Shown one piece after another: positions 1-64,000 of a stretch of 64,000 nucleotides of DNA (within the stretch, counting starts at the first letter, position 1; each line of letters begins with the position of its first letter). The notes under the pieces are model-generated. The model saw nothing but the letters and a program-made list of their open reading frames with translations. It had not been told where the DNA came from and searched no databases. Made by a program: the position numbers and the translations under genes. Source of the stretch: Anaerolineae bacterium (GTDB lineage: Bacteria; Chloroflexota; Anaerolineae; Aggregatilineales; J027). The DNA is taken from NCBI GenBank assembly GCA_021463865.1, contig JAJTXY010000001.1, forward strand, positions 62,001 to 126,000, read 5' to 3'.

Positions 1-2
1 TC

Positions 3-1139
3 CATTACAGCCCTACCATCTCGATGGAAGATTATTTTGTGCAGGGCAAGTATCTGAACGTGGGTTTATCCATTCTCCTGCTAATCGGCCTATTCGGGAT
101 TTTCTTACGATATTTCCCAACCCTTGCCGCTATGAATTTGATGCTGGTCACGACCTTTCAACTCTATATGTTTCGGGCGGCCTATTTTCAAGCTGAGTTG
201 CTTTATTACACGCTGAGTTTTGGGGCGTTTGTGTTGATACTGCGGTTGTTGCGACAGCCTGAATGGAAATCTGCCATCTTAACGGGGGTCATGGCAGGAT
301 TAGCGCATTTAACCAAAGCGTCCTTTTTACCAGCCTTGTTCGCATTCGGTTTTGTGATAGGCCTCAAAATGGTCTTGACGGTGCGGCGGGAAAAACGATG
401 GAAGCCATTGCTAAGTAATGCCCTGTCGCTGGGATTGGTGCTGGGGGTGTTTTTGCTAGTGCTATATCCCCAGATCAGCCGGGTGAAGGACACCTTTGGA
501 CATTATTTTTATAACGTTAACACGACCTTCTACATCTGGTATGACAACAAGGCCGAGGTCGAAGCGGCGACCAGTACCAAAGCTCATGGCGACAGTGTAG
601 GGTGGCCCGATTTGCCAGACGATGAACTACCGAGTTTGCAGAAATATCTGCGCGAAACCTCGCCCCGCGAATTTTGGGAGCGGATGGTGTTTGGGGCGAG
701 ATTATCCTTTCGCCGTCATATCCTGCCCGGTTCGTATGGCTATTCACCGTATATCGTGGGGTATCCGTTGATCGTACTGCTATTGATTCTGATGGTCTCG
801 TTTGACAAATCGCGGCCGGCCGAGTTCCTGCGACCCATAAACAGGCATTGTTATCTATTGCTGTATGTGGCGCTTTATCTGGTGGGCTATAGCTTGCTGT
901 ATATCTTTTACATGCGGATTAGCGGCGGGCAGCGATTTATGCTGGCGCTGTTCCTGCCCTTAATGTTTTCCGCGACGATGGCAATGAATTTGCCCCTTTT
1001 CCAAGCGCTGCGTGTCAACATGGGCGGGGAGAGGGTGCGTTGGGTTTCGCTGGCAAACGTGATCCTCTTTTTCATGTTAATCGTCCATGCCCTTTATAAT
1101 GTGCTGTGGGTGGTGGATGATTTTTATGCGGGGGACTAA
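3..1139 (+). CDS. Membrane glycosyltransferase, GT39/ArnT-like (3' part)
   Basis: The reading frame is open from the window edge, so the true start lies upstream; an internal ATG at 24 is probably not the start. The product has repeated hydrophobic segments separated by short charged loops and one longer soluble loop at about residues 170-225. This is the layout of polyprenyl-phosphate-sugar dependent glycosyltransferases (PMT/GT39-like), which move a sugar from a lipid carrier to a lipid or protein on the outer face of the membrane. The catalytic N-terminal Asp/Glu loops are outside the window, so the family call rests on topology and general character only. A polytopic membrane protein of other function cannot be excluded. 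Confidence 0.5.
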   Translation, partial: HYSPTISMEDYFVQGKYLNVGLSILLLIGLFGIFLRYFPTLAAMNLMLVTTFQLYMFRAAYFQAELLYYTLSFGAFVLILRLLRQPEWKSAILTGVMAGLAHLTKASFLPALFAFGFVIGLKMVLTVRREKRWKPLLSNALSLGLVLGVFLLVLYPQISRVKDTFGHYFYNVNTTFYIWYDNKAEVEAATSTKAHGDSVGWPDLPDDELPSLQKYLRETSPREFWERMVFGARLSFRRHILPGSYGYSPYIVGYPLIVLLLILMVSFDKSRPAEFLRPINRHCYLLLYVALYLVGYSLLYIFYMRISGGQRFMLALFLPLMFSATMAMNLPLFQALRVNMGGERVRWVSLANVILFFMLIVHALYNVLWVVDDFYAGD

Positions 1140-1239
1140 GGGGCTATTATGGTTATGCAATGGGGTGGGGTATACTTGAAACAATTTTTCAACCATCAGA
1201 ACACCCTTCTGAATGCCAATTTAAAAAACAAAGAGTTGA

Positions 1240-3225
1240 GTGATTATGGTTCTGCCTGACCCCCTGATTGGTCGAAAACTAGGCGATTACAAGATTGTTG
1301 CTTTATTGGGCAAAGGTGGCATGGCCCGTGTCTACAAGGGTTTTGATGAAGCCCTGCAACGCTATGCCGCCGTAAAAGTCATCACGGGTGAATTTGCTAC
1401 CGCCGATGAAGCTGAATATACGGCCCGCTTTCAACGCGAAGCGCGTGCGATTGCCCGCCTGCATCATCCCAACATCGTCAGTATCTACCAATTTGGTCAG
1501 GTCGAAGGCATGTATTACATGGCGATGGTCTTTTTGGATGGCAAAGACCTGCGCGTGATGTTGAAAGAAGCGGCAACACGCGGCGAACGCATCCCACCGC
1601 TCATCATCCTCAAAATGGCGCGTGAAATTTGCAGTGCGCTCGATTACGCCCATACGCAGGGGGTCATTCACCGCGACATCAAGCCCTCCAATATCATGAT
1701 GACCACCAACGGAGCCGTGCTGACCGATTTCGGGCTGGCATTGACGACGATGGAAGGCACACTGGGGGATACTTTTGGGAGTGCCCATTACATCGCCCCT
1801 GAACAAGCGGTATCTTCGGCAAGGGCTGTTCCCCAAAGTGACCTCTATTCATTTGGCGTCGTTTTGTATGAGGCACTAACGGGCAAAGTGCCGTTTGATG
1901 ATCCGTCGGCGATGACAGTGGCGCTTAAACATCTCAATGAAGAACCGCCACCGCCCACTTTTTATAATCCGGACTTGCCGTCCGAGGTTGAAAAAGTGCT
2001 GTTGATGGCGCTGCACAAAGACCCCCGTCAGCGTTATGCCACCTGCCATGATTTATATTTAGCGTTAGATACGGCTTTGAAGCGCACCGAGGATGAAGAT
2101 ACGGTTGAAATCTCGACCAATTCAGGGCCAAAGAAATCTGCCGCCCAAGCCCAATCTCCCGCCGCATTGGAAGCCTATTTAAAAACACTGCGGAATGAGC
2201 CACCTAAGCCGACCACGCAGGGTGTACAAACGGTAGGGGATGTGGCATCGAATGTTGCCACCCAGCCGCCCCCCGTCTCGCGTCAGTCGGCATTTAGCAA
2301 TGAGGCCAAGACTCTCAAAAATGAGATTGTGTCGCCGCCGTATCGCACTGTCCTGCCGCCAATGGAAGAAAAGCGCGGGAATCGCTGGCTGTGGTTGGCG
2401 GGCATGATTCCGATTTTGCTCCTGCTGGTGGGGATTGTGGTGGTTGTAGTGATGCTCGGACAAAACGACGACGATAAACAAGACAACCCGACCAAACAAG
2501 CCGCCGCCAATCTCACGGATACCCCATCGGCTTCGCAAGCACCAACCGAGTCGCCGACGCAAGATAGTGCTTTGTTGACGCTCACGGCGGTTTTTCAAAG
2601 CAACCAAACGCTGAGTGCCATTATCAGCGCGACGGCAACCCGTACTTTGACACCGAGCATGACCGTCACGCAGGATTCGCAAGCGGGAGGCGGGTCTGCA
2701 TCAGCAACAGCTACCCCAACCAGTAGTTCCACGGCGACGGCGACGGCGAGTGCCACTTCGACCTCTACCCCAACCGCGAGCGAGACAACCAGCCCGACTG
2801 TTACCCCGACGCCAACTATTACCCCGTCTGCTACGTCTTCTATCCCGCCTGAAATTCGGTTAGAGTATTCGGACGACCACTTTGTGCTCTATAACATTTC
2901 CAACCGGGTGCAGAATATTGGCAACTTGTCCTTTCAGGGGAGTAATCAAGGCAGCTTTGAGGCCTTTGATTGGAATGCGGCAATTGAGGCAGCCGGCGGG
3001 GATATTTTCAATTTCGCGTCACAGGGCTGTGTACAAATCTCGATTGATCAATTTGTGAGCGGCCCAAGCTGTCGCTACTACAACGCCTATATCTGGCGCA
3101 CAGACAGTGATAGCCACTTTTGGCGAACCATCGGTGGCAACACGACGTTTACTGTACTCCGCAGTAATCAAGCTATCGCGGAATGTGAGGTTAGTGCAGG
3201 GGTATGTGAATTTGCCCTGCCCTAA
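1240..3225 (+). CDS. Transmembrane Ser/Thr protein kinase, PknB-like
   Basis: Cytoplasmic Hanks-type kinase that would phosphorylate Ser/Thr on target proteins in response to an outside signal. The kinase domain spans about residues 14-275: glycine loop GKGGMARVYKG, catalytic Lys in AAVKVI, HRDIKPSN from residue 144, DFG near 163, then an APE motif. All core residues are present, so it should be active. A linker follows, one membrane helix at about 383-408, a Thr/Ser/Pro-rich stalk of about 90 residues, and a C-terminal globular domain of about 125 residues with four cysteines that should face outside. That domain is not a PASTA repeat and I do not recognise it. The start is GTG at 1240, with AAGAG upstream; ATG at 1246 is an alternative. 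The stop overlaps the end of the convergent gene at 3222. Confidence 0.9.
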   Translation: MIMVLPDPLIGRKLGDYKIVALLGKGGMARVYKGFDEALQRYAAVKVITGEFATADEAEYTARFQREARAIARLHHPNIVSIYQFGQVEGMYYMAMVFLDGKDLRVMLKEAATRGERIPPLIILKMAREICSALDYAHTQGVIHRDIKPSNIMMTTNGAVLTDFGLALTTMEGTLGDTFGSAHYIAPEQAVSSARAVPQSDLYSFGVVLYEALTGKVPFDDPSAMTVALKHLNEEPPPPTFYNPDLPSEVEKVLLMALHKDPRQRYATCHDLYLALDTALKRTEDEDTVEISTNSGPKKSAAQAQSPAALEAYLKTLRNEPPKPTTQGVQTVGDVASNVATQPPPVSRQSAFSNEAKTLKNEIVSPPYRTVLPPMEEKRGNRWLWLAGMIPILLLLVGIVVVVVMLGQNDDDKQDNPTKQAAANLTDTPSASQAPTESPTQDSALLTLTAVFQSNQTLSAIISATATRTLTPSMTVTQDSQAGGGSASATATPTSSSTATATASATSTSTPTASETTSPTVTPTPTITPSATSSIPPEIRLEYSDDHFVLYNISNRVQNIGNLSFQGSNQGSFEAFDWNAAIEAAGGDIFNFASQGCVQISIDQFVSGPSCRYYNAYIWRTDSDSHFWRTIGGNTTFTVLRSNQAIAECEVSAGVCEFALP

Positions 3226-3539
3226 TCGCGGTGGCGTTGAGGGGCGGGGGGTGTCGCCAGTGGCTCAACTCGCGCTTCGGTATAAAAATATTCTTTCTTG
3301 AGGCGTTTGCCCTCTTCAATGGGGGTCGCTTGCCCGGATTCGACTAGGCTGATTTTCAGACCGAGGGTCGGCAGTTCATAGGTGGTATGAATTTCACCCG
3401 TTTTGGCTCCATTGCGCCAAAATTTCAGATTGGCTTTGTTATCCATCTTGCGGATTTCCTTACGCGCTTTGCGAAGGCTTAATCCGGCAAGTTTCTGTGC
3501 AATTTTTTGGCGTTCCTCTTCGGTGAACGTCGTGGTCAT
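3222..3539 (-). CDS. Conserved small protein of unknown function
   Basis: 105 residues with a strongly basic, helical N-terminal half (EEERQKIAQKLAGLSLRKAR) and a beta-rich second half. No signal peptide or membrane segment. The start is well supported by GGAGAGG placed 4-5 bases before ATG at 3539. Its 3' end overlaps the kinase stop by 4 bases on the opposite strand. It is divergent from xseA with an 87-base gap holding a palindrome. I do not recognise the family; the basic N-terminus would suit nucleic-acid or membrane-surface binding, which is a guess. Confidence 0.6.
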   Translation of the reverse strand: MTTTFTEEERQKIAQKLAGLSLRKARKEIRKMDNKANLKFWRNGAKTGEIHTTYELPTLGLKISLVESGQATPIEEGKRLKKEYFYTEARVEPLATPPAPQRHRD

Positions 3540-3571
3540 AATGCCTCTCCAAAAGTCCCGATAATATTGAT

Positions 3572-3585
3572 GTGAGTCGGCTCAC
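3572..3585. promoter_or_regulatory. Short palindrome between divergent genes
   Basis: GTGAG-tcgg-CTCAC is a perfect 5-base inverted repeat in the 87-base gap between the minus-strand gene starting at 3539 and xseA starting at 3627. Its position would allow control of both. A chance repeat of this size is possible. Confidence 0.3.
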
Positions 3586-3614
3586 GATTTTAACACAAAA
3601 CCCGCCTTCTATCG

Positions 3615-3620
3615 TACAAT
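3615..3620 (+). promoter_or_regulatory. -10 box of xseA, probably leaderless
   Basis: TACAAT lies seven bases before the xseA ATG at 3627, which would place the transcription start at or beside the start codon. There is no purine-rich ribosome binding site in the 20 bases before the ATG, consistent with a leaderless message. The -35 region is not close to consensus. Confidence 0.4.
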
Positions 3621-3626
3621 CAAACT

Positions 3627-4910
3627 ATGCAAAACTTACCACTTTTTTCACCCAACCCCGATGATGATTTTTTAGATACTGGTGAACTGCCACCTGAAGA
3701 CGAACCCTCGCACTACACGGTCAGCGAATTGGCGACCTATATTCGCCTCAAATTTGAGATGGATCGGCAGTTAAGCGGCGTATGGGTTGAAGGCGAGGTC
3801 AGCAATTTGACACGGGCCGCCTCCGGTCATCTCTATTTCACCATCAAAGATGCCAACGCCCAACTGAAATGTGTCATGTGGAAAGGCAATGTCGCCCGTC
3901 TGCAAAATTTGCCAGAACACGGGGATAAGGTGGTCGTGTTGGGCAATGTCGGCATCTATGAACAGCGCAGCGAATATCAACTCGTGGCGCAGGTCATCCA
4001 GATGGCGGGGCTTGGTGATCTGAATCAGCAGCTTGAACTGCTCAAAGCGAAATTAGCTGCCGAGGGGTTATTTGATGAGACGCGCAAACGCCCCCTCCCA
4101 TTTTTCCCGCGCCGCATCGGGGTGGTGACATCGCCGACAACCGCCGCGTTCCAAGATGTGCTCAAAGTCCTTAGCCGCCGTTTTCCAGTTGCCGAAATCA
4201 TCCTCAGCCCCACGATGGTGCAGGGTGAACAAGCCCCGCTGCAAATTATCGCCGCGCTGGATCGCATTAACCGCCGCGAGGATATAGATGTGATCTTGTT
4301 GGTGCGTGGGGGTGGAAGTTTGGAAGACTTATGGTGCTTCAATGACGAACAGGTGGTGCGTGCCGTCGCCGCGTCGCGCTGGCCGATTGTGACCGGGGTC
4401 GGGCATGAGATTGATTTTACGCTGGTGGATTTTGCTTCAGATCGCCGTGCCCCCACACCTTCCGCCGCTGCTGAAATGATTACGCCGGAGATTGAATCGC
4501 TACGGTATAGTGTCGAGGTTTTACAGGAACGTGCCCAGAATGCCATGCAAAATCATTTGGATGAACTGCGGGATGATTTGAGGGCGTATGAACGTTCGCT
4601 GCGCCATTTATCGCCCTATGTACGTATCCAAAATTATCGGCAACGGGTGGACGATCTAACGATGCGGTTACAGCGGGGTATGGTGGGGAATTTGAATTCG
4701 GCTCGCCAGCGATTGAACACCCAAGAAATTGCCCTACGCGCCAACAGCCCACTGGCGATTTTGTCACGCGGCTATGCGATTGTGACTCGCGCCGGGGATG
4801 GCAAACGCCTGACGAATGCCCAAGATGCCGCGCCGGGAGTGGATGTGGTCATTCAATTGGATAAGGGCAGTCTGCGGGCGGCGGTTAAATCGCAGGAGTT
4901 GGGGGAGTAA
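3627..4910 (+). CDS. xseA: Exodeoxyribonuclease VII large subunit
   Basis: Catalytic subunit of ExoVII, which degrades single-stranded DNA from both ends into short oligonucleotides during mismatch repair and damage processing. The 427 residues match the family (about 400-460). An OB fold lies at about 28-125 (SGVWVEGEVSNL, GHLYFTIKD), followed by the conserved ExoVII catalytic block: GVVTSPTTAA, LLVRGGGSLEDLW, GVGHEIDFTLVDF and DRRAPTPSAAAE. A coiled-coil region runs at about 285-365, with the usual C-terminal SRGYAIV motif near 385. The small subunit gene xseB, often adjacent, is not found in this window. The first 25 residues are an acidic extension without obvious role. Confidence 0.95.
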   Translation: MQNLPLFSPNPDDDFLDTGELPPEDEPSHYTVSELATYIRLKFEMDRQLSGVWVEGEVSNLTRAASGHLYFTIKDANAQLKCVMWKGNVARLQNLPEHGDKVVVLGNVGIYEQRSEYQLVAQVIQMAGLGDLNQQLELLKAKLAAEGLFDETRKRPLPFFPRRIGVVTSPTTAAFQDVLKVLSRRFPVAEIILSPTMVQGEQAPLQIIAALDRINRREDIDVILLVRGGGSLEDLWCFNDEQVVRAVAASRWPIVTGVGHEIDFTLVDFASDRRAPTPSAAAEMITPEIESLRYSVEVLQERAQNAMQNHLDELRDDLRAYERSLRHLSPYVRIQNYRQRVDDLTMRLQRGMVGNLNSARQRLNTQEIALRANSPLAILSRGYAIVTRAGDGKRLTNAQDAAPGVDVVIQLDKGSLRAAVKSQELGE

Positions 4911-5258
4911 TTATAGAAATTCGATATGGTTGAGCATTTCTTCAGGCGATAGAACACCGTGAATCAGTAGAAGCCCTTGAATAATCTGTTTCACCGAGCG
5001 AGTTTGTGGTTTGCAATAGGCAATTCCTGCATGGGCTATACTGCCGCTGGCATGAGTCAAAAAATCGTCATCTTGGGTCACAATTACCCGATTTTCTTGA
5101 AGTGCAAAAGCCATAATATCGAGATCATCACGACCCATATAACCTGCTTCGGCAGTGGTTATCACGTCAATACCACGATTGCGCAGACCATTTGCCACCG
5201 CATTTGCAACATGCTCATCAAGATAGAAGCGTATTTGCTCAGGAGGGGAGTCGCTCAT
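4911..5258 (-). CDS. DUF5615 PIN-like protein, probable toxin
   Basis: 115 residues starting with FYLDEHVANAVANGLRNRG and containing VIVTQDDDFL. These are the conserved acidic blocks of the DUF5615/Mut7-C-like branch of the PIN nuclease fold. Members are usually encoded directly after a DUF433 protein and are regarded as ribonuclease toxins of type II toxin-antitoxin pairs. Here the start lies 4 bases after the stop of such a DUF433 gene on the same strand, which supports the reading. The acidic residues expected to hold metal (D13, E14 and the DDD at about 73-75) are present, so the enzyme is probably intact. The 3' end abuts the xseA stop. Confidence 0.75.
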   Translation of the reverse strand: MSDSPPEQIRFYLDEHVANAVANGLRNRGIDVITTAEAGYMGRDDLDIMAFALQENRVIVTQDDDFLTHASGSIAHAGIAYCKPQTRSVKQIIQGLLLIHGVLSPEEMLNHIEFL

Positions 5259-5262
5259 CAGG

Positions 5263-5583
5263 TTAACGTTTGTTTTTCGCTATTTTGCTTGGATAGCGTT
5301 CTTGTACCGAGGAAATCACGGCTTCGCTTTGCCGAATATCTGCTTGAATTTCATCTAGGTGATCGAAAGCATACGTAAGTGCGGCGTAAACTTGGGCCAA
5401 TGACAAATCGTATTCATTGGTGATTTCATCTGCGCTCATGCCATTGTACTCATGCCACACATAAACATCTTGGACACGAATACGCCGACCTGCGATGCAG
5501 GCTTTGCCTCCTGCAATTTCGGGTGTTTTGGTGATATGGGTCTCGGTCACATTGAATATTGAAGTCATTATTTGAGCATCCAT
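5263..5583 (-). CDS. DUF433 protein, probable antitoxin
   Basis: 106 residues with the DUF433 signature: ITKTPEIAGGKACIAGRRIRV followed by a helix-turn-helix-like region (SADEITNEYDLSLAQVYAAL). The family is a DNA-binding antitoxin that represses its own operon and blocks the DUF5615 partner encoded just downstream. The start was set at ATG 5583, four bases after GGGAG; ATG at 5568 is also possible. A longer open frame reaching to 5703 would overlap the nuoN terminator and gene and is not credible. The last 20 residues are basic (SKIAKNKR). Confidence 0.75.
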   Translation of the reverse strand: MDAQIMTSIFNVTETHITKTPEIAGGKACIAGRRIRVQDVYVWHEYNGMSADEITNEYDLSLAQVYAALTYAFDHLDEIQADIRQSEAVISSVQERYPSKIAKNKR

Positions 5584-5603
5584 CCTTCTCCCAACATTAT
5601 AAA

Positions 5604-5638
5604 TGAAAAACAAAAAAGACGAGTTTTGAACCCGTCTT
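5604..5638 (-). terminator. Rho-independent terminator of the nuo operon
   Basis: Read on the minus strand after the nuoN stop: AAGACG (5616-5621 on the plus strand) pairs with CGTCTT (5633-5638), with further pairing inside, followed by a T-rich tract. It separates the nuo operon from the toxin-antitoxin pair downstream. Confidence 0.85.
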
Positions 5639-5665
5639 CGATTGCTTATATTTAGTTTCTGAGTT

Positions 5666-7192
5666 CTATCGGCCCACAATCGCAAGTGTGACATCGCGGG
5701 CAAGGTCGGTCATGATATAGGGCAGAATCCCCAAAATCAACGTACCCATTGCGGTGAGCCACAGGGCTGAACGAAGGGCCAATGGTTGTTTATCGGCAAC
5801 CGGGTGGGCGTCACCTTCGATCATGTACATATTCACGATGATGCGCAGATAGTAGTAGGCGGAAACGACACTCCCCAACACACCGATGACCGCCAAGACT
5901 TCGAGATTGGCCTCCAGCGCGGCCTTGAATACAAAGAACTTGCCGATGAACCCAGCGGTTAACGGCACACCCGTCAGACTGAGCATAAAAATGGTCATGG
6001 CGGCAGCAAGCAGAGGGCTGTGCTGCGCGAGGCCTTTGGTGTCGTTCAGGGTAATGGTGTTACGTTCGTTGCGTTCCAAGGCGATGACAACAGCAAACGC
6101 CCCGATATTGGTAAAGGTATAGGCCATCAGATAGACCAACGCGGCTTGGGCGGAGCTATCCCCGACACCAAACGTACCCCCGGCTGCAATCGCAATCAGG
6201 ATGTACCCGCCATGCGCGATACTTGAATAGGCCAGCATACGCTTGAGGTCGGTTTGGGTGATGGCGACAAAATTGCCTAAAATCAGGGTCAAGACCGCGA
6301 TGACCTGTACCGAATCCTGCCAAACATCAATCGCTTTGCCCTGCGAGGCGGATACAACGGCAAGGCCCGTTACCAGTACACGCAGCATGGCAGCGAACCC
6401 ACCTGTTTTGGCCGTCACACTCATGAAGGCGGTCACAGGGGTAGGTGCACCCTGATACACGTCAGGCTGCCACATATGGAATGGCACCGCGCCGACCTTG
6501 AAGCCGAGGGCGATCAATACCATAGCAATGCCAATCAGCAGGGTAAACTGACCCGCGCCTTCACCTTCGAGAATATCAACGGCGGTCTGCCAGACATTGA
6601 CCAGTTCAAAACTACCTGTCGCACCATAAATTAGGGCGATGCCGTAGACCAAAAAGCCGGATGAGAACGCGCCAAGCAAGAAATATTTCATGGCGCTTTC
6701 CTCGCTTTCCAGCATGGGGCGGCGGAACCCGGAGAGGATATACAACGGAATCGAGAGCAGTTCAAGCGCGATGAAGATCATCACCAGATTACGTGACGAC
6801 CCCATCAGCATCGCACCCAGCGTACTAAACAGAATCAGCGTATAGAATTCGCCACGTTCCGTGCCGGTGCGTTCTAGGTAATCATACGACACCATAATGC
6901 CGATGATGCCTGCCATGAGGGAAATGACATTCACCACATGGGTGAACTGGTCTACCACAAATATGCCCTCAAAGGCGGTGGATTTATCACCGATTTCGAC
7001 ACCCGACGCTTGGAGCAGGGCAATTAAAAGCGAAACGCCCAAGCCTATCCCTGCCAGTACCGCTGTATAGACCTTTTTATCTTTGGGAATGAACAGATCG
7101 GCGACGAGCAAAATGCAGGTGCCAAAAGCCAACGCCATCATGGGTAGCGCGGCCCAAATATTCAATTCATCAAACGTGGGGGTTGAAAACAT
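5666..7192 (-). CDS. nuoN: NADH-quinone oxidoreductase subunit N
   Basis: Antiporter-like proton-pumping subunit in the membrane arm of complex I. 508 residues, the usual size, about 14 helices. Family marks include the MGSSRNLVMIFIALELLSIP region with the key helix-5 glutamate, FKVGAVPFHMWQPDVYQGAP with the pump lysine, and a DLKRMLAYSSIAHGGY lysine helix. Last gene of the operon, 77 bases after nuoM and just before a strong terminator. Confidence 0.96.
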   Translation of the reverse strand: MFSTPTFDELNIWAALPMMALAFGTCILLVADLFIPKDKKVYTAVLAGIGLGVSLLIALLQASGVEIGDKSTAFEGIFVVDQFTHVVNVISLMAGIIGIMVSYDYLERTGTERGEFYTLILFSTLGAMLMGSSRNLVMIFIALELLSIPLYILSGFRRPMLESEESAMKYFLLGAFSSGFLVYGIALIYGATGSFELVNVWQTAVDILEGEGAGQFTLLIGIAMVLIALGFKVGAVPFHMWQPDVYQGAPTPVTAFMSVTAKTGGFAAMLRVLVTGLAVVSASQGKAIDVWQDSVQVIAVLTLILGNFVAITQTDLKRMLAYSSIAHGGYILIAIAAGGTFGVGDSSAQAALVYLMAYTFTNIGAFAVVIALERNERNTITLNDTKGLAQHSPLLAAAMTIFMLSLTGVPLTAGFIGKFFVFKAALEANLEVLAVIGVLGSVVSAYYYLRIIVNMYMIEGDAHPVADKQPLALRSALWLTAMGTLILGILPYIMTDLARDVTLAIVGR

Positions 7193-7269
7193 AGCCCTTA
7201 TTTACCCCTGCGAAATTTTGACCGAATCTAAATCGAAAAAGGGGTAGTCCGAAAACCGCCCCATGATTG

Positions 7270-8805
7270 TTATTTACCCGCGACGGCAACTGTATGGACA
7301 AAGTTGACCAAGTGTCCAACCGAGCCATCCATCAATTCAAAGAAGGGACTGGGATAGAGGCCGATCACAAAAATCATGATGACCAGCGGCACCAAAGCGC
7401 CAAGCTCAGTCCAGTTCTTGCTCCATGTCAGGTCTTCGAGTTCCTGATTTTCTTTCTTGTCCAGCGGCCCCATAAAGACCTTGTTGAACATGAATAGGGT
7501 ATATACGGCGGCCAAAATCACACCGAGCGTGGCGACAGCGGTAAACCAGATGCTCAACACATCGGAACTGGCAGAGCCAAGCAGAATAGTGAATTCACCG
7601 ACGAAGCCGTTCAAACTGGGGAGGCCCATGCTGGACAGCGAAATCACCAGCGCGATACCGCTGAACAGGGGCATGACCTTCCAGATACCACCGAAGGCGT
7701 TAATCGCTTTGGTGTGGCGGCGGTCATACAAAATCCCCACCAGCGCAAACAAGCCGCCCGTGCTGATGCCATGATTGACCATTTGCAGCACCGCGCCTTG
7801 AACCCCACTGCTTGTCAGCGAGAAAATCCCCAATACCACGAAACCGAGATGGCTGACCGAGGTATAGGCGACTAATTTCTTGACATCGGTTTGGGCATAG
7901 GCCACCCATGCGCCATAGATAATGCCGATTACCGCGAGGGCCGCAATCCAAGGGGCAAAATCAGCGGAGGCGTTCGGGAAAAAGCCGAGATTAAAGCGGA
8001 TTAACCCGTAAGTCCCCAATTTCAGCAAGATACCCGCTAGGATGATCGAACCAGCGGTGGGGGCTTGGACGTGGGCATCCGGCAGCCATGAGTGCAGCGG
8101 CCACAGCGGAACTTTGATGGCAAACGCGATGAAGAAGCCCAAGAAGAGCAGGCGTTCCGTGTCAGTGCTAAAGCTCAACGCGCCGCTTTGTACCATCTCG
8201 GTAATTACCTTCACGTCAAATGTGCCTGCTTCGTTCCCCAGCCACAAAATCGCCAGCAGCATCAAAATGGAGCCAGCCATTGTGTAGAGGAAGAACTTGA
8301 CCGCTGCATAGCGCCGTTCTTCGCCGCCCCAAATCCCGACAAGAAAGTACATGGGCACGAGGGTCAGTTCCCAGAACACATAGAACAAGAACATATCTTG
8401 CGCCACGAACACACCGAGCATCGCAAATTCGATGAGCAGCATGAATAGGTAGTAGAGCCGGATGCGTTCGTGGATCATGTTGAAGGAAATCAGGATAGAC
8501 AATGGCATGATGAAGGTGGTCAACATAACCAGCCAAATACTGATGCCATCTATCCCGACATGATAGTAAATCCCAAAGGTGGGAATCCATTCGGCAATGT
8601 GCTCTGATTGCAGCCCGGTTTCGTCACTCTTAAATTGGGCCAGCAGCAAAATGGAGAAGCCGAGGGTAATGAGAGAGGTAATCAACGCCCCCCATTTAAT
8701 CCGCTCATCACTCAGCTTGTTTAAAAACAGCAGAATGAAGAAGCCGACCATCGGCGCAAAGAGAGTGACGCTTGTTAGCGAAACGCCTGTTGTTTCGAGT
8801 TGCAT
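7270..8805 (-). CDS. nuoM: NADH-quinone oxidoreductase subunit M
   Basis: Second antiporter-like pump of the complex I membrane arm, 511 residues. Characteristic segments: FYVFWELTLVPMYFLVGIWG with the conserved glutamate, KVPLWPLHSWLPDAHVQAPT with the channel lysine, and DVKKLVAYTSVSHLGFVVLG. Starts 21 bases after nuoL. The C-terminal end is slightly hydrophobic and ordinary. No insertion, in contrast to nuoL and nuoJ of the same operon. Confidence 0.97.
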   Translation of the reverse strand: MQLETTGVSLTSVTLFAPMVGFFILLFLNKLSDERIKWGALITSLITLGFSILLLAQFKSDETGLQSEHIAEWIPTFGIYYHVGIDGISIWLVMLTTFIMPLSILISFNMIHERIRLYYLFMLLIEFAMLGVFVAQDMFLFYVFWELTLVPMYFLVGIWGGEERRYAAVKFFLYTMAGSILMLLAILWLGNEAGTFDVKVITEMVQSGALSFSTDTERLLFLGFFIAFAIKVPLWPLHSWLPDAHVQAPTAGSIILAGILLKLGTYGLIRFNLGFFPNASADFAPWIAALAVIGIIYGAWVAYAQTDVKKLVAYTSVSHLGFVVLGIFSLTSSGVQGAVLQMVNHGISTGGLFALVGILYDRRHTKAINAFGGIWKVMPLFSGIALVISLSSMGLPSLNGFVGEFTILLGSASSDVLSIWFTAVATLGVILAAVYTLFMFNKVFMGPLDKKENQELEDLTWSKNWTELGALVPLVIMIFVIGLYPSPFFELMDGSVGHLVNFVHTVAVAGK

Positions 8806-8826
8806 CCGTCAATAACTCCCAGCAAC

Positions 8827-11217
8827 CTAAATTCCCAGCAGATCACGCAGCGTGGGAAGCAGAATAATTACGATGACTAACAACGCGCCCATCATCAGCG
8901 AGAGCGCATAAGTACGCACATAGCCTGTTTGAGTCTTACGCAGCCGTGACCCCGCTGCCAAGACACCAGTCGCCAACGACATAAAGCCTTTGTCCACCAC
9001 TTGGCGGTCAATCGGTTGGCTGATGACATCCGCCGCGCCTTGGAAGCCTTGCCCAATGATGCGGTCATGGAAGAAGTTGTGCCAGAAATCCCAGTCAATG
9101 GTATTGGCAAGGAATCGCGCTGCCCCTTGGAAAGGATAGACGATGTATTTGAAATAGGCCTCGTCCCAATAGAGTTTGGCATTTGAGAGGGCAAACAAGG
9201 GTTGGTATTGCCCTGTCTCCAACGGGTCTTTTTCCATCGGAATAGGCATCGGCTTACGATAGATCGAGTCCGCTATGCCAATCATGGCTAGGGCGATACC
9301 CGTCGCTAGAATTGCCATAAACCAATTAAACGAGCCGGCGTGAGCGTGGATGACACTTTCTTCAAGGAACAGCGTGAAGCGGTGTTCTCCGAAGAGCCAG
9401 CCAAACAATGGGAAGCCTTTTGGCGCGTTAATAATGAACCCAATAAGGAACGTCCCTATCGCTAAAATCGCCAGCGGGGTTGTCATCAAGGCCGAACTTT
9501 CTGGAGCATGTTCAGCGGCAGCCGTGCGCGGTTTGCCAAAAAATACGAGGCAGATTTGACGCCACGTATAGAAGGCAGTCATCGCGGCGGCGGCAAGTAA
9601 TACCGCTATTGCCAGATACCCTTTGAGTTCGCCTTCGTCAAAACCGACGGTAAAGGCATCTGCGATGATCTCATCTTTTGACCAGAAACCCGCGAATGGG
9701 AAAATGCCTGCTAGAGCCAGTCCGCCAACCAAATATGTCAAGTAGGTGAGGCCCATCTTGTGGCGCAGGCCACCCATATTTCGCATGTCTTGGGGGTCGA
9801 ATTCGTGGTCATCATGATGAGTGTGAGTTTCGTGTTCCTCATGAGTTTCATGTTCGGCATGTTCATCGTGTTCGTCGCCGTGTTCATCATGCCCATGTTC
9901 ATGCGCGTGGTGGTGTCCATGCTCCATCGCGTGAATGACCGAGCCGGAGCCGAGGAACAACAGCGCCTTGAAAAACGCATGGGTGACAAGGTGGAACATC
10001 GCAGCGGCATAGGCCCCCAACCCGACGGCGGCGACCATAAACCCTAATTGGCTGACCGTCGAATAGGCCAGCACTTTCTTGATGTCCCATTGCCCCAACG
10101 CCATAAACCCGGCGGCAAGGGCAGTTGAAATTCCAATAATCGTCACGACAAACGAGGTGAGGTCGGAGTTATAGAAGAAAGAATTTGACCGCACCATCAT
10201 ATAGATACCCGCCGTCACCATCGTCGCGGCGTGAATCAAGGCACTGACGGGGGTTGGGCCTGCCATCGCGTCGGGCAGCCATACAAACAGTGGAATTTGG
10301 GCGCTCTTACCTGTCGCCCCAAGCAGGAAAAACAGAGTAATCAGGGTAATAACGGCATCAAAGTCGAGGTCAATTGAGCCGAAAGTAACTTTGTGATTAC
10401 CTTCTTCAAACCACAATTCAGCTTGGGTAAAGATGCCGTGAATTTCACTACCTGATTCGACATGGGCCGCTTCTTCACCAGCATGTTCGCCCTCTGCCCC
10501 TTCGACAGCAAAGACAGGTGGGGGGGCTTCATCATGTTCCAGATGGATGACTTCGTGGGGTTTGTAATAATCGAGCGTGCCAAACGTCCAGAAGGTCAAG
10601 AAAATCCCCATCAGCAGACCGAAGTCGCCGATACGGTTGACGATAAATGCTTTGCGTGCGGCGTTACTATTGGCCCAGCCAACCGTGCCTTCGGTGGGGT
10701 GTTTGCCCGGTTTATCAAACCAGAAGCCGATGAGCAGGAATGAACACAAACCCACGCCTTCCCAGCCGACGAACATCACCAAGAGGTTATTGCCCGTCAC
10801 CAGAATCAGCATGAACACCAAGAACAAATTTAGATAGACAAAAAAGCGCGGGAAGCGTTCATCTCCGTGCATATAGCCAGTGGCATAAATGTGGATGAGC
10901 GTTCCGACCCCGGTCACTACCAGCATCATGGTGACACTGAGGGTGTCTACACGGAACTGCCAAGGAATATCAATGCCAGCCGATGGGATAGAAATCCACG
11001 AGTGAATCAGTGGGGCATTGACGATGGCCGGTTCGTAGTGTTGATCTACCAGTGTGGCCCAGAGTATCAGCGCGACCACAAACGCAAACGCGCTGGCACT
11101 GACCGCAATGAATCCGGCACCTTTTTCGCCTAGCTTTTTGCCAAAAAAGAGGTTAATCAACATCCCGATCAGGGGGACGACGACTACCAATGAAACCGCA
11201 GAATAAAAACCTTCCAT
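8827..11217 (-). CDS. nuoL: NADH-quinone oxidoreductase subunit L with His-rich insertion
   Basis: Distal proton-pumping subunit of complex I, with the long lateral helix at its C-terminus. At 796 residues it exceeds the usual 610-680. Core motifs are intact: LLVMFVGWEGVGLCSFLLIG, GKSAQIPLFVWLPDAMAGPT and DIKKVLAYSTVSQLGFM. The extra length comes from two loops. One at about residues 219-260 is acidic with scattered histidines. The other at about 430-474, between GSGSVIHA and FDPQDMRNMGGL, holds 17 histidines mixed with Glu/Asp. His-rich loops at the second site are, from memory, found in some other bacterial NuoL proteins; metal binding is an inference. Confidence 0.96.
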   Translation of the reverse strand: MEGFYSAVSLVVVVPLIGMLINLFFGKKLGEKGAGFIAVSASAFAFVVALILWATLVDQHYEPAIVNAPLIHSWISIPSAGIDIPWQFRVDTLSVTMMLVVTGVGTLIHIYATGYMHGDERFPRFFVYLNLFLVFMLILVTGNNLLVMFVGWEGVGLCSFLLIGFWFDKPGKHPTEGTVGWANSNAARKAFIVNRIGDFGLLMGIFLTFWTFGTLDYYKPHEVIHLEHDEAPPPVFAVEGAEGEHAGEEAAHVESGSEIHGIFTQAELWFEEGNHKVTFGSIDLDFDAVITLITLFFLLGATGKSAQIPLFVWLPDAMAGPTPVSALIHAATMVTAGIYMMVRSNSFFYNSDLTSFVVTIIGISTALAAGFMALGQWDIKKVLAYSTVSQLGFMVAAVGLGAYAAAMFHLVTHAFFKALLFLGSGSVIHAMEHGHHHAHEHGHDEHGDEHDEHAEHETHEEHETHTHHDDHEFDPQDMRNMGGLRHKMGLTYLTYLVGGLALAGIFPFAGFWSKDEIIADAFTVGFDEGELKGYLAIAVLLAAAAMTAFYTWRQICLVFFGKPRTAAAEHAPESSALMTTPLAILAIGTFLIGFIINAPKGFPLFGWLFGEHRFTLFLEESVIHAHAGSFNWFMAILATGIALAMIGIADSIYRKPMPIPMEKDPLETGQYQPLFALSNAKLYWDEAYFKYIVYPFQGAARFLANTIDWDFWHNFFHDRIIGQGFQGAADVISQPIDRQVVDKGFMSLATGVLAAGSRLRKTQTGYVRTYALSLMMGALLVIVIILLPTLRDLLGI

Positions 11218-11249
11218 AAATTTACGAGGCCCCGTTCTGTATTACCGGA

Positions 11250-11564
11250 TTAACCCTGCAACGCATGTAAATCGTCCACATCGGTGCTTTGTCGGGTGCG
11301 GTAGATGGTGACAATTAAGGCCAACCCGACTGCAACTTCGGCAGCAGCGACGGTCATCACAAAAAACACCATCAGATGCGCGTCCATCTGATTCCACTGG
11401 CGGGCAAAGGCCACCAGTGCCAAGTTTGCCGAATTCAGCATTAACTCAATGGACATGAAAATCAAGATGGCATTCCGACGCAGCAGCACCCCCATTGAGC
11501 CGAGTGTAAACAACACCGCGCTCAACAGCACAAATAATTCGGTAGCGACTTCTGGCTTATCCAT
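11250..11564 (-). CDS. nuoK: NADH-quinone oxidoreductase subunit K
   Basis: Small three-helix subunit (104 residues) at the junction of the membrane arm. [20 protein letters not shown] and [14 protein letters not shown] carry the conserved glutamate of helix 2; the second conserved glutamate lies in [15 protein letters not shown]. The start chosen is ATG 11564 after AGGGAAGG; an open frame extends upstream into nuoJ but the added residues have no nuoK character. Ten bases separate it from the nuoJ stop. Confidence 0.95.
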
Positions 11565-11574
11565 AACCTTCCCT

Positions 11575-12876
11575 CTAATCACCGCTGCTATCGGCTGGAT
11601 TTTTACGTAAGGATTGCATGTATTCTTCAACCGTTGGGTTGCCGGGAACATTTGCCATACGACGGCGGAAGCGCGGTTTCTTGGGTGTTTCATGTTGTTT
11701 GGTCAACACAATCACACCAACCATCGCCGTCAGTAGCAGCAGGCCGATCACTTCAAATGGCAGCAGATAATCGGTAAACAGCAGTTGACCCATCCCCTCC
11801 GCACTACCAAAATCAGGATTGTTATCCAGCGCGAACCACAAAATCTTGGGGCGTATTGTGCTACCCGTTGTATCTTGGGTTACGACCCACAACACCCCGG
11901 TATTTTGGTCAATGACTTTTTTATCCACCTGCACCAGCGCGTCAAGGTCAAGTTTTTCATCGGTATCGCCGCGTTCATCAATGGCAGCACGAATGTTGCC
12001 TTGAGGATAGGTCGCTAGGGTATATTCGCCCTCTTTGATTTCAAAATGGGCGGCTTGACCATAATCGAGACTCTTGACCAGCACCATCGGGTCGTCACCC
12101 GGCTCGGTGATGTCTGCGACTTCAATCGGGCAAGTGGTTGTGCCATCCGCACACGGAATGGCATGAACCACCGTCAAACGGGCATTATCTTTTTCATCGT
12201 TCGGGTCAATACGCCCCTCCACCTGCAAGGCCTGTACCTCACCATTGGTAGCGTCGGCAGTCAAGACATACGAGAGGACGCCATTACCTGCCAGAAAAAC
12301 CGAGGTTTCCAGCACGATATTTTCTGGAAGCAACTCGGCCTCATGTGGAACAACCTGCGCGGTGTAGCTGCCCGCTGGAAATTCCTCAAAATCTGAGGCT
12401 TCTCGATAGAGCAAATCCGAGACTACCTTTTCGCCATCAATGTAGACATCTACCGCGTCGGTTCCAGCGGCAGCGTGAACAAAACGGAAAATGGGTTCGG
12501 CGGGTTCGGGTTCGCTGGTATCAAGGTCGCTGCGGATAATGGCGAGACCAGCCACAAACAAAATCACCATCGTGACGCCAAGTGTAGCAGGAGCCAGCCA
12601 CGGAAAGCGCTGTGTCTCTTGGGGTAAAACACGCTCGGCACCCATCAACATGATCACAAATAGGAATAAGACCATGATCGCGCCTGCGTAGACCGTAATT
12701 TGTACGGCAAACAGGAACGGTGCATTGAGCATCAGATAGAGAAACGCCACACACGCAAAGTTTATAATGAGGAACAATGCACTGTGGACAGCATTTTCAC
12801 TAATCAGCATCATGACGGCGGCAAGGATCGAAAGCGCCCCAATCATGATAAACAGAGCTAATTCTGTGCCTACCAT
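11575..12876 (-). CDS. nuoJ: NuoJ with two inserted DUF4397-like repeats
   Basis: Core is a normal NuoJ: helices 1-4 at about residues 5-113, including [20 protein letters not shown] and [14 protein letters not shown] (the helix-3 region), and helix 5 after [17 protein letters not shown] at about 366-390. At 433 residues it is more than twice the usual 170-200. The excess, about 117-357, sits between helices 4 and 5 and reads as two related beta-rich units: [20 protein letters not shown] near 131 and RLTVVHAI near 233. The first closely follows the DUF4397 pattern seen in secreted proteins. The Arg/Lys-rich tail after helix 5 places the tail inside and the insert outside the cytoplasm. The frame is unbroken across both junctions. 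The second unit has a Cys pair at 242 and 249. Confidence 0.92.
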
Positions 12877-12902
12877 TCGAAAATGTCCTGTAGATTAAAA
12901 CA

Positions 12903-12922
12903 ACGGGTGGCGTCAGACCCGT
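12903..12922. repeat. Inverted repeat between nuoI and nuoJ
   Basis: ACGGGT and ACCCGT are perfect 6-base arms 8 bases apart, in the 152-base gap upstream of nuoJ. May form a hairpin in the operon message. Significance unknown. Confidence 0.3.
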
Positions 12923-12989
12923 GAAGTTTATCGCAATCTTGTTCCAACGCCAAATTAACGAAATTCAAGTTTTACTACCCCACATAAAG

Positions 12990-13016
12990 CCCCTCGCCAA
13001 ACTTGCTGGAGAGGGG
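12990..13016. repeat. Dispersed CCCCTC/GAGGGG hairpin, copy 1
   Basis: Arms CCCCTC and GAGGGG with internal CCA/TGG pairing form a hairpin in the nuoI-nuoJ gap. The same core appears at 35746-35768 and 60882-60923. It lies inside the operon, so if it slows transcription or protects mRNA it could tune the ratio of upstream to downstream nuo products. Confidence 0.5.
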
Positions 13017-13028
13017 AATGAGATTCGG

Positions 13029-13523
13029 TTATTTCGGATTTTCCATGTCTGGAATGGGCCGATCATAGCTGTGTGGCTCCACCTGATGGGGTGTATCTTG
13101 ACCCCCCGGCGGCACCGGATCAATTAACATGTCTTTGGTATAGATCGAGTCGCGCCGATCCGTGAAACTCAGTTTGTATTCATGTTCCAATACAATGGCT
13201 TCAGTGGGGCAGGCATCCTCACAATACCCACAAAAGATGCAGCGCAGCATGTTGATTTCGTAGGTTTTGGCATAACGCTCACCGGGACTGTAACGCTCAT
13301 CATCGGTGTTTTCGGCGGCCTCAACCCAGATGGCATCAGCAGGACAGGCAGCGGCACACAGCGCACACCCGATACATTTTTCCATCCCATTGTCATAACG
13401 CTTCAAAGCATGGCGGCCCTTATAGCGTTCGCGCACAGGCCGTTCGACTTCAGGATATTGAAAGGTCGCTTTTTCCTGAAGCACATGCTTGATGGTGGTC
13501 ATCAATCCATTAATCAAACCCAT
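13029..13523 (-). CDS. nuoI: NADH-quinone oxidoreductase subunit I
   Basis: Peripheral-arm subunit that carries clusters N6a and N6b and passes electrons toward NuoB. 164 residues. Two CxxCxxCxxxCP motifs are present: CIGCALCAAACPADAI and CIFCGYCEDACPTEAIV. The C-terminal extension of about 45 residues is Pro-rich and ordinary for this subunit. Lies 29 bases after nuoH; the 152-base gap before nuoJ is the longest gap inside the operon. Confidence 0.97.
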   Translation of the reverse strand: MGLINGLMTTIKHVLQEKATFQYPEVERPVRERYKGRHALKRYDNGMEKCIGCALCAAACPADAIWVEAAENTDDERYSPGERYAKTYEINMLRCIFCGYCEDACPTEAIVLEHEYKLSFTDRRDSIYTKDMLIDPVPPGGQDTPHQVEPHSYDRPIPDMENPK

Positions 13524-13552
13524 TGTATCTACCCTTTACTTACCCGTACCGA

Positions 13553-14890
13553 CTATGATTTTGAACCACCGGGTCGGAGATTCTTGGCGGCTTCATAGGC
13601 CACAAATGGGATGGACAGGATACCTCCCACAAATTGCAGCACAATGTACCCGATGCTCACTTTTTCTTGTTCAATTTCGTCTATGTTAAGCACGGTTTCC
13701 GGCGTGGTGCTGCGATTAAACAGATAGCCCAGCGCACCGACAATCACAAACAGGATCGCCACCGAAATCAGATAGGCAGTGGGGCCACCTTCTTGCTCGA
13801 TCACAATAGAAACGGCTGTCCATGCGACGGCCAGCATTGAGAGAGGCAGCAGAACTTTCCACCCAAAAGCCATCAGGCGGTCATAACGGGGGCGAAAGAT
13901 GCTCCCACGCACCCAGACCATAATAATCAGTAAGGGGATGACCTTACCAATTAGCACTGGCAGAGCCAACAGCGGCGCACCTTGTACAAGGCCAAAGCCA
14001 TCATGATAGCCGCCCATAAACATGGTGACGAAAATAACCGAGATGCCAATCATGTTGACGTATTCGGCAAGGAAGAACATGGCGAATTTCATCCCGCTGT
14101 ATTCGGTGATATGGCCTGCAACCAATTCCTGTTCGGCTTCGGGCATATCAAACGGCGCACGGCTAATTTCGGCCATTAGGGCGATGAACATAATAATCGC
14201 GGCAAGGGGGTTCTGGAAAATGAACCACTTGAGGAATAGGCCCGATTGTTCGCCGATGATGTCGCCAATGCTCATCGAACCCGCCAGCATAATCGGCACC
14301 GCAAAAACTGTTCCGAGGCTGAGTTCATAACTTATCATGCTGGCACTGGCCCGCAACGCCCCCAACAGCGCATATTTGTTATTGCTGGCCCAGCCGGCAA
14401 GGGTGATGCCATACACGCTGATGCTGGTCACGGCCAACAGCCACAGTACCCCGACATTGACATCGGTGAAGCCCTGTGCCATCTCGTACCACTTGTCATC
14501 AAACCAAGGGACGTAGATATTCGGGCCAAGCGGCACAACGGCCAAGACAATCAATGATGGGACGAGTTTGAGCAGCGGGGCAAAGGAATAAACGGCTCGA
14601 TCCGCGCCATCGGGAATGATCTCTTCTTTAAAGATCAGCTTGATCCCTTCCGACACGGGTTGCAGCAGACCTTTGGGGCCAGCCCGATTTGGCCCAAGCC
14701 GGGATTGCATAAAACTGATGAAGCGGCGTTCCAGCACAGTGGTATAGGCGAACCCCGTCAGCAGCACAAAAAAGACCAACAAGGTCGTGACGATAGCATG
14801 AACCGTTGAGCAGGTCGAATTGCTGGAACACGTAACAATTGAGTTGGGGTCATTTGGCCCCATTAGGAGTTGTTCAAGAAAGTCCATCAT
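13553..14890 (-). CDS. nuoH: NADH-quinone oxidoreductase subunit H
   Basis: Membrane subunit at the quinone site, 445 residues, about 100 longer than the E. coli form. Family marks: ERRFISFMQSRLGPNRAGPK, GWASNNKYALLGALRASASM, and AEISRAPFDMPEAEQELVAG with the glutamates near the quinone channel. Extra residues lie at the N-terminus (a segment with two cysteines, CSSNSTC) and at the C-terminus (two further hydrophobic segments at about 365-430). Starts with two Met codons, 5 bases after the nuoG stop. Confidence 0.96.
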   Translation of the reverse strand: MMDFLEQLLMGPNDPNSIVTCSSNSTCSTVHAIVTTLLVFFVLLTGFAYTTVLERRFISFMQSRLGPNRAGPKGLLQPVSEGIKLIFKEEIIPDGADRAVYSFAPLLKLVPSLIVLAVVPLGPNIYVPWFDDKWYEMAQGFTDVNVGVLWLLAVTSISVYGITLAGWASNNKYALLGALRASASMISYELSLGTVFAVPIMLAGSMSIGDIIGEQSGLFLKWFIFQNPLAAIIMFIALMAEISRAPFDMPEAEQELVAGHITEYSGMKFAMFFLAEYVNMIGISVIFVTMFMGGYHDGFGLVQGAPLLALPVLIGKVIPLLIIMVWVRGSIFRPRYDRLMAFGWKVLLPLSMLAVAWTAVSIVIEQEGGPTAYLISVAILFVIVGALGYLFNRSTTPETVLNIDEIEQEKVSIGYIVLQFVGGILSIPFVAYEAAKNLRPGGSKS

Positions 14891-14895
14891 GGCAT

Positions 14896-17478
14896 TTAAT
14901 CCCCAGTTGCAGCTAGTGCTTGGGCAACTTTTTCAATACTGCCTGCGACCATTGGCGCAAATGGGCCGGGTTGGTCACTCAGGCATTTAGGCAGGGTAAT
15001 CACCCCCGCCGGAATCGTTTCATTTACGATTATCTGAACGGTGAGGCTGGCACCTTCAAGGTTAATTTCAACCATGTCCCCGTCCTGAAGTTTCAGTTTT
15101 TGGGCATCGGCAGGGCTGAAATTCGCATGGGCGGGTGGAATACGCAGCGACATAATCTCACTGCGGACGAACAGCATCCCCCGGTCATACAATAGAGTCG
15201 TGGGCACAACCAGCAGCCCCTTCGCCTTTGATTTTTCAGAGGAAACAGGGACGACGTTCAACTTGGCCTCGGCGTTTTCGGCTGATACGGGCCACTGGAC
15301 TCCAATTCCACCCGTGTTTTGATAGGCTGTTCCACCATAATATTGGTCGGTGCCGCCGACATCCGGGAATTGGCGTTCCACTTGGGCAAGATTTTTATAG
15401 CCCATCGCGCTGTAGGCCGCTACTGATTTCGTAATTTCGGCCATCACCGCACCCGCCGATACTTTGGCGGTGGATTTATCAATGGCATGGCGCACTTGGG
15501 CGAAAATCTTCCAATCCGGGAAACTTTCCCCGATAACCCCCTGCGCGGCATAAAACCGCTGTACCCGCCGTTCGCCGCTGGTGAATGTGCCTTCACGCTC
15601 GGCAAAACTTTGCTGAGGCAGCACCACATCGGCGATTGCAGTAGTGGCGGTGTCAAATTGGGAGGTGACGATGACAAAATCGGCGTTCCTCAAATTGGCA
15701 GCGGCGATGTCTTCCCCAACTGGGTTACAGCCTGCCACAATCAGCACCGCCGGAGGATTTTGCAGCAGTTCGGCGGTGGCTTCAGCCGTATAGCCAAGAT
15801 CAATCGCGCCCTGTGTATTCGCACCCGGCCAGACTGGGATTAGACCATTGTTGGTGCGTCCGACATGTCCGGTCAAAATCAAGACATTCGCGCAGGCTTG
15901 CATCAATTCGGCGTGTTGGGCGAGTGTAACACCTTCTGCACCGCAGAACACGACCACATTATCCGCACCCGCAATAGCTTCAGCGGCGGCGGCGTAACGG
16001 TCATCAGCCTTCACCTTCTTGAGGGCTTTTTGCAGTTCGGCAAATCCTTCGGCGCGGTCTGCTTTGTGGTGGTTGCCGTTGACAATGTGGGCGGTCAGGC
16101 TGTTGATTGCACCCACAGCGTCGCCATATTCGTGTCGGAGCGAGAACTTAGCATAGCGATCCATCTTGGTTGGGCGACCATTTAAAACGACCACCGTCGC
16201 GCCCCGATCACGGGCAGCTTTTGCACGTAGCCACCAAATGGGCGCTTCTTCTTCAAGGTCGGTAGCAACGAGAACAATGACGGTGCCCTTGCCCATCGTA
16301 TTAAAGTTCGAACCTTTAGCAATACCCACCTGCTTGACGACTTCACCCCCACTCATCGTGGCGGGCCAAATCCCTAATGATTTTTCGCTGCCGCCTACTG
16401 CCAATACCAATTGGCGCAGTTCCCACAGGTCTTCATTCGAGAGACCGGGGCCAGCAATCGCGCCGACACTGGTTGCGCCCTTCAATTTATCAATGATCTG
16501 TTTGAAGGCTTTATCCCAAGTGGTTTCGATTAGGGTGTTCTTTTCGCGGTGCAGTGGGGTCACTAGGCGGTCAATGTGGCGGGTGTGGTGATGTCCAAAG
16601 CGGGTTTTGTCCGAAATCCAGATTTCATTGACGTGTTCGTTTTGGCGCGGCATTACCCGTTTGATGATGATCCCACCACCGGAATCACGGTCTAGCCGGG
16701 TGCTGAGGCTGATATTTGCACCTTCTGGGCCATAGGGATCAATACTGGGGACTTCTTTAAGTTCCCACGGACGCGCCCCAAAGCGGAAGTCGGCGGTTGT
16801 TAATGCCCCCACCGGGCAAATATCAGTGGTGTTGCCACTAAATTTGCTGTCAAAGGGTGGATCGGAGACCGTGACGATTTGCAAGGCCCGCCCGCGTTCA
16901 TGGAAAGCCAGCACGTCGTCGCCGGCTAATTCGTCGGAGAAACGGATACAGCGGGCACATTGAATACAGCGTTCGCGGTCAAGATAAATCAATTCCCCCA
17001 GCGGCACATGCTTGGCGAGGTGCATCTTGTCCTCAAAATAGAAGACCGACACCCCCGGCCCGTGTCGCATGGTCAGGTTTTGCAGTGGACATTCACCACC
17101 CTTATCGCAAATTGGGCAATCGAGCGGGTGGCTGGTGAGCAAAAATTCCACAATGTCTTCGCGGGCTTCGGTGACTTGTTGGGTGTTGGTGCGGATGGCG
17201 AGGCCATCATAGACCGTTTGGGTACAGGCGGTTTGCATTTTGGGCATCCAGCGAATTTTCGGGCTGCCCTGTTCATCCAAAAGTACAGTGCCGGATTCTT
17301 TATCTTTCTCAACCGACCCCATCTCCACCAGACACATACGGCACATGCCCACCGGAGCCATCTTGGGATGATAGCAGAACACAGGAATATCATTGTCGGC
17401 ATAAAACTTGGCGACATCTACCAAGTTTGTCCCCGCCGGAACTTCATAGCCGACGCCATCTATATAAATTGTTACCAT
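14896..17478 (-). CDS. nuoG: NADH-quinone oxidoreductase subunit G
   Basis: Large iron-sulfur subunit of the NADH arm, 860 residues. N-terminal 2Fe-2S ferredoxin domain (CYHPKMAPVGMCRMC), the His-ligated cluster segment HPLDCPICDKGGECPLQN, and a 4Fe-4S block CIQCARCIRF with TDICPVGAL. The remainder is a molybdopterin-oxidoreductase-like domain, as in all NuoG, without evidence that it binds a cofactor. Separated by 97 bases from the small TPR-like gene upstream, so it may have its own ribosome loading, but no separate promoter is evident. Confidence 0.96.
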   Translation of the reverse strand: MVTIYIDGVGYEVPAGTNLVDVAKFYADNDIPVFCYHPKMAPVGMCRMCLVEMGSVEKDKESGTVLLDEQGSPKIRWMPKMQTACTQTVYDGLAIRTNTQQVTEAREDIVEFLLTSHPLDCPICDKGGECPLQNLTMRHGPGVSVFYFEDKMHLAKHVPLGELIYLDRERCIQCARCIRFSDELAGDDVLAFHERGRALQIVTVSDPPFDSKFSGNTTDICPVGALTTADFRFGARPWELKEVPSIDPYGPEGANISLSTRLDRDSGGGIIIKRVMPRQNEHVNEIWISDKTRFGHHHTRHIDRLVTPLHREKNTLIETTWDKAFKQIIDKLKGATSVGAIAGPGLSNEDLWELRQLVLAVGGSEKSLGIWPATMSGGEVVKQVGIAKGSNFNTMGKGTVIVLVATDLEEEAPIWWLRAKAARDRGATVVVLNGRPTKMDRYAKFSLRHEYGDAVGAINSLTAHIVNGNHHKADRAEGFAELQKALKKVKADDRYAAAAEAIAGADNVVVFCGAEGVTLAQHAELMQACANVLILTGHVGRTNNGLIPVWPGANTQGAIDLGYTAEATAELLQNPPAVLIVAGCNPVGEDIAAANLRNADFVIVTSQFDTATTAIADVVLPQQSFAEREGTFTSGERRVQRFYAAQGVIGESFPDWKIFAQVRHAIDKSTAKVSAGAVMAEITKSVAAYSAMGYKNLAQVERQFPDVGGTDQYYGGTAYQNTGGIGVQWPVSAENAEAKLNVVPVSSEKSKAKGLLVVPTTLLYDRGMLFVRSEIMSLRIPPAHANFSPADAQKLKLQDGDMVEINLEGASLTVQIIVNETIPAGVITLPKCLSDQPGPFAPMVAGSIEKVAQALAATGD

Positions 17479-17575
17479 TTTACTCAGCCCTTTTTTGAGC
17501 TATAAAACCACTTCGATGTTCTCTCAAAATCAATTTCCCACCCGCCCTTCTCTACTCAATGGGGGATGAGGATTC

Positions 17576-17833
17576 TCAAAAAAATCCTGTACCTGCCTGC
17601 CGCAAGCCTTGTCGGGCGCGGTCAATCAGGGCTTGTTGCAAATAACCCCAGTCACTTGCTTCCAACTCCGCCATCCCCAACAAGATGGCCTGCTCAAAAT
17701 CGGCTTGGGCGGCTGCGCGGTCATCAGTGGCAAGCCAGTATTCGCCCCGCAGCACGTAGTTTACCGCAGCATTGGGGTGTTGCTCAATGGCTCGATTCAA
17801 CAACCGCAAGCGCATATCTACGTTATTTGCCAT
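17576..17833 (-). CDS. Small TPR-like protein inside the nuo operon
   Basis: 85 residues, no signal peptide. Helical pairs resemble one and a half tetratricopeptide repeats: MRLRLLNRAIEQHPNAAVNY then LRGEYWLATDDRAAAQADFE. Repeats of this kind bind proteins, so an assembly or stability factor for the nearby NuoE-F-G module is possible, though this is inferred only from position. The start codon overlaps the nuoF stop by one base (TAATG), implying translational coupling to nuoF. Not a standard complex I subunit. Confidence 0.6.
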   Translation of the reverse strand: MANNVDMRLRLLNRAIEQHPNAAVNYVLRGEYWLATDDRAAAQADFEQAILLGMAELEASDWGYLQQALIDRARQGLRQAGTGFF

Positions 17834-19164
17834 TAATCACCCGCTGGTTCCGCAACCTCTTCCAACTGCTTTTTGACCGGGGCAGGTTGTTTGGGTTTGG
17901 CCGCCGGAGCAGGGGTCTTGATATAGGCCACATATTCACTGCGGAAATGTTTCAGGGTGGCGAGAATGGGATTGATCGCAAAGTCGTTCAAGGCGCACAG
18001 GCTCTTGCCATTCATCTGCTTGGCGACATTTTCCAATTTTTCAAGATCGAGCATGGTGGCTTCGCCGTGAATGACGTGTTCCATCAATTTCGCCAACCAA
18101 TGTGTCCCTTCACGACAGGGCGTGCATTTGCCACAGCTTTCATGCTTAAAGAATTTAATCATCTTATAAGCGGCCCACACCATATCGGTGCTTTCGTCCA
18201 TCAAAATGAACGAGGCCGAGCCGAGTGTTGACCCTAATTTGCCAAGCGCCTCATAGGTCATGGGTGTATCCAACATCTGTTCAGTCACCGGGATGACGGG
18301 GCCAGATGCTCCGGAGGGCAACAGAGCTTTAAAGGCTTTGTTCGTGCCAGTGCCACCCGCCTTATCAAATAGCAGTTCACGGAAAGTCGTCCCTAATGGC
18401 ACTTCATAGTTACCCGGACGCGCCACATGCCCGCTGACGCTGAAAATCTTGGGGCCGGGGCTTTCGGGGGTGCCGATTTTTTTATATTCCGCCGCGCCGT
18501 TGACGAGGATCCAAGGCACATTGGCAAGGGTTTCGACGTTATTGACGACGGTGGGTTCATAATAGAGACCGCCGCCTTTTTGGGCTGGGAAGGGTGGACG
18601 CACACGTGGCTGACCTAAGAACCCTTGTAGGCTGTTCAGCAGGGCGCTTTCTTCCCCGCAGATATAGGCTCCCGCGCCGAGATGGACAAACATATCACAC
18701 GACCAGTTGCCGCCGAGGATATTTTGCCCGATCAAATTTTGCTCACGGGCTTCAGCAATGCAGGCTTCAAGGTTATGGGCCAAATCCCAGAACTCGCCTC
18801 GGCAGTAGATATAAACCGCTGTTGCTTGGATGGCATAGGCGCAGATCATCGCCCCTTCAATCAATTGATAGGGGTTCTTTTCCATAATCTGGCGATCTTT
18901 AAAAGTGCCCGGTTCGCTTTCGTCGGCGTTCACCACCACATATTTCACTGGTTCATTTTTGGGGATAAAGCTCCATTTACGGCCTGCGCTAAACCCCGCG
19001 CCACCACGTCCGCGCAAATTGGAGTCAATCACAATATTGATGACTTCCTCTGGGGTATGCTGTGTAACGGCCTTTTTAAAGCCTTCCCATCCCCCATTGG
19101 TGGTGTATACATCCAATTTACCAATATCGGGAATGTCCAAATCGCGCAAGAGAATGTATGCCAT
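17833..19164 (-). CDS. nuoF: NADH-quinone oxidoreductase subunit F
   Basis: NADH-binding flavoprotein, entry point of electrons. 443 residues. FMN/NADH site: GRGGAGFSAGRKWSFIP, NADESEPGTFKDR, and GAGAYICGEESALLNSLQG. The 4Fe-4S cluster motif is ESCGKCTPCREGT with the distant fourth Cys in KSLCALNDF. The start is ATG 19164, six bases after AGGATAGG; a TTG six bases upstream was set aside. The C-terminal tail of about 30 residues is Ala/Pro/Lys-rich and outside the family core. Confidence 0.97.
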   Translation of the reverse strand: MAYILLRDLDIPDIGKLDVYTTNGGWEGFKKAVTQHTPEEVINIVIDSNLRGRGGAGFSAGRKWSFIPKNEPVKYVVVNADESEPGTFKDRQIMEKNPYQLIEGAMICAYAIQATAVYIYCRGEFWDLAHNLEACIAEAREQNLIGQNILGGNWSCDMFVHLGAGAYICGEESALLNSLQGFLGQPRVRPPFPAQKGGGLYYEPTVVNNVETLANVPWILVNGAAEYKKIGTPESPGPKIFSVSGHVARPGNYEVPLGTTFRELLFDKAGGTGTNKAFKALLPSGASGPVIPVTEQMLDTPMTYEALGKLGSTLGSASFILMDESTDMVWAAYKMIKFFKHESCGKCTPCREGTHWLAKLMEHVIHGEATMLDLEKLENVAKQMNGKSLCALNDFAINPILATLKHFRSEYVAYIKTPAPAAKPKQPAPVKKQLEEVAEPAGD

Positions 19165-19171
19165 GTCCAAC

Positions 19172-19684
19172 CTATCCTGTAAATCCTATTTCAGTGTTTG
19201 TATTTTTATCTGTCATCAACCAGCCTATAACGGCCCCCAAAAAGATTGGGGTGTAGCCCGCGATGGCTACTATTGGCCCAATGACAATCCCTAGTCCAAT
19301 CGAATAGAAGAGACCATACAATCCAATGACCATCAGGGGGAGGTAAAATACACGCTCGCCCCACCATGCCAGCCCCAACAGCAGCAGCACCCCAATCATT
19401 ATCGAGATATAGGCTACTGCGTCCACCATGCGCCGCGCTAGATAAGCGGGGGGACGTTTCACTTCAATTTCTGTCCCATTCAAAATCGGCCTGTCTTTGC
19501 CCATCATGCGATTCCAATGGGAAACACGCTGACTGGGATCAGAATTGAGGTAGTCAGGCGGCCATTTCGCGTTAAAAAGGGCAAATGCCACTAAAAAAAA
19601 TCCTATAATGAGTAATGGCAAACTTACCCAAACCGCGCCCCGTTGATCGTATTGATCTACACTTGGGTCTGGCCTAAATTCCAT
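19172..19684 (-). CDS. Four-helix membrane protein of unknown function in the nuo operon
   Basis: 170 residues with hydrophobic helices at about 17-40, 88-108, 113-130 and 132-155, and a polar loop at 41-85. No motif recognised. It is located between a GNAT gene (overlap of 11 bases) and nuoF (gap of 7 bases), which places it firmly in the operon. It is not a counterpart of any standard Nuo subunit. A membrane factor for complex I assembly or an unrelated passenger are both possible. Confidence 0.6.
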   Translation of the reverse strand: MEFRPDPSVDQYDQRGAVWVSLPLLIIGFFLVAFALFNAKWPPDYLNSDPSQRVSHWNRMMGKDRPILNGTEIEVKRPPAYLARRMVDAVAYISIMIGVLLLLGLAWWGERVFYLPLMVIGLYGLFYSIGLGIVIGPIVAIAGYTPIFLGAVIGWLMTDKNTNTEIGFTG

Positions 19685-20111
19685 CGGTTATCCGTTTGGT
19701 AACGTACACCATATCCTCATGGACATGGTAGCCTGCCCGTTTAAACGTGGCGAGGCTGGCAACATTTTCGGTCTCAATCATCGCGGCATAAATGCCAATG
19801 CCCTCGGATGCCAGATACTCCTCAGCGGCCTTGACCAATTGTCCGCCGATGCCCTTGCCACGAAAATCGGGATGCACCGCCAAGCGATTCACCCAGCCTT
19901 TGCGGGTATCATGCGTCGCCATGACCAGCCCAATCAACTGCTCACCTTCATACAACCCAATGACGGCTTGAATGCCACGTGCCATTTGTTGTTCAAAGGC
20001 TTCACGGGAATCACGCCCGGTGGGTTTGACGGTGGTCAAGCCAGCGGCTTTCCACAACTCCATGATGGCGTCGTAATCGTCTACGGTCAGGCGAACAGGT
20101 GCAGAAGGCAT
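19674..20111 (-). CDS. GNAT family N-acetyltransferase
   Basis: 145 residues with a standard GNAT fold. The acetyl-CoA pyrophosphate-binding loop is FRGKGIGGQLVKAAEEYL, preceded by the beta-4 segment GWVNRLAVHP, and followed by ENVASLATFKRAGY. The order resembles ribosomal-protein and amine acetyltransferases, but the substrate cannot be told. The start is ATG 20111; a longer frame running into nuoE lacks support. It lies 17 bases after nuoE and overlaps the next gene by 11 bases. Acetylation of a complex I protein is an untested idea based on position alone. Confidence 0.8.
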   Translation of the reverse strand: MPSAPVRLTVDDYDAIMELWKAAGLTTVKPTGRDSREAFEQQMARGIQAVIGLYEGEQLIGLVMATHDTRKGWVNRLAVHPDFRGKGIGGQLVKAAEEYLASEGIGIYAAMIETENVASLATFKRAGYHVHEDMVYVTKRITDGI

Positions 20112-20128
20112 ATAAGAAGACGCTCCGA

Positions 20129-20620
20129 TTAATCCGCAGCCGAATCTTTGGCGTCGGCCCGCCACTGATCGAGCAATGCTTTCATCTTGTCCATGTCCAA
20201 ATTTTCGACATAGTGGAAATTGCATTGCAGCATCGGTGCTTTGTCGCACGCGGCAAGGCACATTACATGCTCAACGGTGAATAGGCCGTCTTCGGTTGTG
20301 CCGCCCTCTTCAATGCCCAGATGGTCGAGCAGGGCCTGATGAAATTGATCGGCTCCGCGCAGGGCACATGGAAAGTCGGTACATACCTGTAGCCAATATT
20401 TGCCTTTGGGTTTTTCCGAATACATCGTATAAAAACCCGCGATGCTTTTGACCTGTGTGGGGTCAATTTCGCACAGTACGGCGACTTCTTCAATGGCTTC
20501 GGGTGATACCCAGCCAAATTCTTCCTGTGCCACATACAACAGTGGCATCACCGCCGAGCGTTTATCAGGATATTTGCTGAAAATTTTTTGGATACGTTCC
20601 GCGTATTTTTCTGCCAGCAC
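20129..20620 (-). CDS. nuoE: NADH-quinone oxidoreductase subunit E
   Basis: Thioredoxin-like 2Fe-2S subunit (cluster N1a), partner of NuoF. 163 residues. The four ligands appear as CTDFPC and CLAAC, preceded by a helical N-terminus with the family segment PLLYVAQEEFGWVSPEAI. GTG start at 20620, eight bases after GGAG. Followed closely by the GNAT gene. Confidence 0.96.
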   Translation of the reverse strand: MLAEKYAERIQKIFSKYPDKRSAVMPLLYVAQEEFGWVSPEAIEEVAVLCEIDPTQVKSIAGFYTMYSEKPKGKYWLQVCTDFPCALRGADQFHQALLDHLGIEEGGTTEDGLFTVEHVMCLAACDKAPMLQCNFHYVENLDMDKMKALLDQWRADAKDSAAD

Positions 20621-20680
20621 AATCTTTTCTCCGGCATGTTGGATGGCTTACCCATCCCATCTAATCATCTTTGTTTTTGT

Positions 20681-20709
20681 AGGGGTAGGGTCTTAGACCC
20701 ACCCCCCCT
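20681..20709. repeat. GC-rich palindrome between nuoD and nuoE
   Basis: GGGTCT-T-AGACCC is a perfect stem, extended imperfectly by G-rich and C-rich flanks. It sits in the 98-base gap after nuoD. It looks like a small dispersed palindromic element of the REP type rather than a terminator, since no T-tract follows on the transcribed strand and the operon continues. Confidence 0.45.
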
Positions 20710-20718
20710 TTTGCTTTC

Positions 20719-21975
20719 CTATCTATCGCAATCCCCCAGCACAATGTCAATGCTGCCGATAATCCCTACGAGATCGGCAATCATGTGATTTTTGGCAAGT
20801 TTTTCCAACGCGCTGAGATTGACAAACGACGGGGTACGGAAATGAACCCGCATCGGGTTGGGTGATCCATCGCTGGCGAGGAAGCAACCCAGTTCACCAC
20901 GCGGCCCTTCAATCGAAACATACACTTCGCCTTTGGGTGGACGGAAGCCTTCTGTCCACAGCTTGAAGTGATGAATGACTGCTTCCATGCTGCGGCCTAG
21001 TTCGGCACGCGGCGGCGGCACATATTTGCGATTGTCTGAACGGAACGGCCCTTTTTCTTTTTGCAGGCGCTTCATGCCCTGTTCGATAATCCGCAGGCTT
21101 TGGCGCATTTCGGCAATCCGCACGATGAAACGGTCATACACATCGCCGTGCTGCCCCAGCGGGACATCAAATTCAAACTGCTCATACGAGGAGTAGGGCA
21201 TCGCTTTGCGGATGTCCCAATTAACCCCTGAGCCACGCAAGGCCGCCCCGGTTAACCCATAGGCGACGGCATCTTCTGCGCTGATGAATCCAATCCCCTG
21301 CGTCCGATCTACAAACACTGGGTTTTGGGTGATGATTTTGTCATAGTCGTCAATCTTGGCCGGGAAGGTATCCAAGACATTTTGGACAGCACCTTCAAAT
21401 TCATCTGGCAGATCGCGCCAGAGGCCACCCGGACGGAAATAGGTACTCATCATGCGCTGCCCGGAGACCATCTCAAAAATATCGAGCAGCACTTCCCGTT
21501 CGCGGAAGGCATAGGTCATGGTGCTAGTCACACCTAAGTCCAACCCGCCAATGCCCATCCAAACCAGATGGCTATTGATACGGGTCAGTTCCGCCAACAC
21601 CACGCGGGCAATTTGGGCACGCATGGGCACATCGAGTTCAAACAGCTTTTCCATCGCAAGGCAGTAGACCAGACCATTCCCCATCGGGTTGAGATAGTCC
21701 ATGCGGTCAGTCATGACAATGGACTTCTCGTAGGTCTTGTACTCCATATTCTTTTCAATGCCCGTATGGAGAAAGCCGACATCGGGGATACAGCTTAGGA
21801 CTTCTTCGCCTTCGAGTTCAAGGATGACACGCAAAACGCCGTGCGTGCTGGGGTGTTGTGGCCCCATGTTGAGAATCATGCTCTCGCCCGTAAAGGCTTT
21901 TTCTGAAACCAGCCCTTTTAGCTCTTCGATGTTGCCTTCCCAGACGGCATGATGCGTTTGAGGGTCTGCGGTCAT
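20719..21975 (-). CDS. nuoD: NADH-quinone oxidoreductase subunit D
   Basis: 49-kDa-type subunit that forms the quinone pocket with NuoB, 418 residues. Family segments: NMGPQHPSTHGVLRVILELE with the quinone-site histidine, GFLHTGIEKNMEYKTY, DYLNPMGNGLVYCLAMEKL with the pocket region, and a C-terminal DIVLGDCDR. The N-terminal 30 residues are variable. Starts 12 bases after nuoC. Confidence 0.97.
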   Translation of the reverse strand: MTADPQTHHAVWEGNIEELKGLVSEKAFTGESMILNMGPQHPSTHGVLRVILELEGEEVLSCIPDVGFLHTGIEKNMEYKTYEKSIVMTDRMDYLNPMGNGLVYCLAMEKLFELDVPMRAQIARVVLAELTRINSHLVWMGIGGLDLGVTSTMTYAFREREVLLDIFEMVSGQRMMSTYFRPGGLWRDLPDEFEGAVQNVLDTFPAKIDDYDKIITQNPVFVDRTQGIGFISAEDAVAYGLTGAALRGSGVNWDIRKAMPYSSYEQFEFDVPLGQHGDVYDRFIVRIAEMRQSLRIIEQGMKRLQKEKGPFRSDNRKYVPPPRAELGRSMEAVIHHFKLWTEGFRPPKGEVYVSIEGPRGELGCFLASDGSPNPMRVHFRTPSFVNLSALEKLAKNHMIADLVGIIGSIDIVLGDCDR

Positions 21976-21987
21976 TTCACTACCTGC

Positions 21988-22509
21988 CTATTTCTTTGCA
22001 AACGGCTTGTGTTTGGCGATTTCATCATAGTTGAACGAGAACTGCACCGTTTCGTATCCCAGCGGGTAATCTTTGCGCTGTGGATAGCCTTGCCAATCAT
22101 CGGGCATAAAGATGCGGCGCATGTCGGGATGACCGGAAAACACGATACCCATCATGTCATAGGCTTCGCGTTCTTCCCAATTCGCGCTGGGCCAGAGTTT
22201 GGTCATCGAGGGGACCGGGGCATCACCATCGCTCCACAGCACTTTGATGCGCAGACGGCGGTTAAATGCCATTGAATAGAGGTGATAACACAGACCGAAA
22301 CGCGGTTCGGCAGGATAATAGTCTACGGCGGTAATGTCGGACAGCAGGTTATATTTCAGTCCTTCAGCATCACGCAGATGTTGGGCAACTTCGATGATTT
22401 TCTCGGCTTTGACAATCACGGTCAGTTCGCCGCGAAATTCTTCCGAGCCTTCAACTGCATCACCAAAGGTATCAATCAGGGTTTGTTTGGGGTCAAGGGG
22501 GTGTGACAT
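21988..22509 (-). CDS. nuoC: NADH-quinone oxidoreductase subunit C
   Basis: 30-kDa-type peripheral subunit, separate from NuoD (not fused as in E. coli). 173 residues ending with the family signature block WEEREAYDMMGIVFSGHPD, RIFMPDDWQGYPQRKDYPL. Four bases after nuoB. No cofactor of its own; it braces the quinone module. Confidence 0.96.
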   Translation of the reverse strand: MSHPLDPKQTLIDTFGDAVEGSEEFRGELTVIVKAEKIIEVAQHLRDAEGLKYNLLSDITAVDYYPAEPRFGLCYHLYSMAFNRRLRIKVLWSDGDAPVPSMTKLWPSANWEEREAYDMMGIVFSGHPDMRRIFMPDDWQGYPQRKDYPLGYETVQFSFNYDEIAKHKPFAKK

Positions 22510-22513
22510 AGTG

Positions 22514-23002
22514 TTATTTCCCTGCCCATTCGTACCACTTCATTTCCTTGACTTTTTCGTGCAAGGTCATGAAGCCGTGAATTAATTGTTCGGGGCGGGG
22601 TGGGCAGCCAGCGACATACACATCTACCGGCACAATTTCATCCACGCCTTGCACAATCGCATAGTTGTTGAAGACCCCACCGCACGAGGCACAGTCGCCC
22701 ATCGCCAGCACCCACTTGGGTTCGGGCATTTGGTCATACAGTTGGCGCAGCACGGGGGCCATCTTGCGGCTGACCCGTCCGGCGACAATCATCAAGTCGG
22801 CTTGACGTGGACTAGCCCGCATGAGTTCCATCCCGAAGCGCGATGCATCATAATAGGGCGCTTGGGTACTCATCATTTCAATGGCGCAGCACGCCAGACC
22901 AAACAACATCGGCCACATCGCACGGGTGCGGCCCCAATTCACAGCGTCTTCCAACTTGGTAGTGACGACGCCTAGATTGCCAAGTTTGCTGCTTACTCCC
23001 AT
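22514..23002 (-). CDS. nuoB: NADH-quinone oxidoreductase subunit B
   Basis: Carries cluster N2, the last electron donor before quinone. 162 residues. The unusual tandem cysteine pair is seen in [12 protein letters not shown], with the other ligands in [10 protein letters not shown] and GCPPRPEQL. The start was placed at ATG 23002, six bases after GGAGG, giving a 10-base overlap with nuoA; an upstream in-frame ATG at 23023 would overlap nuoA further. Confidence 0.97.
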
Positions 23003-23349
23003 TCGAGACCTCCAATTAACCATTCATACGCGAAACCGACGGTCAAGATGAAGAAAAAGACACCCATCACCAATAAACCATAAAGTCCTAAGTCGCGGAA
23101 AATCACTGCCCACGGCAGGAAAAAGATCACTTCAATATCAAACAAAATGAACAACATGCCCACACGATAGAACTTGATTGGGACTTTTCGCATCCCGCCG
23201 CCGATGGGTCGCATCCCACTTTCATAGACCGCCTGTTTGCGGGGTTCGGGATGATAGGGGCCAAAGATGCGGGAAAGGAAAATAATCAGAATGCCGACGC
23301 CAGTCGCCAACAAGAATAGAGGCAGGATGGGAGCGTAATCAGATAACAC
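22993..23349 (-). CDS. nuoA: NADH-quinone oxidoreductase subunit A
   Basis: First gene of the operon, a three-helix subunit next to the quinone tunnel, 118 residues. The conserved loop between helices 1 and 2 is [13 protein letters not shown], followed by [20 protein letters not shown] with the acidic residues of helix 2. GTG start, with GGAG six bases before. The 5' leader is about 50 bases from the predicted transcription start. Confidence 0.96.
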
Positions 23350-23404
23350 TGTCGTCTCCGAACATGATTGCGATTGTTCAATTTAGCACAATTGAGTGGT
23401 GAGA

Positions 23405-23433
23405 AGTTTAACATCGGCGTGAATAACTGTCAA
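23405..23433 (-). promoter_or_regulatory. Sigma-70-type promoter of the nuo operon
   Basis: On the minus strand, TTGACA (plus-strand 23428-23433), a 17-base spacer, then TAAACT (23405-23410). This is near consensus, about 55 bases upstream of nuoA. The sequence GAAGTTTAACA, which covers the -10 box, occurs again at 23491-23501, and GAGTGGT/ACCACTC arms flank the two copies (23394-23400 and 23503-23509). Confidence 0.7.
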
Positions 23434-23869
23434 ACTTATTCAAAAAATTGACTTAACCGGATTTAATCCTCTACCAACCAATTTGCGACGGAAGTTTAAC
23501 ACACCACTCAACATCTAGCCAAACGATTTCTCGCGGCAAAACTCCCATCCGAATTTTTGTAAATCTAATGTGGTGAATTCAAAATGGATTCTCAACCCAC
23601 TTTGGCAACTTATGAAGGCAAAATCACGCCGTATGGATTGGAGCGTTGCTATGAGATGGGTATTCAAATAATCGAAATGCGCCGTCGTAGATTTGCAGCC
23701 ATTAAAAGCTGAACGGTTATTGACCCCTAAATTGAGCGCGTGGATTATTGCTTTGTCTCATTAATGAATAATGCTGTAACCCGCATCCACGTCGTCTAAC
23801 CCATCTCAATGAGGAAAGGGAACGCCTTGAATTCAGGCATCTTTCCCTTCCAAACACTTTCTGTGCCAA
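23434..23869. other. Gene-free stretch upstream of the nuo promoter
   Basis: No convincing gene. A 42-codon open frame at 23584-23712 on the plus strand lacks a ribosome binding site and matches no family I know; it could be a decayed gene fragment. Near 23820-23860 runs of G and C around CCTTTCCCTT may form a weak hairpin downstream of the secreted-protein gene that ends at 23870. Confidence 0.3.
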
Positions 23870-24679
23870 TCAAGGCGTGGCGTAAAATGTGTATCTATAG
23901 GTATGTGCGGGTGGAATCCCCTCAAAAATGACCACATGCACCTTGCCATCTCCTAGCGGCCCGACATTGACTTGATATTCACCTGTGGTGAGTTTATATA
24001 CGCTGATGGTATCTACACGGGCAATCAAAACATTTTCGGATGGAAACTCGGGTAGTGCCGTCAATTCCGCTTTCGTTATATAAAGGGCAGGTTGCCAAAT
24101 CGCATTTTCATTCAGCGCCCATATCTCAATAAATAGGTTGCCATCATGCACTGCTGCAAAGGTGGGGGTGTAGATGACAACAGGCATCGTCGCTACCCGC
24201 CATAATCCCGCCTCTTCCTCTGTAGCAAATGGATTGTTCGGGGGGGGTGTTGCGATGTTAATTCCTACCGTCAGCGTGTAATTCATGGTGTTGCCCGATG
24301 GAGTAGGGCTGTGAGCGCATCCAATTCGCACGATAATCAGCAGATTGCCTGTTGCTGTCGCTTGGGCGGTGTAATGGGTGGTGCCTGAAAATAAGAATCC
24401 TGCATAGGGGATAGGATAAGTTGTGCCGTCAATTTCAATCTCAAGCAGCGTAATTCCACACCCAATCGTGCCCCCATAATCGAGGGTGACATTCAGAAGA
24501 TCATCTGCCTCAACCGCAATAGGATAGGTTTGAGAAGACGGCCCGCTTGGGCTTGGGCCACTTGATACCGAGCCGGTAAAAACATGGGTCGTGGGCGGTG
24601 TGCCATGCACTGACTCTAACTCAAATCCAAACGTATACAATAGAGCCGCAATGAGCAATAAACGCCGAACGTGTCTCAT
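23870..24679 (-). CDS. Secreted protein of unknown function
   Basis: 269 residues with a typical signal peptide (MRHVRRLLLIAALLYTFGFE, cleavage perhaps after VHG). The mature part has two beta-rich segments: about 35-150, which resembles the pre-peptidase C-terminal or similar carbohydrate-exposed sandwich folds (TGSVSSGPS, VEADDLLNVTLDY), and about 165-269. Pro-rich linker PPPNNPF between them. No catalytic motif seen. The start is well supported by AAAGGAG seven bases before ATG. Preceded by a 30-residue ORF. Confidence 0.65.
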   Translation of the reverse strand: MRHVRRLLLIAALLYTFGFELESVHGTPPTTHVFTGSVSSGPSPSGPSSQTYPIAVEADDLLNVTLDYGGTIGCGITLLEIEIDGTTYPIPYAGFLFSGTTHYTAQATATGNLLIIVRIGCAHSPTPSGNTMNYTLTVGINIATPPPNNPFATEEEAGLWRVATMPVVIYTPTFAAVHDGNLFIEIWALNENAIWQPALYITKAELTALPEFPSENVLIARVDTISVYKLTTGEYQVNVGPLGDGKVHVVIFEGIPPAHTYRYTFYATP

Positions 24680-24691
24680 CAGAATACTCCT

Positions 24692-24784
24692 TTAAGTCTT
24701 GGGGTGGTTTGGGGCGGGGCAGCAAAGCAGGAGGCCAACAGCGACAGCCATACAATTAAGGCTGCGGCGGGGTAGCAACCTCAT
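24692..24784 (-). CDS. 30-residue hydrophobic leader ORF
   Basis: Starts at ATG with a strong AGGAGG nine bases upstream and ends 12 bases before the secreted-protein gene. The peptide has a basic N-terminus (MRLLPRRS), a hydrophobic stretch and a lipobox-like LLLCC. It could be a small lipoprotein with a mature part of under ten residues, a leader that couples translation to the next gene, or the remnant of a truncated lipoprotein gene. The strength of the ribosome site is the main support. Confidence 0.45.
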   Translation of the reverse strand: MRLLPRRSLNCMAVAVGLLLCCPAPNHPKT

Positions 24785-24908
24785 AATAAACAACCTCCTA
24801 ATCTACCGAATGATTTTACGCCTCAATCAGTATGTGGGCAGTGATTTTTAGCATGATTTCTGCGTGCCAAAGATGGCCTACTTGAATTTAGCCCATTCGT
24901 GGCATGAT

Positions 24909-24954
24909 GCTCAACCATAAAAGCGCAACAACTGTTACAGATTTATGGTTGAGC
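24909..24954. repeat. Perfect 13-base inverted repeat
   Basis: GCTCAACCATAAA (24909-24921) and TTTATGGTTGAGC (24942-24954) with a 20-base loop. It follows the stop of the PucR-type gene at 24996, so it may act as a transcript end, though there is no T-tract. Could also be an operator or the remains of a small mobile element. Confidence 0.5.
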
Positions 24955-24995
24955 AGTATATTTGATCTTTATGCTTGGCGAAGGATCAGCGGAGA

Positions 24996-26705
24996 TTATT
25001 CCTGCAAATTAAGGGCTTCGAGCAGTTGATAGGCTTTGATGGCGAGATGCAGATTCAACTGCACATCGGCGTCGTCCATGTCGAGTTGGGTGATTTCAGC
25101 AATGCGGTTTAGCCGATAGACCAACGTATTGCGATGCACGTTTAACTGTTTGGCGGTGGCTGCCATGTTGCCGTTATTGCCGAAATAGACCGACATCGTA
25201 AGCAGCAAGTCGCTATGATTTTGAGCATCATACGACAAAATATCAGACAGCCAATCTTGGCAGAAGCCCTGCAAATGGCGATGATCTTGTACATTCAGCA
25301 GTAGCTTGCTTAGGCTTAAATCGCCAAAAAAGCTGGAACGTGTCCCATCCCAAATTTGCTCAGTCAAGGTTAGGGCGCGTTCGGCCTCATCAAAAGAACG
25401 ACGAATTTCAGTCAGGCCCAAGCCGGGTCGTCCTACGCCACATACGACATTGCCCCCCAACGTTTCCGACATTTTTTCGCAGATGCTCTTGGCATACTGT
25501 TTCATACGTCCAGTGTGTTGGGCACGTTCCAGTGGCAGGAACAAAATGGTGCGGTCCGCGTGTTGGCCCACGATGGCGGAAATGCGGCGCATACTGACCT
25601 CATGTTTGACATGCTCGGTCAATTGTTCGGGCCGAATCGGTTTTGGTGGGCGTTTAGGATTGCGCCCCGGCGTCCAACGCATGACCACAATCACATAGAC
25701 CTGCTCGGCACTGTAACCCGTTTGTTCGGCACGGGCCAGAATCATATGGTCATCACTCGAATAGCCTTCTAGCCACGATGAAATCCAGTCGCTGCGCGAA
25801 CGTTTTTCGGTGGCTTCATTCGCCCGCAGTTTCGACAGCAGCAATCCGCACACAATCGCTCCGCGATTCAGGGCGATATGGGTAAATTCATCTGGCTCGG
25901 TGCGGGTCTTAAGCGCCGTCAAATAGCCAATGACTTCATTATCGGCGTGGAGGGCGATGCTCAGGCTCTGGGCACTTTCCAAAATGGAGCTATCCATGCG
26001 CGTGGGGCGGGCATTGTCGGCAAAATGGGCCACCAATCCGCTGTCTTGCAGCATCATATAGTGTTGATGCCATTGCAGTAATTTTTCCAACTCTCCATCG
26101 GGTAGGCCATAAACCAAGCGCAGTCGCCGGGCATCGTGTAGGAACACGGGCAGGCGGGTAATGTTGGCGAGGGTCTTGACCACCTGCGGCAGGCCGTGAT
26201 TGCTGGTGACATGCCGCGTCAATTCCTGTTGGAGTTCTTGGTCACGCTGTTCGAGGATGCTCTGGCGTTCCATCAAGAAGCGAATAATGCCGCGTTCGAC
26301 CTTTTCCGCTGAGGCATCTTCTGGCAGATAAATGACGGCCATCTGATAACGGGCAGCGGCTTCAAATGCGAGGACACTGACAACCCCTTGAATACACAAG
26401 ACCCGCACCCGCGTTTCGGCAAGTTTGCTGATAATCCATGTCATATCGCGGTCGGCGTCTTTACGATTTTCAGATGTTCCGAGGGGGACTATGATAAATT
26501 CACCTTCGGCGGCGCTATTCAAGGAGGCTGGTTCAGGGGCGACCAACCGTGCCCAGTTGACCCGCGTTTCATCACTGCCACTAACCAGAAACGCCCCATT
26601 TGGCAAGATATTCTGGTCAAATAAAGTTCGCAGTGGAACCGAAGGCATGGGCAATTTCATCGCCCGAAATCTAGAGGTAAGGGCTGAGTTACTAATCAAT
26701 GACAT
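24996..26705 (-). CDS. PucR-family transcriptional regulator
   Basis: 569 residues. The N-terminal domain (about 15-125) matches the PucR sensor domain, beginning near VPLRTLFDQNILPNGAFLV. A GGDEF-like middle region with no active-site motif follows, and the C-terminus carries the family helix-turn-helix: NNGNMAATAKQLNVHRNTLV then YRLNRIAEIT. Such regulators control purine, amino-acid or sugar catabolism genes, with the ligand set by the sensor domain. The start was put at ATG 26705; later in-frame ATGs at 26660 and 26648 are possible and no ribosome site is strong. Downstream of an M29 aminopeptidase gene on the same strand. Confidence 0.85.
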   Translation of the reverse strand: MSLISNSALTSRFRAMKLPMPSVPLRTLFDQNILPNGAFLVSGSDETRVNWARLVAPEPASLNSAAEGEFIIVPLGTSENRKDADRDMTWIISKLAETRVRVLCIQGVVSVLAFEAAARYQMAVIYLPEDASAEKVERGIIRFLMERQSILEQRDQELQQELTRHVTSNHGLPQVVKTLANITRLPVFLHDARRLRLVYGLPDGELEKLLQWHQHYMMLQDSGLVAHFADNARPTRMDSSILESAQSLSIALHADNEVIGYLTALKTRTEPDEFTHIALNRGAIVCGLLLSKLRANEATEKRSRSDWISSWLEGYSSDDHMILARAEQTGYSAEQVYVIVVMRWTPGRNPKRPPKPIRPEQLTEHVKHEVSMRRISAIVGQHADRTILFLPLERAQHTGRMKQYAKSICEKMSETLGGNVVCGVGRPGLGLTEIRRSFDEAERALTLTEQIWDGTRSSFFGDLSLSKLLLNVQDHRHLQGFCQDWLSDILSYDAQNHSDLLLTMSVYFGNNGNMAATAKQLNVHRNTLVYRLNRIAEITQLDMDDADVQLNLHLAIKAYQLLEALNLQE

Positions 26706-26885
26706 GCCTGCTTTGCCTTTGCTTGGACATCCCAAAAGCGTAGCGTAAGACTTGTGAAATTGCAAACAAAGTTTCTACAAAACACTGAATACAACCAATC
26801 GCGCAAGACTTCATACCAAAGGGGTATAAATTGCAGCGGCGAATGCTATGTTGTAGGGTATATCAGAACTGCTTAAATTTAAATG

Positions 26886-27992
26886 CTAGACTTGGAATTG
26901 TCCATCTTTGTAAAACAGTTCGCCATCTACCAAAATTTCGCTCTCGTGGCGCATATCACAAATAAAATCCCAATGGATGCTAGACCGATTGAGGCTACCA
27001 CTTTCGGGATAACCTGCACCAACTGCCATATGCAGCGTTCCACCGATTTTTTCGTCAAAGAGGATGCTCTTGGTAAAGCGTTGAATGCCATAGTTCGTAC
27101 CGATGGCAAATTCTCCCAAATAGCGTGACCCTTCGTCACTATCTAGCTGACTAATCAGATAATCCTCATTTTTCTTGGCGGTGGCCTTCACAACCTTGCC
27201 ATTTTCAAAATAGAATTCCACGCCTTCAACTTCGCGTCCATTCTTCACGGCGGGATAGCTGAATTTCACCCAACCATTGACCGAATTTTCGACCGGGCCA
27301 GTAAAAATTTCGCCGTCGGGCATGTTGGCGTCACCGTGACAATTGATGAACGTGCGCCCTTCAATCGAGACAGTCAGATCAATATTCGGCCCGCGTGCCA
27401 CCATTTGTTTTTTGCCACGCAGCCAATCCACCAAACGGGCTTGAGTAGTGCGTAGTTCTGACCAGCATTGAATGGGGTCGGGTTGGTCGGCAAAGGTCGC
27501 CTTATATACAAAATCCTCATAGTCGCTGAGGCTCATATCGGCATCTTGGGCATAGGCTGGGCAGGGATATTGCGTGACTGTCCACCGCAAACTGCCCTCA
27601 GCGCTGCGCTGCATATAGGTCTGCATCAGTTCGCGGCGGGAATTTTGGCGGGTGCGCTGCTTGGAAGGGTCAACTCCGGTCAGGCCGCGTGTATTGTTGC
27701 TGGCCCGTACCGCGATCATGGCGTCAATTTGTTCCATCATGGGTTTTTCAATGGGCGCAATCCATTGCAGTTGATCTTCGTTGGCCTCACGCAGGATAAT
27801 TTCTTGAATGTCATCGCTGCCCAAAAACACAGTCGGGTTACCTCCTGCCCGCAGCACCTTCTCCACGACGGCATTCACCAGCGGTAAGCCATTCACGTCC
27901 CCGTTGATTAGAACCCAATTGCCGGGTTGTACACCAATCGAGTAATTTACCAAAATATCCGCCAATTTTTGGGTGCGGGGGTCTGCCATCAT
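26886..27992 (-). CDS. M29 family aminopeptidase
   Basis: 368 residues, the usual length for thermophilic metallo-aminopeptidases (AmpS/AmpT type), which remove N-terminal amino acids in the cytoplasm using two metal ions. Metal-ligand blocks are visible: GDANMPDGEIFTGPVENSVN, REVEGVEFYFENGKV, GGTLHMAVGAGYPES and SSIHWDFICD. GGAG lies just before the paired ATG start. A 180-base gap separates it from the PucR gene downstream, so joint control is possible but not shown. Confidence 0.92.
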   Translation of the reverse strand: MMADPRTQKLADILVNYSIGVQPGNWVLINGDVNGLPLVNAVVEKVLRAGGNPTVFLGSDDIQEIILREANEDQLQWIAPIEKPMMEQIDAMIAVRASNNTRGLTGVDPSKQRTRQNSRRELMQTYMQRSAEGSLRWTVTQYPCPAYAQDADMSLSDYEDFVYKATFADQPDPIQCWSELRTTQARLVDWLRGKKQMVARGPNIDLTVSIEGRTFINCHGDANMPDGEIFTGPVENSVNGWVKFSYPAVKNGREVEGVEFYFENGKVVKATAKKNEDYLISQLDSDEGSRYLGEFAIGTNYGIQRFTKSILFDEKIGGTLHMAVGAGYPESGSLNRSSIHWDFICDMRHESEILVDGELFYKDGQFQV

Positions 27993-28139
27993 GTACTCCT
28001 AAAAATATGAAATGTAATTACTTCCTCCGAATATACTCGTCTCGACCTTAGACTACAATAGATTTTTGTAGATTTTGGGTGCTACTCGGCTATACTTTGA
28101 TGGGATGAGGATGTGTGCTTGTGGAGAGGACAGCACCCC

Positions 28140-28874
28140 ATGTTGACCCCCCAACGTTATCAAATTTGGGCTGGAATAGGCTTTTTGGTACTTTCGATCA
28201 TGGGCGGTCTCTCTTTGCCAACGCGGGCAATTCAAGCGCTGCCCACCTATACGCCCTATCCGACCTATACACTTTATCCCACCTACACCCCCTACCCGAC
28301 CTATACACCCTTTCCTACACTCGCCCCTGCCGAAACGCCGGATGCACGGGTGACTCTGCCACCCCCAATTACTGATGACCAACTAGAAGGGATTGTGCGC
28401 GAGTGGCGAATTGGCAGTCGCTATACACATGGCACGGGGGTCTTTAGTATGGCGGATTTGCCGGGGTGGGATCGTCAACAGCGCGGGGTGGTTGAGGAAG
28501 CGTATGTAGTCTACAGCAATATCCTACTGGCAAGTTTTGTGGAGGTGGGGGTGGTGGAATGGACAGGAGGGAGCAGCACCGACGCGGCACGAGATTGGTT
28601 TAATGAAGAGGCACTGGCGGAAATTTGGAGTGTGTACGATTCGTTCAAGGAGGTCAATAGTGAAAACTCACGGGATACGCTGACATTGGATTATCTCTTG
28701 ACGTTCCGACAAGCGCCGTTTTTAGGTGAGGTCTATTTGCACCCGCTAGGAGATCAGATTGTAGTGGTAACGATTGTCGTGCCCGCCAATTCACCGCGCC
28801 TCATCACCCTCTTGCATAAACTCATCATCCCGACTATCTTAGTCAATGAAGAATTTGAGGGTGAGGTGGCCTAA
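28140..28874 (+). CDS. Secreted protein with PTYTPYP repeats
   Basis: 244 residues. Signal peptide to about residue 33, then four or five imperfect copies of a five-residue Pro-Thr-Tyr unit (PTYTPYPTYTLYPTYTPYPT), which look like an extended wall-spanning stalk. The rest (about 80-244) is a mixed alpha/beta domain that I do not recognise. GGAGAGG lies 10 bases upstream of the ATG; a GTG at 28113 is an alternative. A TATACT box at 28091-28096 may be the -10 element. Confidence 0.6.
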   Translation: MLTPQRYQIWAGIGFLVLSIMGGLSLPTRAIQALPTYTPYPTYTLYPTYTPYPTYTPFPTLAPAETPDARVTLPPPITDDQLEGIVREWRIGSRYTHGTGVFSMADLPGWDRQQRGVVEEAYVVYSNILLASFVEVGVVEWTGGSSTDAARDWFNEEALAEIWSVYDSFKEVNSENSRDTLTLDYLLTFRQAPFLGEVYLHPLGDQIVVVTIVVPANSPRLITLLHKLIIPTILVNEEFEGEVA

Positions 28875-28949
28875 AATTTCGTTGAAGGTTTAGCCCATGC
28901 TCATCAAAGCCTAATAGCGGGGGCCAAAATCCGAATTTCTACCTGACCT

Positions 28950-29339
28950 ATGACAAAAATCGCCCTAGTAATTGAAGCTGATCCAGATATGGCGGGTTTT
29001 TTGGCTACCGTCCTTAAACGCCGCTTTGATAAGGTAGTGGTTGCAGCCACGATTAGTGAAGTATGGCAGTTGCTGCGGGTGGCCCGGCTGTATCCCGATG
29101 TCCTACTAATTAATTCAGGCAGGCATCCAGCATTGGGGACGACCTTGGTGCGGGAAATACGCCAAATGCCACTTTTAAGCTCACTGCCGATTGTTTTGGT
29201 CTTGGAAGGCGAGAGTCGGCGGCGTCAATGTCAACAGTATCAGGACGACCAGACGCACCTTTTGGTTCATCCGTTTACCTATCCAGAACTGAATGCCGCA
29301 CTCGAAAACGCTTTAAGCCGACCTGCCAGTTATGTCTAG
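28950..29339 (+). CDS. Stand-alone pseudo-receiver domain protein
   Basis: 129 residues with the receiver (REC) fold pattern: acidic EADPDM at the end of strand 1, PDVLLIN on strand 3 and LLVHPFTY on strand 5. Two invariant residues are changed. The phosphoacceptor Asp is Asn (N55) and the strand-5 Lys is His (H107). It is therefore unlikely to be phosphorylated in the normal way and may work as a protein-protein module. No output domain or adjacent histidine kinase is present. Confidence 0.75.
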   Translation: MTKIALVIEADPDMAGFLATVLKRRFDKVVVAATISEVWQLLRVARLYPDVLLINSGRHPALGTTLVREIRQMPLLSSLPIVLVLEGESRRRQCQQYQDDQTHLLVHPFTYPELNAALENALSRPASYV

Positions 29340-29349
29340 GGAAATTGTC

Positions 29350-29631
29350 CTAGTCTACCAATCTGGATGCCGCAATCACGACGAGTGCCCCCACAAAGGC
29401 AACCAAGACGTCCGCCGGGGTTAAAGTACCACTTAGAATTTTGGGCAGGTCATCATTCAAATTCAAAACATCAAATAGAAAACCACCGACCAATGCTCCT
29501 AATACCCCAATCACCGTATTGCGAATCCAGTCAGACCTTTTAGCGGCGGCCTGCCCGCGCAGGATAGCAGCAGCGGCGGTTCCCGCTACGGCCCCGACAA
29601 TCAACAAGGCCAAAATATCTTGCGATTCCAT
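29350..29631 (-). CDS. GlsB/YeaQ/YmgE family membrane protein
   Basis: 93 residues with three short glycine-rich membrane helices (LLIVGAVAGTAAAAIL, TVIGVLGALVGGFLFDVLNL, VLVAFVGALVVIAAS). The VIGVLGALVGGFL pattern is the signature of this small stress-related envelope family, sometimes labelled transglycosylase-associated, with no proven enzyme activity. AGGGA precedes the ATG. A second member lies at 37621-37896. Confidence 0.85.
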   Translation of the reverse strand: MESQDILALLIVGAVAGTAAAAILRGQAAAKRSDWIRNTVIGVLGALVGGFLFDVLNLNDDLPKILSGTLTPADVLVAFVGALVVIAASRLVD

Positions 29632-29646
29632 TTGATCCCTCCACTG

Positions 29647-30993
29647 TTATGGTCGGACTGCAATTTTACCGAAAATCGCGCTGGTCGGAGTAATTTCGGG
29701 TGTGGCAATTGTCGCCAATGTTACTGTAACGGTTTGCGGCTCTATCGTCACAGTTGCGACGTTTACCAATGAATCTTGGAGGAGGCGTACCTGTACGGGG
29801 ACATCCACCTGTGGGCCAGCAGCACGGCCACTCAAATCTATCGTCACACTAATGTCCTCAATCGTTAGGGTCTCAATCAGGGGCTGTGGCCCAATCACGA
29901 CCACACTGACGGAATCGGGCAGCATAATCGCGGTTAGAGTGGGGTCCAGATTGGCGATCTGGATAGGTACTTCATCAAAGTTGGCTGTCCCGATACGTGG
30001 TGAGATGGCGATGGTCACAGTGATCAACTGCGTTTCGGATTGCAACTGCACCCCTTCCGGCAAAATCACAGTTACATTGCGGCTAAAAGTGCCGGTTTGT
30101 CCGGTAATATCAATGGGTTCGGTTTGGACGATTCCGCCCATCACATTAATGATATTGGTATCGCCCTGTACGATGATAGTCTCGGGTTCAACGGTATACC
30201 CTTCGACGCGATACCCCTCGGCGGGTTCACCTGTGTAGACGGGTTGCACGGTTAACAATCCTTCTAAGGCTTGAATTTCCACCTCGCAGGTGACGTTTTC
30301 CGGCTCAATACTAAGCTGACCCAGCAGGCGGTTATCAATCGCGGTGTTGTTCTCATCTACCAAAGTGACGGCACGGGTGATGCTGCGTGAGGCGGTATAG
30401 GATTGTAGGTTGAGACGGGCTTGGGCGGCAATCACCATATCTACTAAGGTCGCAGGCCCACTTACCAACACCTCCAGCGGGTTGCATTTGGCTGGGGCAG
30501 TGGCTGGATAGGAGTAACCGGGGGGAGGTTCGACCACAACGATGGGCTGTACTTCGACATAGCGTTCTTTGACCTGTACCATTTCAACCGAGATAGTGGC
30601 TGGTGAAATGCTAATGACCCGACCACGCGGCCCGTCGGATTTGATACGCCCCTCCAACTCAATTTCATATTGGCCGGGAGCGAGACCACGCAAATCGGCC
30701 CAGACTTCAATATCATTGCTTTGCAGGATGTCCCACGTACTACGCGGGGCACGGATGGTGACACGGCTGGTACGGATTTCACCAGCGGTGGCGATATGAA
30801 CAATATCGGGGTCTTCGATAAAGCGGATGCTGATGGTCTGGGCAAATTCGCGCTGTTGGATCGGGTTGGCTTCTAATGTGGCGATAATCCAGATAAGGAA
30901 GGCCAGTACCACCGAGGTCACGATCCATGCACTGTTGGCGATGATAAACTGAATCGCGGGCAGGTTTAGGAGTTCTGCACGCAGACGGGTCAT
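29647..30993 (-). CDS. cdaR: YbbR-domain protein, CdaA regulator
   Basis: 448 residues: one N-terminal membrane helix (WIVTSVVLAFLIWIIATLEA) and about four YbbR beta-repeats outside the membrane, with segments such as ISIRFIEDPD and VDVPVQVRLL. In Firmicutes the homologue binds and tunes the diadenylate cyclase CdaA. The start codon overlaps the cdaA stop (ATGA), so the two are translated together. The third gene of the classic set, glmM, is absent here. Confidence 0.9.
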   Translation of the reverse strand: MTRLRAELLNLPAIQFIIANSAWIVTSVVLAFLIWIIATLEANPIQQREFAQTISIRFIEDPDIVHIATAGEIRTSRVTIRAPRSTWDILQSNDIEVWADLRGLAPGQYEIELEGRIKSDGPRGRVISISPATISVEMVQVKERYVEVQPIVVVEPPPGYSYPATAPAKCNPLEVLVSGPATLVDMVIAAQARLNLQSYTASRSITRAVTLVDENNTAIDNRLLGQLSIEPENVTCEVEIQALEGLLTVQPVYTGEPAEGYRVEGYTVEPETIIVQGDTNIINVMGGIVQTEPIDITGQTGTFSRNVTVILPEGVQLQSETQLITVTIAISPRIGTANFDEVPIQIANLDPTLTAIMLPDSVSVVVIGPQPLIETLTIEDISVTIDLSGRAAGPQVDVPVQVRLLQDSLVNVATVTIEPQTVTVTLATIATPEITPTSAIFGKIAVRP

Positions 30994-31859
30994 TGGCCGA
31001 TGTTCCCTTCGCGGTTCACCAAGCCGACCCATCGCCGCAATTTTTCTAGGCGATTGGACTCAGCCGGAGAGGTATCTGAGGCATCTTCTGGATTGGCGCC
31101 ATAAAAGGTCAGCAAAATGGTGGAAAGGCGGGTCGCATCTAAACGGCGAATCATGCGCCCGCCGTTGCTCACACTAATTTGGCCTGTTTCTTCCGAGACG
31201 GTTACAACCACCGCGTCGGAAATTTCCGACATGCCCAAACTAGCGCGATGGCGCGTACCGAGCTTGCGATCCCCTAGATTACGCCCTGAACTGAGGGGCA
31301 GCACACACGCCGCCGCCATGACCCGATCTCCCCGTACAATCACCGCGCCGTCATGCAGTTCCGTTTTGGGCCAAAAAATGGTCAGGAGGAGTTGGGGTGT
31401 AATTTCGCTGTCCAAATGGATGCCTGTGCTGATAAATTCATCCAAGCGGTTTTGACGCTCCAGTACGATCAATGCACCATGTCGTCGTTCGGAAAGGCGT
31501 CCAGCGGCTTGGCAAATCGCATTGACCACCATCTCGCGTTGGGTGATGGAATTTTGCCGGAAGCCCATACTGGCACGTCCCAGTCGTTCAAAGGCACGGC
31601 GTAGTTCCGGTTGGAAGATGATGGGAATGGCGACGGTAGTCATGGTGATGATGCCCCGTAAAATCCAATTGAAGGCCACCAGATTGAGGATGCTGCTTAA
31701 CAGCCCGATGACGACCATGACCACGATGATGCCACGCAGTACCAGCAAGGTCTGCGTTCCCCGAACAAGGAACGAAGCCCCAAAAATTAACAATGCCACC
31801 AGTAAAATATCTATGATGGCTTGTGAATCAATACTCTGGATTGTCCAAACTAAGTCCAT
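30990..31859 (-). CDS. cdaA: Diadenylate cyclase CdaA
   Basis: Makes c-di-AMP from two ATP. 289 residues: three N-terminal membrane helices (about 15-80) then a DAC domain with the DGA motif at 170-172 (LHDGAVIVRG) and RHRAS at 203-207. Both motifs are intact, so the enzyme should be active. The usual role of c-di-AMP is control of potassium and osmotic balance and cell-wall homeostasis. No ribosome site is clear before the ATG. The C-terminal 40 residues are a charged tail. Confidence 0.95.
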   Translation of the reverse strand: MDLVWTIQSIDSQAIIDILLVALLIFGASFLVRGTQTLLVLRGIIVVMVVIGLLSSILNLVAFNWILRGIITMTTVAIPIIFQPELRRAFERLGRASMGFRQNSITQREMVVNAICQAAGRLSERRHGALIVLERQNRLDEFISTGIHLDSEITPQLLLTIFWPKTELHDGAVIVRGDRVMAAACVLPLSSGRNLGDRKLGTRHRASLGMSEISDAVVVTVSEETGQISVSNGGRMIRRLDATRLSTILLTFYGANPEDASDTSPAESNRLEKLRRWVGLVNREGNIGQ

Positions 31860-31937
31860 GTTGAGTTAGTATTCCAGCGGCATCAAGGTCTTTCTGCGGT
31901 TATTATGGCTTAAATAAGAAAATGTCGAAAGTAGGGA

Positions 31938-32177
31938 TTAGGTCTCGTCAGAAAACGCGCCATCTTGTACCACTACACGGCTATAATAAATGGCATCTTG
32001 CGAATTGAGACGGGGCGTATAGTAAACGTGTAGCAGTAGGTTGGTAAAATTCAATTTGAGGCGTGTCAATTCCCCCTCCACCAGAGCACGAGTTTCAGCA
32101 GGGATTTCGCCCCCGACTCCAGAGGTCATTTCGATTTCTTCACCCACCCGATCTAAAAGCACCCAACGTTCTAACAT
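31938..32177 (-). CDS. Small protein of unknown function
   Basis: 79 residues, acidic, without signal or membrane segment. AAGGG lies six bases before the ATG. Segments VGGEIPAETRALVEGELTRL and YYSRVVVQDG suggest a helix then beta strands. Not recognised. It is divergent from the alpha/beta hydrolase-like gene starting at 32306. Confidence 0.5.
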   Translation of the reverse strand: MLERWVLLDRVGEEIEMTSGVGGEIPAETRALVEGELTRLKLNFTNLLLHVYYTPRLNSQDAIYYSRVVVQDGAFSDET

Positions 32178-32305
32178 GAGTAACCCTTTGTTTGTCGCTT
32201 TTATCCCTAATTATAAATCACTTCGGTGGAATGCTGGTTGCGAATTAGCACTAGAATTGACTACACTTAGTCTTTGGAACTCTTAATTTAATTGCGGGGG
32301 TTGAG

Positions 32306-33433
32306 GTGTATACCGACCCATCAAGCTGGACATGTATTCACCCCAAGTTGGGGCTTTATCGCTATGAAGGGATGGCCCAGCGGCGTTCACTCCCCTCTAA
32401 GCCGATGTTGTTTTTGCACGGCACCCTGTCCAGCCATCGTTCTTGGAGTAAGTTGGCGGAACAACTTTGGGCTGAGGGGGCGAATTACATTTATGCGGTG
32501 GACGTTGAAAGCCTGCATAACGCCGTCACCATGCCCCAATTTTCGGCCTATCTGGCGGAGGTCATCCAATTTTTGTTGGATGTCGAACGCGGCGGGGAAT
32601 CTGAACTGGCGCTGATTGCGTATGCGGCGGGTGCGGTGAATGCGTATCGCTATTGGCTAGAATATGCCGATCAGTCACGTCTTATGATGTTGTTTTTAAT
32701 TGCCGCGCCGCATGACCGCACCACATTTCCTCTGCTGAGGGAAATCTATATCAATGCCGGGGTGGAGAATAATCAACCACGTCCATCGGATACATTTCAA
32801 AATTTCACACGGGTCGAGGCGGTACAGGCCCAATCCTCTACCGTGCTAGTCAATATTTTTGGGAATCTGATGGGGCCGGACTTTGACGGGGTAGTGCGAG
32901 GCTTGCGGCTGCCTGAAGCGATTAACCAAGTGTTGCCGTTAGATCATCAAAGCCTAAATAAAGACCAGCGGGTTGCCAAGATTATTTTGAGTTATTTGCA
33001 GGGCGAATATTATCAGGTCAAATTGAAACTAGTTGGACTGCGATTGCGCCGCGAGGATGGGGAAGGCTTATCCGGGCCAGTCGCGTTTGAGGTGGATCGC
33101 CATCGCACCCCGCCGGACACGGTGTTTCAGGGGATTACTGAACGGCTCTATTTGTTTGAGGAGCGAGTTCCGCCGATCTACACAATGGCCTATCCGATCT
33201 CGGCGAGTTCGGCCACCATTACCTTACAGTTACGAGATTTAAGCAATGTATCGAGCCGCCGCCGCCGCATGTATACCCGCCTGCATATCCCCTTGAAAAA
33301 AGACGAGGGCAGCATCCATTCCATGCAAGACAGCGAGGGGTCGGATTTGTTGTGGCGGGTGACGTGCCAGCGAATGCCTATCGTCTTGGGCGAATGGTCG
33401 AAGGAACTGCCGGATATTGGACGGGGCATCTAG
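32306..33433 (+). CDS. Alpha/beta hydrolase-fold protein lacking the nucleophile
   Basis: 375 residues. The oxyanion-hole motif LFLHGTLSSHRSW (about 35-47) and the late histidine region LPLDHQSL (His at about 214) match lipases of the EstA/LipA type. The nucleophile elbow, normally GxSxG, reads A-Y-A-A-G at 105-109, so the serine is Ala. The protein is therefore likely a non-catalytic relative. The C-terminal 140 residues are a separate beta-rich domain of unknown kind. GTG start. The next gene, also a degenerate enzyme, begins 25 bases after this stop, suggesting an operon. Confidence 0.7.
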   Translation: MYTDPSSWTCIHPKLGLYRYEGMAQRRSLPSKPMLFLHGTLSSHRSWSKLAEQLWAEGANYIYAVDVESLHNAVTMPQFSAYLAEVIQFLLDVERGGESELALIAYAAGAVNAYRYWLEYADQSRLMMLFLIAAPHDRTTFPLLREIYINAGVENNQPRPSDTFQNFTRVEAVQAQSSTVLVNIFGNLMGPDFDGVVRGLRLPEAINQVLPLDHQSLNKDQRVAKIILSYLQGEYYQVKLKLVGLRLRREDGEGLSGPVAFEVDRHRTPPDTVFQGITERLYLFEERVPPIYTMAYPISASSATITLQLRDLSNVSSRRRRMYTRLHIPLKKDEGSIHSMQDSEGSDLLWRVTCQRMPIVLGEWSKELPDIGRGI

Positions 33434-33458
33434 CGAGTTTGAAATATAGGGGAAATCA

Positions 33459-35729
33459 GTGAAATTAGAAGCCTTACTTGGTCATCTATTCGTCGTTGGA
33501 GGGCGCTCACTCAGCAGCAAACCGCCGGGAGCATTGGTACAGGTTGCCCCGCGCCGTGCCCATCGGACTCGTGAGAATGATACCCTATTTGTTTTGATTA
33601 CCCCGGCTGGGCAAGCCCAAGTCTCGGCGAGTTTTTATGAGAATTTGGCAAAGGTCGCCTCCGAGAATTATTTTAAGTCGCGGGTGGGGGTGACCGGGGC
33701 ACTGCGTGAGGCGTTTAATGCCATTAATGCCGCCATTCAGGAGCAGAATCAAAAACAGGCCACTGATTATCGAGCCGGGGCGTTGTTGATGGTCAAGCGC
33801 GGCGAAGAAATCTTTTTGGCGCGGTCTGGCACAACCCTGTGTGTGTCGCGGCAGGCGGGCCAATATGTGACGTTTCCTGATGACCCCGACATGATTAATT
33901 TGATGCCGCTGGGGTCACAAACCAACCCGGTGCTCGAATTTGCCCATTATGCACTGCAAGCCAACGATATGTTTGTGTTGGGAGATGCGGGTTTGGCAGT
34001 CGTGACCGATGAAATGTTGCAGAAAGCGACAGGTACAGGCGACATCAATCAGGTGTTGGAGATTCTGGAAAAGGCCGTACAGCGTCAAGCCTTTGCCTCG
34101 GTGGTTCAATTTGTCGGGCCGGATGGGGCGACTGCGCCCGCTGCACCGCCACAGTCAGTTGTGACTAATGCGACACCTGAAACCCATCCAGAGGCTGGCA
34201 GTGAAGCCATTCCAACGGCGGAGTCGGTGGCCCCTGTTGAGCCAACCCAGTCGCCCGATACCGCGCCTATGGTCAGTGAAATCGGGCCTTCTAGCGATAC
34301 AGTGGGATTAGAAATAGGGGAAGAAGCGCCGACCCCTGAGCTATTACACTCCGAACCCTCGATTCCATCTGATACCCCCGCTGAGGAATCCGAGCAGTTA
34401 GGGATGCCACGCACGATGGTGGTGACGGTGTTGATGCTGATTTCCAATGCACTGGCAGGGATTGCACGGGCGACCAATGCTGCCCTTGATCGTATTTTGC
34501 CTGAGCCGGAAGAAGGTCGGCGGGATGGCAAAGTGGTGCCGATGAATGTAGTAGCGTTAATCGCTATTGTCGTGCCGACAATTATTGCGATTATCGTGGT
34601 GGGGCTGGTGCTTTCTGAACGTGACACCACCAATTTTGAACAGTATCGCACAGACGCGGTGTCGGCAGTCGAAGAAGCCCGCACATTTGGGCAAGATACC
34701 AATGGCGACCCTAAGACGGGGATGGAATTGTGGAATATTGCCTTGACGCTGACCCGTCGCGCCTACAACGAAGACCCAGAGGACAGTGAAATCCGCGAGA
34801 TGTTGATTGAGGCCCAAAACAATATTGACCGCTATGACCGAGTGCGGCGGATACAGATCACAAAATTGCGCGAGTTTGGCGAGAATGCTGATTTGCGCGG
34901 GCCGATTATTTCCGCCAATACGGTTGATCTTTACACCCTCGATAAGGCACGGGGGGCGGTCTTTCACGATACACTGGACACCTCCGGGACAAACATTATC
35001 CAAGAACGCGATATTGCCGTCATTCAACGGGGGATGCGGGTGCGGGAATTTACGGTTGCCAATCTGGTAGATATTGAATGGATTGGGAATGATGGTGGAG
35101 CCGATCAAGATAACGCGCTGGCGGCATTGGATGAAAACGGCCTGTTGATTACCTATAACCCGACCTTTCCACCCGCGACGGGGATTCAATTGGTCAAGCC
35201 GCCTACGTGGAATCGTCCGATAGCCATTGCCCTGTGGCGTCAGAATTTCTATGTCTTGGATGCGGGCGCGAATCAGATTTGGCGCTATGAACCGGTAGAC
35301 GGGGCGTATTCCGAACAACCCTCCGAATATTTTGTTGGCAGCGAACGGCCTAATTTGACAGGGGCGGTGGATTTTGCGATTGACGATCAAGGCTCGATTT
35401 ATATCCTGTTTGGCGATGGATCGTTGGAAAAATATCGCGGTGGACAGCCAGAAACCTTCGATTGGTTCAATGCTCCGGTGGATGGATTTACCAATGGGCG
35501 GGCCTTGTTTATTGATAACAACCCCATTTCCTATTCGCTTTATGTCGTTGACCGGGTGCATCAAGGCGTGTATAAAGTGTCGTTTGGTGGCGAGGTCAAT
35601 GATGGGTATAAGCCCTCCAATCAATTAAATGCGTTTGATAACTTGACCGGAGTGGCGGTGGATAGTTCGCGGGGCTATGCGCGGATGTATGTGCTGTCGG
35701 GGAATTCGTTGTATTTGATTAGCCCATGA
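33459..35729 (+). CDS. Membrane protein with degenerate PP2C domain and outer propeller
   Basis: 756 residues. The N-terminal 215 residues follow PPM/PP2C phosphatases (YRAGALLMVKRGEEIFLARS, LQANDMFVLGDAGLAVVTDE). The metal-binding motifs are changed: GDAGL stands where SDGL is usual, and the early DG and final DN pairs are absent. A Pro/Ser-rich linker (about 222-310) and one membrane helix (about 364-386) follow. Outside lie an alpha-helical TPR-like piece and a beta-propeller-like region with repeated FAIDDQGSIYILFGDG-type NHL motifs. GTG start after GGGGAAA. Possibly a signalling partner for a PknB kinase, by analogy only. Confidence 0.7.
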   Translation: MKLEALLGHLFVVGGRSLSSKPPGALVQVAPRRAHRTRENDTLFVLITPAGQAQVSASFYENLAKVASENYFKSRVGVTGALREAFNAINAAIQEQNQKQATDYRAGALLMVKRGEEIFLARSGTTLCVSRQAGQYVTFPDDPDMINLMPLGSQTNPVLEFAHYALQANDMFVLGDAGLAVVTDEMLQKATGTGDINQVLEILEKAVQRQAFASVVQFVGPDGATAPAAPPQSVVTNATPETHPEAGSEAIPTAESVAPVEPTQSPDTAPMVSEIGPSSDTVGLEIGEEAPTPELLHSEPSIPSDTPAEESEQLGMPRTMVVTVLMLISNALAGIARATNAALDRILPEPEEGRRDGKVVPMNVVALIAIVVPTIIAIIVVGLVLSERDTTNFEQYRTDAVSAVEEARTFGQDTNGDPKTGMELWNIALTLTRRAYNEDPEDSEIREMLIEAQNNIDRYDRVRRIQITKLREFGENADLRGPIISANTVDLYTLDKARGAVFHDTLDTSGTNIIQERDIAVIQRGMRVREFTVANLVDIEWIGNDGGADQDNALAALDENGLLITYNPTFPPATGIQLVKPPTWNRPIAIALWRQNFYVLDAGANQIWRYEPVDGAYSEQPSEYFVGSERPNLTGAVDFAIDDQGSIYILFGDGSLEKYRGGQPETFDWFNAPVDGFTNGRALFIDNNPISYSLYVVDRVHQGVYKVSFGGEVNDGYKPSNQLNAFDNLTGVAVDSSRGYARMYVLSGNSLYLISP

Positions 35730-35745
35730 CCCAATACGACCTCAC

Positions 35746-35768
35746 CCCTCTCCAATTTGGCGAGAGGG
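35746..35768. repeat. Dispersed hairpin, copy 2
   Basis: CCCTCTC and GAGAGGG arms (35746-35752 and 35762-35768) in the 93-base gap before tsaD. Same core as the copies at 12990 and 60882. It could end transcription of the upstream gene, though the T-tract is lacking. Confidence 0.5.
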
Positions 35769-35796
35769 AGCAAAATGCCTATTTAATGGCCTTCTC

Positions 35797-35802
35797 TATA
35801 AT
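35797..35802 (+). promoter_or_regulatory. -10 box of tsaD
   Basis: A perfect TATAAT, 21 bases before the tsaD ATG, placing the transcription start about 14 bases upstream of the codon. The -35 region is not clear. Confidence 0.5.
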
Positions 35803-35822
35803 TCATAAAATCGTGTGAGTGA

Positions 35823-36902
35823 ATGACGCTGATACTTGGTATTGAAACTTCGTGCGATGAAACGGCGGCGGCGGTGGTCGAAAATGGACGCTGGTTGCGC
35901 TCGAATGTTATCGCATCGCAAATTGATCTCCATGCCCAGTTTGGCGGCGTGTTCCCTGAAGTAGCGGCGCGTGCCCATATCGAAGCGATTAGCCTGATTG
36001 TGCATGAGGCCCTTGAAAAAGCCGGGGTGACGCTGGATGAGATTGATGCTCTCGCCCTGACTCGTGGGCCGGGATTGGCGGGGGCGCTGCTGGTGGGGGT
36101 CAATTTCGGTAAGGGCCTCGCATTGGGGCGGGGTTTACCCATCATCGGGGTCAATCATCTGGAAGGGCATATCTATTCCAATTGGCTGACCGAACCCGAA
36201 CGCGAGATTGTTTTCCCTGTCCTAAATCTGATCGTGTCGGGTGGGCATACCGAATTGGTGCTGATGACCGATCATGGCACGTATCAATTATTGGGCGAGA
36301 CAATGGATGACGCGGCGGGGGAGGCGTTTGATAAAGTGGGGCGGTTGCTTGGTTTGCCCTATCCCGGCGGGCCATCTATCCAAAAAGCGGCGCAGAACGG
36401 CGACCCGATGGCCTATGATTTTCCGCGTGCCATGTTGGACGAAGGACTGGATTTCAGTTTTTCGGGATTGAAAACGGCGGTGATGCGGGCGGTGCGACCT
36501 CCCCAGACGGGCAAGCGGGTGGCGGGGGTGGAAAGCATGAAATCGGGTGAGATGCGGCCTGATATTTCGATTGCCGATGTCGCGGCGAGTTTTCAGGCAG
36601 CGGCGGTGGAGGTGCTGGTCAAGAAAACGGTGCAGGCGGCAGTGGCCTCCGATGTCACCGAGATTTTGATTTCGGGCGGGGTCAGCGCGAATGGGCCGCT
36701 GCGGGAAGCGATGAAACAGGCTGCGCCGATACCAGTCCGGTATCCACCCCTGTCGCTCTGTACCGATAATGCGGCGATGATCGCGGCGGCAGGCTACTAT
36801 CGGTTTGTAGCGGGGCAGCGCGATGATTTGGCGATGGATATACTCCCGACATGGCCGCTGAATGAACTTTTACCGTATAATGGGGCTAATGGGAAAGGGT
36901 AG
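35823..36902 (+). CDS. tsaD: tRNA threonylcarbamoyladenosine transferase TsaD
   Basis: Transfers the threonylcarbamoyl group to A37 of tRNAs that read ANN codons, with partners TsaB and TsaE. 359 residues, slightly longer than E. coli (337). Metal and substrate residues are intact: MTLILGIETSCDETAAAV at the start, NHLEGHIYSN with H112 and H116, GGHTELVL, and GGVSANGPLR. A lysine-rich insertion lies at about 222-240. The last 35 residues (DDLAMDILPTWPLNELLPYN) are repeated downstream of the next gene, as described in the pseudogene entry. Confidence 0.96.
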   Translation: MTLILGIETSCDETAAAVVENGRWLRSNVIASQIDLHAQFGGVFPEVAARAHIEAISLIVHEALEKAGVTLDEIDALALTRGPGLAGALLVGVNFGKGLALGRGLPIIGVNHLEGHIYSNWLTEPEREIVFPVLNLIVSGGHTELVLMTDHGTYQLLGETMDDAAGEAFDKVGRLLGLPYPGGPSIQKAAQNGDPMAYDFPRAMLDEGLDFSFSGLKTAVMRAVRPPQTGKRVAGVESMKSGEMRPDISIADVAASFQAAAVEVLVKKTVQAAVASDVTEILISGGVSANGPLREAMKQAAPIPVRYPPLSLCTDNAAMIAAAGYYRFVAGQRDDLAMDILPTWPLNELLPYNGANGKG

Positions 36903-36906
36903 TCTG

Positions 36907-37470
36907 ATGCTGCACGAGAGGTTATATACCCCAACAGAATTTTTGGAATTTGTTCAACAGCCCGAAAACGCGGGCCGCTGGTTTGAATTGATGCAAGGGG
37001 AGATTGTTGAAGTGCCGCCACCCACGATTTTGCATACTTTGATTGGCACGGCTTTTGCTCGATTTTTGGGGAATTTTGTGACGACCCATCATCTCGGTTA
37101 TGTGACGGCGGATGGGGGGGCGTATGTGTTGGGGCCGGGCATGATCTATGTCCCGGATGCGGCTTATATTTCCTATGAACGTGCCCCACATGTGCCAGAA
37201 AAGTATTTTTTGGCAGCGCCCGATTTGGCGGTTGAAATCGTATCCCCAAACGATAAACCGCATGAGGTTCAAAAAAAAGTGGCGAATTATTTGGAGGCTG
37301 GGACAAGGTTGGTGTGGGTGGTCTATCCCGAAGAAAAAGCGGTCTATGTGTGGCGTAAAGCCGATGAGGGCCAGATGCTGGTAAAAAAAGTTGACCTCAA
37401 TGGTGTATTGGAGGGCGACGAGGTGCTGCCGCGTTTTCAATTGGCGGTGCGCGATGTGTTTCCTGAGTAA
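36907..37470 (+). CDS. Uma2 family endonuclease (DUF820)
   Basis: 187 residues with the PD-(D/E)xK nuclease fold of the Uma2 family: YVPDAAYIS, APDLAVEIVSPNDKPHEVQK and VANYLEAGTRLVWVVYP. The acidic residues and lysine expected in the active site are present. The biological role of the family, abundant in cyanobacteria and Chloroflexota, is uncertain. The start is ATG 36907, four bases after the tsaD stop; earlier in-frame ATGs inside tsaD lack a better ribosome site. It lies between the tsaD end and a duplicate of that end. Confidence 0.85.
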   Translation: MLHERLYTPTEFLEFVQQPENAGRWFELMQGEIVEVPPPTILHTLIGTAFARFLGNFVTTHHLGYVTADGGAYVLGPGMIYVPDAAYISYERAPHVPEKYFLAAPDLAVEIVSPNDKPHEVQKKVANYLEAGTRLVWVVYPEEKAVYVWRKADEGQMLVKKVDLNGVLEGDEVLPRFQLAVRDVFPE

Positions 37471-37490
37471 CTACTTCTGACGATAGGGTG

Positions 37491-37586
37491 AGCCAGCGCG
37501 ATGATTTGGCGATGGATATTATCCCAACGTGGCCTTTAACCGAACTCCTGCCCTATAACAAAACGACCCACACTGCGTGGGTGTAG
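37491..37586 (+). pseudogene. Duplicate of the tsaD 3' end
   Basis: From 37494 the DNA matches the 3' part of tsaD (from 36816): the first 26 bases are identical, then the match weakens while the protein stays alike (QRDDLAMDIIPTWPLTELLP versus QRDDLAMDILPTWPLNELLP). The frame runs to TAG at 37584-37586. There is no start codon of its own. The identical block is followed by diverged sequence, which looks like a recombination joint rather than a simple tandem duplication. The tail overlaps the terminator of the minus-strand gene at 37621. Confidence 0.75.
37554..37582 (-). terminator. Terminator after the second GlsB-type gene
   Basis: On the minus strand the stem ACCCAC/GTGGGT (plus-strand 37566-37571 and 37577-37582) is followed by CGTTTTGTTAT. 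Outer bases (CGACC/GGTCG) add further pairing. It ends transcription of the gene at 37621-37896. Confidence 0.75.
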
Positions 37587-37620
37587 GTCGCTTTGGTAAA
37601 TTACTGGAAAATCGGGGTTT

Positions 37621-37896
37621 TTAGACTTGGGCCGTGCCTCGGGCTGCTTTCAGGACGAACAGCAACACCAGTGCGCCAAAGAAGGCTACCAAGATGCTGG
37701 GGATATTGATGCCGCTGACATCGCCCCCAATATCAAGCAGGTCAAGAACAAGACCACCGATGATGCCGCCAAAGATACCCACCATGATGTCTTCACCCAA
37801 TGTTTGACCAGTGCGGGTGCCCATCACAACGCTGGCAAGCCAACCTGCAATCGCGCCGACGACAACCCAAATGATGATGCCTGCTACTAAGCCCAT
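37621..37896 (-). CDS. GlsB/YeaQ/YmgE family membrane protein
   Basis: 91 residues with three Gly/Ala-rich helices; IIIWVVVGAIAGWLASVVMG and IMVGIFGGIIGGLVLDLL match the family signature. A consensus AGGAGG precedes the ATG by eight bases. It is a distant paralog of 29350-29631 (same length and topology, modest sequence likeness). Predicted role is in the envelope; no enzyme activity is established for the family. Confidence 0.88.
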   Translation of the reverse strand: MGLVAGIIIWVVVGAIAGWLASVVMGTRTGQTLGEDIMVGIFGGIIGGLVLDLLDIGGDVSGINIPSILVAFFGALVLLFVLKAARGTAQV

Positions 37897-38067
37897 TTCA
37901 TTTTCCTCCTGCTAAGACTGCTTATTGGAAGCAGTTGAATTTCAGAATCTGTATATGGCTAGAGAATACAATGGGACTTAGGGGTATCCATGAACCGGGT
38001 GGGCCAAATCCGGTTAGCCACATGGGGGATATTGAGGGGTACGGATGGGTCAGTCGAAATTGGTGAG

Positions 38068-38611
38068 TTACCAGTTAACGCCATCTTTTGGTTTTGGGGA
38101 TAATCCTTTCCGTAACCTTTCCTCGATATTTTTAGCCCAATGAGATATTTCTTCTTCAACTTCTGATTTGAAATAATCGGCGAGGCTATCCCATTTTTTG
38201 AAAGGTGTTTGGTCGGTCATTTCAAGATAGCGATAAATGGGTGGGTTTTCATTTTTATCGCCAGTTAGGAAATAGAAAAATGTATAGCCTTGGTGCATCC
38301 GAAAAAACAAAAGCATCAGCAGGTAGATCAAAGGGCTTGCCATTTTCCTGCAATAATTCAACCGCTGCTTCTTTCATGCCCATCAAATATTTGTATTGGG
38401 CATCCGTGCCTTGAAAAAGCAAACCCGACTGTTTCCCCAATATCAGCAAAAACTGCCGATACAATTCCGGTAAAAATGTGACCCCCTGATCGGTCATCAA
38501 AGTCTCAATCTCAGCTTCGGTGCAACCGACAATTTCATGAGGTTCGGCGACGTGCGAGGCAATCAGTTTATCACACAGATTCTCTATATAGACGGTGGGT
38601 GGAATTTGCAT
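38068..38611 (-). pseudogene. SMI1/KNR4 family gene with a frameshift
   Basis: Two overlapping frames together make one SMI1/KNR4 (SUKH) protein. The first half runs from ATG 38611 to PADAFVFS, and the second continues with MHQGYTFFYFLTGD and IYRYLEMTD in another frame. Removing one base from the run of six T (plus-strand A run 38302-38307) joins them as FVFRMHQGYTFFYF and gives about 180 residues. The family often gives immunity to toxins in contact-dependent systems. The upstream gene stop (TAG) touches this ATG directly, so the pair is one operon. A sequencing error in the run is as likely as a true mutation. Confidence 0.75.
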
Positions 38612-38962
38612 CTAGAACACCGCAATGCTGATATAGGGATCAACGCTTAGGCTAACCCCATAAGATGCACTCAATATATCATAGTTCTGATTATTGAAAC
38701 CATCAGGGGGAGCAAAGTCGATAAATTTTCTGCCTTTACGTTCGACAATCCTCGCTTCAGGGCAGTTTTTCAGCTTCAGATAAAAAATAGGTTCACCAAT
38801 ACCCTCTTGATATAAAACGAATTCGATTAAATCCCCGGTTATTTTGAGATTCAGCTTTTGAAAAGGTTTGATAACCGAATACGTCTCTATAAGCTCGTAT
38901 TCTTCATATTCTGGAAGGATATTGAGGGTAGCAATAAACTCAGTTTGGTCACGAACAAACAT
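38612..38962 (-). CDS. Hypothetical protein paired with the SMI1/KNR4 gene
   Basis: 116 residues, soluble, beta-rich (SVIKPFQKLNLKITGDLIEF). A consensus GGAGG before ATG 38962 supports the start. Its stop is immediately followed by the SMI1/KNR4 start. Not recognised. The pairing suggests an immunity or accessory role, which is inferred. Confidence 0.5.
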   Translation of the reverse strand: MFVRDQTEFIATLNILPEYEEYELIETYSVIKPFQKLNLKITGDLIEFVLYQEGIGEPIFYLKLKNCPEARIVERKGRKFIDFAPPDGFNNQNYDILSASYGVSLSVDPYISIAVF

Positions 38963-38975
38963 GCCCTTACCTCCT

Positions 38976-40733
38976 CTATAAATCGCTCTCCACTGGAATC
39001 CCTTTGTCCTGCATAGCACCCATCAAGCCCTGCCATTGATCTTCACGCACGGCGACAGCCAATGGGCCAAGTTTGACGCCTAAGAAACGGCGGATTTCGG
39101 GGGTCTCCCAGATGACTTCCATCAAGGCTTCGGTGTCCACACGCAGCACAACCATTTTTTGGATGACCGCCGATGCGCCCTGTGCCTTGCGCCAATTTTC
39201 GATGAGGGCATGGACATGGGGCGGGATGGTGTGGACGGTACGCTGCAAAAAGGTCTCGACATTTTCTGGTTTGATGCCCTGCTGCTCGGCACGTTTAAAG
39301 CCCTTGCTGTTGAGCAAATAAACGTAGGGGTCGGCGGGGTCACCCCATTCGGTAAAACGGGCCAATTGAAAACGATCAATGCGGCTGGCGGCACGCGGAA
39401 CTAACAATTTGCCGGACGCTTCAATGGTTAAGGGTGTTTCGGGGTCTTTGCGATTAGGCCAATCGCCTTGACCTGCCCATGCCTTGCCAAACACGTTGAG
39501 ATGGCAGCCAATCGGAGTGCCATCTGGGTCGTTCATGCCTAAATCTACCAAACCGAGCCAATGCAGCGGGCCAGCGACAATGAATTTTAGCAATGCCCCT
39601 TCGACAGCGTTCCAACTTTCAAAACCGCGCAAGTATTCCCCGGTGCGCCGTTCACGGATATACCAACTCGAATAATCGCCGCCGGGACGCTGGAAATCGG
39701 GTTCGACGGCTTTGATTTCTGTGACCAGCCCATCCAGCGAAACCCATGCTTCAACGGCCTCGAATACGCCGCGCAGGGTTTCACGGGGGAGGGTTGGGTC
39801 ATTTTGCCAGCCCGTCGCTTCGGGTTCGAGGGTGGGGACAAGCCAGAGTTCGTTATAGCCCTCGCTGGTGCGCCAAGCGTCTACTAGAGATTTAACCTGT
39901 GCGGTACGGATACTTTCTAGCCATGTCCGGGCATTTTGGCGGACGGGCTGAAATGCGTTATTGACGACGGCGATTAGGCCCATTTGCCCTGCTAATTGAA
40001 TCAGCAAATCGAGCCGCGCATATTCTTTTGGCCCGACAAATTGAGCCAGTAAATCGTCTTGGAGTTCATTGGCAAGGTAGCCCGATTCCAATCTGGCCTC
40101 ATGCACCTGCAAATAGGCCAAGAGGGTCGTCATGTCGTCTACCAGCGTCGTATCGGCTTTGTGTTGATGGGGCGGCGCTTCCATTTCGAGTTCGACTTCT
40201 GCCATATCCTCGTCGTTTCCTTCTGCCACCGTTTCTTGCTCCTCGTCATCCTCGTCCGGGAAATCGTCGGGTTCGGCGCTTAGATCATAACCCGTTTGAT
40301 GAATAGGCAAGATGGCGGCAAGGTCATCGGGCACAAAAACATAGGGCTGCAATCCCGTTTTGCTCTCATCAAAACCCATCGCCAGCAGGCCGCGATAAAA
40401 CAAGATTTCGCCAATGCCCTTTGGTGCAAGGTGGGGTTTTTCGCGTTCACGTGCGCCCGCGCCGATCTGACGAATTTCGCCATACAATCGCCCAAACTGG
40501 ACAGCAGGCATTTTGTGCTCGCGGGAAGCCAGCAGCATTTGTAACGCCCCGCGCTCGGCATCACTCAGGCGACTCCATTCATGCTCGGCCTGCTCAGGGA
40601 TTAACATGGCTTCGGCGAGACGCTCGGCGGCGGTTTTTTCATCACGGGTGTCTAAATCCACGTCCCAACGATTGGCGATAATTTGGAGCAGGTGCAGGTC
40701 ATATTCAAAGAGGGTCGAGCGCAAATCGGTCAT
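38976..40733 (-). CDS. Helicase-associated-domain protein, probable
   Basis: 585 residues. The N-terminal 140 residues are helical (ERLAEAMLIPEQAEHEWSRL, SDAERGALQMLLASREHKMP), as in winged-helix segments of XPB/Ssl2-like helicase-associated proteins. An acidic linker of about 50 residues (PDDFPDEDDEEQETVAEG) follows, then a long helical body and a C-terminal segment HVHALIENWRKAQGASAVIQ like the helicase C-terminal domain. No Walker motifs are present, so it is not itself a helicase. Starts four bases after the cobalamin adenosyltransferase stop. Confidence 0.5.
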   Translation of the reverse strand: MTDLRSTLFEYDLHLLQIIANRWDVDLDTRDEKTAAERLAEAMLIPEQAEHEWSRLSDAERGALQMLLASREHKMPAVQFGRLYGEIRQIGAGAREREKPHLAPKGIGEILFYRGLLAMGFDESKTGLQPYVFVPDDLAAILPIHQTGYDLSAEPDDFPDEDDEEQETVAEGNDEDMAEVELEMEAPPHQHKADTTLVDDMTTLLAYLQVHEARLESGYLANELQDDLLAQFVGPKEYARLDLLIQLAGQMGLIAVVNNAFQPVRQNARTWLESIRTAQVKSLVDAWRTSEGYNELWLVPTLEPEATGWQNDPTLPRETLRGVFEAVEAWVSLDGLVTEIKAVEPDFQRPGGDYSSWYIRERRTGEYLRGFESWNAVEGALLKFIVAGPLHWLGLVDLGMNDPDGTPIGCHLNVFGKAWAGQGDWPNRKDPETPLTIEASGKLLVPRAASRIDRFQLARFTEWGDPADPYVYLLNSKGFKRAEQQGIKPENVETFLQRTVHTIPPHVHALIENWRKAQGASAVIQKMVVLRVDTEALMEVIWETPEIRRFLGVKLGPLAVAVREDQWQGLMGAMQDKGIPVESDL

Positions 40734-40736
40734 CGG

Positions 40737-41294
40737 TTAACCTTCCTGTCGTGGTGAATGCCATGCAATGTCGCCTCCCCCAGCTTTGGCGTTGGCAGCG
40801 CGGGCCACGACAAACAGCCAATCAGAGAGGCGGTTGAGATAACGCAGCACAAATGGGCCAATCGGTTCTTCTTTTTGCAGCGAGACTACCCAGCGTTCGG
40901 CGCGGCGGCAAACGGTGCGGGCTTGATGGAGGGCCGCTGCTCCGGTTGTCCCCCCCGGCACGATGAAATTTTTGAGTGGGTCGAGGGTCGCGTCTAATTG
41001 GTCTATGTCGTTTTCGAGGGCGGCGACCATTAGTTCATCCACGCGCACTAGCCATGCTGCTTGGGCATCCATCGGTGTGGCAAGGTCGGCCCCGACATGA
41101 AACAATTCCATTTGAATCCGCCCCACCAGCGCATCTATTTCGCCGTCAAGACCGAGCGCACGGGCCAAACCCAATACGCTGTTGAGTTCATCTACTGTGC
41201 CATAGGCGTGCAGCCGAAGATGGTCTTTGTCCACACGCCCCGCTGCAAATAAGCTGGTTTGACCCGTATCACCCGTTTTGGTGTAAATTTTCAA
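40737..41294 (-). CDS. Cob(I)alamin adenosyltransferase, PduO/MMAB type
   Basis: Transfers the adenosyl group of ATP to cob(I)alamin, making coenzyme B12. 185 residues with the family blocks KIYTKTGDTGQTSLF (ATP loop), VDELNSVLGLARAL, and the C-terminal RTVCRRAERWVV then LNRLSDWLFVVARAAN. The start is TTG 41294, seven bases after GGAG; an upstream ATG at 41453 would add about 53 residues that fit no known family. First gene of a two-gene operon. The window also encodes the B12-dependent MetH. Confidence 0.92.
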   Translation of the reverse strand: MKIYTKTGDTGQTSLFAAGRVDKDHLRLHAYGTVDELNSVLGLARALGLDGEIDALVGRIQMELFHVGADLATPMDAQAAWLVRVDELMVAALENDIDQLDATLDPLKNFIVPGGTTGAAALHQARTVCRRAERWVVSLQKEEPIGPFVLRYLNRLSDWLFVVARAANAKAGGGDIAWHSPRQEG

Positions 41295-41420
41295 GCCGCC
41301 GCTCCATCTAACTACTTGTAACAAGGGCTTAAGCGCCTGCTTGTTCAATGAGACCTTCTGTTCTATTGATAGCGCTTGCCAGATTTTTTGGCAAGTGGGG
41401 AGTAGGCATCGCGCCTCTTG

Positions 41421-41516
41421 TATGCAAATATGCAAAAATGTACAATATTGCATATTCGCTTGACCCGTACATTTTATTGCAGGGCATTAAATTTATTTTT
41501 CAGCGACAGTACGGGT
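41421..41516. promoter_or_regulatory. Repeat-rich divergent promoter region
   Basis: Between the cobalamin adenosyltransferase (minus) and the MFS gene (plus). Holds two direct TATGCAAA repeats (near 41421-41435) with an inverted TTGCATA (near 41448-41454), and a separate 8-base inverted pair ACCCGTAC (41463-41470) / GTACGGGT (41509-41516). A TTGACC at 41460-41465 may be a -35 box of the MFS gene. A transcription factor, for example of the TetR or MarR type, could bind here; none is encoded next to it. Confidence 0.35.
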
Positions 41517-41527
41517 AATTTCACACT

Positions 41528-42772
41528 ATGACGACACTCACCCAAATTCAAATGCCCCCGCAGGTGCGTACACTCGATGCCCTGCGCTATGACAACTTCC
41601 GTAAATTTTTCTTCGGACAGTTGGTGTCAGTTTCGGGTACGTGGATGCAACGGGTGGCCCAAGGGTGGCTCGTTTTCCATCTAACACAATCCGAATTGTG
41701 GTTAGGGTTGGTGGCGTGCGCTGCGGGTATCCCTACGCTGTTTTTTGCGCCGTTTGCGGGGGTGTTGGTGGATCGTTATCCCCGCCGTCAAATCCTGCTG
41801 GCGACGCAAATAGCCCTGATGATTATGGCCTTCATTTTGGCTGTCCTGACTTTTATGGATGTCGTGCAGGTGTGGCATGTCATGGTACTGGCCGCGCTTT
41901 CAGGGATTGCGGTATCGTTTGAAGCCCCTTCACGCCATACCCTCATCAGTGATATGGTCGGCCTTGAAAGCCTGAACAGCGGGATTGCACTCAACTCGAT
42001 TATGATGAATGCGTCGGCGGTGATCGGGCCGACATTGGCAGGTATTTTATTGATCGAGGTTGGGCCAGCATGGTGTTTCATGCTGAATGCCGCCAGTTTT
42101 CTCGCCGTAATCCTGTCGCTGCTGTTGATTCATATTCAAAATGTGACCCGCCGGATTGCGGATTTGCACCCACTTGAGCAGTTGCGTGAAGGCCTATCTT
42201 TTTCGCGCCATCACCCCACGATTCGGCCTTTATTGATGCTGGCGGCGTTTAACAGTGTGTTCGGCCTCAATATGGTGAATACGCTGCTGCCTGCCTTCTC
42301 TGCCGAGGTACTGGATGCGCCAAAATCTGGGTTAGCTGCGATTGTCACTGCGATGGGGATTGGGTCAGTGATTGGTGGGACGGTTAATGTCGCACTCGGC
42401 AGGCGTCTGGGGAGGGGGCGATTTGTGAGTGCGGCGACCTTTATTGCTCCGCTGTTGGTGCTGATTTTTTCGCGGTTGACCTATCTGCCGTTTAATATGT
42501 TCATCATTGGGCTTGCTGGATTTGGGTTTATGTCGTTTTATGTGACGACGAATACCCTGATCCAAAGTCAAGTGATTGATGAATATCGAGGGCGGGTGTT
42601 GAGCCTCTATACGCTGACGTTTTTGGGACTCGCACCGTTGGGTGCTTTGTTCATCGGATCAACCGCCCAAGCGATAGGATCAGCCGAGGTCATGACCATG
42701 TGTGCATCTATTGATCTTATCGCCTGTATGTGGATTGTGTTCCACGCCCGTCAAATGCGGACGTTGTTGTAG
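41528..42772 (+). CDS. MFS transporter, EntS/MdtG-like exporter
   Basis: 414 residues, 12 predicted helices. The N-terminal segment FFGQLVSVSGTWMQRVAQGW and the loop DRYPRRQILLATQ (with the MFS signature GxLaDRxgrkxxl-like pattern) place it in the MFS_3 group related to enterobactin and drug exporters. The substrate is unknown. No strong ribosome site before the ATG. A hairpin follows the stop. Confidence 0.85.
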   Translation: MTTLTQIQMPPQVRTLDALRYDNFRKFFFGQLVSVSGTWMQRVAQGWLVFHLTQSELWLGLVACAAGIPTLFFAPFAGVLVDRYPRRQILLATQIALMIMAFILAVLTFMDVVQVWHVMVLAALSGIAVSFEAPSRHTLISDMVGLESLNSGIALNSIMMNASAVIGPTLAGILLIEVGPAWCFMLNAASFLAVILSLLLIHIQNVTRRIADLHPLEQLREGLSFSRHHPTIRPLLMLAAFNSVFGLNMVNTLLPAFSAEVLDAPKSGLAAIVTAMGIGSVIGGTVNVALGRRLGRGRFVSAATFIAPLLVLIFSRLTYLPFNMFIIGLAGFGFMSFYVTTNTLIQSQVIDEYRGRVLSLYTLTFLGLAPLGALFIGSTAQAIGSAEVMTMCASIDLIACMWIVFHARQMRTLL

Positions 42773-42778
42773 GGAAGG

Positions 42779-42802
42779 GGAGCGACCCATGAAGATCGCT
42801 CC
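42779..42802. terminator. Hairpin between convergent genes
   Basis: GGAGCGA (42779-42785) and TCGCTCC (42796-42802) form a 7-base stem between the MFS gene and the convergent cytochrome lipoprotein gene. The T-tract is short, so it could serve both strands weakly. Confidence 0.6.
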
Positions 42803-42817
42803 TTGTTCAAATCAGAT

Positions 42818-44653
42818 TTATTTAAAATGACGACGCAGGGCATCCTTTAGGGCTTGGCGCTGCGTCTCATATTCCTCGTCATCTAGATTGCCTGCTTCAT
42901 ATTCTTCATCAAGCGCGGCAATTTGGGCAATCAATTCCTCGCGCGTGCCTTTAATGCTCACCTTGTGGGTTGTGCTGGTCGTTGTTGTACGCTGTCCAGC
43001 CAAAATCCGCGTCTTTTGAAGATCGTAGAGCATGTACATGCCGCCTGCGACGACCAACAGAATGCCTATCCCCAAAATAAAATTGCGATTGTCTTGGAGG
43101 AAGGAATTTTCATCATCTGTGCTGGTATTGCTAGAACTACCGCTCGTCGTTGAGGTTGACGACGGTGTATTCGGGCCGTCTTTCACCACGTATTGCACGA
43201 CTGTTCCGACTGGAATGGCAGTGGGAATAGTGTACCCATTATACGTAACGTTGTTGTTCAACGTGCGCGGGTCGGTAGGTTGGAATTGATCGCCATCCAA
43301 TTCAAGGCCACGATCTTGAGCAACGAAGACCGAAAAGGCTTCGACTTCATAATTGAAGGCTTGGACAACGGTCATGCTACCCGAATAGGCTTTATTATAA
43401 GTAGCGAGAATACCATCATTTGGACCCGGATAGACGGGGGCACTGTCGTAAAAGACGGTACGAGTACCTTCTTGAACCTGCTCAAAACGTTCGGCTGTGC
43501 CCGCGAAGTCCTCAAGACTTGCATTCACTACGTCATTCGGCAAGGTAATGGTTACGGTACGATTGTCTTGACCGATGTAAATGCGGTCACTGTTATTGAC
43601 AAACTCGAATGTTTGGAGGATCAGCGAAGCGCCTTCAGCGGTGACGGCATCCACGTAAACATCGCTGGCCTCGATCTTAATGTCTACTGGATCGGTGGTG
43701 GTTTCATAAATCAGGAAGGGTAGATTATAGCTACCATCCACTACATCTCCGACAATCAAACTCTGTGAAAACTGGGTGATGCCGGCATAGTCGGTTTGGA
43801 CGGAAGCAATCGCGTTGGGATTGAGCGGCACATTATCAAAACTATAGCTACCGTCAGCGGCCATGGTCGTCTCGGCACTGTAAATCTCTTGGGGTAGGCC
43901 ATTATGATCGAGGGCTGCGACCCGAACTTTTAGCGTGAGATCAGTAGGAAGTGCTCCGCCGGATGTGCCGTTGCTGACCGTGCCTGCTAGTGTGAAGGTG
44001 TCGGTTACATCAATTGCTTCATCGGTAGCGGCGGGAGTGGTATCAGCGGGTTCTTCGGTTGCTGCCGGGGTAGATTCTGTCCCCCCAGTGGAAGATACCT
44101 CTGTTGTAGGAACTTCGGTTGGCGCTTCGGTAGGAACAGGGATGCTGTCGGCGGGTTCTTCGGTGGTATCTGGTAGGGGTTGTGCGACAGCTTCGGTGGC
44201 GTTAGGCGCTGGTGCATTTCCATCACGCAAGGCAAAGGCATAGGCCGCTACATCCCACATTTGGCTTTCGCTGAGGCGGTTGCTCCAAGGCGGCATAATA
44301 CAGGTCTCTTCACCGCGCTTGCCATCCCGCACAATGCCGAACCATGCTTCAACGGTGACATCATCTCCCCGTTCAGCGAGGGCGGGGACGGGACAACTAA
44401 TGCTGGCGGCGGTTGGGCCATCCCCAAGACCTAAATCGCCATGACAGGGAGCACAGTTTGGCACGTACAAATTCGCACCTGCCTGCAAATCAAATGAGGC
44501 CGGAGCCACAATAGTCGGGGTGACAGTCGCAGCCCGGTTCATGCGTGTTGCCACGATTTCAGGCTCAGAGGATGTTTGGATCCCACACCCAACTAGGACA
44601 ATTCCAATCAGTAACAGGGCTATTGCCCATAAATGACGACGAAGAAACGACAT
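42818..44653 (-). CDS. Cytochrome c lipoprotein with SHOCT-like tail
   Basis: 611 residues. Lipoprotein signal with lipobox LVGC (C23), then one haem c domain: CAPCH at 67-71 and the sixth ligand likely Met120 in CIMPPW. A Thr/Pro/Glu-rich linker leads to a carboxypeptidase-regulatory-like beta domain (about 220-300), a second beta domain, a membrane helix (FILGIGILLVVAGGMYML) and a charged C-terminal coil with LDEEYEAGNLDDEEYETQR, which resembles a SHOCT motif. It is anchored at both ends, with the haem outside. It could carry electrons between a quinol-oxidising complex and an oxidase; no such complex is in the window. Start at ATG 44653 after GGAGA. Confidence 0.8.
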   Translation of the reverse strand: MSFLRRHLWAIALLLIGIVLVGCGIQTSSEPEIVATRMNRAATVTPTIVAPASFDLQAGANLYVPNCAPCHGDLGLGDGPTAASISCPVPALAERGDDVTVEAWFGIVRDGKRGEETCIMPPWSNRLSESQMWDVAAYAFALRDGNAPAPNATEAVAQPLPDTTEEPADSIPVPTEAPTEVPTTEVSSTGGTESTPAATEEPADTTPAATDEAIDVTDTFTLAGTVSNGTSGGALPTDLTLKVRVAALDHNGLPQEIYSAETTMAADGSYSFDNVPLNPNAIASVQTDYAGITQFSQSLIVGDVVDGSYNLPFLIYETTTDPVDIKIEASDVYVDAVTAEGASLILQTFEFVNNSDRIYIGQDNRTVTITLPNDVVNASLEDFAGTAERFEQVQEGTRTVFYDSAPVYPGPNDGILATYNKAYSGSMTVVQAFNYEVEAFSVFVAQDRGLELDGDQFQPTDPRTLNNNVTYNGYTIPTAIPVGTVVQYVVKDGPNTPSSTSTTSGSSSNTSTDDENSFLQDNRNFILGIGILLVVAGGMYMLYDLQKTRILAGQRTTTTSTTHKVSIKGTREELIAQIAALDEEYEAGNLDDEEYETQRQALKDALRRHFK

Positions 44654-44773
44654 TCCCCAAATTCTCCTTACGGTAATTTTTTCAGAACAGGGGAATTTTA
44701 CAGCACTGACCAGAAAAAGAAATATGCCCGCTGCAATAATCAACATGGCATATTGTCATGAAAATTGGTTTAG

Positions 44774-44793
44774 AAGGAGGATAGAGACTCCTT
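44774..44793 (-). terminator. Weak hairpin after the SH3/LysM gene
   Basis: AAGGAG and CTCCTT, 6-base arms with an 8-base loop, just beyond the stop at 44806. No T-tract follows, so termination is uncertain; the cytochrome gene lies downstream on the same strand. Confidence 0.35.
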
Positions 44794-44805
44794 GTTTGCC
44801 TATGC

Positions 44806-45954
44806 TTACGGGATAATCAACACCTGCCCAACGTAGATGCGGCTGTAGTTGTAGATATTGTTGGCGGCGGCGATGGAGGCCATGCTGACGCCGAATCTCA
44901 ACGAGATGCGATAGAGATTGTCACCGGGCTGTACCACATAAGTCCGGGTCGCAGGGGGCGGGACCGTGCCGCCACTGGTAATCGGCAGGTTATACAGGTT
45001 GCCATTGGCGATAATGTACTTGACATTGACCCACCCTTGCAGTCCATTGGTAAGCCGTACCTGTACCCAACTGGCATCAGCATTACGCCCGATAAGGTTC
45101 ATACCACCACCACGTTGTAGGGTAGTGACAATCGCAAAGCCGGGGGCTGGGCCAGAGCGAATATTCAAAGCGCCTGTGTTCACCGTCGCGCTGATTTGGC
45201 CGGGAATGGGAGTTGGGCCAGTATCAACGGCAGGTAGGCTGGTAATTGCCACATTTGGTTGAACATAGCTAGCGTTGACCCATCCCGTGAGGTTGTAGAG
45301 GGTGATCGAAACCCATGTGCTGGCATAGTTACGGGCATTCAACGTCAGGTTTTGGCCTTGATAGACCTTGCCGATCACAGGATAGGCAGTACCGGGGCCA
45401 CTGCGAACATTCAGTTCGTTGGTCATCACGATGGCACTGGGAACAACGGGTTGGGTTGGGTTGCCACCCGAGACTTTTGTCCAACTGAGATAGACGTAGG
45501 CATCCCCGCTGAATTCCTGATAGTCCAATTGCAGATGATGAACCCCTTCGCTCATGACATAATCAGCGGTCAAGGTTTGACCCGGTTTGGGGCTAGAGAT
45601 GGTGTTAAACACGCTGTTTTGGAAGTCAATGGTCAGCGCGATGGCATCGTCAGCGGTGGCGGTAAAGCGATAGGTTCCGGCTGAAAAGTAAGGATTTGAC
45701 CCCCAACGTGCTGAGAAATTGTCGTATGGGATACCTGCCGCTGGTGAGCCGGTGCCCCAATTGAAGGCAACGGATTGTTCTTGGCGGGAGACAACTGCCG
45801 ACCCGGACAGGTAGGCATTATTGAAATAGTCCCCAATCCAGTAGTTGGTGGTCTGCGCCGAACTATCTGCTGTCGCTGGGCGTACGACAAAGGCAGACAA
45901 CAGAATCAGAATGAATGATGTGGCGAGTGAAATGAGTTTGGTTACGCGGTTCAT
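44806..45954 (-). CDS. Secreted PA14-like, SH3 and LysM cell-wall protein
   Basis: 382 residues with a signal peptide (first 30 or so), a PA14-like domain (about 35-165, NYWIGDYFNNAYLSGSAVV), two bacterial SH3_3 domains (MTNELNVRSGPGTAYPVIGK and ALNIRSGPAPGFAIVTTLQ) and a C-terminal LysM (TYVVQPGDNLYRISLRFGVS). LysM and SH3 parts bind peptidoglycan, and the PA14-like part may bind sugar. No enzyme domain is visible, so it probably anchors or recognises the wall. ATG 45954 is preceded by GAGGAG ten bases upstream. Confidence 0.85.
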   Translation of the reverse strand: MNRVTKLISLATSFILILLSAFVVRPATADSSAQTTNYWIGDYFNNAYLSGSAVVSRQEQSVAFNWGTGSPAAGIPYDNFSARWGSNPYFSAGTYRFTATADDAIALTIDFQNSVFNTISSPKPGQTLTADYVMSEGVHHLQLDYQEFSGDAYVYLSWTKVSGGNPTQPVVPSAIVMTNELNVRSGPGTAYPVIGKVYQGQNLTLNARNYASTWVSITLYNLTGWVNASYVQPNVAITSLPAVDTGPTPIPGQISATVNTGALNIRSGPAPGFAIVTTLQRGGGMNLIGRNADASWVQVRLTNGLQGWVNVKYIIANGNLYNLPITSGGTVPPPATRTYVVQPGDNLYRISLRFGVSMASIAAANNIYNYSRIYVGQVLIIP

Positions 45955-46052
45955 GATGGTTGCACTCCTCTTGGATTGCTGAATTGCAATCACTCCCTTG
46001 ATACATCTCTTAACTTAGCACTGTGCTGTTACAGTCCCATGTTGCAGTTGTT

Positions 46053-46072
46053 ACAGCTTTGACACAAGCTGT
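46053..46072. promoter_or_regulatory. Perfect inverted repeat upstream of the SH3/LysM gene
   Basis: ACAGCTT and AAGCTGT, 7-base arms with a 6-base spacer, about 100 bases upstream of the start at 45954. Two TGTTACAG octamers (46027-46034 and 46050-46057) lie beside it. This looks like a regulator site cluster. Confidence 0.4.
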
Positions 46073-46185
46073 TGCATGGTGGGAACTTTTCTAACCTGTC
46101 CTTTCTAAAATGGCTTGATGATGGTCTTTGACAGTGTTAGAAAAATTAACCGCATAGGGGAAACACCTTGAGCGTCGGTGGTGCG

Positions 46186-46536
46186 TCAGCTTGCCGTAGA
46201 ATTTTCGGATCGGATGGGCGCAAAACTCATCGTCTGGCGCTTCAGTTCGGCGGTGAGACGTTTGATGGGCTGCTTATCCACTCGATACATGAGATACCAG
46301 ATAAGCATCACGAGTGTGACGACGGTATTGAAGCTGTGCAGCACCCATACGGGGCCAATGGGCAAAGTGGTCACATACAGCCAATAGAGCAGATTGCCAA
46401 CGTTGTTCAACCCGATGTTGAGCAGGCTGTAGGAGGCCATGTTTTTGGTGCGCCATGCCTTATAGAGCATCGGGAAGGTGGCCGACATAAAGATGAGGCT
46501 GCAAACAGCCCCAGCAAGGATTTGTAGTTGGTGCAT
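46186..46536 (-). CDS. SemiSWEET/PQ-loop-like membrane protein
   Basis: 116 residues with three helices: LAGAVCSLIFMSATFPML, LLNIGLNNVGNLLYWLYVTT and VVTLVMLIWYLMY. The segment YKAWRTKNMASYS follows the first helix as in PQ-loop/SemiSWEET proteins, which dimerise to carry sugars or other small solutes. The family call comes from this pattern and the length; the substrate is unknown. The start is ATG 46536 after AGAGGA. The C-terminal tail is basic. Confidence 0.65.
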   Translation of the reverse strand: MHQLQILAGAVCSLIFMSATFPMLYKAWRTKNMASYSLLNIGLNNVGNLLYWLYVTTLPIGPVWVLHSFNTVVTLVMLIWYLMYRVDKQPIKRLTAELKRQTMSFAPIRSENSTAS

Positions 46537-46690
46537 GGTGGTCAATCCTCTGGCAAGCGCCTTAACGTTGAGACGGGTTATGAGATAGGCGACTTCGCCA
46601 TTTGAATAATAATGCGATACATGAGGTATGACGACAGCCTTTGTGGGAAGGTTGCTCAGACTTTAGACGGAAAAATTTGCAGAAGGGGTA

Positions 46691-46728
46691 ACAAAAAACA
46701 AAAAGGGCGCACGCGGATGGTTCGCCCT
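46691..46728 (-). terminator. Terminator of the MBL-fold hydrolase gene
   Basis: AGGGCG (46704-46709) pairs with CGCCCT (46723-46728); on the minus strand the stem is followed by TTTTTGTTTTTTGTT. A textbook rho-independent terminator after the stop at 46742. Confidence 0.88.
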
Positions 46729-46741
46729 AGAGCACCTCAGT

Positions 46742-47578
46742 CTATTTCAGGTAGTAATACAACTCGCCGGGTTGGAGGATTTTCAATTTTTGGCGGGGGT
46801 TCACGGTTTCAAAGGCTTCGATGATATGGCTGAACGGGATGGCATTGTTGGGATAAAGATCGTTGTGACCCGGAATCACCACATCCCAACCCAGTTCTTT
46901 GGCTAAATGTGCGCCCTCCATTGGCATAAAGTTGCCTAAAATCCCTACTTGCTCCCGGAAATAATCGCGGCCATTCAACGCAATCATGGCGATGTCGGCA
47001 GTCGGCAGCCCTTTGAGCATTTCAATATAGCCGGGGTAAGCCAATGTATCCCCGCCGTGATAGAAAGTGATGCCATTCCATTCGATGATAAAGCCTAACC
47101 AGCGAAAGCCTTTGTGGTCATCATATTCTTTTTCGTAATGGGCGGAGGGGACAGGTGTAACCCGGCACGTCGTCCCCGGCAAGGTCGTGGATTGGAGGGC
47201 GGGCGGGAAGATAACCCGATCATCCGCAATATCCAAATCTGACAGCAGGTCTTTGCACCAGCCTGTGGTTACAAATTTGGCGTTGGGGGAGGCTTTGGCA
47301 ATCGGGCCGACGGTTTTGGGGTCGAGGTGGTCAAGGTGTTCGTGGCTGATGAAATAATAGCTGACATGGGAGGCATGTTCGGGCAAGATCGGCGGGGGAT
47401 AGCCACGCACCCAAAATTCACCAAATTGTTCGCGCACTACATCAGTTAAGCATGGATCAATATAAATTACCCCTTCAATGCCCTTAATCGCCACGCCCAT
47501 TTGCCCCAATCCCCAAATTGCTAGGCTGTTGGGGAGGATGGGGGTTTGCTCAATTTGTGTTTTAAGATTTTGGGTCAT
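46742..47578 (-). CDS. MBL-fold metal-dependent hydrolase, UlaG-like
   Basis: 278 residues. Metal site: HEHLDH at 79-84, then a His in PSAHYEKEYD, and HGGDT, with a late PGHNDLY. Gene relatives include the ascorbate-6-phosphate lactonase UlaG and related phosphodiesterase-like proteins, but no ula context is present, so the substrate is open. The start was set at ATG 47578, ten bases after AGGGA; a GTG three codons earlier is too close to that site. Confidence 0.85.
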   Translation of the reverse strand: MTQNLKTQIEQTPILPNSLAIWGLGQMGVAIKGIEGVIYIDPCLTDVVREQFGEFWVRGYPPPILPEHASHVSYYFISHEHLDHLDPKTVGPIAKASPNAKFVTTGWCKDLLSDLDIADDRVIFPPALQSTTLPGTTCRVTPVPSAHYEKEYDDHKGFRWLGFIIEWNGITFYHGGDTLAYPGYIEMLKGLPTADIAMIALNGRDYFREQVGILGNFMPMEGAHLAKELGWDVVIPGHNDLYPNNAIPFSHIIEAFETVNPRQKLKILQPGELYYYLK

Positions 47579-47682
47579 CAGTGGCACATCCCTTTGAAAA
47601 AAAATATTGTGCCTCTATTTTAGAGTGGAACAACAAAAAGGCGAAATAGTTGGCTCACCTTTGTATGAAATGATGGTTCGAA

Positions 47683-48510
47683 TTAGTGCGCCCTGTGGCC
47701 GCCAATCGAAAAATCACCAACCGTTTGTTCGTAGAGCCACGCTTCGGTGTAGGCCTGCGAAAATTGGTGGGCGGTTTGATAACGTTGCGTCGGGTCAAAG
47801 TGGGTGGCTTTTTCGATAACGGCCATAATGCTGAGGGGCAGTACATAGTCAAAAACAACGATGCCATTCGGCTCGCGGTGGGGAAGATGGCCCATCAGCA
47901 TTTCATAGAGGGTCAAGCCGAGCGCGTAGACATCAGAATAAGAACCTGCTGGGTCGCCAAAAATCTGCTCCGGGGCCATGTAATCAATTGTGCCGACCTG
48001 CGGTTCGACTTCGACATAGAGGCCGGATTGCAGGATTTTGGAGAGACCAAAATCAGCAACGAGCGGACGATCATTGCGGTCAAACAGGATGTTGTCGGGT
48101 TTGATATCGAGGTGGATCACGCCGTTACGATGGGCGTAGTCAATGGCATCACACACTTCGCGCAAAATCCGTTCACTTTCATAAAACGTCATCGGGCCAT
48201 TTTGAAACCGGTCTGCCAGCGTGCCATGCGGGGCCAACGGTGTCACCATATAGACTTCGGTATCGGTCATCCCTAGATCGTAGACGGGCAGAATATTGGG
48301 GTGATCGAGCTTGGCGAGGGTACGGGCTTCACGGACAAACATCTGCACAAACCCGTCATTGATGGCATATTCAGGCCGAATCAGTTTTAGAGCAACGGCG
48401 CGATCCAGATAACGATCATAGGCCTGTGCGACGATTCCCATCCCCCCGGTGCCGAGGACGGTCAGGATTTCGTATCTTTGATTGAGAAGTTGACCGACTA
48501 AACCGTCCAC
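47683..48510 (-). CDS. Cytosolic Ser/Thr protein kinase, non-RD type
   Basis: 275 residues, almost only a kinase domain with no membrane helix. Motifs: GTGGMGIVAQAYD, ALKLIRPEY with the catalytic Lys, HLDIKPDNILF (near 132, the Arg before the catalytic Asp replaced by Leu), DFGLSKIL, APE in YMAPEQIFG. The missing Arg means activation-loop phosphorylation may not be needed for activity. GTG start seven bases after GGAG. Divergent from aconitase. The target is unknown. Confidence 0.88.
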   Translation of the reverse strand: MDGLVGQLLNQRYEILTVLGTGGMGIVAQAYDRYLDRAVALKLIRPEYAINDGFVQMFVREARTLAKLDHPNILPVYDLGMTDTEVYMVTPLAPHGTLADRFQNGPMTFYESERILREVCDAIDYAHRNGVIHLDIKPDNILFDRNDRPLVADFGLSKILQSGLYVEVEPQVGTIDYMAPEQIFGDPAGSYSDVYALGLTLYEMLMGHLPHREPNGIVVFDYVLPLSIMAVIEKATHFDPTQRYQTAHQFSQAYTEAWLYEQTVGDFSIGGHRAH

Positions 48511-48885
48511 TTATGCACTCCAGTTTGTAAGAGGTATACCGCTGGTTTCTAAATTCTAAACCAAGTTGAGATAGAATAATGTGAAAATTAACGAAAGCAA
48601 GGGATTTTTCACAAATTTTTGGGGAGATGGCTAAAATTGGTCTCCAAAAATGAAGAAAGTAATTGACATGGACTAACCAAATTCAGTCAGTCACCCTCTC
48701 GCCAGACCTAGAAATTGCGGTATGATTTTCACATAGCATATCGTCAAAACAGCAGTTTATAAGATGATAAAGCCAGTTTAGGATGGGCGATTGAATTATC
48801 TCAATTGCTCTCCAACTCTCCACACACATGTCATTGACAGGCAACCCAACTAGGCCTGAAAAAATGAAAGCGAGGAAATGAAACA
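48511..48885. promoter_or_regulatory. Divergent intergenic region between kinase and aconitase
   Basis: 375 bases, no gene. Holds a hairpin at 48616-48650 (GGAGA/TCTCC arms, extended by T and A runs with a bulge), a small IR ATTGA-attatc-TCAAT at 48790-48805, and TTGACA hexamers near 48663 and 48833 without a clear -10 partner at 17 bases. The region must carry promoters for both genes, but I cannot place them with confidence. Confidence 0.35.
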
Positions 48886-51621
48886 TTGAAACACGCAACC
48901 CAAGATACGTTTAAAGCCCGCACAAGACTGGATGTCCCCGGTCAATCGGTAGACTACTATCGGCTGGCAAAGCTGGGGGAGGCTGGCATTGGGCATATCC
49001 ATGAACTGCCCTTTAGCATCAAAGTCCTCTTGGAAAACTTGCTACGTAATGTAGATAACTATTCGGTTACGCCTGAGAATGTCGAAGAACTTGCCAATTG
49101 GAATGCCGCCAGCCCTGCCCAAACGGAAATTGCCTTCCGTCCGGCGCGGGTAGTGTTGCAAGACTTCACAGGTGTGCCATCGGTGGTTGACCTTGCCGCA
49201 CTGCGTTCTGCAATGGGGCGGTTGGGTGGCGACCCCAAACAAATCAACCCGACCATTCCGGTGGACTTGGTAATTGACCATTCGGTACAGGTGGACTATT
49301 CCGGCTCACCCGAAGCGCTCACCTTGAATGCGGATTTGGAATTTCGGCGCAATTCCGAACGCTATCAGTTTTTGAAGTGGGGACGGAATGCGTTTAGCAA
49401 TTTCCGTGTGGTGCCACCTGCTACCGGGATTATCCATCAGGTGAATTTGGAGTATTTGGCAAAGGGTGTGTTTGTCCGCGCCAATGGGCAGGGGCAAGTT
49501 GCCATTCCCGATACACTGGTCGGCACAGACTCCCATACCACGATGATTAACGCGCTAGGTGTATTGGGATGGGGTGTTGGGGGGATTGAAGCCGAAGCGG
49601 TCATGCTCGGTCAACCCATTTACATGCTGACACCGGAAGTCATTGGCTTTAAACTGTATGGTAAACTGCGTGAAAGCGTGACCGCCACCGACTTGACGCT
49701 CACGGTTGTGCAAATGCTCCGCAAGAAGGGCGTGGTGGATAAATTCGTCGAATTCTATGGAACGGGTCTATCCAATATCAGCCTTGCGGATCGTGCGACG
49801 ATTGCGAATATGGCTCCCGAATATGGGGCGACGATGGGTTTCTTCCCGGTGGACAACGAAACGCTGGTCTATTTGCGCCGGACGGGTCGCACGGAAGAAG
49901 AAGTCAAATTGGTCGAGGTGTACTATAAATCGCAGGGAATGTTCCGCACCGATGAGACGCCTGACCCGGTATTTACGGACACGCTGGAACTCGATCTCAG
50001 CACCGTCGAACCCAGCATGGCCGGGCCAAAACGTCCCCAAGACCGCGTGACCCTCAAAGCGATGAAAGAGGATTTTGAAAAATCCTTGCGTGCGCCAGTC
50101 GGGGCAAAGGGTTTTGGTTTGACCGAGGAGCAAATTGCCTCCACAGCCGTAGTTCGTTCCGAAAATGGTCATAAGGCTGACCCGATTGAATTGACACATG
50201 GCTCGGTGGTGATTGCCGCCATCACAAGCTGTACCAATACTAGCAACCCTAGTGTGATGTTGGGAGCGGGTTTGTTGGCACGTAACGCGGTGAAGAAAGG
50301 CCTAAAAGCGAAACCTTACGTCAAGACCAGTCTCGCCCCCGGTTCAAAGGTGGTCACGGAATACCTAAAACAATCCGGGGTGTTGGAATATCTGGAACAA
50401 CTTGGCTTCTATGTGGTCGGCTATGGTTGTACAACCTGTATCGGGAATACAGGGCCACTTTCAGCAGACATCGTCGATGCGATTAACGAAGGTGATTTGG
50501 TGGCGGCGGCTGTCCTGAGCGGTAACCGCAATTTTGAAGGCCGCATCCACCCGAATGTACGGGCCAACTTCCTTGCCTCCCCGCCGTTGGTGGTGGCCTA
50601 CGCGTTGGCGGGTACGGTGGATATTGACCTTGAAAACGAGCCGTTGGGCTATGATCAAAACGATGACCCCGTTTTCTTGCGCGATATTTGGCCGAGCCAA
50701 GACGAAATTCTGCAAACCGTGCGCGACTCCATTCACCCTGAGATGTACCATATGCACTATGGGCAGGTCTTTGGTGGCAACGAAACATGGAATGCCATTG
50801 AAGGCGCGGGTGGTGAAATGTTCGCATGGGATGAGACCTCAACCTACATCCAAGAACCGCCATTCTTCATGGATTTGAAGCCAGACCTTGAGCCATTGAG
50901 CAATATTGAAGGGGCGCGGGTGCTGGCGTTGTTCGGGGACAGCATTACAACAGACCATATCTCGCCTGCTGGGGATATTGCCAAAGATAGCCCTGCGGGT
51001 CGTTTCCTAATTGAACAAGGGGTTGAACTGCGCGATTTCAATAGCTATGGGGCGCGGCGTGGGAATGACCGAGTGATGACCCGTGGGACATTCGCCAATA
51101 TCCGCCTCAAGAATCAACTGGTTGCCCCCAAAGAGGGTAGTTGGACGGAATATCTGCCCGATGGTGAAATCTTGAGCATTTATGAAGCAGCCCAACTTTA
51201 TAAGGCCAAGAATACGCCGCTAATTGTTGTGGCGGGCAAAGAATATGGGACGGGTTCAAGCCGTGACTGGGCAGCGAAGGGTTCCTATCTATTAGGGATT
51301 AAGGCGGTTTTGGCGGAGAGCTTTGAACGTATTCACCGCAGCAATCTCGTGTTTATGGGAGTGCTGCCGCTGCAATTTAAGCCGGGCCAGAACGCCCAAA
51401 CCTTTAACCTGACAGGGCGTGAAGTGTATACGATTGAGATTCCCGATGATCTGCAACCGCTCCAAGAGGTAGTGGTAAGGTTTACCCGTGAAGATGGCAC
51501 AGAATCGCAATTTGCCGCGATTGCACGTATCAACACCCCGGTTGAACTGGATTACTATCGAAATGGTGGTATCCTCAATACAGTGCTGCGTAACTTCCTG
51601 CGTGAAGGCACGGTTGCATAG
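48886..51621 (+). CDS. acnA: Aconitate hydratase AcnA
   Basis: 911 residues, the full size of the AcnA/IRP type. Converts citrate to isocitrate in the TCA cycle. The three 4Fe-4S cysteines are seen in [11 protein letters not shown] and [14 protein letters not shown]. The swivel domain has [20 protein letters not shown] with the substrate-binding region. The start is TTG 48886, ten bases after GAGG; a short ATGAAACATTGA frame begins just before and overlaps it. The GNAT-like gene follows eight bases later. AcnA-type enzymes can act as RNA-binding regulators when iron is low. Confidence 0.96.
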
Positions 51622-51628
51622 GGATACG

Positions 51629-52459
51629 ATGACGCTGAATCACCACCAACGCCGCGAACTCCGGTTGATCCAAAACCACCTGCTCACCGAACAACGGCGG
51701 GCAGGTGCGGCCTATGCCGAGTTTCATACGGCGGGGGTGGTGTTTCATCCGATTGAATTTGACCCGGCGTACAGTTTGGTCATTCCCCATCAGGGGATTA
51801 CGTGGGCGCGGGGTGAGGATGTACAGCGGGGATTTGACACACTTGAAGAACGAGGGCGTTGGCCCCATTTTCAATATCTGGATGCCCTTTTCCCCGACGC
51901 CTTTCAACGACATCTCGAATTACACGGCTTTCAACATTACCTGAATACTCCTGTTTGGCTCTATATGCCGCTGTATGGGCCGGTACCAGAGGGTGAAAAA
52001 CCGTTTGGAACCGTGCCACTCGATCAACCCCATCTGCAAATTCAAGAAGCCGTCAGCCATGAAGATTTCGCGGTGTGGTGGCGTACCTATCGCGCCGGAT
52101 ACTATGGGGTAGATGACCATGTGATTGACCCCCAAGCCGTTCAGCCTTTTGAAGAAGCCTTTCAACGTGGCGATGGGGTATTTTTGATTGGTCTCTATCA
52201 CAGCTTTCCCACAGCGGCCATTCAAGTGACGTTCGATCAAGGGGTGGCCCATGTGGATCAACCCGCCGTGGTCTGGCCGTGGGGAGGGTTTGGGATAGAG
52301 GAAACGCTGATTCAGATGGCGGTGGAATTTGCCCAGACCAACGGCTGTGGCGTCATCTACAGCGTGGGGATGCCAGAACATGATGCCCGCCTCTATCTGC
52401 GCTTGGGATTCATCCAAATTTCAAATATCGTGACGATTGTGGAGGCCGCAAAAAAATGA
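51629..52459 (+). CDS. GNAT-like acetyltransferase protein
   Basis: 276 residues. The C-terminal part shows a GNAT-like end, with NGCGVIYSVGMPEHDARLYL then RLGFIQISNIV, as in amine acetyltransferases; the acetyl-CoA pyrophosphate loop is not clear, so activity is uncertain. The N-terminal half is not recognised. ATG 51629 follows AGGGA. The stop overlaps the next start (ATGA), so the two are an operon. Confidence 0.55.
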   Translation: MTLNHHQRRELRLIQNHLLTEQRRAGAAYAEFHTAGVVFHPIEFDPAYSLVIPHQGITWARGEDVQRGFDTLEERGRWPHFQYLDALFPDAFQRHLELHGFQHYLNTPVWLYMPLYGPVPEGEKPFGTVPLDQPHLQIQEAVSHEDFAVWWRTYRAGYYGVDDHVIDPQAVQPFEEAFQRGDGVFLIGLYHSFPTAAIQVTFDQGVAHVDQPAVVWPWGGFGIEETLIQMAVEFAQTNGCGVIYSVGMPEHDARLYLRLGFIQISNIVTIVEAAKK

Positions 52460-53289
52460 CCTTAGCCCAATGGTACCTATTCCCGAACAGCAACCCGTCT
52501 GATCTCCAAACCCACTTAAAAAACAGCCTACAAGCATTGGGTTATACCTTTTATGACCCATTTGCTGGAGGGACAGGTACACCCGTCGGATTGCAGCAGC
52601 GTGTTCGCGGTTTTATGGGATCACTAGAGGGTGGATGGTCACGGTTGATTTTTGCGCCGAACGAGGTTTGGCCTGATGAGGTAGCCCGCGACATTTTGGC
52701 GGGGATGTCCGTGATAAAAGCCGTCTATACATCTGCCGAGCAGTTTGAAGTCGGTACAATAGCGGATGGCATGGTCGGATTAATGGCGTTTTTGCGTCCG
52801 GGCTTAAGTGAGGCCGATTTGCAGCAGTCGGCGATCATGACTGCTATTCTACCCACTGCCCAAACGACTGCCACGACATTGACCGATTTGCCACCTGAAT
52901 TGCAGAAATATGCCCAAGAGCAGGGGGTGGATGCGGGGCAGGTGGACAAATTGATGCAGAAGATGTCAAAGGGTGTCTTTAAGAAAATGGGTAACGAACA
53001 GGACGCGCAAAAACAAGCAAAATCGGCGATTGCCGGTGTTCCTAAACAGCCCGAAGTGGAATGGAATAGTCCAGCAGGGCAGGCATTACAGCGCGTGATG
53101 GCGTGTCTGACCGTGCCGGAAAAATGGACGCACCCCGATTGGAAAACATTGACCGGGGCCTATCAAGCAGCCCGTCAATTGCAGCGTGATCCCAAAGCGT
53201 TGATGCTGCCGGGGGACAAACAAGCGATGGCCGCCCTGCCAAATTCACTCGAATTCATTCCACTGTATATGGGCAAGAAGAATAGCTAG
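52456..53289 (+). CDS. Hypothetical protein, operon partner of the GNAT gene
   Basis: 277 residues, soluble, helical, no recognised motif. Translated together with the GNAT-like gene through a 4-base overlap. The middle holds a Thr/Ala-rich helical segment and a Gln/Lys-rich stretch (MQKMSKGVFKKMGNEQDAQK) that may be a linker or coiled coil. It ends two bases before the convergent yacP-like stop. Confidence 0.5.
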   Translation: MTLAQWYLFPNSNPSDLQTHLKNSLQALGYTFYDPFAGGTGTPVGLQQRVRGFMGSLEGGWSRLIFAPNEVWPDEVARDILAGMSVIKAVYTSAEQFEVGTIADGMVGLMAFLRPGLSEADLQQSAIMTAILPTAQTTATTLTDLPPELQKYAQEQGVDAGQVDKLMQKMSKGVFKKMGNEQDAQKQAKSAIAGVPKQPEVEWNSPAGQALQRVMACLTVPEKWTHPDWKTLTGAYQAARQLQRDPKALMLPGDKQAMAALPNSLEFIPLYMGKKNS

Positions 53290-53291
53290 GC

Positions 53292-53789
53292 TCAGTCTTT
53301 TTTGTCTTTCGCAAACAGACTCATCCAGTCCTCGACCTCTTTAGGGGAGAGACGCGGATTGGTTTTTTTGCTAACGGCTTGTTGGGCCGCTTTAATTTTG
53401 GGGTTTACTTTGGGGGTAGCCTTCAACTGCGGGGCAAAATCATGGGCAGTAATGCAGCGCATCCCCACAATTTTGGCAATATCCGTCACCTCACTATCCG
53501 ATGACACCACAATCCAACTGGCGGGGTCTTCCGTGCGGCGAATAATATCGCGCATGACGGCATCGGCGCTGCTGTGTTCGGAGGCAAATTTTACGATGAC
53601 GCTGTGGGTTGAAAGGCGCGTCGAAACTTCCCCCGGCAGACCATGATCGAAGATCACGACCACTCGCTTGCCTACCCGACTGCTGAAACTCCGCAGTTTC
53701 AGGACTAATTTGGCCTCGTCATCGGGGTCATCTAGTTTTAGGTCGGGCAGTTGGGCGATGAGGTTGTGCCCATCAATCAGGTAAGGCAT
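53292..53789 (-). CDS. YacP-like NYN-domain protein
   Basis: 165 residues. The DGHN motif at the N-terminus, the VVVIFDHGLPGE strand, HSSADAVMRDIIRR and IVVSSDSEVT match the YacP/NYN branch of the PIN-like fold, whose B. subtilis member is a ribonuclease linked to rRNA processing (Rae1). The acidic residues needed for metal are present. The basic C-terminal tail would suit RNA binding. A perfect inverted repeat precedes the start. Confidence 0.85.
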   Translation of the reverse strand: MPYLIDGHNLIAQLPDLKLDDPDDEAKLVLKLRSFSSRVGKRVVVIFDHGLPGEVSTRLSTHSVIVKFASEHSSADAVMRDIIRRTEDPASWIVVSSDSEVTDIAKIVGMRCITAHDFAPQLKATPKVNPKIKAAQQAVSKKTNPRLSPKEVEDWMSLFAKDKKD

Positions 53790-53803
53790 TGGTTAAATCC
53801 TTT

Positions 53804-53829
53804 TTTGCTATATACCACAGTATAGCAAA
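53804..53829 (-). promoter_or_regulatory. Perfect 9-base inverted repeat over the yacP -10 box
   Basis: TTTGCTATA (53804-53812) and TATAGCAAA (53821-53829) with an 8-base spacer. On the minus strand the arm contains TATACT, a plausible -10 box, so a protein bound here would block transcription of the yacP-like gene that starts 15 bases away. In RNA it would be a hairpin at the 5' end. Confidence 0.5.
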
Positions 53830-53934
53830 GAAGGTTTAAAAGCCCATAAGGAATTTTAAGAACCTGTACATTTGTTCTGAAATTGGTTACTATTAGCATT
53901 AGAAACATTGAAAACGACATGAGGAATTTCAATC

Positions 53935-54609
53935 ATGCGGTGGTATGGATGGCTTGCCATTCTTTTAATGGTCATCATCGGCGGGGCAGTACTGGTCGTT
54001 CTAGCACTGGATGACCCCGAACTTGTGACGACTGAAGCCAATGTGATGAGCAGCGATTTGAAAGTGCCTGCCATCGGGTTCACGCAGGTGACAGGCGATT
54101 ATGAATGGCAGTTCCCACAAGATTTTGGCCCGCACCCTGACTTTCAACGCGAACAGTGGGAAATCTTATCCGGTGAGGGCTGCGAAATTTCATTCACCCT
54201 GTTGTTTGATCGGGCCAGTTTTGTTGCGGAGACATTTGCCCTAGAACGCGAATCGGCGTGGGCCATGAATGGTATTCTACAGGCAACCCTTACCGTTGAT
54301 GACAGCCAAAAAGGCCAAAATATACATATAACCCGTTCCAGTCGAGTCGCGGTGGGGTTGGCCGGGGCGGATGAAAATCGGGTATGGGTTGAAGATTGGG
54401 CATGGAATTGGTCGGATGGCACGTTGGTGATTACTGATGAAGCTGCCCGATTGGAATTGAGCCTGACCAATGAAAATGAAGCGACACCGATTGATGAGAT
54501 GGCTTGGAATGCCTATACGGTTACGGGTGAGGGAAGTGGAAAAATCGAATTAGGGGAGCAATCCAGTGATATAAGTTGTTCCATCACAATCACCCATCGT
54601 TTTCGGTGA
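53935..54609 (+). CDS. Membrane-anchored lipocalin/CrtC-like protein, possible
   Basis: 224 residues with an N-terminal membrane helix (MRWYGWLAILLMVIIGGAVL) and an outer beta-rich domain. The segment WQFPQDFGPHPDFQREQWEI resembles the start of carotenoid 1,2-hydratase/lipocalin-like proteins, where FP-DxGxHpxFxxEWWY is typical; the key WWY is changed. It is probably a divergent binding protein rather than an enzyme. No carotenoid genes are nearby. Confidence 0.45.
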   Translation: MRWYGWLAILLMVIIGGAVLVVLALDDPELVTTEANVMSSDLKVPAIGFTQVTGDYEWQFPQDFGPHPDFQREQWEILSGEGCEISFTLLFDRASFVAETFALERESAWAMNGILQATLTVDDSQKGQNIHITRSSRVAVGLAGADENRVWVEDWAWNWSDGTLVITDEAARLELSLTNENEATPIDEMAWNAYTVTGEGSGKIELGEQSSDISCSITITHRFR

Positions 54610-54624
54610 AATTGAGATTCCCTT

Positions 54625-54846
54625 ATGACTCACAAAAGCTCCTTTCAAAAACTGCTGGATTTCTTAGATCGTTTAGAGAATGAGGGGTTGTGGTATCGCC
54701 TGACCCATAGCCGCCCTGAAACAATTTGTGTTTTTGTGGATGTGCCGGGTGAACGGTGGGAAGTTGAGTTTTTTGCGGACGGGCATATTGAATTTGAGCG
54801 GTTTAGGAGTTCTGGGGATATTGAAGATGAGAGCGTTTTAGAGTAG
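54625..54846 (+). CDS. Small acidic protein, tandem paralog 1
   Basis: 73 residues. Shares most of its length with the next gene: SSFQKLLDFLDRLENEG, WYRLTHSRPETICVFVDVPG, EVEFFADGHIEFERF. I do not know the family name; proteins with this WYRL-PETI-VPGE-EFFxDG pattern occur elsewhere, sometimes near polymorphic toxin genes, which would suit an immunity role, but that is from memory and not firm. Starts 15 bases after the lipocalin-like gene. Confidence 0.55.
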   Translation: MTHKSSFQKLLDFLDRLENEGLWYRLTHSRPETICVFVDVPGERWEVEFFADGHIEFERFRSSGDIEDESVLE

Positions 54847-54884
54847 GTCATGAAGTGGTACATTGAGGCGAATAGTGAATAACT

Positions 54885-55163
54885 ATGCCACGCAAAAATT
54901 CCTTTCAAAAACTCTTAGATTTCTTGGAATACCTTAAGCACAAAAAATACTGGTATCGCTTGGAGCGAATTCGCCCGGAGACTATTTGTGTATGTGTTGT
55001 CATACCGGGTGAGCATTGGGAAATCGAGTTCTTCAGTGATGGGCATATTTTATTTGAACGGTTTATCAGCAACGCCGAAATGGGCCATGAAGCTGAGTTA
55101 AAACAACAATTGGCACTACTGGAAGAGTACGATAAAGATGACACCAACAATACTCAATCGTGA
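54885..55163 (+). CDS. Small acidic protein, tandem paralog 2
   Basis: 92 residues, about 60 percent alike by eye to paralog 1 over 65 residues (NSFQKLLDFLEYLKHKKYWY, EIEFFSDGHILFERF) with an extra acidic tail of about 20 residues. Its 3' end overlaps the DNA glycosylase start by 26 bases. The divergence of the two copies argues for an old duplication. Function not recognised. Confidence 0.55.
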   Translation: MPRKNSFQKLLDFLEYLKHKKYWYRLERIRPETICVCVVIPGEHWEIEFFSDGHILFERFISNAEMGHEAELKQQLALLEEYDKDDTNNTQS

Positions 55164-55740
55164 TTTTTATACCCAGAATGCCTGCGTGGTGGCGCGGGAA
55201 CTGCTTGGCGCAAGACTGGTTAGAAAGATTGACGGGCAACGCATGAGCGGCATCATTGTCGAAACGGAAGCCTATACCGGGGTCAATGATTTGGCCTCAC
55301 ATGGTCGCTTAAAACGTACCCCGCGTAATTTGCCGATGTACGAAAATCCCGGTCATGCCTATGTATATCTGACCTATGGGATGCACTGGCTATTGAATGT
55401 GGCATGTGAACCGGAAGGCCATCCGGCGGCGGTCTTGCTCCGGGCGATAGAGCCAGTTGAGGGATTAGATTTAATGGCAGAGCGAAGGCCCAACCGACCT
55501 GCCAAAGAATGGACAAGTGGCCCAGCCCGTTTGACCCTAGCCATTGGTGTGGATGGTCAGCAAAATCGGGTGAATCTGACCGATGAACAGGCCGGATTGT
55601 GGATCGAACAAGGGACGCCGATTGAAGATACGCAGGTGAGCACCGGGCCACGTATCGGGTTAGGTAAACGAGTACCGGAGCCGTGGTTTAGTATGGCGTG
55701 GCGGTGGTGGATTAGCGATAATCCCTATGTGTCGCGCTAA
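55138..55740 (+). CDS. 3-methyladenine DNA glycosylase, AAG/MPG type
   Basis: Removes alkylated purines from DNA. 200 residues, the usual length. Conserved blocks: ARELLGARLVRKIDG, IIVETEAYTGVNDLASHG with the catalytic glutamate, HAYVYLTYGMHWLLNV with the intercalating Tyr region, and VLLRAIEPVEG. All key residues are present. Start overlaps the preceding gene, implying coupling. Confidence 0.93.
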   Translation: MTPTILNRDFYTQNACVVARELLGARLVRKIDGQRMSGIIVETEAYTGVNDLASHGRLKRTPRNLPMYENPGHAYVYLTYGMHWLLNVACEPEGHPAAVLLRAIEPVEGLDLMAERRPNRPAKEWTSGPARLTLAIGVDGQQNRVNLTDEQAGLWIEQGTPIEDTQVSTGPRIGLGKRVPEPWFSMAWRWWISDNPYVSR

Positions 55741-55763
55741 AGAAAGTCGAGAGGGAAAATTTC

Positions 55764-56375
55764 ATGGAAGGGGAAGTGCGGGTTAGTTGTGGTTCCATGT
55801 GCCGCTTGATGGTAGAGGAATCGTATTTGCTGCTGCTCAATCGCAACCGACGCCGCAAAGGAATTTATGAATTATCCCCGGTGGGCGGGGCGATTCAGGT
55901 GCAAAATGTGCAGGTTCTAGCCCCATTTGAAGTACGTTTAGAAAACCCCGATATCCGTGATTTGCGTTTTTCGATGCGCTCGGAACATCTCGATGCGTTC
56001 GGGGTGTGGTTTCGTAAACGCAAAGAACGTGAACTTGACCCATTCCGCGAAATCCGCGAAGAATTGGTAGATGAATCGGGTGTGTTGGCGGCGCTGTGTC
56101 CAGAAGACTTACGCATGGATTTTGTGAAGATTGTGCAGGATAGCAAACAAACCATGCGACAAGGCAAGACGGGCATCTTCACCCACTACTTTTTTGAAAT
56201 ATTTGAGGTGAGACCGCGCTCAACCGATGTATTGCTGCGGCTCAAAAATCCCCCATTGAATTCCGGCGTCGTGTTGTTGGATGAAGCCACCGCCCGCAAA
56301 GGCGAACCTTTGAAACTTCGTTTTGATGGCGAAGAGCGCACGGTGGGCTTAAACACCAGTTATCTATTTCTTTGA
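55764..56375 (+). CDS. SMODS-associated-NUDIX-like protein
   Basis: 203 residues. YLLLLNRNRRR, LSPVGGAIQV, DLRFSM and the block ELDPFREIREELVDESG follow the SMODS-associated NUDIX group, which is linked with nucleotide-signal conflict systems such as CBASS. The Nudix box is degenerate: the first glycine is missing and spacing differs, so hydrolysis is uncertain. No cyclase, SAVED or effector gene is adjacent. Stop overlaps the end of the convergent gene at 56364. Confidence 0.55.
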   Translation: MEGEVRVSCGSMCRLMVEESYLLLLNRNRRRKGIYELSPVGGAIQVQNVQVLAPFEVRLENPDIRDLRFSMRSEHLDAFGVWFRKRKERELDPFREIREELVDESGVLAALCPEDLRMDFVKIVQDSKQTMRQGKTGIFTHYFFEIFEVRPRSTDVLLRLKNPPLNSGVVLLDEATARKGEPLKLRFDGEERTVGLNTSYLFL

Positions 56376-57002
56376 GGCTCGACCAACCGCTAGCACACTC
56401 CCCAAAAGCAGCGGCGCGAATAGCAAACCGAGGCACAATTCGAGTGGCCCAAAAGATACCATAGGGTTGTTATTGACCTCTCCACCCGATGCAAACTCTT
56501 CCGGTTCAGGTGTCAAGGACGGTGCTATGTCGGGGAGAACTGGAGGCTGTCCCACCGCGTCCATCACCCTTTGAACGCTTTCGGGCGTGGATGGGGTAAC
56601 GGCATCAAATTGGCTGGCATAGAAGGCTGTGAGTTGGCCGCTGGATGGATCGCCCGACGCGAACAAAATAATGTTGTTACCCTCATAGACCATCGAAAGA
56701 CACATCGAACTATCCCCAAAGTTGCTGACAGTGAGGGTGTTGGGGCCACCCCCGCCTTTAAAATAACTGATAACCTCAATCATCGCGGTGATGGGAAAAG
56801 TGGTTTGGTCTACGGCGATAACATTGCCTTCCAGCACAATTGGGGCCATTTCTACATGCTCGGACAGATTGTATTTAGGCAGTCCACCGGGCGGTGGGGT
56901 ACAGGCATAGGCGGTTGACGTGGAGCTAATCCATTGAGTGAATGCCAATAGACCAATCAACAAAAAGACGACGCACATCAATCGAAATAAAAAATTTTTC
57001 AT
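56364..57002 (-). CDS. Secreted protein, tandem paralog A
   Basis: 212 residues: signal peptide (to about residue 33, ending YA before CTPPP), a cysteine-containing outer domain and a C-terminal membrane helix followed by Lys, a sortase-free anchor. Shared features with paralog B: CTPP start, APIVLEGNVIAV, SYFKGGGGPNTLTV, DSSMCLSMVYEG and NIILFAS. The fold may be netrin/TIMP-like, given an N-terminal mature Cys and similar strands, but this is weak. Between the NUDIX gene and paralog B. Confidence 0.6.
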   Translation of the reverse strand: MKNFLFRLMCVVFLLIGLLAFTQWISSTSTAYACTPPPGGLPKYNLSEHVEMAPIVLEGNVIAVDQTTFPITAMIEVISYFKGGGGPNTLTVSNFGDSSMCLSMVYEGNNIILFASGDPSSGQLTAFYASQFDAVTPSTPESVQRVMDAVGQPPVLPDIAPSLTPEPEEFASGGEVNNNPMVSFGPLELCLGLLFAPLLLGSVLAVGRASKK

Positions 57003-57012
57003 CGGTTAGCCC

Positions 57013-57630
57013 TCATGAATTGATGCGACGTTTGACCACGATGATTCCCATTGCCAGTGGCAGAAAACTCATTAAGCAAAGCTCTAGGATGCTGGAAACG
57101 TCATCTTCCTGCTCCGCTCCCTCGAAGGGCGGAATAGCCGAGGCAGCAGTTGGCGTAAAGGTGGCATTGGGGACAATCGGTTGCTGACCAGCGGCTTCGA
57201 TTATTTGTTGGATCGTGTCTTCAGTGGCAAGAGCAGTCGCTATCCCATTGAAATAGTAAGCTCCATATTCGCCTGTATTCCATTGGCTAGCGAAGATGAT
57301 GATAGGCCCACCGAGCATCAGTGGTGCTTGGCACATGCTGCCTATCCCATAGTGCATGACGGGGATAATTGCGGGGCCATCCCCTTTGAAATAACGATGC
57401 ACCTCCACCTGCGCGGTAAGATCGCTATTGAGCGCGATGACTGTGCCTTCCAGCACAATGGGCGCTTGAGCCACTTTATCTTGAATGGTGTACTGGATAG
57501 GCGGTGGGCCGGGGTTAGTGGCAGACGTAGGGGTACAAGCATGAGCCGTATGGGAAGGATGGCCCAACTCAAATAAACCTATCAGCAAAAAAGCGATAGC
57601 ACTGCCTTTGGAAAACCAATTTTGCATCAT
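57013..57630 (-). CDS. Secreted protein, tandem paralog B
   Basis: 205 residues with the same plan as paralog A: signal peptide ending near AHA-CTPTS, APIVLEGTVIALNSDLTAQV, HRYFKGDGPAIIPVMHYG, IGSMCQAPLMLGG and a C-terminal helix with basic tail. Start at ATG 57630 after GAGGG; the adjacent ATG 57627 is possible. Transcribed first, ten bases before paralog A, so both come from one message. Function unknown. Confidence 0.6.
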   Translation of the reverse strand: MMQNWFSKGSAIAFLLIGLFELGHPSHTAHACTPTSATNPGPPPIQYTIQDKVAQAPIVLEGTVIALNSDLTAQVEVHRYFKGDGPAIIPVMHYGIGSMCQAPLMLGGPIIIFASQWNTGEYGAYYFNGIATALATEDTIQQIIEAAGQQPIVPNATFTPTAASAIPPFEGAEQEDDVSSILELCLMSFLPLAMGIIVVKRRINS

Positions 57631-57713
57631 GTTTCCCTCAAGAAAACTATTTATTTTTGACTCCCACCCACTTGGTAAGACGATGGGTCGTATAAAAAAG
57701 TTCCTATTTTTGA

Positions 57714-57746
57714 GAAACAAAAAGGGTGTGCCACTGTGACACACCC
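57714..57746 (-). terminator. Terminator of the L,D-transpeptidase gene
   Basis: GGGTGTG (57724-57730) and CACACCC (57740-57746); on the minus strand a T-rich tract follows. It lies directly after the stop at 57768. Confidence 0.85.
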
Positions 57747-57767
57747 CGAAAAATTCGTGATTTAGGT

Positions 57768-58838
57768 CTATTCGCCGCGATACTCACCACTTGACCACAC
57801 ATGGACAAAGGGCAGGGTATAGCCGCCGTCTTCGCTCCATTTATACACCCAGTGCGAATCGGTGATGCTCATATTGACGCAGCCATGACTATGCCGATAG
57901 CCAAACCCATCGTGCCAATAGGTACCATGAATACTGATGGAATTATCAAAATACAGTGTCCACGGCACGTTTTCCAGACTATAGAAGTCAGTTTGGCCTT
58001 CCGCGCCGCTCATCGGGCCATTACGCAGACGTGTCCATGATTGGAAAGTCCCTTCATTAGTGCTCCATTCCGGCAGGCCACTAGAAATGAGCGTCGCAAA
58101 AACGGGCGTGTCATTTTCATAGGCGACCAAGACCTGCTCAAAGAGGTCAACGGCGAACCAACGACCCTTGACGCCTTCAGGACGATCAATAAACAGCACC
58201 TTGCCAACATAAATCTGTTTGACCCACGCATCCGGGCCAATCAGGTACCAGTTGTAGCCATTGACCACCACCGTCGCAAAAATGTTGACGCGAGTATATT
58301 TCTCAAGGCGTTGGGCATCGGGATTTTCAGCATAACCGGGAGCGGCGGCAGGTTTCACCGGATAGACAATCCACGCCATTGTATATTTGGAATCGGGGTT
58401 GACGAATACACCGGCAAAACTGCTGGGGCGGGTGACGGCGGTATCACTTTCGCGCACCCATTCGCCCTCGTTGATCTTAATCCAGCCGTCCTGTTGACCC
58501 TCAACCGAGACATAATTAAACCCTGCGGCGATGGTGCGAATCACCGTACCATTGGGCGCGTTAAATACTTCTGTGCCATTGGTATTGCTGAGGCGGCGGA
58601 AGGCAAAGCGGCTGATTTCCGGTTCATTGGGGGGCAGTGGGCGCACATCGGGTTCTTTGTGCAGCAGCATTTCATCCAACAGGGTTTGATATTGCAGCAC
58701 GGGCAACCCCGCACGGCATCCGCCTGTGTTGGGATTATCCAGACAGCCATCGGCACGGGCAGGTGCAGCAGGCAAGGCGGCAATCGTGAAACTTACGATA
58801 AAAATTGAGGTCAGTGATAGCAGCAGTAACCGTTTCAT
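57768..58838 (-). CDS. L,D-transpeptidase (YkuD domain), secreted
   Basis: 356 residues. Signal peptide (MKRLLLLSLTSIFIVSFTIA), an SH3-like middle part (about 95-215), then the YkuD catalytic domain. The active site HGTYWHDGFG with SHGCVNMS holds the catalytic cysteine (C320) and histidines. The enzyme cross-links peptidoglycan through 3-3 bonds or attaches proteins to it. The start is ATG 58838, seven bases after GGAG; a later frame start at 58862 is less well supported. A dedicated terminator follows. Confidence 0.93.
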   Translation of the reverse strand: MKRLLLLSLTSIFIVSFTIAALPAAPARADGCLDNPNTGGCRAGLPVLQYQTLLDEMLLHKEPDVRPLPPNEPEISRFAFRRLSNTNGTEVFNAPNGTVIRTIAAGFNYVSVEGQQDGWIKINEGEWVRESDTAVTRPSSFAGVFVNPDSKYTMAWIVYPVKPAAAPGYAENPDAQRLEKYTRVNIFATVVVNGYNWYLIGPDAWVKQIYVGKVLFIDRPEGVKGRWFAVDLFEQVLVAYENDTPVFATLISSGLPEWSTNEGTFQSWTRLRNGPMSGAEGQTDFYSLENVPWTLYFDNSISIHGTYWHDGFGYRHSHGCVNMSITDSHWVYKWSEDGGYTLPFVHVWSSGEYRGE

Positions 58839-58940
58839 CCGGGTTCTCCGATAAAATTTCAATTCTTTGAAGTATAGATACTATAGCATGGGCGGGGCTT
58901 ACTTTTCCAACGGAAGCGCGGCGTTTGGACAACGATGGGG

Positions 58941-58978
58941 CAACAAAAAGGAGCGTATCTTCTAAAAGGTACGCTCCT
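58941..58978 (-). terminator. Terminator of the Hcy-methyltransferase/MTHFR gene
   Basis: AGGAGCGTA (58949-58957) and TACGCTCCT (58970-58978), a 9-base perfect stem followed on the minus strand by TTTTTGTTG. Confidence 0.9.
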
Positions 58979-58990
58979 GTGGAAATCGGC

Positions 58991-60862
58991 TTATGAGGGC
59001 GTGGGCAGGGCTAGGGCATCCACGATTTCGGCGGCGAGGTGATAGCGACCAAACGGCGGCATCAAATATGCGCCTTGCACCATTCCCTTCAATTCTAAAA
59101 TCAGTTCTTGGGCGATACGTACCCCTTCGGTTGCGGCATTCTCACCTGCCCGTTCAATCCGATCTTTGATGTTATCGGGGATGACGATGCCGGGGACTTC
59201 GTTGTCCAAGAAATTGCCATGCCGGGAACTAAAGAGGGGCAGGATTCCGGCGAGAATGGGGATTTCCAATTTACCTATCAATTCCTCGTAACGGCGCAGG
59301 AATTTTTCAGCGGCGGACGGCTCAAAAACAGGCTGTGTCAGCGCGAAATCTGCCCCCGCATCAATCTTCTTTTTCAGCAGATTAATCTCTTTATCCAAAT
59401 TCGGCGGATTGAAATTTAGCGCTGTTCCTATAAAAAAGCTGGTGGGCTGGCTGATAGAGTTCCCAGCCTGATCCATCCCCTGATTAAACTGATGTTTGAT
59501 GATCCTCAGCAGGCCGGTAGGTACAACATCATGATGATCGAAGGCGTCCGGGTAATCGCCAATGTGGGTGGGGTCGCCCATGACCACAAAAATATTGCGT
59601 ACCCCCAGTGCATGAGAGGCCAACAAATCGCCTTGCACCCGCAGCAAATTGCGTCCCCGCGTGGGGAAATGCAGCACCGTTTCCATACCAATCTGATCTT
59701 GGATGAAATGCGCGACAGCCCAAGGGCTCATCCGCAGACGGGCCATTGGACTATCTGAGACGTTGATGGTGTCCACCCCGGCGCTGTGCAGCATTTCGGC
59801 GGCGGCCAGCACCTTTTGGGCCACAAAGCTACGTGGTGGGGCCATCTCGACGGTGATAACAAATTTGCCTGCCTGCAATTTGCGCTGCAATTCAGTCGGC
59901 TGCTCCAGCACATCCACATCGCCATTGGCTTCGGCTTCGGGTAGGTTAATGAAGATGGCCGGAGTGGAAGATTTGTCATCAAGGGCCTTCCGCATGGCCT
60001 GAATATGCTGCGGGGTTGTACCACAACAACCACCGATGATAGTTGCGCCTGCTTCCACAAAGGACTTGGCATAGTCGCCAAAATAATCCGGTGTGGCGGG
60101 ATATAACACACGGCCATTGACCATTTCGGGCCAGCCTGCGTTGGGCATTACTGAGAAGCGTGCTTCGGGAACGGTGCGCTGCATTAGGCTCAAAATACGG
60201 CGCAATTGCGATGGGCCGCTGCTGCAATTGACACCAATCACATCCACTCCCGCTTGATGCAGAGTTTTAGTGACGGCGGCGGGGGTATCGCCCATCAAGG
60301 TACGGTCATCGCGGGTAAAGGTCATACTGGCGATAATCGGGATTTCGGCACGAACATCGCGTGCAACCTTGATGGCGATTTCAATTTCACTGAGGTCACT
60401 GAAAGTTTCAAGCAAAATCAAATCCACCCCGCTGTGGATAAGGGCGCTGATTTGTTTGCGGAAGGCGTCATAGGCCTGTTCTTCGCGTAGGCGTCCATAC
60501 GGGGCAAGATGCACCCCCAACGGCCCAACTGACCCCGCTATATAGACATTATCCCCGAAAGTGGATTCAACCACGCGATGGGCCAATTCATAACCGGCCT
60601 GATTGATTTCGATGGTGTCATCTTGCAGGTTATATTCTTTCAATTTCAGCGGGTTGGCACTGAAGGTGTTGGTTTCGATGATTTCTGCACCCGCCTCAAT
60701 GTATTGGCGGTGGACATTGGCGACGAGACCGGGGTCGCTGACATTTAGACTGTCGAAACACGCATGGAGACGCACACCTGTTTGATGCAGCATCGTCCCC
60801 ATGGCCCCATCAGCTAGGATTGGGCCTTGAGCCAGACGTTCGCGGAATGGAATTTTTGCCAT
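58991..60862 (-). CDS. Homocysteine S-methyltransferase / methylenetetrahydrofolate reductase fusion
   Basis: 623 residues, two enzymes in one chain (YitJ-like). The N-terminal half (about 1-310) is a Hcy-binding TIM barrel with zinc ligands GVNCSSGPS and GGCCGTTPQH. The C-terminal half (about 330-615) is a FAD-dependent MTHFR barrel with FVITVEMAPPRSF, NVSDSPMARLRMSP and FALTQPVFEP. Together they make methyl-THF and move the methyl group toward methionine. The metH gene lies 73 bases upstream on the same strand, so the two steps are linked. AGG-type ribosome site (GAGG) nine bases before ATG. Confidence 0.92.
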   Translation of the reverse strand: MAKIPFRERLAQGPILADGAMGTMLHQTGVRLHACFDSLNVSDPGLVANVHRQYIEAGAEIIETNTFSANPLKLKEYNLQDDTIEINQAGYELAHRVVESTFGDNVYIAGSVGPLGVHLAPYGRLREEQAYDAFRKQISALIHSGVDLILLETFSDLSEIEIAIKVARDVRAEIPIIASMTFTRDDRTLMGDTPAAVTKTLHQAGVDVIGVNCSSGPSQLRRILSLMQRTVPEARFSVMPNAGWPEMVNGRVLYPATPDYFGDYAKSFVEAGATIIGGCCGTTPQHIQAMRKALDDKSSTPAIFINLPEAEANGDVDVLEQPTELQRKLQAGKFVITVEMAPPRSFVAQKVLAAAEMLHSAGVDTINVSDSPMARLRMSPWAVAHFIQDQIGMETVLHFPTRGRNLLRVQGDLLASHALGVRNIFVVMGDPTHIGDYPDAFDHHDVVPTGLLRIIKHQFNQGMDQAGNSISQPTSFFIGTALNFNPPNLDKEINLLKKKIDAGADFALTQPVFEPSAAEKFLRRYEELIGKLEIPILAGILPLFSSRHGNFLDNEVPGIVIPDNIKDRIERAGENAATEGVRIAQELILELKGMVQGAYLMPPFGRYHLAAEIVDALALPTPS

Positions 60863-60881
60863 GTGAATTTACCTCATTCAA

Positions 60882-60923
60882 CCTCGCCCCAACCCCTCCC
60901 CAAAAACCGGAGAGGGGCCGAGG
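60882..60923. repeat. Dispersed hairpin, copy 3
   Basis: CCTCG and CGAGG outer arms and CCCCTCC/GGAGAGGGG inner arms, between metH and the downstream fusion gene. Shares the CCCTCTCC/GGAGAGGG core with copies 1 and 2. In the message it may separate or stabilise the two cistrons. Confidence 0.5.
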
Positions 60924-60935
60924 CAATGGATGGTA

Positions 60936-63900
60936 TTATGCGTTGACCAATTGTTCGACACGGCTAACCCCGACACTGTAATACTTGGCTTCGGGGTGAT
61001 GGACAACAATCGCGGCAGTGGATTGTTCCGGCACCAATTGATAGGCAGAAGTCAATTCCATGCCGAGTTTATTGATTGTCTCCGGCAGCAATTGGAACAC
61101 GATTTTGTGATCGTCCAAGTCGGGACAGGCCGGATACCCCCAACTGTAGCGTTTGCCACGTTTGATGTTGATGCCGAGTTCGTGGTTGATGTGTTGATTA
61201 ACAAAGGTCGCGGTAGCCTCAGCCGTCTGCACGGCCAAGCCGTGAAAATAATAGGCTTCGGTGTACTGGTCGGAGCCTTGCAGCTTATCGAAATATTCGG
61301 TTGCTGCCGAGCCAGCCGTAACCACTTGAAGAGGACAGACATCCATTTTGCCGCTTTCGACGGACGCGAAATAATCACTGAGGCACAGGAAATCGCCATT
61401 CGGTTGACGCGGGAAGTTAAAACGGGCAATTTCGATGGCGTCTCCCTCGGCTTCCCATGCCTTTGGATCATAGATAATCAGGCTTTCACCATCGGATTGG
61501 GCTGGGAAATAGCCATAGACGGCCTGTGGTTTAAGTGTGCCTTTGCGGATGGCTTCTTGCTGCATCCATGCGAGGCGTTCCTCAAAATCGGCCTGTAATT
61601 TTTCCCATTCCTTACCCTGCGTATTCTTCGCTCCCCAACTCAGCCGATAGAGTTCAGGTTTGTGCAGGTGTGGGAAAACGTTTTCTAGGGGGATGCTGTG
61701 AATGGTGCGTGTTCCCCAAAACGGCGGGGTCGGAATATCCGGTGCAGGCTGGACGGTTGATTTACCACTGGCGGCGCTGGCGACTTCGGGGCGGGCGTGG
61801 CCTAGTTCCTCGTAGCCTTCGCTGATGATTTGCTCTAGGAAGTCTTCGCGCTGACCAGGGTCGGTGAGCCTGTCCATGACGTCCAAGCCTTCGAAGGCGT
61901 CTTTGCAATAGAACACCCCCGGCAGATAGGGTTCGCCGCCGTCCTCCAAAAATAGGATACGGCGACCAAAACGGCGATTGATAGCCGCGCCACCGACCAG
62001 CACTGGGAAATGCAAATTGCGTTTGGCAAGTTCGTTGACAATCAGCGGCATCTGCTTGGAGGTACTCACCAGCAGGGCACTGAGACCAATGGCGTCGGCG
62101 TTGTAGTCAATCGCGGCCTGAATAATCGTGTTGGCGGGGACTTGCTTACCAATGTCATGCACGGTGTAGCCATTGTTGCTGAGGATGGTACGCACCAGAT
62201 TTTTGCCGATGTCATGTACGTCCCCATAGACCGTTGCCAGAACGACGGTACCTTTGGTTGATCCCTCTTTGCGTTCGAGGAAGTTTTCCAGATAGGCGAC
62301 GGCTTTTTTCATCACCTCGGCGCTTTGCAGCACGAACGGCAAAATCAATTCACCGGAGCCGAATTTATCACCGACCTCTTTCATGGCAGGCAGGAGGACG
62401 TTATTGAGAACTCCCACCGCGCTTTGACGAGTCAAGGATTTATCAATCAATTCTTCGACACGGTCTTTCTTGCGGTGGACAATGTGCCAATGCAGGGCTT
62501 GTTCGGCGGTCATGCCTTCGGTGGGGTCGGCAACCGCGCCGGATTCGAGGGCAATCTGGTTTTCCTCGAAATATTGAATAAATTTCGGTAGGGCGTCAAT
62601 GTGGCGATTAAAAATCAAATCGTTAGCGAGTTGACGCTGCTCGTCGGGAATTTCGGCATAGGGTTTGATGTGTTTGGGGTTGACAATCGCCATGTCCAAA
62701 CCTGCTTGCAGGCATTGATAGAGGAACACGCTATCTAGGACAGCACGGGCGGCGGGTGAAATGCCGAAACTGACATTGCTAACGCCGAGTGAGGTCAGCA
62801 CACCGGGCAGATTGGCCTTGACCTGCCGGATGCCTTCGATGGTTTCTTTGGCATCATTGCGAAGTTCCTCTTGCCCAGTAGTGACAGGGAAGGTCAACAC
62901 ATCGAAAATCAAATCACCGGGTTTCATGCCATAGTCATCCACGCAAATGTCGCGGATACGGGTGGCGATTTCTAATTTGCGTTCGGCGGTGTGGGCCATG
63001 CCCGTTTCATCAATCGTCAGGGCGATTACGGCGGCCCCATGTTTCAAGGCAATCGGGACGGTGCGCTCGATTTTAGCGAGGCCGTCTTCCAAATTGATGC
63101 TGTTGATGATGCCACGTCCGGGATAAACCGCAAGGGCCGCCTCTGCCACATCCGCTTCAGTAGTGTCAATCACGAGGGGGGCAGATACCGACATCGCCAA
63201 TTTTTTGACGAGAGTACGCATCTGGTCGGCTTCGTCAGGTCGTTCCGTCAGGGCCACGCCGACGTCCAAAATGTGTGCGCCGCCTTCGACCTGATCCAAC
63301 GCGATATTCAAAATGCCATCATAGTCGTTATTGAGCAGCATTTTCTTGACGGCGCGGCTGCCTTGACTATTGACCCGTTCGCCAATCAGGGTTGGGCCGG
63401 GGTCTTGAATCAAACTGATATTCCGCATGGCCGAGGCAACCTGTGGCTCGGTGGTCACTTCGCGGTGCGGAGCATGGCGATGGGGCTGACCTTTGGTAAC
63501 GGCCTCACGCAAATGGGTAATGTGTTCGGGCGTTGTCCCGCAGCAACCGCCGACCACGCTGACGCCCCAATCCACAAATTCCGCCATCATCTCAGAGAAT
63601 GGTTCAGGCAGCATTGGATAGACCGCTTCACCATCTACGTTGATTGGCAAGCCCGCATTGGGCAACACACTAATCGGCTTGGTGCTGTTTTCGACCAGAT
63701 ATTTGATGGGGGCACGCATGTGTTCCGGCCCAGTCGAGCAGTTGAGGCCGATCACATCTACCGGCAAGCCTTCCAAAATTACCAGTGCCGCGCCGATTTC
63801 TGTACCGAGCAGCATACGTCCACTGACATCCAAAGTCACTTGAACTTGGAGGGGGATGCGCTGCCCCGATTGCTCAAAATAGCGGTTGATGCCATAGACC

Positions 63901-64000
63901 GCCGCCCGCACTTCCAAAATATCTTGGCTGGTTTCAATCAGCAGCACATCTGCGCCACCTTCAACCAAACCCTGTGCTTGTTCGCCAAAAATCTCGGCGA
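60936..64000 (-). CDS. metH: Cobalamin-dependent methionine synthase (3' part)
   Basis: Incomplete: the frame is open to the window edge, so the gene begins beyond 64000. The visible 1020 residues hold the C-terminal part of the Hcy-binding domain (LIETSQDILE, GLNCSTGPEHM, GGCCGTTPEH zinc ligands), the pterin-binding domain, the cobalamin module with DVHDIGKN (the His that ligates cobalt), and the AdoMet activation domain (KRYSWGYPACPDLDDH). All key residues seen are intact. It transfers the methyl of methyl-THF to homocysteine through methylcobalamin. Confidence 0.96.
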   Translation of the reverse strand, partial: AEIFGEQAQGLVEGGADVLLIETSQDILEVRAAVYGINRYFEQSGQRIPLQVQVTLDVSGRMLLGTEIGAALVILEGLPVDVIGLNCSTGPEHMRAPIKYLVENSTKPISVLPNAGLPINVDGEAVYPMLPEPFSEMMAEFVDWGVSVVGGCCGTTPEHITHLREAVTKGQPHRHAPHREVTTEPQVASAMRNISLIQDPGPTLIGERVNSQGSRAVKKMLLNNDYDGILNIALDQVEGGAHILDVGVALTERPDEADQMRTLVKKLAMSVSAPLVIDTTEADVAEAALAVYPGRGIINSINLEDGLAKIERTVPIALKHGAAVIALTIDETGMAHTAERKLEIATRIRDICVDDYGMKPGDLIFDVLTFPVTTGQEELRNDAKETIEGIRQVKANLPGVLTSLGVSNVSFGISPAARAVLDSVFLYQCLQAGLDMAIVNPKHIKPYAEIPDEQRQLANDLIFNRHIDALPKFIQYFEENQIALESGAVADPTEGMTAEQALHWHIVHRKKDRVEELIDKSLTRQSAVGVLNNVLLPAMKEVGDKFGSGELILPFVLQSAEVMKKAVAYLENFLERKEGSTKGTVVLATVYGDVHDIGKNLVRTILSNNGYTVHDIGKQVPANTIIQAAIDYNADAIGLSALLVSTSKQMPLIVNELAKRNLHFPVLVGGAAINRRFGRRILFLEDGGEPYLPGVFYCKDAFEGLDVMDRLTDPGQREDFLEQIISEGYEELGHARPEVASAASGKSTVQPAPDIPTPPFWGTRTIHSIPLENVFPHLHKPELYRLSWGAKNTQGKEWEKLQADFEERLAWMQQEAIRKGTLKPQAVYGYFPAQSDGESLIIYDPKAWEAEGDAIEIARFNFPRQPNGDFLCLSDYFASVESGKMDVCPLQVVTAGSAATEYFDKLQGSDQYTEAYYFHGLAVQTAEATATFVNQHINHELGINIKRGKRYSWGYPACPDLDDHKIVFQLLPETINKLGMELTSAYQLVPEQSTAAIVVHHPEAKYYSVGVSRVEQLVNA

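Follow-up and report, generated by a model that had tools for sequence, protein, structure and literature searches.

The window, by which we mean the whole stretch of 64,000 nucleotides from an Anaerolineae bacterium analysed here, encodes a NuoJ subunit of complex I, a normal five-helix protein except that some 240 additional residues separate helix 4 from helix 5. This insert was gained a single time, by the common ancestor of five of the order's families. Judging from its sequence relatives, it was most likely captured from the organism's own stock of secreted proteins with multiple DUF4397 units, and we lean towards the view that it serves as an adaptor in the broad sense, docking or bracing, on the outer face of the membrane arm.

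The nuoJ gene and its two-unit insertion

The nuoJ gene is an unbroken frame of 433 codons (11575..12876; all features of the window named here lie on the minus strand) between nuoI and nuoK. According to the open reading frames, it belongs to a complete nuoA-N operon on a single strand with the genes in order. NuoJ begins with transmembrane (TM) helices 1-4 (residues 2-115; 12532..12873), where Pfam matches residues 20-115, continues with the insert and TM helix 5 (residues 359-393; 11698..11802; NCBIfam stretch 360-394), and ends in a basic C-terminal tail that is expected to be cytoplasmic (residues 394-433; 11578..11697). The Oxidored_q3 family (PF00499) was matched in two stretches, one on each side of the insert (E 2.3e-39). 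The NCBIfam NuoJ models likewise match both flanks, yet score under their whole-protein cut-offs. A first-pass annotation made from the sequence had described a single uninterrupted frame with a normal NuoJ around some 240 additional residues, and both the frame and the Pfam matches on the two flanks bear this out. It placed the insert at 11806-12528 (residues 117-357), which is roughly right; the true insert comprises approximately residues 116-355, since F356-G357 is NuoJ's own and present in insert-free relatives too. F356-G357-S358 (11803..11811) forms the end of NuoJ's own loop before helix 5, and FGS is also found in insert-free NuoJ of the order.

A frameshift or an assembly join, the artefacts against which the annotation had cautioned, can be ruled out: the frame is unbroken, and the alignment of relatives shows identical junctions in carriers throughout the order (48 genomes). 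Together with the bimodal loop lengths described below, these junctions mean that the insert is neither chance nor an assembly join. A recent foreign insertion was also rejected, as the insert differs little from the remainder of nuoJ in GC and GC3.

The insert opens with a Pro/Glu-rich entry linker (residues 116-128; 12493..12531), in which P128 is present in 87% of NuoJ inserts. The first lobe (residues 129-221; 12214..12492) is identified by Pfam, by the models and by conservation as a DUF4397 domain, predicted to be a beta-sandwich, with the motif R131, D143, Y145 and G169. The second lobe (residues 231-351; 11824..12186), a predicted beta-sandwich and diverged second copy, is delimited by hhalign and the models, and by Z-scores of 9-12 to HGSNAT and the AlgF C-domain. 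It contains the cysteine pair C242/C249 (12130..12153), a candidate disulphide according to the cysteine counts given below.

DUF4397 (PF14344) was matched by Pfam at NuoJ residues 131-242 (E 7.1e-16; 59.3 bits versus a gathering cut-off of 30.6) and in all 34 carriers of alignment A1. The second unit searched alone (residues 233-357) gave no Pfam match. Profiles of units 1 and 2 built from the carriers align with each other (hhalign probability 96.9%, E 1.5e-10), and unit 2 is judged by this profile-profile comparison to be a diverged copy of unit 1. Of the earlier proposal of two related DUF4397-like units, the relatedness and the identity of unit 1 therefore stand, but a profile search detects DUF4397 confidently once rather than twice, unit 2 lying below Pfam detection.

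The remaining genes of the operon are nuoN, nuoM, nuoL and nuoK (5666..11564), with names read from the sequence, and nuoI, H, G, F, E, D, C, B and A (13029..23349); NuoL and NuoH were confirmed by Pfam and NCBIfam. Two unrelated frames sit between nuoE and nuoF, namely a multi-helix membrane protein of 170 aa that Pfam does not match (19172-19684) and a frame that, read by eye, is GNAT acetyltransferase-like (19674-20261). The product of nuoL (8827-11217) is 796 aa long; it has an acidic insert around residues 225-285 and, in a later loop, a stretch rich in His (HGHHHAHEHGHDEHGDEHDEH...). The nuoH gene (13553-14890) extends about 85 residues, partly hydrophobic, past its Pfam domain; such a long NuoH is common to families f6/f7 and most insert carriers, and not to f3. 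A second membrane-arm cluster lies elsewhere in the same genome (L242:6879-17189, contig C37) with no NADH-module genes adjacent. It contains nuoA, H, J, K, L, two nuoM-like genes and nuoN; its NuoL copy likewise has a His-rich loop, and its NuoJ is 199 aa long without the insert.

Distribution, gain and origin

In order to trace the insert, 61 genomes of the order (Anaerolineae-type Chloroflexota) from eight families, f1-f8, were sampled. The insert was present in 48 of the 49 genomes of families f1, f2, f4, f5 and f8, the exception being G022, in which only a second type of NuoJ was matched and an assembly gap is possible. It was absent from all 12 genomes of f3, f6 and f7. In class-wide (249 genomes) and phylum-wide (301 genomes) samples, which overlap with each other and with the order, the matches listed include no DUF4397-bearing NuoJ from outside the order. 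Named carriers among the matches listed are metagenome-assembled Chloroflexota/Anaerolineae genomes, the nearest being Chloroflexi bacterium CFX5 (97% identical).

The measurable TM4-TM5 loops of NuoJ are bimodal in length, with 96 distinct loops of 9-34 residues and 49 of 213-287. Two further loops of 122 residues both belong to family f124 (G522/G561; L169:3497-4489, plus strand, and L170). They occupy the same TM4-TM5 position and are unrelated to the DUF4397 insert, with a weak, sub-threshold Pfam match to P2 (E 2e-4). Apart from f124, the unusually long NuoJ frames outside the order, where fetched, were ordinary NuoJ with long upstream frames or C-terminal tails. This loop has taken insertions at least twice in Chloroflexota.

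A tree was built from NuoH, I, J, K and L of 57 genomes, dropping from NuoJ the columns filled in less than 70% of rows, which removed the insert. On this tree one change suffices: all carriers fall on one side of a branch with SH-aLRT support of 100, and the nearest insert-free families are f6/f7, followed by f3. The 170-aa membrane protein was considered as a small partner gene gained together with the insert and rejected; it is present throughout f1, and its matches elsewhere are scattered and weaker, so it does not track the insert.

Within the genus, dN/dS of the insert is 0.05-0.09 compared with 0-0.07 for the core, with the dS of the insert against G001 near saturation. The insert is under strong purifying selection. 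Outside the genus, identity to the insert of the window is 15-35%, and the fold is kept between families.

Besides nuoJ, the genome of the window has DUF4397 arrays at four loci, where strong units tend to take turns with weak ones; one of these loci encodes a protein of 372 aa in which two DUF4397 stretches are combined with a fasciclin domain. The profile of the two-lobe NuoJ insert matches secreted proteins of the same and sister families nearly end to end. Matches in the insert-free families f6/f7 include G015 (7-213; E 6.6e-36) and G014 (4-215), and those in f3 genomes are absent or weak. The two-lobe module thus existed as a unit in secreted-type proteins of sister families, and since secreted proteins have it both there and in the carriers' own families, NuoJ most likely captured one. 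In a tree of 31 NuoJ inserts and 40 secreted units, the two groups split at only 70/78 support, so that the unit tree by itself fixes neither the donor protein nor a single capture.

Predicted fold and side of the membrane

AlphaFold2 (AF2) was run on single chains, both for full-length NuoJ and for the insert alone with 34 sequences. The full-length model has helices at residues 2-25, 29-49, 53-82, 94-115 and 359-393 and beta strands from 129 to 351. In the model of the insert alone (pLDDT 92.2, pTM 0.87), two tandem beta-sandwiches are predicted with high confidence. The best solved two-lobe match is the extracellular domain of PepT2 (5a9h; Z 14.9, 2.8 A over 175 residues, covering residues 8-235 of the insert model), and that of PepT1 follows (7nqk; Z 14.8, 3.5 A, 186 residues); the full-length NuoJ model also ranks these PepT chains first. 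For single lobes, the matches are HGSNAT, with a Z of about 11, and both domains of AlgF, with Z 9.0-9.5. Identity between the insert and PepT in the structural alignment is 8-14%, and a sequence search of the PDB with the insert gave no match to PepT. Pfam gave a signal of AlgF (PF11182) to lobe 1 (E 0.01-0.07; 13-15.6 bits) that did not pass the cut-off of 34.4.

As predicted for this NuoJ, an outer loop of the membrane transporters PepT1 and PepT2 (SLC15A1/A2) holds a tandem pair of beta-sandwich lobes (Z about 15 over the pair), described for PepT as two immunoglobulin-like lobes (PMC4597091). At about 10% identity there is no detectable sequence relationship, and host protein, kingdom and mechanism differ. 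The PepT domain binds trypsin, and transport does not suffer appreciably when the domain is taken away (PMC4597091). AlgF also has two extracytoplasmic beta-sandwich domains, but is a free periplasmic protein of alginate acetylation, where it mediates protein-protein interaction; its authors themselves noted its likeness to PepT (PMC10641220). Likeness of fold is no proof of like function.

Compared with NuoJ/Nqo10/ND6 in general, the protein retains the five helices, the conserved TM3 segment and the nuoI-nuoK position in a complete operon, and differs by about 240 residues where the usual TM4-TM5 loop has 9-34. With the secreted DUF4397 repeat proteins it shares the DUF4397 character of lobe 1 and the two-lobe unit, which recurs there (e.g., in the fasciclin-domain protein of G000:C8). 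In contrast to these, whose chains are secreted or anchored, the unit in NuoJ sits inside a polytopic core respiratory subunit. Complex I of Paracoccus and of mitochondria likewise has additional mass on the outer face of the membrane arm, but in the form of beta-hairpins or separate accessory subunits rather than of a two-lobe domain inside NuoJ.

Several observations bear on the side of the membrane. Among 49 inserts, the number of cysteines is 0 (31 inserts), 2 (17) or 4 (1) and never odd. The two cysteines of a pair are mostly near each other. In f1 the pairs are found where lobe 2 begins, in f8 within lobe 1 and in some f2 members elsewhere; as related rows share them, they represent only a handful of independent events. 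This suggests that paired cysteines are gained and lost together as disulphides in an oxidising location. The C-terminal tail is basic (9 K/R, 5 D/E) and the insert acidic (15 K/R, 47 D/E). In fly complex I, the ND6 TM3-4 loop is among the quinone-site loops on the matrix side and touches NDUFA9 (PMC10036122), so the TM4-TM5 loop is expected on the opposite, outer face. In E. coli, NuoJ residues 142 and 145 have been named as a potential link to the periplasmic surface (PMC8357420). Cysteine parity, charge pattern and ND6 topology together argue strongly for an extracytoplasmic insert, as had been proposed in the first-pass annotation. The intact operon and core further suggest that the assembled complex I carries it.

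Possible roles of the outer domain

The conserved residues of the insert (R131, D143, Y145, G169, R233 and G273) are also those of the secreted DUF4397 family. Few are specific to NuoJ, namely F163, D255 and the junction F356-G357. As nearly all conserved residues are common to the secreted units, nothing points to a single binding site retained by all carriers. This pattern speaks against both an enzyme and a strictly conserved binding site; it fits a brace as well as a docking module whose partners differ between lineages. An enzyme was rejected because no invariant residue set was found beyond the DUF4397 motif common to secreted proteins.

We posit the following sequence of events. NuoJ would be a functional core subunit in a complete complex I of 14 subunits. 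Its outer loop between TM4 and TM5 would have been replaced once, in the ancestor of the five families, by a two-lobe DUF4397 unit donated by the organism's own secreted multi-DUF4397 proteins. Tethered at both ends by short linkers, the unit would stand on the extracytoplasmic face of the membrane arm. There the beta-sandwich pair would probably act as a non-enzymatic adaptor, either docking an extracytoplasmic protein or complex or bracing the outer face of the arm, with a design like that of the PepT1/PepT2 extracellular domain and a duty like that of AlgF. The more specific proposal that complex I serves as an extracytoplasmic scaffold, with the NuoJ module specifically recruiting a component of the wall, a secreted protein or another respiratory complex, is tentative and in our estimate has about one chance in four.

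The main rival to such an outer-face adaptor is a structural brace only, with the lobes folding back on the outer parts of NuoJ/NuoK/NuoA/NuoH or NuoN and stabilising the arm with no outside partner, which we regard as possible though on the unlikely side. In mitochondria, IMS-side accessory subunits stabilise the arm. The short linkers at both ends of the insert and conservation at the level of the fold rather than of a patch agree with bracing, but packing on the conserved core should keep NuoJ-specific surface residues, of which few are seen (F163, D255), and the closest characterised relatives of the fold work as binding modules. Extra outer mass that stabilises the arm has a precedent in Paracoccus complex I (PMC11522691), and extensions of E. 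coli core subunits overlap accessory subunits (PMC8357420). Furthermore, TM4 of ND6 moves between complex I states (PMC10036122), so that a clamp at TM4-TM5 could matter.

It is improbable that the domain is a tolerated passenger, a harmless, well-folded appendage kept by inertia in a loop that accepts insertions. Secondary loss was not seen in 48 genomes of five families and dN/dS is low, although selection against misfolding alone could give such values; the unrelated 122-aa insert in the same loop of another Chloroflexota family and the removal of the PepT domain without impaired transport (PMC4597091) speak for tolerance. That the negative insert is an acidic antenna, gathering protons or cations or repelling wall polymers at the outlet face of the pump, is very improbable: all 34 inserts in the alignment have a negative net charge, but over a very wide range (-5 to -46), and the secreted DUF4397 domains of the same genome are acidic too (-2 to -14 per domain), so that acidity looks like a family trait and was rejected as a NuoJ-specific one.

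Few membrane proteins are as conserved as the core subunits of complex I, which is usually elaborated by added subunits, tails or short loops; NuoJ moreover has its place at the hinge of proton coupling. In the present case such a subunit acquired an entire two-domain module, which was fixed once and retained across five families. No mention of NuoJ together with DUF4397 was found in the open-access papers searched, of which three mention DUF4397 at all, and while complex I itself is well known, we found no description of a variant in which a core subunit has captured a two-lobe outer domain. The carriers provide a natural comparison for an outer-face role, both with insert-free sister families and with the insert-free second NuoJ of the same genome. 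The insert would extend the list of two-lobed outer inserts of transporters from animals to a bacterial respiratory pump. If complex I indeed acts as a scaffold in these bacteria, the pump would also organise what lies outside the membrane, a bacterial counterpart, reached by convergence, of the extracellular domain of PepT.

Follow-up and report, generated by a model that had tools for sequence, protein, structure and literature searches.

Two adjacent genes, here named HYD and PP, encode a lipase-fold protein and a PP2C-fold membrane protein that have both lost catalytic residues; the predicted folds, the loss of these residues, the locked gene pair and the purifying selection acting on it are all directly supported. 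They lie on the forward strand of the window, the 64,000-nucleotide stretch of an Anaerolineae bacterium of the order Aggregatilineales that was analysed as a whole (contig JAJTXY010000001.1, positions 62,001 to 126,000). We propose, with about an even chance of being right, that PP is a receptor pseudophosphatase that senses the envelope, and that HYD is its dedicated pseudo-lipase adaptor. The pair has been kept by evolution though neither product seems enzymatically able, which suggests that old folds now sense and bind. The initial annotation had already described two degenerate enzymes in one operon, suggested that their folds serve as binding modules, and named the kinases of the window, as a speculation, as natural partners. 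The two genes do form an operon-like pair on the same strand, both products have lost catalytic residues, and a use of both folds as binding modules is a reasonable reading; the interpretation is partly supported: its outline holds, its range is narrower and its kinase part lacks support. The C2-like domain of HYD, the likeness of PP to PknD and the LCP gene that follows PP in related loci are additions to it. In the parts of the literature covered by our search, no published description of a family of the HYD/PP type was found.

The HYD gene (32306..33433, + strand) has a GTG start and encodes 375 amino acids, comprising a lipase-fold pseudo-hydrolase and a C-terminal C2-like domain (AlphaFold2 model from 10 sequences, pLDDT 79.4, pTM 0.83). 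Structure and profile matches agree on an alpha/beta-hydrolase, lipase A-like domain at residues 29-235 (32390..33010), whose fold is that of Bacillus subtilis lipase A and of the Archaeoglobus fulgidus lipase (Z 16.8-18.4): residues 29-235 aligned with 2zyi at a Z of 18.4 (rmsd 2.8, 164 aligned residues; VIA-align) and with lipase A 1isp at a Z of 16.8, and the Archaeoglobus lipase matched most of the HYD length in Foldseek. The HYD family profile retrieved lipase A chains with E-values of 1e-8 to 1e-6, among them a B. subtilis lipase A variant (E 1.3e-8). NCBIfam and Pfam gave no match above cut-off for either HYD or PP, the best Pfam hit of HYD, DUF915, staying under the cut-off at E 3e-4. 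The same family profile aligned the nucleophile elbow of HYD onto VAHSMGG of lipase A. Where active relatives have GxSxG, the window protein reads AYAAG (A105-Y106-A107-A108-G109; 32618..32632), so that the catalytic serine is replaced by Ala107, while the presumed triad members Asp194 (32885..32887) and His214 (32945..32947) are kept in the alignment; the initial annotation had stated in general terms that other features of the hydrolase were retained. Window HYD differs from both lipases in lacking the nucleophile, and also in carrying a C2-like C-terminal domain.

This C-terminal beta domain (residues 236-360; 33011..33385) is supported by Foldseek matches and by its conservation. Its resemblance to C2 domains is of moderate quality: with a model built from 10 sequences, Foldseek gave moderate scores (E 7e-6 to 1e-4, TMt 0.45-0.60), the matches including 9zk0 (E 7e-6), 3w57 (TMt 0.60) and 1rlw (E 2.8e-5), the C2 domain of cytosolic phospholipase A2, while a profile of the domain matched C2 chains among solved structures at chance level only (E 0.3 or worse). 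Among 11 HYD sequences, the C2-like part is better conserved than the hydrolase part in all 55 pairs, with mean pairwise identities of 41.6% and 31.2%, respectively. HYD also has an invariant patch formed by RR (residues 319-320) and QDSxGS (residues 341-346), a candidate site for direct contact with PP.

The elbow position was read in 15 HYD orthologues, and carries serine in two, alanine in seven and glycine in six. Alanine is found in the five genomes of the window's genus, all of which have an identical AYAAG, and in G036 and G026; glycine occurs in G005, G007, G009, G031, G015 and G021, the last read in another frame. The expectation that the Ser-to-Ala change would be fixed in homologues therefore holds within the genus, and the serine is gone from 13 of the 15 orthologues, but G006 (GHSTG) and G014 (GHSIG) retain a full Ser-Asp-His triad, and HYD may be an enzyme in these two genomes, judging from its residues. 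All nine members of family f1 keep the Asp and the His as well as an oxyanion-side HG or HS motif, and in the eight other than G006 only the Ser of the triad is gone; the three f5 members have lost the whole triad, and f7 does not keep the Asp and His columns either. On the HYD tree, G006 branches as sister to the rest of f1 and G014 as sister to f7, a pattern that needs two changes if regain of the serine is allowed and three losses, counted by hand on the tree, if it is not. As both serine-bearing genomes keep the whole triad and a GHSxGG motif, we adopt the latter count, and the positions of G006 and G014 imply that the serine was lost about three separate times, provided that it is ancestral. 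Nucleophile loss in the order is not unique to HYD, since 12 other hydrolase loci that match the hydrolase half alone, taken as a control, have Ser in six cases, Gly in three, Asp in two and Ala in one. These 12 loci (L017, L018, L020, L021, L028 and seven more) make up a second alpha/beta-hydrolase-like group of the order, with a variable elbow; five of its sequences begin like ENDLVHYEVLGRGRPV and finish like W.RR.R, and the group may represent another recurrent pseudo-hydrolase.

The PP gene (33459..35729, + strand, GTG start, 756 amino acids) begins 25 bases after the HYD stop codon, a spacing that agrees with the initial annotation, and the gap (33434..33458) holds the sequence AGGGG ahead of the PP start. 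The product was modelled with AlphaFold2 from 47 sequences (pLDDT 82.5, pTM 0.53), and is composed of a PP2C-fold domain without its metal residues (residues 1-222; 33459..34124), a disordered linker (residues 223-318; 34125..34412; pLDDT below 50 for residues 226-320), a predicted helix that is perhaps membrane-associated (residues 319-346; 34413..34496), a membrane helix supported by model and sequence (residues 362-388; 34542..34622), and a six-bladed NHL propeller (residues 460-756; 34836..35726). The PP2C fold is supported by Foldseek matches of residues 1-222 to PppA, tPphA and PstP (TMt 0.66-0.68) and by a profile of 26 PP N-terminal domains, which found the same three proteins with E-values from 2e-13 (tPphA) to 5e-8; no PP2C match was obtained for PP at the Pfam cut-offs. 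PP thus shares fold and sequence profile with these PPM/PP2C phosphatases, from which it differs by the replacement of its metal-binding Asp residues and by its fusion to a membrane helix and a propeller. In structure comparison the propeller resembles the Brat NHL domain (Z 25.4) and the PknD sensor 1rwi (Z 23.4), and Foldseek matched it to 1rwl, also a PknD sensor domain, with a TMt of 0.74. Lys and Arg are commoner before the membrane helix than after it in 39 of 47 PP homologues, according to which the N-terminus and the PP2C domain should lie inside; PP would therefore probably have a cytosolic PP2C domain and an external propeller.

This architecture recalls Mycobacterium tuberculosis PknD, for which PMC1262709 describes a layout of kinase, membrane region and NHL repeats. 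Both proteins have one membrane helix, in PP predicted from model and sequence, followed by an NHL propeller of like fold; however, PknD has a Ser/Thr kinase in the cytosol, where PP has a metal-less PP2C fold, as identified by Foldseek. PHLPP2 and TAB1 are likewise pseudophosphatases with PPM folds that are inactive yet conserved, but these are animal proteins with other domains, and their likeness to PP is by description. A membrane scaffold role has been proposed for PHLPP (PMC12002173).

None of the three metal-binding Asp residues of PP2C phosphatases (motif 1, GDSR and SDGL) is present in window PP. Their places are taken by Thr48 (33600..33602), Thr125 (33831..33833; profile alignment and homologue comparison) and Ala177, the last within G175-D-A177-G-L179 (GDAGL for SDGL; 33981..33995), where the initial annotation had correctly placed lost metal motifs in a PP2C-like domain that is joined to a membrane helix and an outer propeller. 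The motif 1 position was aligned by eye because the tPphA profile match begins downstream of it. Among 47 PP homologues an Asp is found at motif 1 in four, at GDSR in none and at SDGL in two, never together, and none of 20 further homologues, drawn from the 114 PP-positive genomes across the phylum, has two or more of the three. A possible retention of the metal motifs in relatives was thus looked for, and no homologue among these has more than one. As a control, two of three ordinary PP2C genes elsewhere in the genome show intact DGxGG and SDGL motifs, the third one not being recovered by the motif script. The absence of two metal Asp residues from every homologue, including the phylum-wide set, indicates that the loss is old; in terms of these aligned residues the degeneracy of PP is ancient, unlike the more recent pattern seen in HYD, and the two differ in age. 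The GDSR site of many distant PP homologues, which come from several classes of the phylum (L210-L228), has given way to a conserved AQVxPAQA-like motif, perhaps a new binding site.

PP was detected in 147 of 154 genomes of the order, including all 90 near-complete ones; a phylum-wide sample of 301 genomes contained it in 114. Weaker matches came from the Patescibacteria records L160, L161 and L163 and from L162; a plasmid search for PP gave no match. HYD, recognised in these counts by its C-terminal domain, is restricted to 15 of the 154 genomes (f1, 9/10; f5, 3/5; f6, 1/1; f7, 2/2), and in a sample of 346 genomes of the class, evidently without the known carriers of other families, the C2-like domain was found in four, all of the window's genus. 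In each of the 15 HYD genomes, which belong to four families, HYD is directly followed by PP in the same orientation, with gaps of -40 to 72 bases, and HYD without PP was never found among the 154 genomes of the order. The pairing is therefore real, and the suggested conservation of gene order holds wherever HYD occurs; it is not general, since 147 of the 154 genomes have PP but only 15 have HYD. Most PP-bearing genomes of the order have no HYD, which is therefore not essential for PP. HYD presence requires five changes on the PP tree, at least four of them forced by well-supported branches, consistent with one gain followed by losses in f4, f8, f2 and one f5 genus. At L085 (G021), HYD and PP appear to be split between frames, through an assembly error or real damage.

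In the window, the pair has the divergent cdaA/ybbR genes on one side and tsaD on the other. The flanks vary among genomes: TsaD is downstream in the window, G006 has a response regulator upstream and LCP downstream, and G031 has ClpC upstream. The CdaA and YbbR genes (c-di-AMP synthesis; 29647-31859, - strand) lie just upstream of the pair, an arrangement also kept in L100-L104, and a small receiver-like protein is encoded near them (28950-29339; Response_reg, E 1e-4, under the Pfam cut-off). In 16 of 64 loci (L116, L118, L120, L125-L129, L131, L132, L134, L135, L138, L139, L141 and L147), a stand-alone response-regulator receiver protein of about 123 amino acids is encoded a short distance upstream of PP. 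Among the 58 loci whose sequence extends 1.2 kb beyond PP, an LCP gene directly follows PP in 18 and does not adjoin it in 40; three of the 18 come from outside the order (L140, L146, L151), two belong to the window's family (L120, L123), and one member matched LytR_cpsA_psr with an E-value of 3.9e-39. LCP proteins link glycopolymers to the cell wall (PMC7831098). The LCP genes of the window genome are on other contigs, none being beside PP in the window, and we infer an envelope role of the pair from the LCP gene adjoining PP in related loci.

One rival reading is that HYD lost its use as a hydrolase and is on its way out, with PP a mere neighbour. Such decay would fit the seemingly four losses on the PP tree, the N-terminal part of the G021 copy lying in another frame and the further active-site erosion in f5 and f7. 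However, the catalytically dead genus shows very low dN/dS throughout HYD (hydrolase half, 0.016-0.048; C2-like half, 0.013-0.048) and, outside the linker, in PP (PP2C domain, 0.000-0.045; helix plus propeller, 0.026-0.065); only the PP linker evolves with a dN/dS of 0.29-0.33, a value obtainable from three comparisons. These values are limited to the genus, wider comparisons being too saturated (dS to G001 is already 1.28, nearly saturated). HYD and the PP2C domain are under strong purifying selection, and neither gene behaves as a decaying one. As the elbow is identical in five of five genomes and dN/dS is so low, its degeneracy is no effect of chance or assembly, and the two genes stay together in all 15 genomes while their flanks vary; we consider decay of HYD distinctly unlikely. 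It would be similarly surprising if HYD remained catalytic through a different nucleophile or mechanism, to which the Asp, the His and the oxyanion-side HG or HS motif of all nine f1 members could point: in the window's genus, the elbow position of AYAAG is occupied by neither Ser nor Cys nor Asp, and Asp and His are also gone from the f5 and f7 members.

Ser/Thr kinase signalling was the partnership initially suggested, in which the pseudo-PP2C domain would bind phosphoproteins or a kinase such as that of the window. A Pkinase protein is indeed encoded at 1240-3225, and PPM pseudophosphatases are discussed as scaffolds in PMC12002173. This is, however, the sole kinase among the window proteins scanned and lies about 30 kb from the pair, and no Ser/Thr kinase was present among the annotated PP neighbours, which cover part of the recurrent clusters and single neighbours. 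Catalytically active PP2C proteins do occur beside kinases in other systems, with an architecture unlike that of PP (PMC7159879). We regard a kinase partnership as rather improbable. That PP is still a phosphatase with an unusual metal site, as the single Asp persisting at one of three positions in some members might hint, is highly improbable given that none of 67 sequences (47 and 20) has two or more of the three Asp residues.

Under the receptor and adaptor model that we prefer, topology, complex formation and ligand are all inferred. The NHL propeller outside the membrane would read some envelope state or ligand, by analogy with PknD; the single helix would span the membrane; and the metal-free PP2C domain would bind a partner in the cytosol rather than dephosphorylate it, as proposed for PHLPP. 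HYD would be the cytosolic partner dedicated to PP, probably synthesised through coupled translation, its lipase fold and C2-like domain forming a binding module for lipid, the membrane surface or PP itself. It could dock on PP or the membrane through the C2-like domain, the hydrolase pocket then serving to bind a ligand, and in triad-bearing lineages HYD is perhaps still an enzyme controlled by PP. More broadly, and tentatively, at somewhat less than an even chance, PP may represent an ancient, phylum-wide and unnamed class of transmembrane receptor pseudophosphatases in the Chloroflexota, with likely relatives in Patescibacteria, that sense the envelope via the NHL propeller and signal by binding, without enzyme activity; one order would have recruited a C2-bearing lipase, whose nucleophile was then lost repeatedly because binding sufficed.

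Pseudoenzymes are well studied in animals and less so in bacteria. Here, every near-complete genome of an order carries, under strong selection, a dead phosphatase with the build of a surface receptor. A bacterial lipase fold bearing a C2-like domain would be noteworthy as well. HYD shows repeated loss of the catalytic serine, and with active-looking and dead versions occupying the same gene position, the step from enzyme to binding module becomes directly testable.
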